DNA of 47,103 nucleotides, taken from NCBI GenBank assembly GCA_903895195.1, contig CAITSZ010000034.1:1-47103 (forward strand), given 5' to 3'. Each line of letters begins with the position of its first letter. Position 1 is the first letter of the stretch. Shown here piece after piece: positions 1 to 47,103 of this stretch. A program made the position numbers and the translations under genes. This DNA comes from an uncultured Chlorobiaceae bacterium (GTDB taxonomy: Bacteria; Bacteroidota; Chlorobiia; Chlorobiales; Chlorobiaceae). Below the pieces are notes generated by a model, which had not been told where the DNA came from, did no database searches, and was given only the letters and a program-made list of their open reading frames with translations.

Positions 1-150
1 AGGAGGGGCCAACCGTAGAAAAAAACAACTACCGCTTCAAAACGTGGTAGGAAATCATTACAAAATGACGTAGTCTAAAGACGCTGCCTGGGTGATTGCT
101 AATTTCCGAAATTGGCTCATTTTTAATTTCCGACTACAAAAGGTGACCTC

Positions 151-441
151 TTGTCCCAAATAAAATGGCTGCCAGAGGCATTAGCCGATGTCGAGAGGCT
201 TTATACGTTCTTGTACGAAAAAAGCCCCGCTGCGGCAGCAAGAGCAGCAAAGGCAATTCTGGACGGAGCGGGTTTTCTAAAATCAATACCAGACATTGGA
301 CGCCCAATGGACGATGACACTGGAAGAAGAGAATGGGCTGTATCTTTTGGGGCCGGGGCTTTTGTTCTCCGCTATATGCGCGACGAAAACGATACGGTTG
401 TTATTATTCGTGTCTGGCACAGCAAAGAAAATAGAACGTAG
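151..441 (+). CDS. RelE/ParE-family toxin-like protein, apparently without antitoxin
   Basis: The 96-residue product has the size and pattern of ParE/RelE toxins: an N-terminal WLPEALADVERLY helix, a central IPDIGRP segment and a C-terminal VVIIRVWHSKE strand typical of the family. Members block gyrase or cleave mRNA and are normally held in check by a co-encoded antitoxin. The start is TTG, preceded by an AGGTGA-type ribosome site about six bases upstream. The 150 bases upstream hold no convincing antitoxin reading frame, only two AATTTCCGA direct repeats (101-109 and 125-133), so the gene seems to be an orphan or a relic of a pair. The family call is good; activity is unknown. Confidence 0.75.
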   Translation: MSQIKWLPEALADVERLYTFLYEKSPAAAARAAKAILDGAGFLKSIPDIGRPMDDDTGRREWAVSFGAGAFVLRYMRDENDTVVIIRVWHSKENRT

Positions 442-485
442 AGCCAGTTAACAGTCGGCAAGCTCATCCCTTACAAGAAAAGCCC

Positions 486-737
486 ATGAAATACTTGTTT
501 TCACCAAATACGTTGGGCAAATCGAGCGAGGTTTACGCGCTCAAAATCATACTCGACACCGAAGAGATTGCCTGCTCTATCCGAAACGAATATCTCTCAA
601 TTGCTTTGGGTGAGCTTTCGCCTTAGGATTGCATCCCGGCACTTTGGGTCTTGAATGATGCTAACTATCCAAGAGCCTGCGAGGTGATGGAGGCGTGGCG
701 ACGTTCGCCGGTATTCTTTAAAGTCGTCTGCTCATAA
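486..737 (+). pseudogene. DUF2007-type small protein interrupted by an in-frame TAG
   Basis: Reading from ATG 486 gives MKYLFSPNTLGKSSEVYALK, then a CSIRNEYLSIALGEL segment, a TAG at 624-626, and in the same frame DCIPALWVLNDANYPRACEV to TAA at 735. The pattern (surface-sensing of position, RNEYLS..GEL..P.LWVL, ending about 80 residues) matches the DUF2007 putative signal-transducing family, whose role is not established. The TAG falls where a Gln (CAG) would be natural, so a single C-to-T transition explains it. The downstream half has stayed in frame, which means the lesion is recent or the codon is sometimes read through. It lies between two toxin genes. Confidence 0.65.
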
Positions 738-799
738 ATATTTTTGAATAATGTAATTTATTTTCGATTTTAGTAATAATCAGAGCAAAGGGTGCATTG

Positions 800-1102
800 A
801 TGGTTATCATTAAAAAATCAGCCTTAAACAGTTTCGGAGCAAAACACCCTGACGCAATACCCGCACTCAATGAATGGTATGCCAAGGTAAAATCGGCAGA
901 CTGGAGAAACCATGCCGAGTTAAAAACGACATTTCTGACTGCTGACTACATTGCTAACGAACGCTATGTATTCAATATAAAGGGGAATCATTACCGGATT
1001 GTTGCCAGAATTCGTTTCTCTTCAAGAACTGTATTCGTCAAGTTTATCGGCACCCATAACGCCTATGATAAAATCGATCCTGGAACCATTCAACAAGAGT
1101 AA
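800..1102 (+). CDS. higB: HigB-type mRNA interferase toxin
   Basis: The roughly 100-residue protein matches the HigB/RelE-like toxin family: an N-terminal WRNHAELKTTF segment, a central ERYVFNIKGNHYRIVARI core and a C-terminal VFVKFIGTHNAYDKI strand, the family's hallmark. HigB toxins are ribosome-dependent endoribonucleases. I chose ATG 800 with an AAAGGGTG site in front; a TTG one codon earlier would only add one residue. The gene is followed 16 bases later by its HigA antitoxin, the reversed (toxin-first) order typical of hig loci. Family assignment is firm; cleavage activity is inferred. Confidence 0.85.
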   Translation: MVIIKKSALNSFGAKHPDAIPALNEWYAKVKSADWRNHAELKTTFLTADYIANERYVFNIKGNHYRIVARIRFSSRTVFVKFIGTHNAYDKIDPGTIQQE

Positions 1103-1118
1103 ACGAAAAGAGGTGACA

Positions 1119-1499
1119 ATGAAAATCAGAACTGTTGCTCAATATGAAAAAGCGCTCTTAACGATTGAATCCTTAATGAACGCATTCCCTGACGGAGAAA
1201 ATGCAGCTAACGACAGCAAGATCGCTGAACTGGCAAAAGCGATTGAAGAGTACGAAGATCGTCATGCTGCCATGCCGATGTCACTGGTGATCAAAAATCC
1301 GGAAACCCTGCCTGACGTGATTGAACTCAAAATGTTTGAGAAGCAAATGAAACGCAAGGATATGGCAAAACTGCTGGGGATTACCGATACGCGCCTTTCG
1401 GAGGTTATGCATGGCAAACGTAAGGTCAATATGGAGCTGGCTAAACGACTTTATAATACACTGGGCGTTGACCCCAGGTTTATCCTTGAAAAATCATAA
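1119..1499 (+). CDS. higA: HigA-type antitoxin with C-terminal HTH
   Basis: The 126-residue product begins at ATG 1119, preceded by GAGGTG. The N-terminal half is helical and acidic. The C-terminal half is an XRE-type helix-turn-helix: MKRKDMAKLLGITDTRLSEV followed by the GKRKVNMELAKRLYNTLGVDP segment, as in HigA antitoxins of the longer class. It should bind and neutralise the HigB toxin encoded just upstream and repress the shared promoter. A longer in-frame reading from 999 overlaps higB and is rejected because the ribosome site and homology both point to 1119. Confidence 0.85.
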   Translation: MKIRTVAQYEKALLTIESLMNAFPDGENAANDSKIAELAKAIEEYEDRHAAMPMSLVIKNPETLPDVIELKMFEKQMKRKDMAKLLGITDTRLSEVMHGKRKVNMELAKRLYNTLGVDPRFILEKS

Positions 1500-1540
1500 G
1501 GATATATTCAACCAGATAGTTTTCCTATACAATTCCCCAT

Positions 1541-1568
1541 TGTCATCCCGAAACGCACTGAGGGATCC
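1541..1568. repeat. TGTCATCCCGA-type intergenic repeat, copy 1
   Basis: This stretch reads TGTCATCCCGAAACGCACTG and then AGGGATCC. It is the TGTCATCCCGA..CGAGGGATC type of dispersed intergenic repeat seen in many bacterial genomes. A related double copy is at 36364-36421. It sits just downstream of higA. Confidence 0.5.
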
Positions 1569-1694
1569 ATTTCCTTTTTCGTCTTTTATAAGTCCCCTGA
1601 GTCACATTACTCCTATTCTTTTTAAACAATAAAAGACTTTTAAATGCCGGGTAATTGGACGGCTGATTCGGGCTTCGGGGTTGATCAGGGATAG

Positions 1695-2004
1695 TCAGTG
1701 CCAGTAGCCGACGGCGATGATTGCCTGAAGATTATAGTGTTCCACTTCACGACGAACTTCCCGACTGCCCTCGGATTGAACTATTAAGTATTGCTTAACA
1801 GTTGCCCCTGGTTCCAGCTCATTATCGGCAAAAATGTTCGGCGGCAGTTATTCAAAAATTTCGAATAACTGTATCCGCTTCCAACTCACTGTCGTCAAAC
1901 ACCTTTTTCAGGTGGTAGTTGACGGTAAGTGTTTCCACCACATCACAGAGCAACCCAATCATTTTCTGAGTAAACACAATATTTTCTTCCGCTATAGTTG
2001 AGAA
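1695..2004 (-). pseudogene. RhuM-family remnant, apparently a chimera of two copies
   Basis: The minus strand encodes pieces of the RhuM (virulence-associated, Fic-neighbour) family. From about 2004 downward it reads FSTIAEENIVFTQKMIGLL and a VNYHLKKVFDDSELEADTVI segment that stops. In another frame it continues NIFADNELEPGATVKQYLIV, then SREVRREVEHYNLQAIIAVG, the family's signature, and stops at 1695 after YWH. Both pieces contain the same K/N-(V/I)F-x-D-x-ELE unit, so this looks like two paralogous copies joined by deletion. No intact start exists. Function is lost. Confidence 0.6.
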
Positions 2005-2476
2005 CGGAAAAGGGCCTAAAGAATCCAATACAATTCAGCTCTAACACCGGCTTTGAGGTGAACTACCCGACACACTTCGAGCTGCCGTGGCAAGCAGGCT
2101 GACCTGAATTTCATTAAAGCGGCTCGTGAAGCGGCGGCTCTTGTCAATTCAGCGACGCTGCAGACAGAGCTGAACCGGGCAGCTGGCAAGGATTGCTTTG
2201 CCGAATGATGATTTGATAGAGAAGATAGATAAGGAGCTGGGGAGGGCGAAGACGGGGGGAGCGCGATAAACCAGATACTATTTGTTTTTATGGAAAAAAA
2301 AAAAGTATAATTAGAGCGTATAAAGAGTTTTGTTCTTTTTTTTGACTTTCTATATACCTCAATAGAGAGACTTTCCATCGATACAGGATAGAGCGTGCTT
2401 CGCCAGAAGCATAGGGGTAATTATCTTAGTGCCGGGGTTGTTTCGTAATTTTGCGTTGTAACAAGAATACGCCCCC
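2005..2476. other. Gene-poor stretch with unidentified coding debris
   Basis: No intact gene is seen. On the plus strand about 2100-2270 reads ADLNFIKAAREAAALVNSAT and onward to a stop, then DDLIEKIDKELGRAKTG; this has protein-like composition and may be the tail of a decayed gene, but I cannot name it. The remainder is AT-rich, with a run of A at 2290-2303. A minus-strand reading of 120 codons here is judged a shadow because of its low-complexity Ser/Pro-rich composition. Confidence 0.35.
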
Positions 2477-2769
2477 ATGGCAAAAAAACAGCAGATCAGT
2501 CAGCCATCTGACTACTTGATCAGGACGTATAACGACCCTACCCCGGAGGAGTTGCTCCGGATAATCCAGGAACGTTCGCTTCACCAGACAGACCTTGAAC
2601 AAAAGCAGTAGGAGCTTGAGGAGAGTCTCTCCCGGTATGCGGAGCTTTACGATTCAGCTCCTGTCGGATACACCACCCTTGGTAGAGACGGCAAGATTCT
2701 GAAGGCGAATCTGACTGCCAGGTTTTTCTTTCTGATATTACTGAACGCAAGCAGAATCAGACGACCCTC
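2477..2769 (+). pseudogene. Broken 5' part of the downstream sensor kinase (lost first PAS domain)
   Basis: From ATG 2477 the frame reads MAKKQQISQPSDYLIRTYND, continues to a TAG at 2609-2611 (after EQKQ), then in frame ELEESLSRYAELYDSAPVGY, the start of a PAS domain. Near 2718-2722 it jumps to another frame, where VFLSDITERKQNQ, a PAS end, runs directly into the kinase at 2770. So the ancestral kinase had one more PAS domain, now lost by an amber mutation (probably CAG to TAG) plus an internal deletion with frameshift. Confidence 0.7.
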
Positions 2770-4608
2770 ATGAAAAACAGTCGCGGGTTCCTGAAATTAT
2801 TTCAGGAGCATATCTACATCATGCTGCTCATCGACCCGGATAGCGGCAACATCATGGATGCCAACATGGCGGCAGCTGCCTTCTATGGCCGCTCTATTGA
2901 GGAGCTTAAGCTGATGAGTATACGTGATATCAACGATAGCCCGCCTGAAATTGTTATCCGTGATCTGGTAAAATACAGGGTTGAGAAGCAAAGCAGATTC
3001 TTGAGAAAGCACCGGAAGGCTGATGGCTCCATCCGGGATATGGATGTGGCAAGCAACATCATTGAGATACAGGGCAAGGAACTCTTCTTTGCCATCATCA
3101 ATGACATCACTGAACGAATAGAGGCTGAGACGTTACTGAATGGCAGCGAAGAGCGATTCAGAACAATGTTTGAAAAGCATTCTGCCATCATGATGCTTAT
3201 CGACTCCGATACTGGCATGATAATAGATGCCAACATGGCGGCAGCTGCATTTTACGGCTGGTCGATTGAGGAACTCAAGGCAATGCGGATTCAGCAGATC
3301 AATACCCTCCCGTCTGAAGAGGTAGAGGCGGCAATGGAAAAGAGCCGAAAGGGAGAACAAAATTTCTTTTTATTTCGCCACCGCAGAAAAGATGGCTCCA
3401 TCCGTGATATTGAGGTGCATAGCTCAACATTTACGATAAAAGGCAAAGATCTGCTCTATTCGATCATTAATGACATCACCGAAAGAAAACAGGCTGCTGA
3501 GGAGGGCGAGCGAATAAAGTCGGCTTTCCTCAGTAATGTCAGCCATGAATTACGATCTCCGATACATGGCATTATTGGTTTGGCAGATCTCATGAAAGAG
3601 CCTGATATCACAAAAGAAGAGCAGTTCAAATATAGCGGACTTATACACCATGCCGGTGAGATACTTCTGCATCTCGTCAATGATCTCCTTGATATTTCGC
3701 GTGTTGAGGCCGGGGAGATAAAACTGCAGATCACTCACACCATGGTCAACCAGATAATGCGTGATCTTCATGCTTTTTTTGAGGTTCAAACCCGAAAAAA
3801 AGGTTTGTATTTTCACTACTCAACCGGACTTGATGACGCTGAGAGCATTATTGAGACCGATCGTTTTCGAGTGCGTCAGATATTGACAAACCTCATCCAT
3901 AATGCGCTGAAGTTCACCAGTCAGGGAAGCATTCATTTCGGGTACGACAGAAAGAATGGAAGCCTGGAGTTTTATTGTATTGATTCAGGATGCGGGATTC
4001 CACCGTTTATGAAAGAGAAGATTTTTGATCGCTTCCAGCGGGTTGATAACCCCACAATCCAGAATAGCGAGGGGGTTGGACTTGGATTGAACATATCAAA
4101 ATCACTGATCTCATTGCTGGGCGGCACTATCGGTGTTGAATCGGAAGAGGGCAAGGGAAGCAGGTTCTTTTTCACGCTGCCCTATAATCCTCCACGCCAT
4201 GACAATACCCCCATCATACAAGAGCCGGCAAACTCATTAGCAGGGATAACTATTCTCCTGGCTGAAGATAACAAGGTGAACGCCATCCTGATGCAGGAGA
4301 TTCTGAAAATTGAAAACATAACCATCCTCTCTGCCGAGAATGGAGAGGCTGCCCTGCAGCTTGCAGCAAATCACCCGGAAATCTCTCTTGTGCTCATGAA
4401 CATGAAAATGCCCGTCATGAACGGTTTTGAGGCAACAAGAGAGATCAAGAAAATTCGACCAGAGCTGCCAATAATCGTGCAAACGGCATATACATCAAAG
4501 GAAGATCAGGAAAAAGCAAAACAGGCTGGATGTGATGGCTTTATAGCAAAGCCAATCAAAACGAGTGAACTTCTGGGACTGATAAAAAATTGCTTAGCCA
4601 GTAAGTAA
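2770..4608 (+). CDS. Hybrid sensor histidine kinase (PAS-PAS-HisKA-HATPase-REC), receiver Asp replaced by Asn
   Basis: The 612-residue protein has no membrane segment. Two similar PAS domains (about 10-120 and 128-240, each with the IDxDSG..DANMAAAAFYG pattern) are followed by HisKA with SHELRSP (His259), HATPase with NLIHNALKF, DSGCGIPP and GVGLGLN motifs (about 355-475), and a receiver domain (about 490-610) with AEDN and a C-terminal AKP lysine. The expected phospho-acceptor reads LVLMNMKMPVMNG, so Asn544 replaces Asp. ATG 2770 has no ribosome site and is merely the first Met after a damaged upstream region, so expression is doubtful. Ligand and partner are unknown. Confidence 0.85.
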   Translation: MKNSRGFLKLFQEHIYIMLLIDPDSGNIMDANMAAAAFYGRSIEELKLMSIRDINDSPPEIVIRDLVKYRVEKQSRFLRKHRKADGSIRDMDVASNIIEIQGKELFFAIINDITERIEAETLLNGSEERFRTMFEKHSAIMMLIDSDTGMIIDANMAAAAFYGWSIEELKAMRIQQINTLPSEEVEAAMEKSRKGEQNFFLFRHRRKDGSIRDIEVHSSTFTIKGKDLLYSIINDITERKQAAEEGERIKSAFLSNVSHELRSPIHGIIGLADLMKEPDITKEEQFKYSGLIHHAGEILLHLVNDLLDISRVEAGEIKLQITHTMVNQIMRDLHAFFEVQTRKKGLYFHYSTGLDDAESIIETDRFRVRQILTNLIHNALKFTSQGSIHFGYDRKNGSLEFYCIDSGCGIPPFMKEKIFDRFQRVDNPTIQNSEGVGLGLNISKSLISLLGGTIGVESEEGKGSRFFFTLPYNPPRHDNTPIIQEPANSLAGITILLAEDNKVNAILMQEILKIENITILSAENGEAALQLAANHPEISLVLMNMKMPVMNGFEATREIKKIRPELPIIVQTAYTSKEDQEKAKQAGCDGFIAKPIKTSELLGLIKNCLASK

Positions 4609-4689
4609 ATACACTTAGTCACGAGCGTTACTTAAATTTAACGAGTTTAAAGCGGTTGTGGAGGATGCGCTTGAAAGCAACATTGTAAA

Positions 4690-5439
4690 TCAGCAATACA
4701 GAGAGTAAACCGCCCCGGCAATCCAGACAAAAACCTCTGTCAGCTCACTGCCTGCCCCGAGCACATCACCGGTAACCCCTCCGATTTTCCGGTAACTCAG
4801 CATTCCGATACTCAATCCGGCGCATAGTGCTGCCGACACCGCAGCAGCAGCAGCAAGGGGTTCAAAATGAAAAAGCGCACCAAGAAATATCATCATCAGT
4901 AAAGAGGTCACAAGAGTGTGCCGCCATCCCGCTCCATTCACGAAAGATTGCGCCGTCCCCCCTTCGCTTCGGGCATAGGGCAGCGATGAAGCAAGGATAA
5001 CCTGAATCCACCTGGCAAGCAGCACGCCAGCGGCAATAAAACCGAAAGCCCCAAGCGAGAGGAGCTTCAGAGCGGCAATCCATTTCAGCAGTATCATGCC
5101 TGAAAGAGCCAGCGCACCAAATGAACCGACGTTTGGATCTTTCATGATCCTCAGCGCAGCTTCCTTCGTTTTTCCGCCCCAGAAGCCGTCCGCCAGATCG
5201 GCAAGTCCGTCAGCATGCATTCCCCTCGTCAACACGATCCCGCTGAGCACAATAAGCGCAGCCGAAAGTTCATTCCAGCCTGAACAATAGCCTGCATACC
5301 CGATAGCAACCTGAAGAATACCGAGGAGCAACCCCACAACCGGAAACCAGAAAAGCGAATTGCTGAAGTTTGCGGTATCCTTTCCGGGAACAGGCAGCAC
5401 CGTCAGGGTTCTCAACGCTGTCACAAGTCCGCTCAGCAT
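4690..5439 (-). CDS. cobS: Adenosylcobinamide-GDP ribazoletransferase (cobalamin synthase)
   Basis: The 249-residue membrane protein performs the last joining step, attaching alpha-ribazole(-phosphate) to AdoCbi-GDP at the inner membrane. It shows the family signature TRGMHADGLADLADGFWGG (about residues 70-90), followed by KDPNVGSFGALAL, and several hydrophobic helices. The start ATG 5439 directly abuts the cobT stop at 5440, so it is the last gene of a cobU-cobT-cobS operon. Length and motifs are normal. Confidence 0.95.
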   Translation of the reverse strand: MLSGLVTALRTLTVLPVPGKDTANFSNSLFWFPVVGLLLGILQVAIGYAGYCSGWNELSAALIVLSGIVLTRGMHADGLADLADGFWGGKTKEAALRIMKDPNVGSFGALALSGMILLKWIAALKLLSLGAFGFIAAGVLLARWIQVILASSLPYARSEGGTAQSFVNGAGWRHTLVTSLLMMIFLGALFHFEPLAAAAAVSAALCAGLSIGMLSYRKIGGVTGDVLGAGSELTEVFVWIAGAVYSLYC

Positions 5440-6507
5440 TTACTGCTCTTCACTTTTTTCGCTGACATGAGCGCCACTGAAGGTTGCCATTTCATTATAG
5501 ATTTTCACAGCCGCCTCTATAAGCTGTATGGAGAGCGCCGCACCGGTACCCTCACCGAGACGGAGATCAAGGTCAAGAATCGGTCGGGCGCCAAGCTTCT
5601 GCATAACCGCCCTGTGCCCCTGCTCATTAGAGAGATGGCTGAAAAACAGATAGTCATCAACCGCAGGAGAGAGCTTAAGCGCTACAACTGCTGCCGACGA
5701 AGAAATAAATCCGTCAACAACTACAGGGACTTTGCATGATGCCGCACCAAGAATAAACCCGGCAATTCCTGCAATTTCGAACCCGCCAAGCGCCGCAAGC
5801 GTACCGAAAGGAGTTGCTATACGCGAAGCATTAACCTCAATTGCCTTCTTGATAACCCCGATTTTATGCTTCAAGCGCTCATCATCAATACCGGTACCCC
5901 GGCCGGTGATACTCTCAACCGGAATATCAAGCAAAACAGAATAGAGTGCCGTTGCCGGAGTGGTATTGGCTATGCCCATCTCCCCTGTCCCGAGAATATG
6001 ATAGCCGGCTTCATAAGCCTCGACAGCAAGCTCTGCACCATAGAGAAGGGCCTGCAAGGCGTCATCTTCCGTCATAGCAGGTCCGACGGCCATATTCTGG
6101 CTGCCCGGCTTCACCTTTCTGTTAACAAGTCCCGCCACATCAGCAAAATCATGGTTCACGCCCATATCCACAACATCAAGATCAACACCCGCATGACGCG
6201 TCAATACATTAATTGCGGCACCACCATTGAGCATATTATAGACCATCTGCGGTGTAACCTCAGCCGGAAAAGCAGAGACTCCTTCAGCAGCAACCCCATG
6301 GTCGGCAGCAAAACAGCAGATCTTCTTTCTGGAAAGCACCGGCTTCAAAGAGCCTCTTGCCAGAACATATTTCAAAGCGATCTCCTCAAGGCGGCCAAGA
6401 CTCCCCTGCGGCTTTGTAAGATCATCAAGATGAGCCTGCGCCGCCACTGAGAGCGACCGGTCAACAGGTTTAATACTATTTAAAAGCTCCTGCAACTCTT
6501 TCTGCAT
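5440..6507 (-). CDS. cobT: Nicotinate-nucleotide--dimethylbenzimidazole phosphoribosyltransferase
   Basis: CobT activates the lower-ligand base by transferring phosphoribose from nicotinate mononucleotide, giving alpha-ribazole phosphate. The protein is 355 residues from ATG 6507, typical for the family. Visible motifs are [28 protein letters not shown] and [11 protein letters not shown], the last containing the presumed catalytic Glu. A longer reading starts at a TTG at 6573 and would overlap cobU; the ATG is preferred because conserved sequence begins just after it. It is co-transcribed between cobU and cobS. Base choice by this enzyme would decide the lower ligand rebuilt after remodelling. 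Confidence 0.93.
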
Positions 6508-6542
6508 AATGTGGTTACAAATAAATGTTATCGTTTGTCCAA

Positions 6543-7058
6543 CTACTTCAGCCTGACGGAGAGACCACTGCAAAGGAGATAAGCCTCTGTTGCTATTGAG
6601 GCTACCCTCTGGTTAACTATACCGGCTATATCGCGAAACCTTCGGGCCATGGGATTTTCAGGCACAATACCCATGCCAACCTCATTGGAAACAAGGATAA
6701 TATCGCAGGGAGGCGTCCGCAACACTTCAAGGAAACACTCTATCCTCTTGTTGATCTCAACCTCATCCTCAAAAAAGTGCATAAGATTGCCGGCCCACAC
6801 TGTTAAACAGTCAAGCAGAACAATCTCACTCCCGTCGGGCAGATTCCGGAGAGCACGCTCAGGATAAAGAGGCTCCTCAATCGTTATAAACCGCTCCCCC
6901 CGTTCCTCCCTGTGCTTTCCGATCCGGCTCTTCATTTCATCATCAAACGGCTCAGCCGTTGCCAAAAAAATCTTTTTCTCATACCGGGCCGCCAGCTGCA
7001 AGGCAAAAGAGCTTTTACCGCTACGCGCGCCACCGGTCACATAAAAAACATTGCTCAT
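6543..7058 (-). CDS. cobU: Adenosylcobinamide kinase / AdoCbi-phosphate guanylyltransferase
   Basis: The 171-residue bifunctional enzyme phosphorylates adenosylcobinamide and converts AdoCbi-P to AdoCbi-GDP. It has the P-loop [12 protein letters not shown] at residues 8-19, the guanylylation His in [10 protein letters not shown] (about residue 48), LLDCLTVW, and [13 protein letters not shown] near the C-terminus. It is the first gene of the cobU-cobT-cobS operon. No cobalamin riboswitch is visible in the 240 bases upstream, unlike the btuB operon at 19.8 kb. Confidence 0.95.
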
Positions 7059-7234
7059 GAGTGTCGTTAATCATTTAGCCCTTGAAAACGGAAATATCAT
7101 GCCAAGGCCATTAATTAACAAAAATATTCTCAACTCACCACGGCCCGTTCGGCACATTCGAGGTGAAATAATCATACAACAACGGGGAAGGAAAATCCGG
7201 ATAAGATAGATAAGCGGCAAAAGGAACCGAGGAG

Positions 7235-7272
7235 TGACCAAAGAAGAATAAATTATGTTTCTTCTTTGGTCA
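7235..7272. repeat. Perfect 14-bp inverted repeat
   Basis: TGACCAAAGAAGAA (7235-7248) pairs perfectly with TTCTTCTTTGGTCA (7259-7272) across a 10-base loop. It lies 27 bases past the stop of the minus-strand small membrane-protein gene and may end that transcript, but no clear T-run follows on that strand, so it could instead be an mRNA-end stabiliser. Confidence 0.55.
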
Positions 7273-7299
7273 ATGAGTCAGTAAAAAAACAGCCAATAT

Positions 7300-7677
7300 T
7301 TACTTTGCCTGTGAAGCCACAAGGAAAGGGCTTTCATGTTCAAACAGAATACTTTTATTGCTATGCTCTTTTTCTGTCGAAGAATTATTGGCAACGTTAC
7401 GGTATATGTCGCTGTTTGTTGCTGCTGTTTTATGAGTAGTGTCGCGAAACAAAAAGAAATAGCTCAATAAACCTACAACCACAACCCCGCCGACAATTAA
7501 CCCTGTACTGCTCGAATTACTTGTTGAACTGCTGCCTGAGTCACTTGTTGTTGACGTAATATGCTGATCGTTGCCTTCGCCTGATTCAGCATTTGTTTTC
7601 ACTGGACTGAACGTTAAGCCGATAACCATTGCAAGAACTATTGCAACGCTTTTTGTAAATAACCGAGAGGGTTCCAT
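7300..7677 (-). CDS. Small exported or membrane-anchored protein of unknown function
   Basis: The 125-residue protein starts with a signal-like segment (FTKSVAIVLAMVIGLTFSPV, cleavage probably near TNAES), then a Ser/Thr/Asn-rich linker (about 31-58), one strong transmembrane segment (GLIVGGVVVVGLLSYFFLF, about 59-77) and a polar tail. I do not recognise a family. The ribosome site GGAGATA lies a few bases before ATG 7677, supporting it as real. The gene is single, between cobU and the autotransporter gene, with hairpin 7235-7272 downstream. Confidence 0.6.
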   Translation of the reverse strand: MEPSRLFTKSVAIVLAMVIGLTFSPVKTNAESGEGNDQHITSTTSDSGSSSTSNSSSTGLIVGGVVVVGLLSYFFLFRDTTHKTAATNSDIYRNVANNSSTEKEHSNKSILFEHESPFLVASQAK

Positions 7678-8140
7678 AGCCGTATCTCCTTTAATTTTTG
7701 AACATTATAGATTTTCTCAAGCTCAAAGCAGGAACAAACCCATCCACAACCTTGCCGCTGGAATGCCGACAAATGTATTGCCACAAGAGATGGGTTTGTT
7801 GGATCCTGACTTTTTACGGAGTCAACAACGTACAACACACAGGAAATATTATAATGCCTCAACGGCTAAGAAAGTATTAAGCGAAGCTTAAAATATGCTT
7901 AAAAATTCAACAGCTATTTTTTGCGGAAAATCAGAGATCCATATTGATATCAACGGAAGCGGTTTTTCCATCAGCAATAGTGAACCTGCCATCGTGCTCG
8001 CTCAATGCGGCATATTGATTATCAGTTTCGATAACCCAGGCCGTCATCTCAGGGTGTACATTGCAGAGCAGATGAACCGCACCGGGCTGGGAGGATAAAA
8101 ATTATTTGGAGATATAGCGACTACAAAAATCGACAGGAAT
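7678..8140. other. Intergenic stretch between two minus-strand envelope-protein genes
   Basis: The stretch contains the leader of the small membrane-protein gene (ribosome site next to 7680) and a small plus-strand reading frame at 7895-8098. The several short overlapping frames at 7571-7891 have no recognisable features and I regard them as chance. No RNA gene or repeat is evident. Confidence 0.4.
7895..8098 (+). CDS. Possible small protein, 67 residues, unrecognised
   Basis: The frame starts at an ATG and encodes a fairly balanced sequence (MLKNSTAIFCGKSEIHIDIN, then a hydrophobic IVLAQCGILIISF segment and an RHLRVYIAEQ end). There is no ribosome site of note and no family I know. It is the only plus-strand frame in this interval with protein-like composition. 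It could be a chance frame. Confidence 0.25.
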   Translation: MLKNSTAIFCGKSEIHIDINGSGFSISNSEPAIVLAQCGILIISFDNPGRHLRVYIAEQMNRTGLGG

Positions 8141-9823
8141 TTAAAATTCCAGGCTTAAGCCCGCTTCTAATCCATTAGAGCTGTATCCGCTCGCCCTCTG
8201 GCAGATATAGTCAGCATAGGCAATCACACGTTTCCCGACATTCATCATCACTCCTGCGCTTCCAGTCAATACATGCTGGACAGGTTGAGAGGAGTAGGTT
8301 GAAAATGAATCACTCCAACCGTTCATAGAGGCTGTAACTGCCTGCCGATCAATTCTCTTTTCATAAGCCCATCCTATCGAGATGCCGGGCGTAATTTTTT
8401 GTTGATCTTTCAACACAACTACCCTCTCAAGCCTCAGTACTGCCTGTGTATGAAATGCTTGACTTTGAGCATCCGAAACGTTGAAATCAAGACTTCCGGC
8501 ACCGGTTTCTCTAAACCCGCCTCTTGACTGGTAAAGATATCCCATCGAGGCACTGGGAATCAGCCTCAACAGACCTGCATGCATTAAAGCGCCGCCACGC
8601 AGGCTGCAATCGGCATTCCATCCCTTATAACTGGCATTTGCAGTTCTGGAAAGAGCAGCAAGAGGTGAGGTTGAGGAACTATACTGGGAGGGCTGATAGA
8701 AGGTCCCGATATGAATATTCCGGACACTGTTGCCATCGGCACTACCTCCACTGACTGCGACCTGCAGAAAAGCATCATCTAACATCAGAGCCGAATAGGC
8801 CGCAATACGATAATAATCAGCAGCAGCTCTTCCGCCATTGTCACTCCAGGTAACAGCTCCCTTAAGCCAACCAAGAGATATGCCTGAAAATGCATTTGTG
8901 GAAGTTTTTGTATCTGCCCCGATAATTACACCATCGACATCACCGTCAAAACCCTCTTCAGAATAGTGCTGATAGCTACGGAATGCTTTAGACCAGAACC
9001 CCGGAAGGGATTCATGAAAAACAAGCTGGTCAATCCTGCCGTCAATGGCCTGATTTTGCATAAGCACTGCCCGGACACCGGACTCTGCGAGGTTATCAAA
9101 ACAAGCCGGGCTGATACTCTTCAGAGCACTGTTAAACAGCTCAGAACTTGCAGGGTTATAGAGAACATCAAGAGAGTTGTATATCGACTCCATATCGGAC
9201 CAGGCTTCCGGAGTGTGAGCCACAAGGTATGCGCCGACTGTATAGAGGTTTGGTGTGCCTGCCATGCTTTGGTACAACAACACACCATTACTGACCGGCT
9301 GAGCATTGAAAAACGTTGTGTATGGACCGCTGTAGGATTGTGATTGCTGTCCCCCTCCCGCTCCCCATCCTTCAATCGGACCTGCTATTCCGGTATACAA
9401 CGATGCTCCAGTGGTGGTCAGTCCAAGAGTCATCATGGTCGGGGTATTTGGAAGGGCGAACAGGTCACGGATCTGCTGCGCGTTCATCCCTCGAACAGTG
9501 CTTGACCTCATAACCCAGCTGCCCTCCTGCCTTGAAGAATTCTGCGCTGCCGTCGGGTTATAAAATCGAACAAAAAACTGGGGAGTTGTTGTTTTGATAT
9601 TGGTCACACTTGTAGCTGTATCCCAAGGGCCTTTACCTGCGCTGTAGAGTGCGTTCAAAACCGCAGGATCCAGGAGATACGGGTCATTTTGAGTTCCAAT
9701 GGGCTGCACAAGGGTACGCCAGTCTGCTGCATCTGCAATGGAAAAAAAACCTGTCCATGTAAAAAAGAGAAGAAAATGCAGGAGAACATATCTGCAACCT
9801 TTCCATCTTTGACTTATTTTCAT
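8141..9823 (-). CDS. Autotransporter-type outer-membrane protein with short passenger
   Basis: The 560-residue protein has an N-terminal signal peptide (LLHFLLFFTWTGFFSIADA, cleavage near ADA-ADW). A region around residues 105-150 (VRGMNAQQIRDLFALPNTPT, then a GPIEGWGAGGG loop) resembles a segment found at the start of some autotransporter passengers. About residues 280-560 look like a C-terminal autotransporter beta-barrel: WSKAF at the start, alternating amphipathic strands, and a final LEAGLSLEF ending in Phe, the usual signal for Bam assembly. No protease triad or long beta-helix repeat is seen, so the exported part is small. Substrate or adhesive role is unknown. Confidence 0.75.
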   Translation of the reverse strand: MKISQRWKGCRYVLLHFLLFFTWTGFFSIADAADWRTLVQPIGTQNDPYLLDPAVLNALYSAGKGPWDTATSVTNIKTTTPQFFVRFYNPTAAQNSSRQEGSWVMRSSTVRGMNAQQIRDLFALPNTPTMMTLGLTTTGASLYTGIAGPIEGWGAGGGQQSQSYSGPYTTFFNAQPVSNGVLLYQSMAGTPNLYTVGAYLVAHTPEAWSDMESIYNSLDVLYNPASSELFNSALKSISPACFDNLAESGVRAVLMQNQAIDGRIDQLVFHESLPGFWSKAFRSYQHYSEEGFDGDVDGVIIGADTKTSTNAFSGISLGWLKGAVTWSDNGGRAAADYYRIAAYSALMLDDAFLQVAVSGGSADGNSVRNIHIGTFYQPSQYSSSTSPLAALSRTANASYKGWNADCSLRGGALMHAGLLRLIPSASMGYLYQSRGGFRETGAGSLDFNVSDAQSQAFHTQAVLRLERVVVLKDQQKITPGISIGWAYEKRIDRQAVTASMNGWSDSFSTYSSQPVQHVLTGSAGVMMNVGKRVIAYADYICQRASGYSSNGLEAGLSLEF

Positions 9824-10081
9824 AGCACACCTCCCTTAATCAATTAATCACAGGAAACATGACAATGCATAAACCACGACCATGGATAAATACAGTATAA
9901 CAACACCCACCCCCCTAAAGTCCTGAAATGCCGTTTAATGTTCTTGAGTCTGTTCCTCACTATATATTGATAATTTTAGGCTGGCACCTCTTTCTTGGGT
10001 GAATCACCCTCGCAGTATACCTGAATAAACGCCAGAAATCCTGACCTGCACGCCACAGTCTTTATGGCCGACATGAAGTTT

Positions 10082-10882
10082 TCAGCAGAGAAATCGCTGC
10101 ATAGTATTGCAGGAAGAGTCAAAATCGTTTTGTGAAAAGATTTCCAGGGTCATAACCCTCGATGCCTCATTCTCTTCCGTCATTGCCTTCATCACCATAT
10201 CCAGCGCTTCAGGCTTCATTGACTGGAGAGAGTGATGATCCTTTCCATCGAGAGTCCCGTGCATATGAAGCACTTTTGCTTTGTGGAGATATCGCTCCAG
10301 ATAGAGGCCGGTCGGAAACCCGTAATACTCAAGATGACCGACATCAAGCGTGACGGAGAGACCCGACTCTTCGACCACAGGCCATACAAGCTCAAACGGA
10401 TAGTTCAGATTTTCAACACAAAACAACGATGCGGCTTCGTCAGTTCCGGCTAAAAGCATCAATATTGAATCGCGCAGCGCATGAAGAAAGTTGCTCTTCT
10501 CTTCAGAGTTGAATCCATTGATATCAATACCAGGCCCTGCCTCGAAATGCATGACATATGCTGATTTCGGGATATTGCGAGTCAGCTCTATAATCTTCAG
10601 GCACTTCCTGACCGAGCGCTCCCGTTCCGCTCTGTCAACATGGCCCAGATAAACATCGAGCGGCAGATGTACCGAATAGGTCAGAGAGAATTCACTCGCA
10701 ATATCCGCAAGCTTCTGCATATCAGCGGAAGAAGGAAGATTGCTGAACTCATCCGACTCAAACAGGACCAGCTCAATATCGTCAACCTTATCTTTAAGGA
10801 ATTCAACATTGGGTATAATATCAGCTGGAATAATATAGGAGGTGGTTCCGAAACGAAAGGGAAAACGCTGTTTACAAGTCAT
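10082..10882 (-). CDS. cbiR: Candidate cobamide-remodelling hydrolase CbiR (AP endonuclease 2 / xylose-isomerase-like TIM barrel)
   Basis: The 266-residue protein is a TIM-barrel of the AP endonuclease 2 superfamily. Candidate metal ligands follow the family pattern: [43 protein letters not shown] and MTLEIFS. CbiR, first shown in Akkermansia muciniphila, is a member of this superfamily that hydrolyses the phosphoribosyl bond in the nucleotide loop of cobamides. Here its ATG overlaps the btuD stop by one base (TAATG), so it is translationally coupled to a corrinoid importer in a riboswitch-led operon. Family is seen in sequence; the cobamide substrate is inferred mainly from context. It could otherwise be a sugar isomerase/epimerase. 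Confidence 0.72.
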
Positions 10883-12162
10883 TACTGTCCGCTGTGAGAG
10901 TGTTGCTGGAGTTGAAGCATAAGTTCCTGTATGGATTGCCAGCCGATGGCTCCATCCGTCAGTAATCCGTTTACCAATTGAAGGGCAGCTTTGCCTTCGG
11001 TATAATCACGATCAGCTATACCTTTGGCGAGCAGAACGGTTTTGCCTCTTTTCAGGGCTTCACTGGCCAGCTGAAGATTCACAAGGTTGCCTGAGCCTAT
11101 CGGCACCTGACTGAGTATAACATTATCAGCTTTATCGATCATTTTCAGCGCTTCGGCTATCGCTTCATTACCAACCGGTGAAAAAGGCTGTTCAAGCACA
11201 ACCTCAATATTAAGAGCCCTTGCTGCTTCCGCATCGGAATCAAGACGGTTGAGCACCCCTGTTGTGACCTCGTAGCCCTCGATTAGCAGCCTTCGATAAA
11301 GCTCAATGCCGCTTCCGCCGCCGGCAATAACATGAACACTCCTGTTCAGCTTTTTACGCCGGTTCAAACTGTCAACTGCTCCCGATACCTGCAGGTTGCC
11401 GGTATAAGGATCCTGCTGAACACGAAGATCACAATTGTAGACTGAGCTGAGCAAGTCTGGCATCAAAACTGCAGCAGGTATACCGGCCTTTATAAGCCGG
11501 CCTGAGTCCATAAGCAGAAAGCGGTCGGAAATGCTTGCAGATAGCGAAAGGTCATGGCTCACCAGAAGGATGGTCATCTGCTTTTCACGATTCAGATTCA
11601 TAAGAATCTGCAGCACCTCCTGACGGTGGTTGATATCAAGGTGAGATATTGACTCATCGAGCATGATGATTTTAGGATCCTGGGCAAGAACCATTGCAAG
11701 GGCAACGCGCTGCTGCTCTCCGCCGCTCAGTTCCGTGAAATAGCGATCCCGGAGACCAAAAACATCGGTGTAGATCATCGATCGTTCGACAAGGTCATGA
11801 TCACTGGATGATAAGGCACCCCATCGTCCCATCGAGCTGATCCTGCCATTCATGACAATCTGGAGGACCGTAAAGGCCATGGGTGACTCAATTTTCTGGG
11901 GAACAACGCCAAGCAATGAGGCACGAACTGCGGGTTTTATGCGGTGCACATCCTGACCAAACAGCTCAACAACTCCTGACAAAGGTTTCAGAAGCGCCGC
12001 GGCAGTTTTAAGTAACGTACTTTTTCCACAGCCGTTCGGGCCGATAAGAGATACAAACTCCCCCTCCATGACGCTGAATGAAACATTATCCAGCACCTTA
12101 CGGTGTTTATATCCGGCGGAAACCTCACGGAAGGTCAAAGCAGCTTGTTCCATACTATGCAA
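10882..12162 (-). CDS. btuD: Cobamide ABC transporter ATPase (BtuD-like) with extra C-terminal domain
   Basis: Residues 1-250 are a complete FecE/BtuD-type ATPase: Walker [11 protein letters not shown]-loop VVPQKIE, signature LSGGEQQR, Walker B IIMLDES, and H-loop LLVSHD. Typical BtuD ends near 255; this one is 426 residues. Residues about 275-426 form an additional domain starting [20 protein letters not shown], a Rossmann-like glycine-rich turn, with [17 protein letters not shown] and [14 protein letters not shown] further on. Similar extensions exist on some bacterial ATPases of this class, with no assigned role I know. It overlaps btuC by 8 bases and is followed by cbiR. Confidence 0.88.
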
Positions 12163-13192
12163 TCCAGGCCTGTTTCATTCTCCGCTGCAGAATAATGAGA
12201 AAAAAAGGCCCCCCTGCAAGAGCGGTTACAACACCGACCGGGATCTCTATCGGGGCCAGAATGGTGCGAGCCAGAGCATCGCATACGACAAGAAATGTCC
12301 CTCCGCCAAGAGCTGCCAGAGGCACAAGCTTTCGGTTATCAGGGCCGAAAAATGCACGCATGACATGGGGAACAATCAGACCTACAAACCCGATCATGCC
12401 GGAAAGAGAGACAGCTGTTGCCGCAAGCAGTGTAGCAAACAGCAAGCCGGCAACGAGCACACGATCGGCATGCAGTCCCTGATAATGAGCCATCTCGCGA
12501 CCAAGCGCAAGGGCGTTGAGACGCGGGGAAAGCAGCCAGATTCCACCAAGTCCCCCAAGAATCAGGGCCGCTGATAACAGCTGCTGACCGGAAGAGACCG
12601 GCTGCAGGCTGCCAAGCATCCACCAGATAACATTGTGCATCCCTTCAACGCTTGCCGTTGAGACAAGAAACATGATAACGCTCGAACATATAGAGCTCAC
12701 GATAACACCGCTGAGAATAAGACTGTAGACTGAAGGATGACCGCTTGAACCCTGGCTTGCAATTCCGTAGACCAGCATCAGCGTCAGGACTGCTGCAATA
12801 AACGCCACAACAGGAAGCCCGAGTGTCACAAAGAGTCCAGACCCACCAAGAATGCTGAGTGTTGCACCGAGACCGGCCCCGCCGCTTACACCGAGAACAT
12901 AGGGCTCAGCAAGAGGATTACGCAGGAGAGCCTGAAAAACCACACCGGATGCTGACAGGGCGGCACCGGTCATCATACCCATCAGGAGACGGCTGAAACG
13001 GAGTGAAACAATCGCACTGCCGGATGGTGATTGCAGATCGGGAATACCTATACCGGAAGGGCCGAGAAGCATCGAGAGAGCGAGGAGTAACAAGACCGCT
13101 GCAAAAAACAGAACAATCCTGAGCCCTGCTCTTATTCGGCTTCGGCCGGTAAAGCTGTTATCACGGCATATTCCGGAATCGTTCATACCCAT
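12155..13192 (-). CDS. btuC: Cobamide/iron-chelate ABC transporter permease (FecCD/BtuC family)
   Basis: The 345-residue membrane protein has the multiple hydrophobic helices of the FecCD family, with the conserved RLPRxL-like start (SLRFSRLLMGMMTGAALSAS), LAEPYVLGVSGGAGLGA and SGMIGFVGLIVPHVMR, and a C-terminal EIPVGVVTALAGGPFF, where it contacts the ATPase. The start overlaps the cobO stop by one base (TGATG); a second Met two codons later is possible. It would form the channel with BtuD and take substrate from a BtuF-like protein (gene at 24631). Cobamide rather than siderophore specificity is inferred from the operon and riboswitch. Confidence 0.88.
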   Translation of the reverse strand: MGMNDSGICRDNSFTGRSRIRAGLRIVLFFAAVLLLLALSMLLGPSGIGIPDLQSPSGSAIVSLRFSRLLMGMMTGAALSASGVVFQALLRNPLAEPYVLGVSGGAGLGATLSILGGSGLFVTLGLPVVAFIAAVLTLMLVYGIASQGSSGHPSVYSLILSGVIVSSICSSVIMFLVSTASVEGMHNVIWWMLGSLQPVSSGQQLLSAALILGGLGGIWLLSPRLNALALGREMAHYQGLHADRVLVAGLLFATLLAATAVSLSGMIGFVGLIVPHVMRAFFGPDNRKLVPLAALGGGTFLVVCDALARTILAPIEIPVGVVTALAGGPFFLIILQRRMKQAWIA

Positions 13193-13719
13193 CAGTTTTC
13201 AACGCCCTTCATTGCCGCAATCCCCTGTTCAAAGCCATGTTTGATCATTGTCATCTCAGTAACGGTATCGGCAGCGGCAATAAGCACCTCAGGAGCATTC
13301 CTGCCGGTCACCACTACAATCTTGCCATCCTCGCTTGAACGAAGAGCTTCAAGAAGAGGCTCGAGGGGAATAAGGTTCTGACTCAGCGCAAAACAGAGTT
13401 CATCGAGAAGCACAAAGTCGTAATCCGGTGAAAAAAGAGCTGCTATCGAGGCGTCCAGTCCTTTTCGGGCTGCGATTCTGTGCTGCTCCATAACCGGACT
13501 GTCAGGATCCCTCGGAAGAAACCCCTTGCCGAACTGCTCCCACTCTACCCCGGGGAGGTGGCTGAAAAACTTCTGTTCACCCACAGCATCATCAGATTTG
13601 ACAAACTGTATCACACGGGCACGCATACCATGCCCCAGAGCTCTTGCCAGCATTCCGAATGCCGCAGTACTTTTTCCTTTCCCGTTTCCTGTAAAAAGCA
13701 GAATCCTTCGTTTTTTCAT
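13192..13719 (-). CDS. cobO: Cob(I)yrinic acid a,c-diamide / corrinoid adenosyltransferase
   Basis: The 175-residue BtuR/CobO-type enzyme adds the 5'-deoxyadenosyl group to reduced corrinoids. It shows the P-loop FTGNGKGKSTAAFGMLARA (about residues 9-27), VIQFVKSD, and FVLLDELCFAL with the conserved acidic residues, then VVVTGRNAPEVLI. Its start lies 21 bases after the stop of the RAYT gene, so the mobile element inserted right in front of it in the same orientation. It is tightly coupled to btuC. Adenosylation is needed both for new synthesis and for salvaged corrinoids. Confidence 0.94.
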   Translation of the reverse strand: MKKRRILLFTGNGKGKSTAAFGMLARALGHGMRARVIQFVKSDDAVGEQKFFSHLPGVEWEQFGKGFLPRDPDSPVMEQHRIAARKGLDASIAALFSPDYDFVLLDELCFALSQNLIPLEPLLEALRSSEDGKIVVVTGRNAPEVLIAAADTVTEMTMIKHGFEQGIAAMKGVEN

Positions 13720-13740
13720 GATATATGAGTTAAAAAACGA

Positions 13741-14433
13741 TCATGGTGTTATTAGATTGCAAAAAATATCATCATTCCATGTTGCAGGATTGTTCACAAT
13801 ATATGAGGCAATGGTTTGATACGATTGTTCATCACGAATGATATGTTCATGATAATTGCGCTGCCACAATTTCGCGTTGAATGGTTGCCAGCCAAAATTT
13901 TTAATCCCGCGAATATATGCAACAGTAGTTATTGATTTGAATGCATCCAACATATCCCCAACCGTTTTGTCTGCGATCCCCGTCGATAACATTTGGTTGG
14001 ATTGCACGGCATTGGTTTGTTGATTTGAATAAATCCCGATTTTGTTTCCCATCCCCGTAGGGGCAATCCCTTGTGGTTGCCCTATATGTGGTTGCCCTGT
14101 TTCCGATTCATTTTCATCGTTGCCCATCATTTTGTTTTGGGCGACCACAAGGGTCGCCCCTACGGGGATGATTTGCAATATTCCGTGAAAATGATTGGGC
14201 ATTACAATAAATTCGTGCAATTCAATGTTCGTAAATCTATTGGTTAATTCATGCCATTGGGTTTCTATCATTTGTCCGGCATCATTCAATATCATTTCGC
14301 CATCCGCAATATTCCCAAACATAGATGCCCTGTCCTGACAACATATTGTCACAAAATATGCACCTGCCTGCGAATAATCGTATTCCTTCAATCGTGTTGA
14401 CCGTCGATGATATGTATTTGGGTTGTATGGCAT
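13741..14433 (-). mobile_element. REP-associated tyrosine transposase (RAYT, IS200-like), with REP sequences inside its own coding region
   Basis: The 230-residue protein is a Y1 HUH transposase of the RAYT type: SQAGAYFVTICCQDR near the N-terminus, EFIVMPNHFHGIL with the HUH pair, and NYHEHIIRDEQSYQTIASYI holding the likely catalytic tyrosine. Between them lies an unusual linker (about residues 90-150) with PVGATLVVAQN and GQPQGIAPTGMG, both translated from REP hairpins at 14139-14167 and 14053-14082. RAYTs mobilise or maintain REP sequences. The gene separates cbiB from cobO. It is open and ends in the usual DDIF..-type tail, so it may still be active. Confidence 0.88.
14053..14167. repeat. 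REPIN-like inverted REP pair inside the RAYT gene
   Basis: Two REP units face each other. The unit at 14053-14082 begins CCCCGTAGGGGCAA and ends GGTTGCCC. The unit at 14139-14167 is nearly its reverse complement: GGGCGACC, loop ACAAG, GGTCGCCCC, TACGGGG. The second has a perfect 8-bp stem. Both are kept in the RAYT reading frame. Confidence 0.8.
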
Positions 14434-14444
14434 TGGTTTATTGA

Positions 14445-14776
14445 TTTGAATGCGTCAAACATATCCCCAATCGTTGTTTTGCAATCCCCGTACGGGCAAT
14501 CCCTTGTGGTTGACCTGTTTCCGGTTTATTGTCATGGTTTTGGGCGACCACAAGGGTCGCCCCTACGGGCCGTTGTTGATATTTATTTGGATTGTAGAAC
14601 ATTGATTTATTCCTATTCGGGTTATTCATTTGAATGCGTCAAACATATCCCCAATCGTTGTTTTGCAATCCCCGTACGGGCAATCGTGGTTGACCTGTTT
14701 CCGGTTTATTGTCATGGTTTTGGGCGACCACAAGGGTCGCCCCTACGGACCGTTGTTGATATTTATTTGGATTGTA
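14445..14776. repeat. Two tandem ~150-bp deletion derivatives of the RAYT gene, each with a REP pair
   Basis: Copy A is 14445-14596 and copy B 14629-14776, spaced 184 bases; they differ by a 4-base deletion and few substitutions. Read on the minus strand each copy joins the RAYT start (YNPNKYQQR, compare YNPNTYHRR), a REP pair (A: 14486-14515 with 14542-14569; B: 14670-14695 with 14722-14749), and the RAYT segment IGDMFDAFK (compare VGDMLDAFK). They therefore look like internally deleted, non-coding derivatives stacked in front of the full gene. Confidence 0.75.
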
Positions 14777-14822
14777 CGGCATTGGTTTGTTGAATTGAAT
14801 ACATCACCATTTTGTTTCCCAT

Positions 14823-14851
14823 CCCCGTAGGGGCAACCCTTGTGGTTGCCC
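14823..14851. repeat. Single REP unit next to the cbiB 3' end
   Basis: This single unit begins CCCCGTAGGGGCAACC and ends GGTTGCCC, forming a hairpin 28 bases from the end of cbiB. It is the outermost member of the REP cluster that accompanies the RAYT gene. Confidence 0.7.
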
Positions 14852-14879
14852 TATTTCCGATTGCCCTGTTTCTGGTTTA

Positions 14880-15827
14880 TTAAAAAAAATGCCTGATCCC
14901 CATACCTGCACCGAGAAAGAGCACGGCAGTCATCCACATCAGCGCTATGCTCTGGCGGATGACAAGCGGCGTGCACTCGCCCGGCTTTACGCCGAGGAGC
15001 GGTGCCTGATAGACAACTCCGCCATAACTTCGTTCCCCGCCCAGTGTCACGCCGAGGGCGCCGGCAAAAGCTGATTCAGGGTAGCCCGAGTTGGGACTTG
15101 CGTGAAGCCTCGCTCCCCGGAAAACCGCCTTGAACGTATCAAAAAACTTGAGCTTGCCGATAGCCGCCGCTGCCGCTATAGTCAACACGGTCAATCGTGC
15201 GGGTAGATAGTTGGCAATATCATCCAGCCTTGCTGCGGCCCATCCGAACTCCAGATAACGGTCATTTTTATATCCGAACATGGAATCGAGCGTGTTGATG
15301 GCTTTATACGCTATTGCGCCAACCGGACCGAACAAGAGCGCATAGAACAAGGGCGCAGTCACACCGTCGACGGTGTTTTCGGCCACACTTTCTGTGGCTG
15401 CAAGAGCTATGCCTCCTTCGTCGAGAGATGCCGTATCGCGCCCGACCATGAGGGATACCTTTTCGCGGGCCAACTCTCTGTCACCTGCTTCAAGTGCGGC
15501 CTGAACGGCTGTCGCATGGTCGCCAAGGTCCCTGAGAGCAATAGAGCTGTAGAGCAGGTAGATGCTCAGGGCGAGGCCTGCCACCCGATGCACCTGGCTT
15601 AAGAGAGTGATAAGGAGCCAGGCTGAGAATGCAGAACCTCCGACAACAACAATAACCGCCACTACACCAGCCAGACGAAGCGACAGAGTGCTGCTTCGCA
15701 GCCATGTTTCGGTTCTCTGGGCAAGCCACCCAATCCCTTTGACAGGATGAAACATCCCGCGAGGATCACCCAGGCTGAGATCAAGGGCAAATGCCAGGGG
15801 GAGAATAAACTCGTCCATAAATGCCAT
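14880..15827 (-). CDS. cbiB: Adenosylcobinamide-phosphate synthase (CbiB/CobD type)
   Basis: The 315-residue membrane protein attaches the aminopropanol linker (or its phosphate) to adenosylcobyric acid. Signature segments are DLSLGDPRGMFHPVKGIGWL near the N-terminus, VGRDTASLDEGGIALAATES and VAENTVDGVTAPLFYALLFG in the middle, and SPNSGYPESAFAGALGV. Length is normal. It follows the decarboxylase remnant by 12 bases, which would have supplied its aminopropanol-phosphate substrate, and precedes the REP/RAYT insertion that now separates it from cobO. Confidence 0.94.
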   Translation of the reverse strand: MAFMDEFILPLAFALDLSLGDPRGMFHPVKGIGWLAQRTETWLRSSTLSLRLAGVVAVIVVVGGSAFSAWLLITLLSQVHRVAGLALSIYLLYSSIALRDLGDHATAVQAALEAGDRELAREKVSLMVGRDTASLDEGGIALAATESVAENTVDGVTAPLFYALLFGPVGAIAYKAINTLDSMFGYKNDRYLEFGWAAARLDDIANYLPARLTVLTIAAAAAIGKLKFFDTFKAVFRGARLHASPNSGYPESAFAGALGVTLGGERSYGGVVYQAPLLGVKPGECTPLVIRQSIALMWMTAVLFLGAGMGIRHFF

Positions 15828-15839
15828 AACGACTCAGCT

Positions 15840-16022
15840 CTATATTAGTGAATCTGTTGCCTCATGCATTGCATCAAGAAAACGGTTGTTCTCGAAAGGC
15901 GTTCTGACTGCAAACCGGAAATAATCAACTTCAAGGCCGGGAAAATTCCGGCAATCGCGTACATGAATTCCTTGAGTCCCAAGATAAACAAGAAGCTCAT
16001 CATGGAAGAGATTGTTGATCAA
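15840..16022 (-). pseudogene. cobD: C-terminal remnant of L-threonine-phosphate decarboxylase
   Basis: About 60 codons remain. [20 protein letters not shown] and FPGLEVDYFRFAVRTPFENN match the extreme C-terminus of the PLP-dependent CobD/CobC enzymes related to histidinol-phosphate aminotransferase, which are normally about 350 residues. The PLP-binding lysine and all upstream parts are gone. The fragment overlaps the 3' end of cobQ in another frame, so a deletion seems to have joined the cobQ end to this tail. The enzyme makes (R)-1-amino-2-propanol phosphate for CbiB; a second functional copy elsewhere would be required for de novo synthesis. Confidence 0.75.
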
Positions 16023-17514
16023 TTATGTCATAAACCTTATCAAGATCAAGGTGCTCCGAAAAATGTGCTGCAAGAAGCTCGTAGCTCTCCTGCGATCCTT
16101 TTTCATCTTTTTTCGCACGGTACGACGGATCAACACAAGAGAGAAACCATTGCTTAACGGAAGGTTCGTCGAATATACCATGAAAATATGTTCCCGAAAC
16201 TTTTCCGTCTGCACTTACAGCCCCGTCAACATCATCTTCCGGCTTGTTATTTCGGGCGGTTACCCTCATGAATGGCCTGCATGAGCTCGAAACAATACTG
16301 CGACCCATGTGTATTTCATATCCGAAAGCCTCGCAGGTTTCACCCAAAATGAGACCACGGGCATTTGCAAGGCATTTTTCCTGTTCGAGCACCGTCTCAA
16401 CGTCCAGAAGACCAAGCGCATGGCTTACACCGGCTGCTCCTTCAACACCGTGAGGATCAGCAATACTCATCCCCAGCATCTGATAACCGCCGCAAATGCC
16501 CATAATAATGCCTCCCTCTTCCCTGAATGCGCGGATTTCCGGTTCCCAGCCAAGAGAAAAGAGCCAGTCGAGATCACCCCGCACATTTTTCGATCCGGGA
16601 AGAATAAGTGCCTTGTAGCCTTTCAAAGATCGGGGATAATGGAGATAGTGCAGCGCAACGGCAGAATCATGCTCAAGAGGAGAGAGATCGGTAAAATTGG
16701 ATATATGAGGGAAATAGATGACCGCAACTCCTATTTTCCCTGCTTCAGGCTCGCCTGTTGGGTCAACCTTTGCCGAAAGAGGCACCGCGTCCTCAGCATC
16801 AATCTGGAACCCCCGGAAATAGGGAATAACTCCAAGAACAGGAACACCGGTCATCGACTCAAGCATGGTAACGCCATCTTGAAACAGCTCGATATCACCC
16901 CGGAAACGATTGATGATAACTCCTTTGACGAGCTCTCTGTCTTCCGGCGGAATAATGGCAAGAGTTCCGGCAACCTGCGCAAAAACCCCTCCCCTGTCAA
17001 TGTCGGCAACAAGAACCACTGCCGCACCGGCCGCTCTCGCCGTTCTGAAGTTCACAAAATCCCTCTCATAAAGATTCATCTCAGCGCAGGATCCGGCCCC
17101 CTCAATAACCACAAGTTCATGCTTGATCATCAAGCGCTCCAGACTCTCCATTGCAGCTTGAGCCCATATGGCGGTATCCCTGAAGTACCCCTTTGCCGTC
17201 TCTGTAGTGCAGACCTTTCCCTGCAGCACCACCTGCGCTCCGGTATCGGAATTCGGCTTGAGAAGCACAGGATTCATGTCAGCCGTGGGGACAACCCGGG
17301 CAGCCTCGGCCTGGACAATCTGCGCCCGGCCGATTTCATACCCGTCGGGCGTAACACCTGAATTATTCGACATATTCTGCGCCTTATAGGGAGCGACATC
17401 GATGCCGGCATTGCTGAAAATCCGGCACAGAGCAGTCGCAACAATGCTTTTACCGACATCCGAACCAGTCCCTAATACTGCGAGGGATCTGAATTTTTTT
17501 TGTGGCATTACCAT
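16000..17514 (-). CDS. cobQ: Cobyric acid synthase (glutamine-dependent amidotransferase)
   Basis: The 504-residue enzyme amidates four side chains of adenosylcobyrinic acid diamide. The N-terminal P-loop-like domain has [20 protein letters not shown] and the [16 protein letters not shown] loop; [13 protein letters not shown] follows. The C-terminal class I glutaminase-like domain has [12 protein letters not shown] with the nucleophile Cys and a His in [10 protein letters not shown]. Length is normal. The start overlaps the btuB stop by one base. Its 3' end runs into the decarboxylase remnant. Also known as cbiP. Confidence 0.95.
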
Positions 17515-19382
17515 TACAAAATAACCTTTATACCCGCATAGGCTGACCTGCCGGGAGTGGCATAACCCCAGGCCTCTTCATAATAAACGTCAAAGAGATT
17601 GTCGATCCGACCATAAAGTTCAACCGTGTCGCTCACCTTATACGAAGCTGTCATGTTCAGAAGAAAATAGCTTGGAAGCTGGCCAGTACTTTTCCCTTCA
17701 ACACCATAATCTGCACGTGTTCCAACCCACTGCATGTTGCTGCTGACCTTTAGTTTTGAGGATAACTTGCTGGTTCCTGTTATACCAACCTTGTTTTTAG
17801 GACGTCTCAAAAGCTCACTCCCAAGCGGATCAGCAGTGGACGTATAGGTATAATTACAGGTAAGAAGAAGCGGATCAACCGGTTTCCACTCAACAAAACT
17901 CTCGACACCGAGGGTTTTTGTCACACCTGCAACCTGTGCATAGGTGTAGGTTGAAAGATTAAAATCAATACGATTATCAAAGTCCATACAGAAATAGGTT
18001 GCCCCGAACTTCAGCCGTTCTGAGACCTTCTGCTCGAAACCCGTATCCCAGGCGGACGTCGTTTCAGCAGTAAGTTGTGTGTTTCCATAAGGCGAAAAAA
18101 GCTCGTAGAGAGAGGGAGCCCTGAAGCCGGTACCATAACTGAACTTCAGAACAGTATCATTGATAGTGTAGGATGGCGCAACCCTGCAGGTTGTTTTACT
18201 CCCGAACTTTTCGTTATCCTCATACCGAATACCGCCAACGACATTCAGTTCGCCAAGACGCCACTGATCCTGCAAAAAGACACTGTTCGAACCAACTCCC
18301 GTGTCGAGCAAAGACGCATAAGCACCGAAATTCTGGTTGACCATGCTCTCATGCTGGTAATTCAACCCGACCGACACCGTATTGTTTTCTTCTACCGCAA
18401 TATCCCCCTGCCAGCCTATTTCATAGCGGTGTCCATTAAACTTGCTTGACGCCACATTACTCAAGAGATAGGTACGATCCTGATCATAAACATTATAGTA
18501 TAGGGTTGACACAAGAGGCTTATAGTTCATTTTCAGCGCCATACGACCACTCAACTGGCTTGAATCCTGATTGAGGCCTGCTGTATCGGATCCGCTGTAA
18601 TCGTACGCCAGATCAGCTTTTGTATATCTGAGAACGGTTTCAAGAGTGGTATGTTCGTTCAACCTCAGGCCTACGTTTCCCGACAGTGTAGTATTTTCAT
18701 ACCCATCTTTTTCAAAAAGCTTTCCTGTTGGATTTATCCACCGGTTGTTTTGATCAACTGCTGAAAAGCCATCTGTTTTGAACTTTGAAACCCCGACTGA
18801 ATAGTTCACAATACCCTGCTGACCGTTTGTTCCTGCATAGGCCTTATATGTCCCATAGGCCCCCCCCTCCATACCGGCGAAAGACTCAGGCTTTGAGCTT
18901 CCCTTTTTGGTAATAATATTGACGACACCTGCGGATGCATTGGAGCCATAAAGAAAACTGACCGTACCACGCACAATTTCTATTCGGTCAATATTGTCAA
19001 CAGTGAGATTGGCAAAATTCGGAGCACGATTTGCGTCAGCCGGATCGTTGGCAGGAACCCCGTCAATAAGAACAAGGGTGTTTTTTGCATCTGCCCCTCT
19101 TAAAAAAACACTTGCAAGGGTGCCTGGTCCGCCATTGCTTGCCACATCAATACCGACAGTTCCCTTAATAACCTCTTCGACACTCTGTTTCCCTGAATTC
19201 TTAATCTCCTCGGAAGTAATGACCGTGACGGATGAGCCGCCGGTATCGCTTATAGAATTGAGAGTTTTTGTGGCCGTAACAATCATCTCATCCCCGGCAT
19301 AGCTTCTCTGCTGCTCTGCACCGAAAACTCCTTTGCTGCATAGCAAACCTGCCATGACAACAAAAAATACTTTTTTGTTCAT
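17514..19382 (-). CDS. btuB: TonB-dependent cobamide receptor (BtuB-like)
   Basis: The 622-residue protein has a signal peptide ([17 protein letters not shown]), a TonB-box-like DEMIVTATK just after it, a plug domain ([20 protein letters not shown], then [20 protein letters not shown] and [20 protein letters not shown]), and a beta-barrel ending AYAGIKVIL with [11 protein letters not shown] near the end. It would bring cobamides across the outer membrane. It is the first gene after the cobalamin riboswitch, with cobQ coupled by a one-base overlap, which supports cobamide as the ligand. Confidence 0.92.
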
Positions 19383-19656
19383 TTTTGATTTTACCTGTTA
19401 ACAGTTTTAGAAAAACATAAACTGACAGGGGTTAGCGAAAGGCGGCATGTAACGGCATGAAACATTGCTTGATGATTTTTCACAAAGGGCTGTTTTGGGC
19501 ACAACAGAATGCGCTGAGCGAAGACGAGAAGCTCATTGGTTCTGAATAATCCAAAAAGAATACCTTGCAAAAAGATCAAGCGGAAAGCAATGCAAAAGAA
19601 GTACAGCTTTGCCCCGACTATATCCCGTAGTCCGATCTTGTAATGCAAAAATAACT
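19383..19656 (-). other. Long leader between riboswitch and btuB
   Basis: About 270 bases separate the riboswitch core from the btuB start, longer than usual for translational control. An 85-codon frame (19391-19648, MHYKIGLRDIVG start, hydrophobic middle) fills it but has no recognisable family and no good ribosome site; I do not call it a gene. No clear T-run terminator was seen, so the expression platform is unclear. Confidence 0.35.
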
Positions 19657-19863
19657 GGCAGGTCTCCTGACTATAACGGCTTACGTCTGTTCCCGGCCTT
19701 CCCGCCGTTTTCCCTGGAGGAAAACATTGCAGTGACCTGAAACAACCGGCAAAAACATCTGCATGTGGCCATGCTTAAGCTTTGCGGTTACCGTTGTACA
19801 GTTGCGGGTACAGTTTACGATTCTCACGTAATTCCCTATTCTCCGGCTTTTAAGCCGGCACCA
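19657..19863 (-). promoter_or_regulatory. Cobalamin (AdoCbl-type) riboswitch
   Basis: The minus strand carries the core elements in order: GGTGCC, AATAGGGAA, GTGAGAATCGTAAACTGTAC, CCGCAACTGTA, a B12-box-like GGTCACTGCA (usual form GCCACTG), GGGAAGGCCGGG, and the closing AGTCAGGAGACCTGCC. The usual response is to shut off downstream genes when adenosylcobalamin is plentiful. It lies upstream of the btuB-cobQ-cbiB...cbiR series. Confidence 0.93.
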
Positions 19864-19925
19864 GCTACAACAAAAGAACAATTAAGGAGCGATAAATAAC
19901 AAATTCTATTAAAAGAAACAAGCGG

Positions 19926-21629
19926 TTACTCAACAGGCATTGCTTCACCTGGAATAGTGCGGGCAATGCTTTTGCAATAATGGTGCACCTGTTCTAATAT
20001 ATTGATCAGCTCCATATGGATATCATGTGTTATCTCTGCTTCCGGCACAGAAAACACTCTTTTCAAATGGGCTGTTTCTGCCTTTTGAACAAGTTGTTTA
20101 AACCGTTCATCATCGATAATATTTCTGACTTTTTGCGGATCCATATGCTGCAGAACCAGAGCGAGCTTTTCGATTTCCATGCAAACCAGGTTATGGATCT
20201 CAGTCAGTTCGGATTTTCCTTCTTCGCTCAAATCACTTTTCAGCGCCCGTTTTTTTTCAACATGCTTTTTCCTGAGTGTATTGAGCTCGTCCCCCATCGA
20301 TTCGAGATCTTTGACAATATTCATGAGAGCAAACACCTCTCTTGATTCCTGTTCATTAAGCTCGCTGAGACTTATTTTAATAAGGTAATCCGAAAGCCGA
20401 TGTTCAAGAAAATCAAGCTTTTCCTCTCTCATCTTCAAGCCCTTGATGACGGACAGATGTTGAAACACAACATCATGACCGGCTTCTCCATTAATAAAGG
20501 GATGAAGTGATGCGCGAACCATTTTACCGGCAATAGTTCCCATTCTTGCAACTTCAGCCTTTGCATAACTGAGCGCAAGCACCGGGGTTGACAACGCCGA
20601 ATCCTTCAGATACTTCACCGCGGGAATCAGTCTTTCTTCTTCAGGGTCATCAGGAATAATCCGGCAAAGCAGTTTATCAAAGAGTGGCAGAAATGGCAGA
20701 AAAAAAAGGGCCATAAAAAGATTAAAGAAGGTATGGGCATTGGCTATCTGCCTCGGCACTGTAAGCGCAAGACTTTCGTGGCTGGAATTATCTGCAGAAA
20801 ATGAAATGAGCCGGATAAGCTCAGAAAATTGCGGAATGAATGGCAGAAAAATGAGCACTCCGCTCACATTGAACAATACCTGAGCCAGCGCTACCCGTTT
20901 GGCTGCACGCTGCATCCCTGCACTTGCGAACACTCCTGTAATGCAGGTGCCTATATTAGCGCCAAGGAGTAAGGCAATCCCGGTTTCAAGGCTCATTGAA
21001 CCCTGGAGGGCGAGCGTTATGATAATGCCTATAAACGCCGAGCTGCTGTGCATAAGGGCCGTTACAGCGATACCTGTGGCAACAGCGAGCAAAGGATGCT
21101 CGATATAGTGGAGAAGCGAGATAAACGCCGGTTGCTGCTGTAATGGCGTCATCGCTTCCGCCATAAGCTTGAGACCGAAAAAAAGGAGACCGAACCCCGA
21201 AAGGGCTTCTCCGGTAAAACGGAGAGATTCAGATTTCCCCGCCAAACTCAAAGCAAAACCCGCTGCAAAAAAGATCAGGGCGTAATCCTGCAGACTGAAA
21301 GCGAAGAGCTGCGCCATTGCTGTTGTTCCAATTTCAGCTCCTAAAACCACAGCCAGAGCCTGACTGTAGCTCATAAGGCGGGACTGCACCAGTCCCACAA
21401 GCGTAGCAATAATTGTGCTGCTGCTTTGAACAATCAGAGTGGCAAATGCCCCGGCAAGCAAACCATAGAAGCGGTTGCCGGTTATCTTTGCTATAAATTG
21501 ACGAATTCGCTCACCGGAGGCCTTTTTCAGACCACTGCTCATGATTCTTATGCCGTACAGAAAGAGTGCCAGACCGCCGGTAAAAAAAACAGCGATATCG
21601 GCCATGGAAAAGAGCCCTGTCTTTTGCAT
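19926..21629 (-). CDS. Na/Pi cotransporter family protein with C-terminal PhoU-like domain
   Basis: The 567-residue protein has an N-terminal membrane half with the two inverted Na/Pi repeats typical of the NptA/YjbB group: ATLIVQSSSTIIATLVGLV with VLGAEIGTTAMA, and ALMHSSSAFIGIIITLAL with LLGANIGTCITG. The C-terminal about 220 residues are helical and charged, like a PhoU domain. It probably moves phosphate, possibly as an efflux system, across the inner membrane. A second Met at residue 9 could be the real start. It is a single gene downstream of the SRPBCC gene. Confidence 0.88.
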   Translation of the reverse strand: MQKTGLFSMADIAVFFTGGLALFLYGIRIMSSGLKKASGERIRQFIAKITGNRFYGLLAGAFATLIVQSSSTIIATLVGLVQSRLMSYSQALAVVLGAEIGTTAMAQLFAFSLQDYALIFFAAGFALSLAGKSESLRFTGEALSGFGLLFFGLKLMAEAMTPLQQQPAFISLLHYIEHPLLAVATGIAVTALMHSSSAFIGIIITLALQGSMSLETGIALLLGANIGTCITGVFASAGMQRAAKRVALAQVLFNVSGVLIFLPFIPQFSELIRLISFSADNSSHESLALTVPRQIANAHTFFNLFMALFFLPFLPLFDKLLCRIIPDDPEEERLIPAVKYLKDSALSTPVLALSYAKAEVARMGTIAGKMVRASLHPFINGEAGHDVVFQHLSVIKGLKMREEKLDFLEHRLSDYLIKISLSELNEQESREVFALMNIVKDLESMGDELNTLRKKHVEKKRALKSDLSEEGKSELTEIHNLVCMEIEKLALVLQHMDPQKVRNIIDDERFKQLVQKAETAHLKRVFSVPEAEITHDIHMELINILEQVHHYCKSIARTIPGEAMPVE

Positions 21630-21659
21630 TACTTGCCTATTTGGCTTTGGTTAATGCTG

Positions 21660-22121
21660 TCAAATATTCCCAAACAGCTCTTCTATCCTCTTTTTTCGAT
21701 AGTTGAAAACCTCTTCAAGCCTCATGCTTACAATCAATGTATTGACAATCTCTCCAATAATACCCATCGGCAATGAGTACTTCAAGAGGTCCGTCATTTC
21801 AACACCTCCGGGAATCTCTTTAAAGATATGCTGGTGATGCCAGAATTCGTAAGGTCCAGAGTTCTGCCTGTCTTCAAAAAAAAATGGTTTATTGACACTG
21901 ACAATTTCGGTTTCCCACCGTACAGGAATCATCATGAACGGATACAAAGTATAGGTAATAACCATTCCCGGATAAATGCTCTCTTCCCCTATCCCGCTGG
22001 TTATGGAAACCATCATTTCAGGAGGGGTGATTAGTGCGAGATTACCGGGAGAGGAAAAAAAAGCCCATGCCGCATCAATGGAAACAGGCAGTTGCTGAAC
22101 ATGCGTAAGGTTATGTTCCAT
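21660..22121 (-). CDS. SRPBCC-family ligand-binding protein
   Basis: The 153-residue protein has the START/SRPBCC pattern: VQQLPVSIDAAWAFFSSPGN, the LALITPPEMMVSI segment, a YPFMMIPVRWETEI strand, FEDRQNSGPYEFWHHQHIF and a long C-terminal helix (MRLEEVFNYRKKRIEELF). Such proteins hold hydrophobic ligands in a helix-grip fold; no catalytic function can be given. Its start overlaps the end of the RecG-like fragment by 11 bases on the same strand, so an older gene has been truncated into it. Confidence 0.8.
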   Translation of the reverse strand: MEHNLTHVQQLPVSIDAAWAFFSSPGNLALITPPEMMVSITSGIGEESIYPGMVITYTLYPFMMIPVRWETEIVSVNKPFFFEDRQNSGPYEFWHHQHIFKEIPGGVEMTDLLKYSLPMGIIGEIVNTLIVSMRLEEVFNYRKKRIEELFGNI

Positions 22122-22377
22122 GTATCAAAAAAACAAATTTTCTCATAAAAAAATGTCTATTGGTAATATGGTGACGGACATAATAAGTTCCGCCTGATAA
22201 TGTCCAGTAATTGTTATTTGCAGCAAACGTAGGTTCTGGATATCCAAGCTCCCTTGCCCCGTCAAGCATCCTTCGGATACCAGTTCCAGCTTTCTCAATA
22301 AAAGCGATGCGATGCAGCAAATCGGCAATCAGGGGGTTGCGGCGCAAACTTTTGTTCCCGAGATCCTCAGGAGACAT
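22111..22377 (-). pseudogene. C-terminal fragment of an AlbA/RecG-like ATP-binding transcriptional regulator
   Basis: The 88 codons contain MSPEDLGNKSLRRNPLIADL, then LHRIAFIEKAGTGIRRMLDG and YPEPTF, a well-known block of the putative ATP-dependent DNA helicase RecG-like regulators (AlbA_2 plus GHKL-like domain, usually about 400-500 residues). Everything before it is absent, and the tail after YWTLSGG is unlike the family. It is therefore a fragment, not a working regulator. A 40-codon minus-strand frame just upstream (22411-22533, MPHEAFQIAIQKLLDFYQNH) is unassigned and may belong to another decayed gene. Confidence 0.65.
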
Positions 22378-23056
22378 GCACCTTGCTTGTTCCTTTGAAC
22401 AGCAGACAGGTCACATAGGCCTGATTGAAAAAATTGAAATCCATTTTACTTCATTCAGCAGAAAAGAGGTTCTGTGATTTTGATAGAAATCAAGTAACTT
22501 TTGGATGGCGATCTGAAAGGCTTCATGAGGCATATGTTTGCTCCCAGGCAGTTCACAATAAAATTAACCGCGTTTAGCTTTTGCTGAAAAACCGTGGGCT
22601 TACGGTATGCCCTTCGAAAAATACCAGCTCTATAACTGATAATGGTCTTGTTTTTTTTATTTCAGATGCATTGTTTTATTCCTCTAACGCAACTATACAC
22701 AGCAGATTAGCATCGATAAGTGATATTTTATAAGTATAACCAAAAAAAGGAGTTTATCAGTCCACCCCATTTGTCTTTGAGATTAGAAAGATGGTGTTTG
22801 ACGCAGAGCTGTTTGAAGAAAGTGTACGTTATGAATAACGTCACCTATCCCCCAATCATCCTGCTGCAAGCGTTTAAGTGCAGGGTAGCAGCTCAAAATA
22901 TACGATACCATGATAAAAGTATGGCGGGTAAATAGCGGCGATTTATTTTATCTGGCTGATACTCGTGGGTTCATTTCTCACCTCAATGATTATCTTGTGT
23001 GAATCTTCGCAGACACAAAACCGGACGACCATTTACAAAAAGATGAGAGCAAACCT
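22378..23056. other. Non-coding or decayed stretch before the KilA-N gene
   Basis: It contains the 40-codon unassigned minus-strand frame at 22411-22533, an AT-rich section, and a 71-codon plus-strand frame (22720-22935) with no recognisable feature. No repeat, tRNA or terminator was found. Ribosome-site-like AGATGAGAGC precedes the KilA-N start. Confidence 0.35.
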
Positions 23057-23818
23057 GTGAGCAAATCAAAGAAATCTACGGTGGATGTTCAGGGAACAAC
23101 GGTCAGCATCGTCAGTAGTGGAAACGATGACTATCTCAGCCTTACGGACATTGCCAAATACAAGAATCCAGATCATGCAGACGATGTAATACGGAACTGG
23201 CTTCGTAACCGCAACACCATCGAGTTTCTTGGTGTCTGGGAACGACTCAATAACAGTGATTTTAATCCCGTCGAATTCGACGGGATTAAAATCATGGCTG
23301 GTCTGAACAGCTTTACGCTCACACCAAAACAATGGATTGAAAAGAGTCAGGCTATCGGTATTGTTTCGCGGGCCGGGCGTTATGGCGGCACTTACGCTCA
23401 TAAGGATATTGCCTTTGAGTTCGCTTCATGGATATCAGTTGAATTCAAACTCTACCTCATCAAGGAGTTTCAGCGTCTCAAGGATGACGAAAACCGTCGC
23501 CTTTCCCTCTCCTGGAACCTGAATCGTACCCTTTCAAAGTTGAACTACCGCATCCACACCGATGCAATCCGTGAGCATCTCATACCGCCGGAAATCACTC
23601 CCGCGCAAGTCGCCATTACCTACGCCAGTGAGGCTGACATTCTCAATATTGCACTTTTTGGCCTGGTGGTTTCTACTCGCGTAATATGCGGACAACCCTC
23701 TCTCCTATTTCTTTCCTCGTCACTCGCTCCTTCGCACCCAGCACAACGGCTCACGGCAGTTATACAATTTGCAGATTTGTTTGTGGAATTGTATAACCCA
23801 GCATGGTCTACCTCCTGA
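23057..23818 (+). CDS. KilA-N domain DNA-binding protein with abnormal C-terminus
   Basis: The protein starts at GTG 23057 and has the KilA-N pattern: DDYLSLTDIAKYKNPDHADD, IRNWLRNRNTIEFLGVWE, GLNSFTLTPKQWIE, GRYGGTYAHKDIAFEFASWI and EFKLYLIKEFQRLKDDE. These bind DNA in phages and bacterial mobile loci. Up to about residue 204 (YASEADILNIALFG) it follows the family; the last about 50 residues (VVSTRVICGQPSLLF onward) do not look like the usual continuation. A deletion or frame change probably replaced the C-terminus. A perfect 38-bp palindrome lies inside at 23257-23294. Confidence 0.75.
   Translation: MSKSKKSTVDVQGTTVSIVSSGNDDYLSLTDIAKYKNPDHADDVIRNWLRNRNTIEFLGVWERLNNSDFNPVEFDGIKIMAGLNSFTLTPKQWIEKSQAIGIVSRAGRYGGTYAHKDIAFEFASWISVEFKLYLIKEFQRLKDDENRRLSLSWNLNRTLSKLNYRIHTDAIREHLIPPEITPAQVAITYASEADILNIALFGLVVSTRVICGQPSLLFLSSSLAPSHPAQRLTAVIQFADLFVELYNPAWSTS
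23257..23294. repeat. Perfect 38-bp palindrome within the KilA-N gene
   Basis: The half-site TGATTTTAATCCCGTCGAA is followed immediately by its exact reverse complement, with no loop. It is read as DFNPVEFDGIKI on the plus strand and gives the same peptide on the minus strand. In a hairpin this would be a 19-bp stem without spacer, unusual in coding DNA. Confidence 0.85.
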
Positions 23819-24227
23819 TCTCTATTTCTGGCGCGACATCGTAAAATGGGCAGAGCCTTAGTTTAAAAGGCTGTGTGGCTGGCCCCAGAGAACTCTGAAG
23901 CATGAAAGCCTATCGCTATGTTGATTGAAGCAAGAGGGTATGCTATAGGGCATGGCTGGTTACATATGAAAAGAAAATGGCCTTTTTCTATACATGTCGT
24001 TCTGCTCCTTTGCTTTTGCATTCACTTTCGGTGATGAACATGGCCAGATTGATAAAATATTTCGTTTGACCACTACAACGGAGGGCGACCACAAGGGTCG
24101 CCCCTACGGCGAAATAATGGAATCATCCGTTTTGGGTATGGCATGTTTTATTACGGACTCAATTTCTGTGAAGCGCTTATTATGTTTTACTTCCTTCAGA
24201 AATCATCTTTTTTTGGCATTTTCCCTG
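23819..24227. other. Decayed stretch with gene debris and a REP
   Basis: Just after the KilA-N stop, 23801-23862 reads in another frame HGLPPDLYFWRDIVKWAEP and stops; LYFWRD resembles a DUF4143 ATPase fragment, but weakly. A REP unit sits at 24083-24109. The Nudix reading frame extends back through the REP (as GDHKGRPYG), which I treat as chance. No other feature was seen. Confidence 0.4.
24083..24109. repeat. Isolated REP unit of the RAYT family
   Basis: It reads GGGCGACC, ACAAG, GGTCGCCCC, TACGGC, matching the 14 kb REP copies. It lies 10 kb from the RAYT gene in a decayed intergenic stretch, showing that the family is dispersed. Confidence 0.75.
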
Positions 24228-24653
24228 ATGGATAGAAGTGGAATTACAAAAGCAACTGTTGCGGCTGTCATCGCTCCGGATAGGTCAAGCCGTTCAACGG
24301 TGCTCCTTACCCGCAGGAGTGTCAATCCCTTTAAAGGATGCTGGTGCCTGCCTGGAGGGCATATTGATGCAGCAGAAACAGCACTTGCCGCTGTTGAGAG
24401 GGAAGTAGCCGAGGAGACCGGCCTTGAGTTCATCGACCCGCTGTTTCTTACTTACTGTGACGAAATCTTTCCTGAATACGGCTTTCATGCTGTCGCAGTC
24501 TGTTTCTACGGGATCGGGCATGGAACTTTACGGCTGATGCCGGATGAGGTTGAGCAGATTTCATGGTTCCCCCTTCATGAGGCACTTAAGCTGCCACTTG
24601 CCTTTAATCACCTACAGATACTTCAGTACTATGCGCAACACCTTCCGCAGTAA
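24228..24653 (+). CDS. Nudix hydrolase
   Basis: From ATG 24228 the product is 141 residues. It holds a Nudix box starting GGHIDAAETALAAVEREVAE and ending ETGLEF, which matches the G-x5-E-x7-REUxEExGU consensus, so it should hydrolyse a nucleoside diphosphate linked to another moiety. WCLPGG precedes it. An upstream in-frame extension to 23994 is rejected because it contains translated REP sequence and an unlikely hydrophobic run. The gene overlaps the BtuF-like gene by 23 bases; any link to cobamide metabolism is speculative. Confidence 0.8.
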   Translation: MDRSGITKATVAAVIAPDRSSRSTVLLTRRSVNPFKGCWCLPGGHIDAAETALAAVEREVAEETGLEFIDPLFLTYCDEIFPEYGFHAVAVCFYGIGHGTLRLMPDEVEQISWFPLHEALKLPLAFNHLQILQYYAQHLPQ

Positions 24654-25524
24654 CCATTTCCTGCTTTTTTTCTTCACTCTGCTGCTCTTCATGGAGTCGG
24701 GATGCAGCCGTCTACAGAACAATAGTAACGATCATCCGACAGGCAAACTCCGCATTATAAGCCTTGCACCCAGCCTTACAGAGATGCTTTTTGCCATTGG
24801 GGCAGGCGACCAGCTTGTCGGCAGAACAAATGCGTGCGACTGGCCGGCTGCAGCGGCGAAAATACCGGTTATTGGAGCATTCGGACGGCCATCGCTTGAA
24901 CTGCTTGCCTCCATACACCCTGATCTGGTTATTGATGTTGATCTGGCCGATAAAGAGACCGGTAAAAAAATAACCGCACTTGGGATGCGAAGAGAGACCT
25001 TTTCCTGCAAGGCCCCGGACGATATCCCTGTGGTACTGAGAAAACTCGGCAAGCTTACCGGACACACAAGAGAGGCCGACAGCCTTGCTATGTCGATCAC
25101 TACCGGTCTTGCTCAATTCAAAAAGAAGGCTGAAACAGAGCGCAATAAAAACTCGCTCTATCTTGAAATATGGAATGATCCGTTCTGGACGGGAGGACAA
25201 GGGAGTTATACCTCTGCGCTTATTGCTTATGCGGGTGGCCGGAATATCGGCGACGCGGTGAAAAAGGAATATTTCGAGATCTCACAGGAGTGGGTTATCC
25301 AGAAAAACCCTGACGTGATTGCCTGTATGTATATGGAAAAAAAATCGTCAGCGGCCGACGAGGTAAAGAGCCGTCCCGGCTGGGAGAATATTGCTGCAGT
25401 TAAACATGGACGGGTATATGACAGATTCGACAACAGTCTTTTCCTGCGGCCCGGACCGAGAGTCCTCGAGGGAATTGAACAGTTATACAGAACTATCCAT
25501 GCACAAGGGAAACCAATCCCTTGA
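24631..25524 (+). CDS. btuF: Cobamide-binding periplasmic lipoprotein (BtuF-like)
   Basis: The 297-residue protein starts at ATG 24631 with a lipoprotein signal (FFFTLLLFMESGC, lipobox Cys), then IISLAPSLTEMLFAIGAGDQ, VGRTNACDWPAAA, a GRPSLELLASIHPDLV segment and a C-terminal RPGPRVLEGIEQL. These are the usual BtuF/helical-backbone binding-protein features. It would deliver cobamides to the BtuCD importer encoded at 10.9-13.2 kb on the other strand. A longer frame from 24544 is rejected since it would bury the signal peptide. It sits apart from the riboswitch operon, and no riboswitch is seen before it. Confidence 0.87.
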   Translation: MRNTFRSNHFLLFFFTLLLFMESGCSRLQNNSNDHPTGKLRIISLAPSLTEMLFAIGAGDQLVGRTNACDWPAAAAKIPVIGAFGRPSLELLASIHPDLVIDVDLADKETGKKITALGMRRETFSCKAPDDIPVVLRKLGKLTGHTREADSLAMSITTGLAQFKKKAETERNKNSLYLEIWNDPFWTGGQGSYTSALIAYAGGRNIGDAVKKEYFEISQEWVIQKNPDVIACMYMEKKSSAADEVKSRPGWENIAAVKHGRVYDRFDNSLFLRPGPRVLEGIEQLYRTIHAQGKPIP

Positions 25525-25603
25525 ATTTTTGAACACTCTCTATCAGAATCGGTGTTAATTTTTTTATCTTTGTGCCTTTAGCGGAACAAAACGATATGCA
25601 TGC

Positions 25604-26875
25604 ATGAAGCGCTCTCCACTGGTCATTTTACTCCTTACAGTTTTACTGGATTTGATCGGATTCGGCATCGTGCTTCCGCTGCTTCCTACCTATGCCAAGG
25701 ATCTCGGGGCTAATCCGTTCATGATCGGACTGATTGCAGCGATTTTCTCCATCATGCAGTTTATCTTTTCTCCTCTCTGGGGCAAGTTGAGCGACAAAAT
25801 CGGTCGACGACCGGTGATGCTGATCAGTATTTTTATCACTGCAGTATCCTATCTTGTTTTTTCCCAGGCGAGCACTATCGGGCTGCTTATTTTCGCGCGT
25901 GGACTATCCGGTATCGGATCAGCTAACATTGCTGCAGCTCAGGCATACATCACCGATGTAACAGACAGTAAAAGCCGCTCTGGTGCCATGGGAATGATGG
26001 GGGCTGCATTTGGCCTCGGCTTTATCATCGGCCCGATTATCGGAGGTATCCTCAAGCATAATTATGGCATTCAGATGGTAGGATATGTTTCCTCCTCTCT
26101 GATCTTTATCGACTTTATTCTTGCCGTCTTTTTGCTTCCCGAGTCCAACAAATTTGCCGAAAAAATAAAATTCGGCTTTTTGAAGAAAAGAAGCGCAGAG
26201 AGCGAACCCCGCCGCTCGACATCCATCTTTCTCGGTGAAAAACTGAAAGAGTATGGTGAAGGGCTGAAGCTGGTCTACAGTTCCCGCCCTCTCTTGCTGC
26301 TGATGATTGCAAACTATATCTATACCTTTGCCATTGTGAACATGCAGGTGGCATCCATCCTGTTATGGAAAGAGTATTTTTCGGCTACCGACCAGCAGAT
26401 AGGCTACATTTTTGCCTATGTAGGCATCTGGACAGTCATTGTTCAGGGTGGGCTTATCGGTAAACTTATAAAAAAACTGGGCGAGCACAAGCTTTTCTTC
26501 TGGGGTCACCTTTTCAGTTTTATCGGCATCTTTTTTGTTCCATTCGCCCCGCCAACTTCCCTTTTTTCACTGGGGCTTGTCATCCTCTTCTTTTTTGCCG
26601 TCGGAACCAGTCTGGTTAACCCGATCAACATGTCCATGATCTCTCTTTACAGCTATAAAGAGAAGCAGGGACAGATTCTCGGTCTGACACAATCTGTCAA
26701 CTCTTTTGCCCGAATTATGGGGCCATTCAGCGGAAGCATACTCTACGGAATGAATTTTCACGCACCGTATGTTTTTGCCGGGATTCTAACCCTCATAGGG
26801 GCAATAATCGCATTCAGCCTGTTCAAGTATAAGATTGAAGCTCTCGGTCATTCAGTTGAAGCCAGTAATGGCTGA
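25604..26875 (+). CDS. MFS transporter (TetA/TCR-like)
   Basis: The 423-residue protein has 12 hydrophobic segments and the MFS motifs of the tetracycline-resistance-protein group: [17 protein letters not shown] in helix 1, [14 protein letters not shown] in the loop 2-3, and [12 protein letters not shown] in the antiporter-motif position. It probably exports small molecules in exchange for protons; substrate is unknown. It stands 79 bases after the btuF stop, likely with its own promoter, and is followed by the oxidoreductase gene. Confidence 0.88.
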
Positions 26876-26919
26876 ACATGCTTCAACATCAACGTTATTG
26901 ACGATAAGGCGCAAACACT

Positions 26920-27960
26920 ATGAAAATCGGGGTTATAGGAGTCGGGAAACTCGGTGAGTTTCATACAAAGCTTCTCACGGAAATCTCCCGTGACCAGCCT
27001 GACATTCTTTGTGCCGGCATATACGACCTCGACACCAGCCGGGTCGAAGAGATGTCGAACAAATATAATGTACCCTCTTTCACCTCTCTTGAACTTTTGG
27101 CAAAAGAGTGTGATGCAACCATTATTGCAACAACAACAAGCTCCCACTTCAACATTGCCTGCGCATTGCTTAAGCAAGGCCTGCACCTCTTTATTGAAAA
27201 GCCGATAACAACTACAGTAGAAGAGGCTGATGAACTTATACGCCTTGAGGCAGAAAATCAGGTGCGGATTCAGGTTGGCCATATCGAGCGTTTTAACCCG
27301 GCCATTCGTGCAATTGAACCCTATATAGGGCGGCCAATGTATATTCAGGCTGAACGATTGAGCGGTTTTTCCCGTCGCGTTACCGATGTCTCCGTTGTGC
27401 TTGACCTTATGATTCATGACATTGATCTGGTTTTATCGCTCGTACCATCCGAAATCAGGCATATTTCCGCATCGGGAGTAAGGGTATTCTCCAATGAGCT
27501 CGACATGGCGACAGCAAGGATAGACTTTGTAAACGGTGCGACCGCAAATGTGACCGCAAGCCGCCTTAGCCGCAGCCGCCACCGTAAATTCCGTTTTTTC
27601 GGCACAAACCCTAAAAGCTATGCATCACTTGATCTGACAACAGGTAAATCTGAAGTTTTCAGACTGGTAAAAAAAGAGGATGCGTCCTCTAAAAACCCTC
27701 TTAAGTCATTTGCTGCCCGTAAAATCCTTGAACAGTTCGGCGAAATTCAGGATGCCATGCAGGGTATGGTACTTGACTATATCCACCCAGAAGTGCCTAA
27801 AATAAATGCGTTGCGCGATGAACTTGAACAATTCATCAACACGCTCAAAAACAACACTCCAGTTGCTGTAAGTTCGGCTGACGGACGCAGGGCAATTATG
27901 GTGGCAGGGAAAATCACTGCCGAAATAGAAGCCAATGCAGCTGCATCTGATATCGTATAG
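26920..27960 (+). CDS. Gfo/Idh/MocA-family NAD(P)-dependent oxidoreductase
   Basis: The 346-residue protein has an N-terminal Rossmann fold (KIGVIGVGKLGEFHTKLL), the LFIEKPITTTVEEADEL motif carrying the family's EKP, and QVGHIERFNPA in the second domain. Substrate cannot be read from sequence; several relatives act on sugars or on UDP-sugars. It precedes cca by 10 bases, so the two are likely co-transcribed. Confidence 0.88.
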   Translation: MKIGVIGVGKLGEFHTKLLTEISRDQPDILCAGIYDLDTSRVEEMSNKYNVPSFTSLELLAKECDATIIATTTSSHFNIACALLKQGLHLFIEKPITTTVEEADELIRLEAENQVRIQVGHIERFNPAIRAIEPYIGRPMYIQAERLSGFSRRVTDVSVVLDLMIHDIDLVLSLVPSEIRHISASGVRVFSNELDMATARIDFVNGATANVTASRLSRSRHRKFRFFGTNPKSYASLDLTTGKSEVFRLVKKEDASSKNPLKSFAARKILEQFGEIQDAMQGMVLDYIHPEVPKINALRDELEQFINTLKNNTPVAVSSADGRRAIMVAGKITAEIEANAAASDIV

Positions 27961-27970
27961 AGAACACCTC

Positions 27971-29410
27971 ATGACAACACGCTCGTCAAAATCAATTCCT
28001 GAAATACTCTACCGTATCGGTGACCTGGCTGATGAAAAAGGCCTTGGCTGTTATCTTGTCGGTGGCTATGTCCGCGACATGGTCATGCAGAGGCCCTGTA
28101 CCGATATCGATATTATGCTCATCGGTGATCCTGTCCCTTTTGCAAAAACAGTGCGGGACGAACTTCACGGCAGGAATTTTGTTCTGTTTGAACGTTTCCG
28201 CACCGCCCAGCTGGAACTGACCGACAAAAAACAGGGAGTGTTCAAAGTTGAACTTGTCGGTGCACGAAAAGAGTCATACAACTCCGACTCAAGAAAACCG
28301 GTTACCCTCATAGGAACCCTCGATGACGATCTTTCACGCAGGGATTTTACTATTAATTCTCTTGCCCTTGTGCTGAACAAAGAGGGTCGTAACCAGATCA
28401 TTGACCACTTTCACGGGCTCGAAGACATTAACAACCGCATTCTCAGAACCCCGCTGGACGCTGAACAGACCTTTTCCGATGACCCGTTACGCATGATGAG
28501 GGCTGCCCGCTTCGCTTCACAGCTTGAGTTCCGGCTCCTGCCTGAAGTGCTTGAAGCAATGAAAGCCATGCGTGAAAGAATCAGAATTGTCTCTATGGAG
28601 AGAATCAGTAACGAGTTTTTTAAAATCATGCTTTCGGCGCGCCCTTCCACTGGGCTCATCACCCTGTATGAAACCGGAGTGTTGAAGGAGATCATGCCTG
28701 AAGTGGCTGCTATGGCTGGAATTGAGCAGTTTGATGGACTCGGGCATAAAGACACCCTCTTCCACACCTTCCAGGTTATTGACAATGTGGCGGCTAAAAC
28801 GGACAATATCTGGTTGAGAATTGCCGCTCTCCTGCACGATATCGGCAAACCGGCAACAAAACGCTTTTCAAAGAGTGCCGGCTGGACATTTCACGGCCAC
28901 GATGCGGTCGGGATTAGAATCGTGGAGAAAATCTTCAAATACATGCGCTGGCCACTTGATTCTCTTGGCTATGTCCAGAAAATAGTACGCCTTCACCACC
29001 GTCCAATACCGCTGTCAAAAGAGGAGATATCCGATTCTGCCATACGGCGCCTCATGTTTGATGCCGGTGAAGATCTCCAGGATCTCATGAACCTCTGCCG
29101 GGCAGATGTTACGAGCAAAAATCCGAGAAAAGTGCTCCAGATAATGAGCAACTTCAACCATGTTGAAAAGAAAATCAATGAAGTCGGAGAAAAAGACCTC
29201 CTTGCCAAATGGCGTCCTCCCATCACTGGAGAGGATATCATGGATACGCTCGGCCTCGGTGAGGGCAGAGTGGTAGGGATGATCAAAAAAAGAATGGAGA
29301 ACGCTGTTATTGACGGGCTTATTCCCTACCAGAGAGATGCTGCCCTTGAGTATATCAAAAAGCTTTACCAGGAACATTTACAAGAAACAGAACATCCCGG
29401 AACACCATAA
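27971..29410 (+). CDS. cca: CCA-adding tRNA nucleotidyltransferase with HD domain
   Basis: The 479-residue protein starts at ATG 27971. It shows the nucleotidyltransferase signature CYLVGGYVRDMVM, TDIDIMLIGDP, the RRDFTINSLAL motif, the DPLRMMRAARFASQLEF RNA-binding block, and an HD motif in AALLHDIGKPATK. It adds or repairs the 3'-CCA of tRNAs; the possibility that it is only the CC-adding or A-adding member of a split pair cannot be excluded from sequence alone. Confidence 0.9.
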   Translation: MTTRSSKSIPEILYRIGDLADEKGLGCYLVGGYVRDMVMQRPCTDIDIMLIGDPVPFAKTVRDELHGRNFVLFERFRTAQLELTDKKQGVFKVELVGARKESYNSDSRKPVTLIGTLDDDLSRRDFTINSLALVLNKEGRNQIIDHFHGLEDINNRILRTPLDAEQTFSDDPLRMMRAARFASQLEFRLLPEVLEAMKAMRERIRIVSMERISNEFFKIMLSARPSTGLITLYETGVLKEIMPEVAAMAGIEQFDGLGHKDTLFHTFQVIDNVAAKTDNIWLRIAALLHDIGKPATKRFSKSAGWTFHGHDAVGIRIVEKIFKYMRWPLDSLGYVQKIVRLHHRPIPLSKEEISDSAIRRLMFDAGEDLQDLMNLCRADVTSKNPRKVLQIMSNFNHVEKKINEVGEKDLLAKWRPPITGEDIMDTLGLGEGRVVGMIKKRMENAVIDGLIPYQRDAALEYIKKLYQEHLQETEHPGTP

Positions 29411-29497
29411 CCCCTCTTTTCGCCGATCGGTGGGTTTAAAAGTCTCTGCTCGCTATATTGAGTATCATCATGACAAAACACTAAACCAATCCTACCT

Positions 29498-30802
29498 GTG
29501 ATAACACGTTATTCACCCAAAGACATTTCAGCAATCTGGACAGAAGAGGCAAAATTTCAACGATGGCTGCAGCTTGAAATTGCCGCTGTTGAAGCTCGTA
29601 TGGAAGCCGGCATTGTGCCTGAGGCTGCGCTGGCAACCATAAAGGAAAAAGCCACCTTCAATGTTGCGGAGATTCTTGAAATCGAGAAAGAAACAAAACA
29701 TGATGTCATTGCATTTCTGACCAATGTGGCAGGCTATGTCGGGCCCGATTCCCGTTACATCCACGAAGGGCTTACCTCATCGGATGTTGGTGATACCTCT
29801 CTTGCCATGCAGATGCGCGATGCCGGGTTAATCCTTGTTGCCGATATCAAGCAGCTTATAGCTGTACTGGCCAAAAGAGCCGTTGAGTTCAAGTACACCC
29901 TTGAAATGGGACGAACCCACGGCATTCATGCCGAAGCGACCACCTTTGGGTTGAAACTGCTCTTATGGCATCAGGAAATGCTTCGCAACCTCGAACGCAT
30001 GGAAAAAGCCGTCAGGAATATCTCTGTAGGCAAAATCTCCGGAGCGGTAGGCACCTATCAGCACCTTTCGCCCGATATCGAAGCCGCTGTCTGCCGCAAG
30101 CTCGGCCTTGAACCATCATCAATATCAACCCAGATTCTCCAGCGCGACCGCCACGCTGAATTTGCAACAACTCTTGCAATCATAGCCTCATCTATAGAAA
30201 AGTTCTCCGTTGAACTGCGCCATCTGCAGCGTACGGAAGTGCGTGAGGCAGAAGAGTTCTTCAGCAAGGGACAAAAAGGCAGTTCCGCAATGCCGCACAA
30301 GCGTAACCCGATTACCTTCGAACGTCTCACCGGACTGGCTCGTGTTGTGCGTTCAAACTCTATCGCAGCAATGGAAAACGTTGCACTCTGGCATGAACGC
30401 GATATTTCCCACTCTTCGGTCGAGCGCATCATTATGCCCGACTCAACCATTGCGCTCTGCTACATGCTGCGCACCTTCAGCGAAGCTCTCGACACCCTGC
30501 TTGTCTATCCTGAACGAATGGAGGAAAACTTCAACTCATCCTACGGACTGACAACCTCCCAGACTCTTCTTCTTGCCCTTACAGCAAAAGGTCTGACACG
30601 TGAGGATGCATACCGCCTCGTACAGCGCAACGCCATGGAGAGCTGGTCGACAAAGGTCCACTTGCGTGATCTGGTACTGAAAGATGAAGAGCTGCAGAAA
30701 CATTTCACCCCCGAAGAGGTGGCCGATTTGTTCAGCTTTGAAAACATCCTCAGTAAACTGAAGAGCAGCGTCGACATCATTTTCAAGCGTAACGGCCTTT
30801 GA
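29498..30802 (+). CDS. purB: Adenylosuccinate lyase
   Basis: The 434-residue enzyme acts twice in purine synthesis, releasing fumarate from SAICAR and adenylosuccinate. It has [32 protein letters not shown] and the superfamily signature [11 protein letters not shown], and normal length. It starts at GTG 29498. A strong terminator follows at 30861-30896. Confidence 0.95.
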
Positions 30803-30860
30803 AAATAACGTTGTAATCTTTTTTTTTCATCTTCCCCTCTCCCCTGCTGCAGGTGAGTTC

Positions 30861-30896
30861 AAACTCCGCAAAATCAACTTTTGCGGAGTTTTTTTG
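30861..30896 (+). terminator. Rho-independent terminator after purB
   Basis: AAACTCCGCAAAA pairs with TTTTGCGGAGTTT across the 5-base loop TCAAC, followed by a run of T. It closes the purB transcript. Confidence 0.9.
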
Positions 30897-31160
30897 TTTT
30901 ATGCACACAGCAATAATCAGCTTTTCCACAACCAGCCAAATCGATAAAAACTTCATTTTTTTCGGGCTTTTAACATAAATGACATATTTATTATCGGAAA
31001 AAAGATGAAAAACATAAGAATATTACTTAAATGTATTTTTTTTATTAAAAAATTCTCTTACTTTTTAACCGTCCCTAAAATATTTAACCATTCATGAATT
31101 ATGAAAACAGCAACAATAAGACCCGGCAGAGGGGACTATTTCGCCCGAATCAGGGAGAAC
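30897..31160. promoter_or_regulatory. AT-rich upstream region of amt
   Basis: This interval is very AT-rich (for example 30990-31090) and precedes the ammonium transporter gene. It probably holds the promoter, but I could not place -35/-10 or a sigma-54 site with confidence. Ribosome site AGGGAG at 31152-31157 fixes the amt start at 31161. Confidence 0.45.
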
Positions 31161-32648
31161 ATGTCAAAACAAAAAAACTGGAAACTTGGTGTAACCATTT
31201 TTGCAGGCAAGATGATCGGACTTTTTCTGGTCCTTTTATCTATGTCGACGTTAACTGGAATTGTTGGACTCCCGGCTATGGCTGCGGCACCAACCTACAC
31301 TCCCGTTGAAACGAATATGATTAATTCAGTCAACACTCTCTGGACATTGATAGCTGCGGCTCTCGTCTTTGGAATGCAGGCCGGTTTCGTTATGCTGGAG
31401 GCCGGTTTCGCAAGAAAAACAGAAACAGTTAACGTTTTGATCGAGTGCGTTCTGGATACAGCGATCTGCGGTATCTCATTCTGGGCAATCGGATACGCAT
31501 TCATGTTCAGCGAAGGCAATGGTTTTATCGGACAGCACTGGTTCTTCCTCCAGGGAGCACCTAACCTTTACGGTACAACAGGCATAGCACTGCTTGCACA
31601 CTGGGTATTCCAGTTTGCATTTGCCGATACAGCTTCCACCATTACTTCGGGCGCAATGATCGGCCGTACCAGTTTCCGTGGCGACATTCTCTACAGTATC
31701 GGCGTAACTGCTTTTATTTATCCGATTATTGGCCACTGGGCATGGGGACCAGACGGATTCCTTGTAACCATGGGTACTCCCGGCAACTTTTTACCTTGGT
31801 TAGGCAACCCGTTCCGTGACTTTGCAGGATCAACAGTTGTGCATACAATCGGTGGAGTAGTTTCATTGGCTGGTGCCATTATTTTAGGACCACGTATTGG
31901 ACGCGTTTTTCTCCGCGATGACAAAGAAAGAGGCGGACTTCCAGCTGCACACAACCTTCCTGTTGCTGTAACAGGAGCCTTCCTCTTGTGGTTCGGATGG
32001 TATGGCTTTAACCCTGGCAGCACTCTTTCCGCTATGGATGCTGTTGGCATCGGACGCGTAGCTGCAAACACAACACTGGCTGCTTGTGCAGGTGCTTTAA
32101 GCGCAATGTTTTTAGCATTTTATATGGGTTCATTCAAAGGAAAGTTTGATGTAGGCTTTACAGTCAACGGCCTCTTGGGAGGATTGGTTGCCATAACAGC
32201 ACCATGCTACTGGGTATCTCCCTTTGGATCAATCATCATCGGTCTTATTGCCGGCTCGATTGTTTTTGCCGGTATCTACCTTCTTGAATACCTTCGCATT
32301 GATGATCCGGTAGGTGCAGTTCCGGTTCATGGACTGAATGGTATTTTTGGAACCTGGGCTATTGGTCTTTTTGCCACTGGAGAATTTGGATGTGCAACTC
32401 CTTTAGGACCAGATAACAGTGCTCCTGTTGCAGGACTGTTTTATGGCGGTGGCTGGAACGTATTCCTTGCTCAGTTTATAGGCAATGGAATCATTACAAT
32501 AACAACCTTTGTCGTTGCAATCATTTTAATGTGGGTAATTAATAAATTACCATATCCATTTAAACTGCGTGTTGAACCTGAAGGTGAAACCGGAGTTGGA
32601 GGATTGGATGTATTTGAACACGGTGCTGAAGCATATACCATACATTAA
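31161..32648 (+). CDS. amt: Ammonium transporter (Amt family)
   Basis: The 495-residue protein has a signal-like first segment (GLFLVLLSMSTLTGIVGLPA, then AMAA) followed by 11 membrane segments with Amt landmarks: TLWTLIAAALVFGMQAGFVM, LEAGFARKTETVN, FQFAFADTASTITSGAMIGR, TVVHTIGGVVSLAGA with the pore His, LLWFGWYGFNPGS, and PVHGLNGIFGTWAIG with the second pore His. The start at 31161 has AGGGAG in front; a longer reading from 31101 exists. A PII gene follows, as is typical for nitrogen-regulated amt-glnK pairs. Confidence 0.93.
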   Translation: MSKQKNWKLGVTIFAGKMIGLFLVLLSMSTLTGIVGLPAMAAAPTYTPVETNMINSVNTLWTLIAAALVFGMQAGFVMLEAGFARKTETVNVLIECVLDTAICGISFWAIGYAFMFSEGNGFIGQHWFFLQGAPNLYGTTGIALLAHWVFQFAFADTASTITSGAMIGRTSFRGDILYSIGVTAFIYPIIGHWAWGPDGFLVTMGTPGNFLPWLGNPFRDFAGSTVVHTIGGVVSLAGAIILGPRIGRVFLRDDKERGGLPAAHNLPVAVTGAFLLWFGWYGFNPGSTLSAMDAVGIGRVAANTTLAACAGALSAMFLAFYMGSFKGKFDVGFTVNGLLGGLVAITAPCYWVSPFGSIIIGLIAGSIVFAGIYLLEYLRIDDPVGAVPVHGLNGIFGTWAIGLFATGEFGCATPLGPDNSAPVAGLFYGGGWNVFLAQFIGNGIITITTFVVAIILMWVINKLPYPFKLRVEPEGETGVGGLDVFEHGAEAYTIH

Positions 32649-32723
32649 ATACAGTCGATTGAAAACAGGGGCACATTACACCCCCTGTTTTCAATCAGTT
32701 AACTTATTAAAACCAAATTGATT

Positions 32724-33071
32724 ATGAAAAAAATTGAAGCCATCATAAGGCGCTCCAAATTCGAAGAGGTCAAGGCTGCTCTCCACGCCATTGATATCGA
32801 CTTCTTTTCCTATACCGAATCCTACGGTGTTGGAAATGAAAGGAAAAAGAAAGATGTGTTCCGCGGTTCCAATGATACTGACTATATCTCCAGGTTGTCG
32901 TTGTCGATTGTTGTTCGCGACATCAATCTTCAAAAAACAGTTGCCTGTCTTTTGAAATCAGCCTATACCGGCGAAGTGGGTGATGGCAAGATCTTTGTCT
33001 GGACCATTGAAGAGTCTTATCGCATCCGGACAGGAGAGAGTGGTGACGACTCTATGTACAACAAGGATTAG
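32724..33071 (+). CDS. glnK: PII-family nitrogen regulator (GlnK/GlnB-like)
   Basis: The 115-residue protein aligns along its length with PII: MKKIEAIIRRSKFEEVKAAL, a T-loop around residues 36-55, TGEVGDGKIFVWTIEE and IRTGE at the C-terminus. It should sense ATP/ADP and 2-oxoglutarate and block the Amt channel. By simple counting against E. coli GlnB, position 51 (uridylylated Tyr) is Asp and position 39 is Glu rather than Gln, so uridylylation at Tyr51 is not available. ATG 32724 is chosen over a TTG two codons earlier. Confidence 0.9.
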   Translation: MKKIEAIIRRSKFEEVKAALHAIDIDFFSYTESYGVGNERKKKDVFRGSNDTDYISRLSLSIVVRDINLQKTVACLLKSAYTGEVGDGKIFVWTIEESYRIRTGESGDDSMYNKD

Positions 33072-33107
33072 TTGATTGAGATAAAGGACCACCTCGTCTT
33101 CTAACAT

Positions 33108-33139
33108 AAAAAGCCGCCTTTTTCATAAGGCGGCTTTTT
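33108..33139. terminator. Bidirectional terminator between glnK and pgi
   Basis: AAAAAGCCGCCTT pairs with AAGGCGGCTTTTT over the loop TTTCAT, giving A-runs and T-runs on both sides, so it can end both the plus-strand glnK transcript and the minus-strand pgi transcript. Confidence 0.88.
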
Positions 33140-33167
33140 AATTGCTGAGACTATGTTGCAGCTTCCC

Positions 33168-34856
33168 TTATGGCTTATCAAAGAATGAAAGCTGCGGACT
33201 TGCTGAGGCTGCTCCTTGTAAACGGAACTCCCTGTATGCATTGATCAATGCATTGGTAGAACCGTCATGGGTGGTAACTGTTTCACTCCCCTGGATTTCA
33301 GGGAAAATGGTTTTCGCCAGCTGTTTTCCAAGCTCGACTCCCCACTGATCGAAGGAGTTGACTTCCCAGATAATCCCCTGCACAAACACCTTGTGCTCAT
33401 ACATTGCAATGAGGCTGCCGAGAGTAAAAGGATTGAGTTCATTGAGAAGAATGGTATTGGTCGGTCTGTTGCCGGGAAATACCTTGTGAGGAAGCAGTCC
33501 CGCAATTTCAGAAGGGTCACACCCTGCGGCTTCAAGTTCACTGCGAACCTCATGCTCGTCTTTGCCCTTCATGAGTGCTTCTGTCTGTGCAAAACAGTTT
33601 GCAAGCAGAATATCATGATGCTCCCCTATCGGGTTCTGGGTCTTAAGCGGTACAATAAAATCTGCCGGAATAAAATCAGGCCCCTGATGCAGCAGCTGAA
33701 AAAAAGCGTGCTGGGAGTTTGTGCCCGGTTCACCCCAGATTACCGGACCGGTTGCATACTCTACTGGACTGCCCTGACGGTTGACCCTCTTGCCGTTGCT
33801 CTCCATGTCGAGCTGCTGGAGATAGGCAGGAAACCGGTGCATATACTGATCGTAGGGAATGACCGCGTGAGATGATACATCAAAAAAATTATTGTACCAG
33901 ATTCCAAGGACGGCAAGAAGAACAGGGATATTCTTTTCAAGTGGCGTGTTAAGAAAATGTTCATCCATGGCATAAGCACCGTCGAGCAGCTCCTGAAAGC
34001 GGTCAAACCCGAGATAAAGAGCTATTGAGAGCCCGATGGACGACCAGAGGGAATACCGTCCGCCGACCCAATCCCAGAAACGGAACATGTTCGCTTCGTC
34101 AATACCGAATTCAACCACCTTGGCCCTGTTGGTTGAAACCGCCACAAAATGCTTTGCAATATGCGATTCATCACCTGCATGAAGGAGAAACCATTCTCTA
34201 GCACTCATCGCATTGGTCAGCGTCTCCTGTGTGGTAAAGGTTTTCGAGGCTATAATGAAAAGTGTCGTTGCCGGATTCAGTTTTTTCAGTGTCTCGCTGA
34301 TATGGGTTCCATCGATATTGGAGACAAAATGCACCTTCAGTTTTCCGTGTGCAAAAGGACGGAGTGCTTCAGTAACCATGCAGGGGCCAAGATCAGACCC
34401 GCCGATTCCAATATTGACTATATCCGTCATCGCCTGCCCGGTATATCCCTTCCACTTGCCCGAAATAACCCGTTCACAGCAACCCTTCATCTGCCGCAAG
34501 ACATCGGCAATTTCCTCTGAAATCTCAAGTCCGTCAATCTCAAGGGAAAATCCCTGAGCCCTTCGAAGAGCGGTATGGAGCACCGAACGATGTTCAGTAA
34601 AATTAATGCTTTTACCTTCAAACATCTCTCCACGCATTTTTTCAAGCCTGGCTCCACGAGCAAGATCCAGAAGCAGCTCTAAAGTATGCGAAGTGATCCT
34701 GTTTTTGGAATAGTCGAGCAGCATCCCCTCCCAGACAATCGAAAAATGCTCAAACCGGGCATCATCCTCCTGGAAAAGGGACCTCATATGCAGTTTATCT
34801 ATTTCATGCTTGTGCGACACGAGGGCACTCCATGCTGCGCTACGGGATAGGTCCAT
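33168..34856 (-). CDS. pgi: Glucose-6-phosphate isomerase
   Basis: The 562-residue enzyme interconverts glucose-6-phosphate and fructose-6-phosphate. It shows [11 protein letters not shown], the [12 protein letters not shown] and [12 protein letters not shown] motifs, [13 protein letters not shown] with [21 protein letters not shown] with the catalytic His, and [11 protein letters not shown] near the C-terminus. Length is normal for the long eukaryotic/proteobacterial-type Pgi. It is a stand-alone gene. Confidence 0.95.
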
Positions 34857-34907
34857 AATTCTTTGTGAATTAAAAATTTTAAGCTGAAAACTGGATAGCT
34901 GAATTAT

Positions 34908-35315
34908 TCAATAGGGAATATAACGCAACATCAGGGTTGAACCATCGTTATCACGCTCAAGACTGATTATTTCAGCAACACTCCTGATAATATGAATGCC
35001 TCTTCCTGATTGCTTCAAGAGATTAAGTGCATCAGAAGGGTCAGGGATCTTATCAGGATTGAACCCGTTCCCGCAATCCCTGACTGAAACTGTAAGAGAG
35101 TTGGTCGCAATAACAAACGAAAAGGTGACAGTCAAATCACTCTTTTCCCTATTGCCATGCTTGACAGCATTTACAAAAGCCTCTTTAAGAGAGAGCTGAA
35201 GGGATTCGATAAACAGATCACTGTATTTCTCTCTCTCGGCGATCGATATAAGAAAATCATGCAGCACTGTATACTGTGAGTACCTGCCGGAGAGAACAAT
35301 TTCAGAATGTATCAT
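34908..35315 (-). CDS. RsbW/SpoIIAB-like anti-sigma factor or serine kinase (HATPase)
   Basis: The 135-residue protein has the GHKL ATPase motifs of this small group: LSLKEAFVNAVKHGN (N-box), VSVRDCGNGFNPDKIPDP, and SGRGIHIIRSVAE (G-box). Relatives phosphorylate anti-anti-sigma factors or hold sigma factors. No partner gene (STAS or PP2C protein) is adjacent, so its target is unknown. It is transcribed with the pgi strand, 52 bases from the pgi start. Confidence 0.83.
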   Translation of the reverse strand: MIHSEIVLSGRYSQYTVLHDFLISIAEREKYSDLFIESLQLSLKEAFVNAVKHGNREKSDLTVTFSFVIATNSLTVSVRDCGNGFNPDKIPDPSDALNLLKQSGRGIHIIRSVAEIISLERDNDGSTLMLRYIPY

Positions 35316-35586
35316 ACAGCGGATGACATAATGTTGATAACTGAAATTTGAATTTACAATGAAGCTGCAATACCGGCAAATTCAGAAAGAACACACTCCA
35401 ACCTTCATTTTTTAATACCAGAAGCCAATGTCCCTAATTTTTTTATTACTTATTTGTATTTATTTGTAATATATTACCGTTGTATCTTAAAGATCTCTTA
35501 AAGAATAAGACTGTTTTTTAAATGGATCTATAACAATACAAGAAATGATCACACACAACTGAGAAACCAGAAACAGGAGTACATCA

Positions 35587-36255
35587 ATGAAAAAAACAAC
35601 AAAATTTTTAAGCCTTGCCGTAGCATTGTTTGCCGGATTAAGCGGTACAGCTCAGGCAGCGGACGGGTTTAAAATCGGTACCGATCTCGTAAGCAGCTAT
35701 GTATGGAGAGGTAGGGACTTCGGTGACTCACCAGCAATCCAGCCATCAGTGACCTACACTTTCCCCGGCAGCGGACTTGTTGTTGGTGCTTGGGGATCTT
35801 ATGCTGTCACTAATAATAACGATGGCACAGGAAGATACAAAGAAGCTGACCTTTTTGCGACTCTGCCTGTAGGCCCCTTCGGTATAACAGTAACTGATTA
35901 CAATCAAGTAGCTAATACTCCGAAAGCATTCAATTATTCATCTACAGGAACAAATATTCTTGAGGCCAGCGTAACCTACGAAAAAGATGATCTTAATCTT
36001 CTTGCCGCTATTAATTTTGCAGGATTTGAGACCAATAAAGCAAAATATGTCGAAGCTGGTTACAAGTTCTCAAGCAAAGACGGTTACACTGCAAAAGCAG
36101 TTGTCGGCGCTGGCAGCGAGAAATACTATACTCTAGACGGAAAATTTAAACTCGTCAATGTTGGAGTCAGCGTTTCTAAAGACAGATTCACCGGTGCCTA
36201 TATCTACAACCCTGATAGAGAGACCTCAAACCTTGTCTTTACAGCATCGTTCTAA
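35587..36255 (+). CDS. Outer-membrane beta-barrel protein, TorF-like putative porin
   Basis: The 222-residue protein has a clear signal peptide (FLSLAVALFAGLSGTAQA, cut after AQA) and then alternating strands: KIGTDLVSSYVWRGRDFGDS, SGLVVGAWGSYAV, FGITVTDYNQV, and a final TSNLVFTASF ending in Phe. The YVWRGRDF..P.IQPS start is typical of TorF-family putative porins. A good ribosome site, AGGAGTACATCA, precedes ATG 35587, and a terminator follows, so it is probably a strongly expressed single gene. Solute is unknown. Confidence 0.82.
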   Translation: MKKTTKFLSLAVALFAGLSGTAQAADGFKIGTDLVSSYVWRGRDFGDSPAIQPSVTYTFPGSGLVVGAWGSYAVTNNNDGTGRYKEADLFATLPVGPFGITVTDYNQVANTPKAFNYSSTGTNILEASVTYEKDDLNLLAAINFAGFETNKAKYVEAGYKFSSKDGYTAKAVVGAGSEKYYTLDGKFKLVNVGVSVSKDRFTGAYIYNPDRETSNLVFTASF

Positions 36256-36300
36256 ACCGGTTTCTTCCACTGTTCTTTTGTCCCGTTAGGTTACAATATG

Positions 36301-36328
36301 AAAAAGGAGCCATCTGGCTCCTTTTTTT
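36301..36328 (+). terminator. Terminator after the porin gene
   Basis: AAAAAGGAGCC pairs with GGCTCCTTTTT over the loop ATCT and is followed by more T. It ends the porin transcript. Confidence 0.88.
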
Positions 36329-36363
36329 ATCCCCCCCTATTCTCTCTGCCATCCAGCTTCCGT

Positions 36364-36421
36364 CTGTCATCCGACCCTCATTTGCCTGTCATCCCGAGGT
36401 ACTCCGAGGGATCTGATCCCC
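36364..36421. repeat. TGTCATCCCGA-type intergenic repeat, second occurrence (tandem)
   Basis: Two adjoining elements begin CTGTCATCCGACCCTCA and CTGTCATCCCGAGG, the second continuing to CCGAGGGATCTGATCCC. They resemble the copy at 1541-1568. They lie between the porin terminator and the GNAT-like gene. Confidence 0.5.
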
Positions 36422-36455
36422 ATACCGCATTAGTACCATGTCTGTTTGAGTACCC

Positions 36456-37589
36456 CTATATATCAGCCTCGTAAATAACATACTCCTTGTAGGGCGTACC
36501 TCCGATAACCTTAGCCAGTTTACTCATAGGCTCATTAGCTTTGAGCACCCAGCTCATTTCACTGGCAAACACCCCATGCTTTCCTCCGTAATCGGCAATC
36601 TGGACATTGAGAATACTGTCGACTCCCTTATTGCGATATTCCGGAAGTACACCCATGGTAATGGTACGGACCATGCGGATATTACGACTGAACCAGAGAT
36701 ATTTCAGCAGGCCAAGCGGTGAAAACGGATTTCCGTTTACATGCTTCAATGCCTGGTTAATATCGGGCAGAGAGAGCGAAAAGCCGACAGTACGCTTGTT
36801 TTTATCCTCTACGAAATAAATATAGTTCGGGTTTGCAAGAGGCTTAAGGCTCTTTGCGAGAAAATTGAACTCTTTGTCGGTCATGGGAACGAAACCCCAG
36901 TTTTTCTCCCAGGCTTTGTTGTAAATATCCCTGATACGCTCTATTTCCCCGTCAAAGTCCTTCATGTTCATGATCCGCACCGTCAGACTTTCCTTTTTCA
37001 TGACATGCTCTGCAATGCGACGAATACGTGAAATATCGATAATTTTCTGATCGATGTACCATGCAAGCAGCTCCTGCCCGATATGATGCCCGTAGTTCAG
37101 AACAAGATCATTGTAATAGGGGGGATTATAAAGCATGAGAAACACAGGAGCGCTGTCATACCCTTTGGTCAGCATGCCGCACTGGTCGTTCATCGATGGA
37201 CTGACCGGGCCCCGCATGGCATTGAGCCCTTTTCCTTTCAACCAGCCGGCGGCGGCATCAAAAAGCGCACTAGAAACCTTCTGGTCGTTGACACACTCAA
37301 AGAAGCCCCAGAAGCCAACCTTGTCGGCATGCACCTCATTGTGCCGCCGGTTTGCAACAGCGGCTATTGTTCCAGCCATTGAACCATCTTTCCATGCGGT
37401 AAACATCGCAAGATCTGCGTGTTCATACAATGGAAACACTGCTGTGTCAAGTGTCTTCATGTAATCGTCAATAACCGGTGGAACCCAGTGTTTATTGAGC
37501 TCCGGATCATTGCGATAGATCTGCCACGCAAAGGTGATGAACTGCTTCCGTTCTTTTTTGGTACTGACCTGCCTGATCTCTATAGCCAT
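36456..37589 (-). CDS. GNAT-fold N-acyltransferase-like protein, function unknown
   Basis: The 377-residue protein starts at ATG 37589 with AGAGGA in front; a longer frame to 37739 has no ribosome site. Features include KKERKQFITFAWQIYRNDP near the N-terminus, WVPPVIDDYMKTLD, GPVSPSMNDQCGMLTKGYDS, PPYYNDLVLNYG and a C-terminal half with GVLPEYRNKGVDSILN, which resembles the acetyl-CoA loop of GNAT enzymes. It resembles the YghO-like group; substrate is unknown. It lies downstream of the DAHP synthase gene on the same strand. Confidence 0.7.
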   Translation of the reverse strand: MAIEIRQVSTKKERKQFITFAWQIYRNDPELNKHWVPPVIDDYMKTLDTAVFPLYEHADLAMFTAWKDGSMAGTIAAVANRRHNEVHADKVGFWGFFECVNDQKVSSALFDAAAGWLKGKGLNAMRGPVSPSMNDQCGMLTKGYDSAPVFLMLYNPPYYNDLVLNYGHHIGQELLAWYIDQKIIDISRIRRIAEHVMKKESLTVRIMNMKDFDGEIERIRDIYNKAWEKNWGFVPMTDKEFNFLAKSLKPLANPNYIYFVEDKNKRTVGFSLSLPDINQALKHVNGNPFSPLGLLKYLWFSRNIRMVRTITMGVLPEYRNKGVDSILNVQIADYGGKHGVFASEMSWVLKANEPMSKLAKVIGGTPYKEYVIYEADI

Positions 37590-37662
37590 AATATTCCTCT
37601 TTGCCTTGTTACAGTAATAGATTGTTCGGCAGTGACAATACTCCCCCGCCAAAGGGTAAAAT

Positions 37663-38715
37663 TTATTTGATAAGCTTATGTATGACTGCCGCTCCTTCAC
37701 GAAGCATGCGTTCAGTCTCTTCCCATGAAATACACTCATCGGTTATGGAAACGCCATACCGCAATTTATCAGGATCCTCAGGAAAGGGCTGGTTGCCGCC
37801 ACAGATATTGCTCTCTATCATAACACCGGCAATGCTTGTATTGCCATCGGTTTTCTGCCTCAGAATGTTCTCCCAGACCTTCAGCTGCTGCTCATGTTTT
37901 TTGCCCGAGTTAGCATGACTGCAATCAACAAGAATCGACTGTTCAAGCCCCCCCTTTGCAATCCAGGATTCAGCAAGAGTAATGCTTTCTGCATCATAAT
38001 TAGGCTTATCCCCGCCACGAAGCACAAGATGTCCAAACGGGTTTCCTTTTGTAGTGATAACGCTGCTCTGCCCATCCTGGTCAATACCGAGAAAACTGTG
38101 CGGATGCATCGCCGAACGAATTGCGTCGATCGCTACGTTAAGCCGTCCGTCAGTAGAATTCTTGAAACCGACCGGCATGGAAAGCCCACTGGCCATCTGA
38201 CGGTGAGTCTGCGACTCTATTGTCCTCGCCCCGATAGCAGCCCAGCTGACCGCATCGGCTACATACTGGGGAGTTATAGGATCAAGAAACTCAGTTGCGG
38301 CCGGCAGTCCAATGGCATTGATGTCAAGCAGAAGCTTTCGGGCATAGTACAGCCCATGCACGATGTCGTAGGTGTCATCAAGATGAGGATCATTTATAAA
38401 GCCTTTCCAGCCGACAGTGGTTCGTGGCTTTTCAAAATAGACGCGCATAATGATGCAGAAGTCATCCTGCAACTCTGTGCGCAATGCAGAAAGTTTTTTT
38501 GCATACTCGAAGGCCGCATCGGTATCATGTATCGAACAAGGCCCGACAATGACCAGCATCCGGGAATCCTTGCCAGTCAATATATTTTCAACTTCACGAC
38601 GTCCTGTAATAACAGTTTTGGCCATCTTTTCATCCACCGGAAGCTGCTCTTTGAGAGACTTTGGGGAAGAGAGACGTATAATGCGTGAAACTCTTAAATC
38701 ATGTAACTTTTCCAT
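37663..38715 (-). CDS. aroG: 3-deoxy-7-phosphoheptulonate (DAHP) synthase, class I
   Basis: The 350-residue enzyme condenses PEP and erythrose-4-phosphate, the entry to the shikimate pathway. It has [69 protein letters not shown] and [12 protein letters not shown], all characteristic of the AroF/G/H class. Which aromatic amino acid inhibits it cannot be told from sequence here. The 214 bases to the divergent serA gene are AT-rich and should hold both promoters. Confidence 0.94.
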
Positions 38716-38929
38716 TCGTTTTCAACAATAATATCATCATAGAAATTAACAGGATACAAGATAAAAAAAACCTTAATATTTAATCAGTAACCTTGCTCAT
38801 TAATTCAGGGCTATCTCAATCCCCCGCCCATATAGCCTCTCATTTTTTTTAATCTTAATGCCTGAAAAAAAAGAAATATATTACCCCAGTTAAAAACAGA
38901 ATTTTCAAAACTTGCAATCAAAAATAAAC

Positions 38930-40510
38930 ATGAACGTACTGATCACTGACGGTATTGATCCGCAATGCGGTCAAATCCTCTCTCAGAACGGTTTTGACGT
39001 TACAGAAATACCGAAAATCAGTAAGGAAGAGCTTAAAAAAGTTATTGGGGGCTTCGAAAAACTGATAGTCAGAAGCGCCACAAAAGTTACTGCTGAAATT
39101 ATAGAGTGCGGCACAAAGCTGCAACTTATCGGGAGAGCTGGAGCCGGGGTTGACAATATCGATATTGAAGCTGCAACGCGCAACGGCATTATCGTCATGA
39201 ACACACCTGGCGGAAACACTATTTCTGCGGCCGAACACACCTGTGCAATGATCCTTTCAGCTGCCCGCCGCATTCCTCAGGCGACAGCAGATCTGAAAAA
39301 AGGCAACTGGAATAAAACCAGGTTCACCGGCATCGAACTTGAAGGCAAAACACTTTCTATTATCGGTCTGGGAAAAATCGGACGTGAAGTTGCATCGCGC
39401 ATGCAGGCTTTCGGGATGAGTACTATCGCCTATGATCCCATGATTCCTGACGAATTTGCCTCACCTCTCAATATTGAGCTCCTCCCTCTGCATGAAAACT
39501 TCAAGCGCGCTGATGTCATTACTATCCATTCATCACTGAACGAGTCAACCCGTAATCTGATTGCAAAAGATACGCTTGATCTGATGAAACAGGGCGTCAT
39601 TATCATTAACTGCGCCAGAGGAGGAATAATTAATGAAGCAGACCTTGCCGAAGCCATAGAATCAGGAAAAGTTTCCGCCGCTGCACTTGATGTTTTTGAA
39701 GCAGAGCCAGTCAACCCCGACAATCCTCTTTTAAAACTCGATGCCGTCATTGCAACCCCGCATATTGCAGCATCAACAAACGAAGCTCAGCAAAAGGTTG
39801 CCATTCAGATAGCTGAACAGATTGTCGAATGGAAACGGAAGGGAAAGCTTGAAGGTGCCGTCAATGCATCGGCCGTTGAACTTGCTCAGGCCCCTGGTGT
39901 ACAGGCCTATCTGACCCTGGCCGAAAAACTTGGAGCGACCCTGGCTCAGATGGCGCCACTCGAAGCCACAAAAATGACTGTCAGAACCTCAGGTGAATTC
40001 CTTCAAAAATTTAACGAAGTTATTACAGCTGCTGCTCTGAAAGGCTTTCTTGATATACGCCAGTCCAAAGACACCAACTATATCAACGCATTCACGATGG
40101 CAAAGGATTGCGGTATCAGCCTTTTCCAGAAGTTTGAAAAGGAAAACCCTGACTATACCAACCTTATCCGCATTGAGCTGGAAAATGGAACGACAAAGCG
40201 GATGATAGGCGGCACAGTCTTTGGTGATAAAGAGGTGCGGATTGTTATGATCGACCAGTTCCTTGTCGAATTCAAGCCGGAAGGCAACATTATTATTTAC
40301 AACAATATCGACAAGCCTGGTGTCATTGCCAATGTAACCCAGCTATTGTTGCAGTATAACTTGAATATTGCCTATATCGCACTCTCAAGGGATGAAGAGA
40401 AAAAAGTCGCCATGACAGCTATTGTTGTCGACGGAGATGTAACAACGGAATTGCTTGATGGCATAAGAAATGTCAATGGGGTTGACGTTGCAAATCTTGT
40501 TACACTCTAA
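38930..40510 (+). CDS. serA: D-3-phosphoglycerate dehydrogenase
   Basis: The 526-residue enzyme starts serine synthesis by oxidising 3-phosphoglycerate. It is of the long type: substrate-binding part with IVRSATKVTAEII, GRAGAGVDNIDIEAATRNGI, the NAD fold IIGLGKIGREVASRM, NCARGGIINEADLAEAI, TPHIAAST with the catalytic His, then an intervening domain and a C-terminal ACT domain (IIIYNNIDKPGVIANVTQLL) for serine feedback. ATG 38930 is preferred over a TTG at 38912 on homology. A long hairpin terminator follows. Confidence 0.95.
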   Translation: MNVLITDGIDPQCGQILSQNGFDVTEIPKISKEELKKVIGGFEKLIVRSATKVTAEIIECGTKLQLIGRAGAGVDNIDIEAATRNGIIVMNTPGGNTISAAEHTCAMILSAARRIPQATADLKKGNWNKTRFTGIELEGKTLSIIGLGKIGREVASRMQAFGMSTIAYDPMIPDEFASPLNIELLPLHENFKRADVITIHSSLNESTRNLIAKDTLDLMKQGVIIINCARGGIINEADLAEAIESGKVSAAALDVFEAEPVNPDNPLLKLDAVIATPHIAASTNEAQQKVAIQIAEQIVEWKRKGKLEGAVNASAVELAQAPGVQAYLTLAEKLGATLAQMAPLEATKMTVRTSGEFLQKFNEVITAAALKGFLDIRQSKDTNYINAFTMAKDCGISLFQKFEKENPDYTNLIRIELENGTTKRMIGGTVFGDKEVRIVMIDQFLVEFKPEGNIIIYNNIDKPGVIANVTQLLLQYNLNIAYIALSRDEEKKVAMTAIVVDGDVTTELLDGIRNVNGVDVANLVTL

Positions 40511-40524
40511 AAAAGAGTACAATC

Positions 40525-40569
40525 AGGACAATAAAAAACCTGCCTTGCCGGCAGGTTTTTTATTGTCCT
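40525..40569. terminator. Bidirectional 20-bp-stem terminator between serA and the ArsA gene
   Basis: AGGACAATAAAAAACCTGCC pairs perfectly with its reverse complement at 40550-40569 over a 5-base loop. A-run and T-run on both flanks make it work for both convergent transcripts. Confidence 0.9.
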
Positions 40570-40607
40570 TTAAGAGCAGAAACACATCAAGGGAAAGCCA
40601 GGGCAAT

Positions 40608-41798
40608 TTAGGCAGTAGCCTTGGCAAAATCAATACTGAGCCATTTATCTTCATACGAGGCACCTGTTGATTCCATTCCAGCAAGGAAGATCGGCAATAC
40701 GACAACCTTCTGGTAATCACCGATACGGATGGTAAGATCATCTCCAAGTTTGAGAATCTTCGGTTCCAGACCCATATTTTCCATAAACGGCAATCTGACC
40801 CTGACCTTGTAGTGACCGTCAGAAACCTTCTGGATATCTATCGGATTTTCCGAGAAGAAAATATCAAGAGGATTCAAATCACCATACACTTTTTCACCTA
40901 CCCTGCGAAGCATCGGCAAACCGACAACCTCATCATCAAACAACGGCACTTCAGCAATCGGTATAGGAGCAAAAGCCTCTTCAATCTGGTCTATATACTT
41001 CTGCTGGATAGAGCGCCACTTCTGGAAATAAGGATCAGGGCTCTGATCAGGCATAACACGGTTAATCGTGATCCTGTCCACGGTAATACCATAGAGATTA
41101 AGATAGGTCAAGGCACGCATGGACTCCTTGATAACCATCTTCTCAGGGTTCATCACAAGACGCATGGTTGTTTTAGTGTTATCGGCCAAGAGATCGATAA
41201 TCCCCTCTGTTGAAGAGAAGAGATTGTCAACCTTGTCATAAACCTCTACAGGAGCAACAAAATCATTGATTTTATTGATTTTCTTTGAAAGAGGTCTGAT
41301 AACCGGCTTTACCATGAATTTTTCGACATTACGGATCATTTTGATAAACCATCCGAATGTTTCAGGCAGAGAAAGAAGACGAAGAGTTTCTCCTGTAGGA
41401 GCACAGTCAACTACAAGAAGATCGTATTCATTCTGTTCATTATAACGCTTGATATATGAGAGCGAAAAGAGCTCTTCCATTCCGGGAAGCACACCCATTT
41501 CCTCAGCATAAACACCTTCGATTCCACGAGACTCCATCAAATGTGCAAAGTGCTCTCTAACGACATCCCAGTTCAGATTAAGATCGCCAAAAACGCTGAC
41601 TTCCTGACCCCAGAGATTTTCAGCAATCTTCACAGGTGAAGGTCCAAGTTTAACATCGAGCGAGTCGCCCAGACTGTGTGCCGGATCGGTAGACATAATA
41701 AGTGTCTTGTACCCCATATCTGCCGCTCTGAGCGCTGTGGCTGCTGCAACAGAAGTTTTACCAACACCACCCTTTCCGGTGAAAATGATATTACGCAT
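40608..41798 (-). CDS. ArsA/Get3-family ATPase
   Basis: The 396-residue protein has a deviant Walker [19 protein letters not shown], the [10 protein letters not shown] switch, [18 protein letters not shown], and a C-terminal small beta-rich domain ([20 protein letters not shown]). It is the single-domain ArsA type common in green sulfur bacteria, where several copies occur and arsenite efflux partners are absent. A role in targeting or in chlorosome-related assembly has been suggested for the group but is not shown by this sequence. No arsB or arsD neighbour is present. Confidence 0.88.
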
Positions 41799-41976
41799 AC
41801 GTTTGAATGATTCTTATTTAAAGAATTATTGAATAAAGCAATTTCCTACCAACCTCTATTCTCCGTCAGTTGAGCAACGTTAAAAGGCTCAAGATAATAA
41901 ATTTTCCTTGTAATGGACACGGTGAAATAACAATTTAGCGTTTTACAACCCATGCGTCTCCTCTCCCGATACATCT

Positions 41977-43764
41977 TTATCGCTTGCGTTTACGGGATGA
42001 ATGGGCTGCATGCTCTTTTTTACCTTTATGACTTTTCAAACCCTTACTCCCCTTTCCAGCCTTGGAATGTCGGGCTGAATACTGTGGTTTCTCAAACGTG
42101 ACTACTTCCCGTTCTATTTTAAGCCGTTGACCTGGAACAACCTTCATTCGATGACTCAGACTGTTCAGCTCCGCAAGTCGGCGAACACTGGTACCATACT
42201 TTCTGGCAATAGAAGAGAGTGTTTCTGACTTTCCAACCTTGTGAATGACCAGTTTTTTCTTTACTGAACCTTCCCCACCCCCGTCACCCTGTCCGGAACC
42301 GCTGGTTTCAGCACCCCCGAAAACGACAAGTTTCTGACCGGGAGTAACCTCAGGATCTTTCAAGTTGTTCCATACAATCAGCTGACTGATGTAGGTACGG
42401 TAAATTCTTGCAATGGAGCCGAGATTTTCACCCTGCTGCACAATATGAACCTTCTCTCCCTGTCCTCCGCCACCGGCATTGAGACTTTCAACCTTTGCAA
42501 GCAGCTGCTCACGCTCGGACGTTTTTGAAGACCTGTAGGCATAAATCTCCTGTTCCCGTTTCTGGAACTGACCTATATACTGTTTCGGCAGTTTTATAAC
42601 GTTTCCCGTAGAGCCGGCCGCGGGAATAATACCAAGCTTGTACTGAGGATTAAGAAACTGGAGATCACGCATCGGAACGCCTATTGTGGCATTGATCTGG
42701 TCAAACGACAACATACGGGTAGTTCTCAGTGTGTCGATATCGTGATAGAGGAATCCGGGCTCTAACGGGCGTATATTATGTTCGTTGTAGAAATTCATGA
42801 TATAGTTCACTGCAATAAATGCAGGAACATAACCCCTCGTTTCAGCAGGCAGGTAATCCCATACTGCCCAGTAGTTCTTTATACCGCCGGCTCTCCTTAT
42901 CGCTTTGTTAACATTTCCCGGGCCCGCATTATAAGCCGCAAGTGTCAGAAACCAGTCACCATAGATATTGTAGAGATCCCTTAAATATTTACATGCGGCA
43001 ACGGTCTCCTTCTCCGAATCAAAGCGATCCTCTATAAATGAAGATGACTGCATACCGTACATTTTTCCTGTGCCATACATAAACTGCCAAAGCCCTTTCG
43101 CTCCGGCGGGAGAGACTGCCGTTGGATTAAGAGCCGACTCCACAATAGCCAGATACTTCATCTCAAGCGGAATATTATAGGCATCAAGCTTTTCCTCAAA
43201 CTGAGGAAAATATATTTTAGTGAGTCCGAGGATTTTAGCCGTCGAATTTCTCTTATCGACAGCATAAAGTCTTATAAACCCTCTGACATGATCATTAAAG
43301 ACAAGATTGAACGGGGTTTTACGGGCAAGTGATGCAATCCTTGATGCATAGACCGAATCGCTGTACTGAGGCACAAAATTAGCGGGAAATCCAAATTTTT
43401 CGCCCTCTTTTGAGGTGGATGAAAAGTGTTCATCCTTGAAGTAGGTCGCATTGACAAGACTGTCAAGAATATCTGAAACTGATGACTTTGGAAGCGTTCC
43501 CCGGATAACTGCCGCAGGATCTGCAGCACAAAGGGGCAAAACAGGATACTGAAAAACAACTGCCAGTAACAAAACCTTCAAAATCGTAAAGGGGCTCACA
43601 AAGGTTTTCAGGACGTTTTGATTGCCCTTGGACGTTTCAGCCGCCAGGCTCTCAATCCGCTCACAACGATTATTAGAAATACCCTTATTGTAAACCCTTA
43701 TTTTCACTAGCGGCACGTTCATTAACAGAGGAAATACTAAACGATTCATGCTGAAACAGCACAA
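41977..43764 (-). CDS. mltD: Membrane-bound lytic transglycosylase (MltD-like) with two LysM domains
   Basis: The protein (up to 595 residues) contains a hydrophobic export segment ([20 protein letters not shown]), a family 23 transglycosylase domain with [20 protein letters not shown] (catalytic Glu in VES), [25 protein letters not shown] and [11 protein letters not shown], then two LysM domains (about 410-455, 478-530: [36 protein letters not shown]), and a Lys/His/Arg-rich tail. It cleaves peptidoglycan. The start is uncertain: about 55 residues precede the export segment, so a later start may be used. Confidence 0.88.
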
Positions 43765-43848
43765 ATCAACCTTGAAAAAGTAACAATAAAAACCGTTCCT
43801 GACTAATACAATAATCTTTTACGGACAAAATACACTTTATACCAAATA

Positions 43849-44580
43849 TCAGTAGCTGACTTTCCAGAGAAAAAGACCGTTTGCAACCGCAGGCTTCACT
43901 GAATTAGATATCACCCTTGAGTCAAGCATCCTCTGGAACTCTTCAACACTGAGGGTTCCCATTCCAGCGCATACCATTGTATCAACAAGATAGCGCACCA
44001 TACTCCTTAAAAAACGGTTTGCGGAAATCTGAAATACCAGATAGCGATCATAATGGTACCACTCACTGGCTATAACAGTGCAGAGACGACCCGGATTATC
44101 CCTATCCTCCTTGGAAAAGGCAGTAAAATCATGGGTTCCAAGGAGAGAAGCGGCAATCTCCTGCATGACCTCTATATCAGGTTTTCCAAACGAACACCCG
44201 GCAAAACGGCCATAGATAGCTGAAGGCTCTTCAAGCATAAAATACCGGTACTGCCTCTCTTTGGCGCTGTGCCGTGCATGAAATTCATAAGGCATTTCCC
44301 GGGGGTCACTTACCCTGATTGTGGCAGGAAGAACTGAGTTCAGCGAATGGACAATTCTTGGAAGCTCAAGTGTTGACGCGCTTAAAAAATTGGCAATCTG
44401 AGCTCTGGCATGAACCCCCTTATCAGTCCGCCCTGCAGCTGCAAGAGTAATTTTTTCCTGCAGTATCATCCCCAGTGCCGCCTCTATCTCACCCTGAACG
44501 GTTGTAATCCTTCCGGACTGCCTCTGCCATCCGGCAAAGGATGTCCCATCATATTCAACCGTAATCCTGATGTTCTTCAT
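43849..44580 (-). CDS. truA: tRNA pseudouridine synthase A
   Basis: The 243-residue enzyme makes pseudouridine at positions 38-40 of tRNA. It starts MKNIRITVEYDGTSFAGWQR, has AAAGRTDKGVHARAQIANF with the catalytic Asp, ARHSAKERQYRYFM, and ISANRFLRSMVRYLVDT. A start nine codons upstream is possible; the chosen one fits family length. It is divergent from the GH13-like gene. Confidence 0.94.
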   Translation of the reverse strand: MKNIRITVEYDGTSFAGWQRQSGRITTVQGEIEAALGMILQEKITLAAAGRTDKGVHARAQIANFLSASTLELPRIVHSLNSVLPATIRVSDPREMPYEFHARHSAKERQYRYFMLEEPSAIYGRFAGCSFGKPDIEVMQEIAASLLGTHDFTAFSKEDRDNPGRLCTVIASEWYHYDRYLVFQISANRFLRSMVRYLVDTMVCAGMGTLSVEEFQRMLDSRVISNSVKPAVANGLFLWKVSY

Positions 44581-44665
44581 AAGAGAATTAATATCTTTTG
44601 TACGCAAGCTTTCTCTATAATAGTTATCTTCACGTTTTTATACCTAATAACAATACAATAACACT

Positions 44666-46576
44666 TTGCAGACAACTCATCTGGCATCGCTCCTCCAAGC
44701 GCTGAAAAGCCTGGATAAGCATTTTCCCGCAAACTCATACAGTGTTCCCGGAATCTGGACAGGCAAAAACATTGGCATCGAACAGGTCAACCCTTCCGAA
44801 TACTTTACATCAATAATCGAAAGCATTCTTCACAGCAGTGATCACCCTGTTGCGGAAGAACCAGGTGCTGACTGGAGAGAGGGTGCTGTCGTTTACAATC
44901 TCTTTATTCGACTCACCACAGCATTTGACCACAACGGCGATGGCTCAATCGATACAGAAGCGCTTTCATGCGGGTTCAGGGAAACCGGCACCCTTCTGAA
45001 AGCAATTGCCCTTCTGCCGTATATAAAAAATCTCGGTGCAAATACCGTCTATATCCTCCCTCTCACTGAAATTGGCTCTCAAAGCAAGAAGGGCTCACTC
45101 GGTTCCCCCTATGCCGTTAAAAACCCGCGCAAGCTCGACCCGATGCTTGACGAGCCGGCACTCGGACTTTCTCCTGAAACGCTTCTCAAAGCATTTGTCG
45201 AGGCAGCACATCTGCTTGGCATCCATGTGGTGCTTGAGTTTGTATTCAGAACAGCCTCTATGGACAGCAGCTGGATAAAAGAGCACCCCGATTGGTTCTA
45301 CTGGATCAGGGATAACGAAAATACCCGCAATTACGGCCCTCCTCATTTCGATCCCGATACTCTGAGATGGATTCATGAGCTTGTAGATCGCCATGAGATG
45401 CATAATCTTCCGGCCCCCTCATCCGAATACCGGGAACAATTTCTATCCCAGCCTGTAACCGTGCACGATAAGGATGTGGCATATCAGGGTCGTAGTGAGG
45501 ACGGCACACTCTGCAGCATAGCAAGTGCCTTTTCAGACTGGCCGCCTGATGACCGGCAGCCGGCATGGACCGATGTTACCTATCTGAAAATGCACAACAA
45601 TGATGCGTTCAACTACATTGCCTACAATACCATAAGGATGTACGACAGCGCTCTTGAAAATCCAGTCAACTGCAATACCTCGCTTTGGAATGAAATTCTG
45701 GATATCATCCCGAGTTTTCAGTTGCTGTACGGTATTGATGGCGCGATGATCGACATGGGCCATGCCCTGCCCTCCGAACTGAAAAAAAATATTGTACGTA
45801 AAGCCCGCGAAAGCAAACCGGATTTTGCGTTCTGGGATGAAAATTTCAATCCGACACCTGAAATCCGCAATGAGGGTTTCAATGCTGTATTCGGCTCCCT
45901 TCCGTTCGTCATCCACGATATTGTCTTTATCCGTGGATTGTTAAACCATCTGAACAGAACCGGGGTCGCTCTGCCGTTTTTTGGTACCGGTGAAAATCAC
46001 AACACGCCAAGAGTCTGCTTCCGTTACCCGCGCGAGGAGGCTGGACGGAACTTCTCTATCTTTATATTCACGCTCAGCGCCATCCTGCCCGCTATCCCGT
46101 TTCTGCAATCAGGCATGGAACTCTGTGAATGGTATCCGGTAAACCTCGGACTTAATTTCACCGACGAGGACAGGGCTCTCTATCCTCCCGAAAAACTCCC
46201 GCTCTTCAGCGCGTTCAGCTATGACTGGGCAAACACGAACGGCCTCGAGCCTCTCAACAGTTATATCGTGAAGATTCTTGATATCCGGAAGCAGTATCTC
46301 AATCTTGTCCTATGCGGAGAAACAGGATCGATGAGCATCCCCTATGTATCCGAACCTGAACTTTTTGCCGTGATGAGATCGTCCGGCGGTCGATCACTGC
46401 TCTTTGTCGGAAACAGCAACCTCTATGAGCCGAGAACCGGGGCGCTTGAATTCAGCATGAACAATATCTCCCTGTTCGACCTGATAAGCGAAACACATTC
46501 GGCAATCAAAGAACATAAACTTGAATTGACACTTTCTCCAGGTCAATGCATGCTCTTTGAACTCCCTGAGGGTTGA
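44666..46576 (+). CDS. Alpha-amylase (GH13)-like protein with altered catalytic positions
   Basis: The 636-residue protein reads as a GH13-type barrel: [18 protein letters not shown] early, [35 protein letters not shown], a probable nucleophile in [14 protein letters not shown] (Asp363), acid/base in FWDENFNPT (Glu392), and ENHNTPRV, where Asn446 sits at the third catalytic Asp. The Arg two residues before the nucleophile (usual GxRxD) is Met361. It may be a modified hydrolase or transferase, or inactive. It starts at TTG 44666, between truA and a PfkB-family kinase gene; no signal peptide is seen, so a cytoplasmic glucan role is likely. Confidence 0.78.
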
Positions 46577-46639
46577 CGGGGATAATCGGCAAATAACGTA
46601 TCTTTCGTGATTTTCAATTAACCAAACCATTATCCCACT

Positions 46640-47103
46640 ATGTCTATTCTCATTGTCGGCTCTCTGGCCTTTGATGATATCGAAACGCCTTTCGGAAGTT
46701 CTTTTGACACGCTTGGCGGATCATCCACCTACATTGCGCTCTCGGCAAGCTACTTTGACGACAAGGTAAAGCTGGTCGGCGTAGTCGGCTCTGACTTCGA
46801 GGATAAACATTTCGACCTTCTGCATTCAAGAAACATCGACACCAAAGGGATCAAAAAAGTTGAGGATGGAAAAACCTTCCGCTGGGCAGGACGTTACCAT
46901 TACGACATGAACACCCGCGACACGCTCGACACCCAGTTGAACGTTTTTGCAGATTTCGATCCTCATGTGCCTTTCCAGTACCGTGACTCTGAGTTTGTCT
47001 GCCTCGGCAATATTGATCCTGAACTGCAGCTCAAAGTTCTTGACCAGATCAACAAACCAAAACTGGTCATCTGCGATACCATGAATTTCTGGATCGAAGG
47101 AAA
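46640..47103 (+). CDS. PfkB-family carbohydrate kinase, cut by the window end
   Basis: From ATG 46640 the frame runs open to the last base: MSILIVGSLAFDDIETPFGS, LGGSSTYIALSASYF, VKLVGVVGSDFEDKHFDLL and ICDTMNFWIEG, the N-terminal half of a ribokinase/PfkB-family protein (usual length about 300). The catalytic C-terminal DTxGAGD motif lies beyond the window. Substrate is unknown. Confidence 0.85.
   Translation, partial: MSILIVGSLAFDDIETPFGSSFDTLGGSSTYIALSASYFDDKVKLVGVVGSDFEDKHFDLLHSRNIDTKGIKKVEDGKTFRWAGRYHYDMNTRDTLDTQLNVFADFDPHVPFQYRDSEFVCLGNIDPELQLKVLDQINKPKLVICDTMNFWIEG

Follow-up and report, generated by a model that had tools for sequence, protein, structure and literature searches.

How REPs spread, and how a REP-associated tyrosine transposase (RAYT) stays matched to its REP, are open questions, and a gene that contains its presumed target joins the two physically. 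One such gene lies on a 47,103-nucleotide stretch of DNA (here, the window) from a green sulfur bacterium (Chlorobium) with a genome of 2.49 Mb. The locus raises the question of how REPs came to lie in frame within the gene, and whether they are tolerated there or selected.

The open reading frame encodes a RAYT

We found that the open reading frame at 13741..14433 (minus strand) is a RAYT (TnpAREP) gene. Its 230-aa product contains PNHFH at residues 79-83 (HUH residues H81/H83), WQ at 190-191, and YIVNNP at 211-216 with the catalytic Y211, and the columns of H81, H83, W190, Q191, and Y211 are invariant among 54 relatives. In a profile search, the protein matched NCBIfam NF047646 (REP_Tyr_transpos) with an E value of 3e-17, in two stretches that are split by the linker and with a score of 62.8 bits, which misses the curated family cutoff of 80 bits. 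An AlphaFold model (pTM 0.72) resembles IS200/IS605 transposases and aligns with REP-bound TnpAREP (4ER8; E=2e-5, rmsd 2.8). In the model, strand E81-88 is followed by an insertion (~89-157) and then by a long helix, H158-180.

Subclass 2.4 of TnpAREP (Bertels group 4) is defined in Table 1 of Quentin et al. 2018 (PMC6006769) by NH[IFV]H, the W in WQ, and YIxNNP, and the window protein carries all three. As in the subclass, an insertion that varies in length and sequence, here residues ~89-157, comes after the HuH strand and before the helix that follows. The protein also ends 14 residues past NNP and so has, like the subclass, no conserved extension at its C terminus. Taken as a whole, the best explanation, and one that we consider likely, is that the protein would be an HUH/Y1 nuclease-ligase that acts on single strands, is related to IS200/IS605 transposases, and belongs to subclass 2.4. 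A complete IS200/IS605 insertion sequence, with ends and several copies, was not found; the gene occupies a single locus and is present or absent together with the array described below. Two further NF047646 matches lie in the same genome (C45:144534-144947 and C17:74112-74498). The open frames that hold them, 333 and 340 codons long, are of a different type and longer than the window gene.

The subthreshold NCBIfam score would suit a pseudogene, or a spurious frame running through a cluster of REPs, as would the orthologue from genome G217, whose N-terminal part is disrupted by an insertion. However, the core has a dN/dS of 0.13 in one half and 0.14 in the other when compared with the G141 orthologue, the HUH, WQ, and Tyr motifs are complete, and the core of the model is well folded. 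We therefore rejected this explanation on dN/dS and regard it as very improbable. The RAYT protein appears to be kept, with the linker tolerated. The linker has a dN/dS of 1.06 in the same comparison, is hypervariable among relatives, and is predicted to be disordered (pLDDT < 50 at residues 112-151). Judged by dN/dS, the linker evolves without amino acid constraint.

The linker contains an inverted REP pair and a copy of the upstream repeat unit

A sequence-only reading of this DNA had described an inverted, in-frame REP pair between the HUH and tyrosine parts of the gene. The sequence and the translation of the reading frame confirm this, although the intervals that it gave (14053-14082 and 14139-14167) are slightly too wide and include flanking CCCC/GGGG. 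REP 1, GTAGGGGCGACCCTTGTGGTCGCCC (14139..14163, minus strand), has a GTAG foot, a perfect 8-bp stem, and a 5-nt loop and is read in frame as VGATLVVA, with GTA GGG GCG as V91-G92-A93. REP 2, GTAGGGGCAATCCCTTGTGGTTGCCC (14057..14082, plus strand), is inverted relative to REP 1 and has one bulged base in its stem; the gene strand through it reads GGG CAA CCA CAA GGG ATT GCC CCT ACG (GQPQGIAPT). Both are hairpins of the single-foot type, and both sit between H81/H83 and Y211, in agreement with the in-frame REP between HuH and Y that is described for subclass 2.4.

The inserted piece exceeds the REP pair. It spans about 187 nt (13980..14166, minus strand) and consists of the REP pair, a spacer, a junction, and a copy of the start of the gene. 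In a self-comparison, 14166-13980 (187 nt) aligned with 14569-14401 at 68.8% (E=3e-23) and 14112-13980 (133 nt) aligned with 14881-14750 at 85.7% (E=5e-40). The copy of the gene's 5' end (13980..14015, minus strand) is out of frame; the equivalent of the start ATG is at 14010-14012, and it is read as ..TNAVQSNQMLSTG. It was recognized from repeat family D1, in which 13978-14036 and 14399-14457 are 75% identical.

The upstream flank (14435..14881, minus strand) consists of tandem units of ~180 nt, each with a REP pair, a RAYT "GDMFDAFKS" fragment, and a RAYT start fragment. Two of the units are 93% identical over 177 nt, and the GDMxDAFKS fragment is 86-87% identical to the RAYT gene. The array REPs lie at 14542-14566, 14722-14746, and 14827-14851, the outermost of which was found in the genome-wide REP search as GGGCAACCCTTGTGGTTGCCC (14831..14851, plus strand). 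The array places GT[AG]G-tagged REPs beside the gene, as described for subclass 2.4; no GTAG REP was seen 3' of the gene in the sequence inspected. The junction between FKS and the start fragment is found in the array and in the linker only. Because the linker has a junction that is otherwise exclusive to the array, copying ran from the array to the gene.

The RAYT gene and its array fill a gap of 1164 nt between cbiB and btuR. In the sister species (G157), where BtuR is 91% identical, the gap is 45 nt and the whole of RAYT plus array is missing. In another Chlorobium (L165 in G201), the cbiB-btuR junction holds a lone REP only, which resembles the REP in the linker of that genome's own RAYT (L023).

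A contig search with the window protein alone recovered only the two nearest orthologues, and a plasmid search gave distant relatives only, in four records. The G141 orthologue (L010), which is 87% identical, has the same gene-start copy in its linker, and its REP 1 hairpin is decaying, with about 2 of the 8 stem pairs gone. The G217 orthologue (L011) has a second REP copy in place of the gene-start copy. The insertion in the N-terminal part of L011 is ~110 nt long, carries a GC-rich hairpin, and splits the gene into two frames.

REP copies cluster at the RAYT locus

The sequence-only reading had also proposed a genome-wide count of REPs. We found the REP core GGGGCRAYCCTTGTGGTYGCCC at 11 sites with 0 to 2 mismatches in the 2.49-Mb genome, and the bulged form of REP 2 at two additional sites, both at the RAYT locus; the exact bulged form had no second exact copy in the genome. 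The reversed pattern gave 0 in this genome, as did the other reversed-pattern controls, and we therefore rejected a chance origin of the repeats. At the RAYT gene, four of the 11 cores and the two bulged-form sites are packed into 0.8 kb. The remaining seven are dispersed singletons that appear to occupy gaps between reading frames or the region 5' to one; the one at 24083..24103 (minus strand), for example, is ~10 kb away and 5' of a Nudix-like reading frame. In terms of REPINs and BIMEs, the gene and the array have inverted REP pairs, while the seven dispersed copies stand alone. RAYT is the only confirmed gene in the genome with an internal copy of its REP.

The GTAG-REP of the upstream array and the seven dispersed sites is the presumed cognate site, and the window RAYT would be expected to recognize it. 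Because the in-gene hairpin matches the adjacent GTAG-REPs and the seven dispersed copies, it is reasonable to suggest that the enzyme carries its presumed target in its gene.

Taken together, we think it probable that REP units are copied locally, or recombine, into a linker that tolerates them. According to this model, the array of REP-bearing units directly upstream would be the source, and one unit would have been copied into the stretch that separates the HUH strand from the Tyr half, through the RAYT acting on nearby single-stranded DNA or through recombination between repeats; we infer that the mode of copying was one of these two. A disordered surface linker may accept any sequence that is open and in frame. 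The protein would thus be longer by ~60 residues and still intact, because the disordered linker tolerates such sequence. Across the subclass, linker REPs may have been repeatedly gained, duplicated, reduced, and lost, with the reading frame (and the fold) filtering the survivors.

Linker REPs come and go among relatives

The sequence-only reading had proposed a comparison with close RAYT homologues that lack the linker; we compared relatives with and without linker REPs. We drew on a protein search through 247 genomes of Bacteroidota, the only phylum sampled, which with added regions yielded 79 genes. Of 64 linker hairpins, 22 had a 12-mer in common with the 1.2-kb flanks of the same gene, compared with 2% for swapped flanks. 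L023 and L026, from one genus, share 90.6% identity across the stretch compared and are set apart by a REP-bearing, in-frame segment of exactly 60 nt. Additional in-frame differences separate L037 from L052 (18 nt) and L031 from L065 (75 nt, between two REPs). Intact relatives without a linker REP are L026, L086, L097, and L100. Six cases with the REP in frame 1 are scattered over the tree, as expected of independent insertions, although the tree, built for the Bacteroidota relatives, rests on a small number of columns and leaves many forks open, and we claim no number of gains. We concluded from the in-frame length differences and the scattered frame-1 cases that linker REPs come and go. A single ancestral insertion for all linker REPs was rejected on the frame-1 cases and the filled and empty sisters. 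The earlier suggestion that REP capture lengthened the protein is supported: the window linker copies a neighboring unit, is predicted to be disordered, and is unconstrained, and related genes differ by the presence or absence of an in-frame REP.

Several RAYT linkers have grown into long tandem peptide repeats (L018 in G045, L013 in G123, L017 in G023, and L015 in G168). Among these are dozens of GDSLS/GEPLL units, VAPNNA units, and three copies of a REP-coded unit.

The linker palindrome exceeds what the peptide requires

If the linker peptide were the conserved item, the REP-like DNA would be a by-product of its codons. Peptides resembling V-[GE]-[AT]-x4-[PS]-L occur in many relatives, as this explanation predicts. 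However, the codons are fixed beyond the peptide: the V-[GE]-[AT] triplets of the linker are spelled GTA-GRG-RC in 49 of 62 cases, and in the conserved core only about one-fifth of valines are encoded by GTA. The best linker hairpin, by a score that takes no account of bulges, exceeded synonymous recodings (p<0.05) in 49 of the 79 genes, compared with 3 of 79 for the N-terminal control. In addition, the linker dN/dS is ~1, and the residues between the feet vary by clade while the palindrome stays. By these counts, the linker palindrome exceeds what its peptide requires. The sequence-only reading would have been undermined by relatives that encode the same linker peptide through unrelated codons; we looked for such cases among the relatives and found none. 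We rejected a peptide-driven origin on the recoding test and the use of GTA-GRG-RC, and we give it almost no credence.

An alternative that we consider unlikely is that selection maintains the in-gene hairpin as a cis-acting element of the RAYT gene, either for autoregulation by binding of the protein to its own gene or mRNA or for linkage of enzyme and target when the gene moves between hosts. The recoding result favors it. In the survey as a whole, the GTRGRGR foot is present in the linker of 54 of the 79 genes, in the N-terminal part of 11, and in the C-terminal part of 2, and the linker feet fall in the three codon phases at 60:6:0, with phase 0 used by 43 of the 47 distinct REPs that are open in two phases, all of these being counts that are not independent because the genes are related by descent. 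Also in favor of the alternative, we classified 72 double-foot REPs from 23 genomes and found 24 in frame in a RAYT linker, a further 15 no more than 900 nt from RAYT motifs, and 33 elsewhere. Among 19 distinct double-foot 28-nt linker palindromes, 99.6% of cells are paired, a value inflated by their having been picked for near-palindromy, versus 33 to 52% in slid controls. Changes on both sides were seen at 7 of the 12 pairs.

In support of the selected-site alternative, the hairpin can also be confined to the gene. In G025, G222, G168, and G073, we found no further genome-wide copy of the linker palindrome within 2 to 3 mismatches, and in G007 the three exact copies all lie in its three RAYT genes. 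These gene-only palindromes weaken the idea that every linker REP was captured from a dispersed family, and they count against the tolerant-linker reading in that no present-day dispersed family is visible as a source in the first four genomes. The one-frame bias and the paired changes also exceed what a tolerant linker predicts, unless common descent or renewed copying explains them.

On the other side, the hairpin is decaying in the window's own clade (L010), intact relatives lack a linker REP, the scattered frame-1 cases are those expected of independent insertions, and covariation can stem from replacement by other REP copies. We are equally doubtful of a related proposal, that in this subclass the hairpin is a selected internal target that diversifies with its enzyme and whose perfect palindrome can persist as the sole copy in a genome; if true, enzyme and recognition site would be inherited as one gene. 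Given the filled and empty pair, the fixed frame, and the palindromes confined to the gene, synonymous recoding could distinguish tolerated junk from a selected internal site.

At L022 in G007, three RAYT genes stand in tandem; two of them share a 28-nt palindrome with a third RAYT elsewhere, and the rest of that genome lacks it. L068 in G213 has the layout REP-RAYT(5')-REP-RAYT(3')-REP, in which the linker and the two flanks carry the same perfect palindrome, and a generic-pattern search turned up no additional copy.

Comparison with known systems

In-frame REPs within the RAYT gene have already been published as a trait of subclass 2.4 in PMC6006769, which describes GT[AG]G-tagged REPs both flanking the gene and in frame between HuH and Y. 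The window is thus a further case of a documented subclass trait and is not new in kind. It differs from the subclass as described there in that the insert also holds a whole array unit with the out-of-frame 5' end of the gene and in that its REPs are single-foot hairpins rather than "double foot." Neither the frame bias nor the confinement of palindromes to the gene is stated in the text of that paper, Figure S10 aside. What is added here is an insert larger than a REP pair, the frame bias, the gene-only palindromes, and the exact 60-nt filled and empty pair.

Intragenic GTAG REPs (PMC3733652) are similar in that GTAG hairpins lie in frame within open reading frames, often as pairs coding for 20 to 30 residues. 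Their host genes are mostly unrelated (for example, uvrA and dnaE2), whereas the host gene in the window is the REP's own presumed enzyme. Rickettsia palindromic elements, which are treated in the same paper, are likewise palindromes that form tolerated in-frame insertions in protein-coding genes; they and the CGTC-type families differ in having unrelated hosts.

E. coli REPs are present as hundreds of dispersed copies, whereas the window genome has about a dozen REPs. E. coli TnpAREP (4ER8) shares the fold, the GTAG plus hairpin target, and, by homology, the HUH/Tyr chemistry; it lacks the linker insertion and the in-gene REP, and its REPs have a bulge. The biochemical hallmark of TnpAREP is binding of the GTAG REP single strand and its cleavage at CT/CA (assays in PMC8266576). 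An unusual detail of the window gene is that its own start has been copied into itself.
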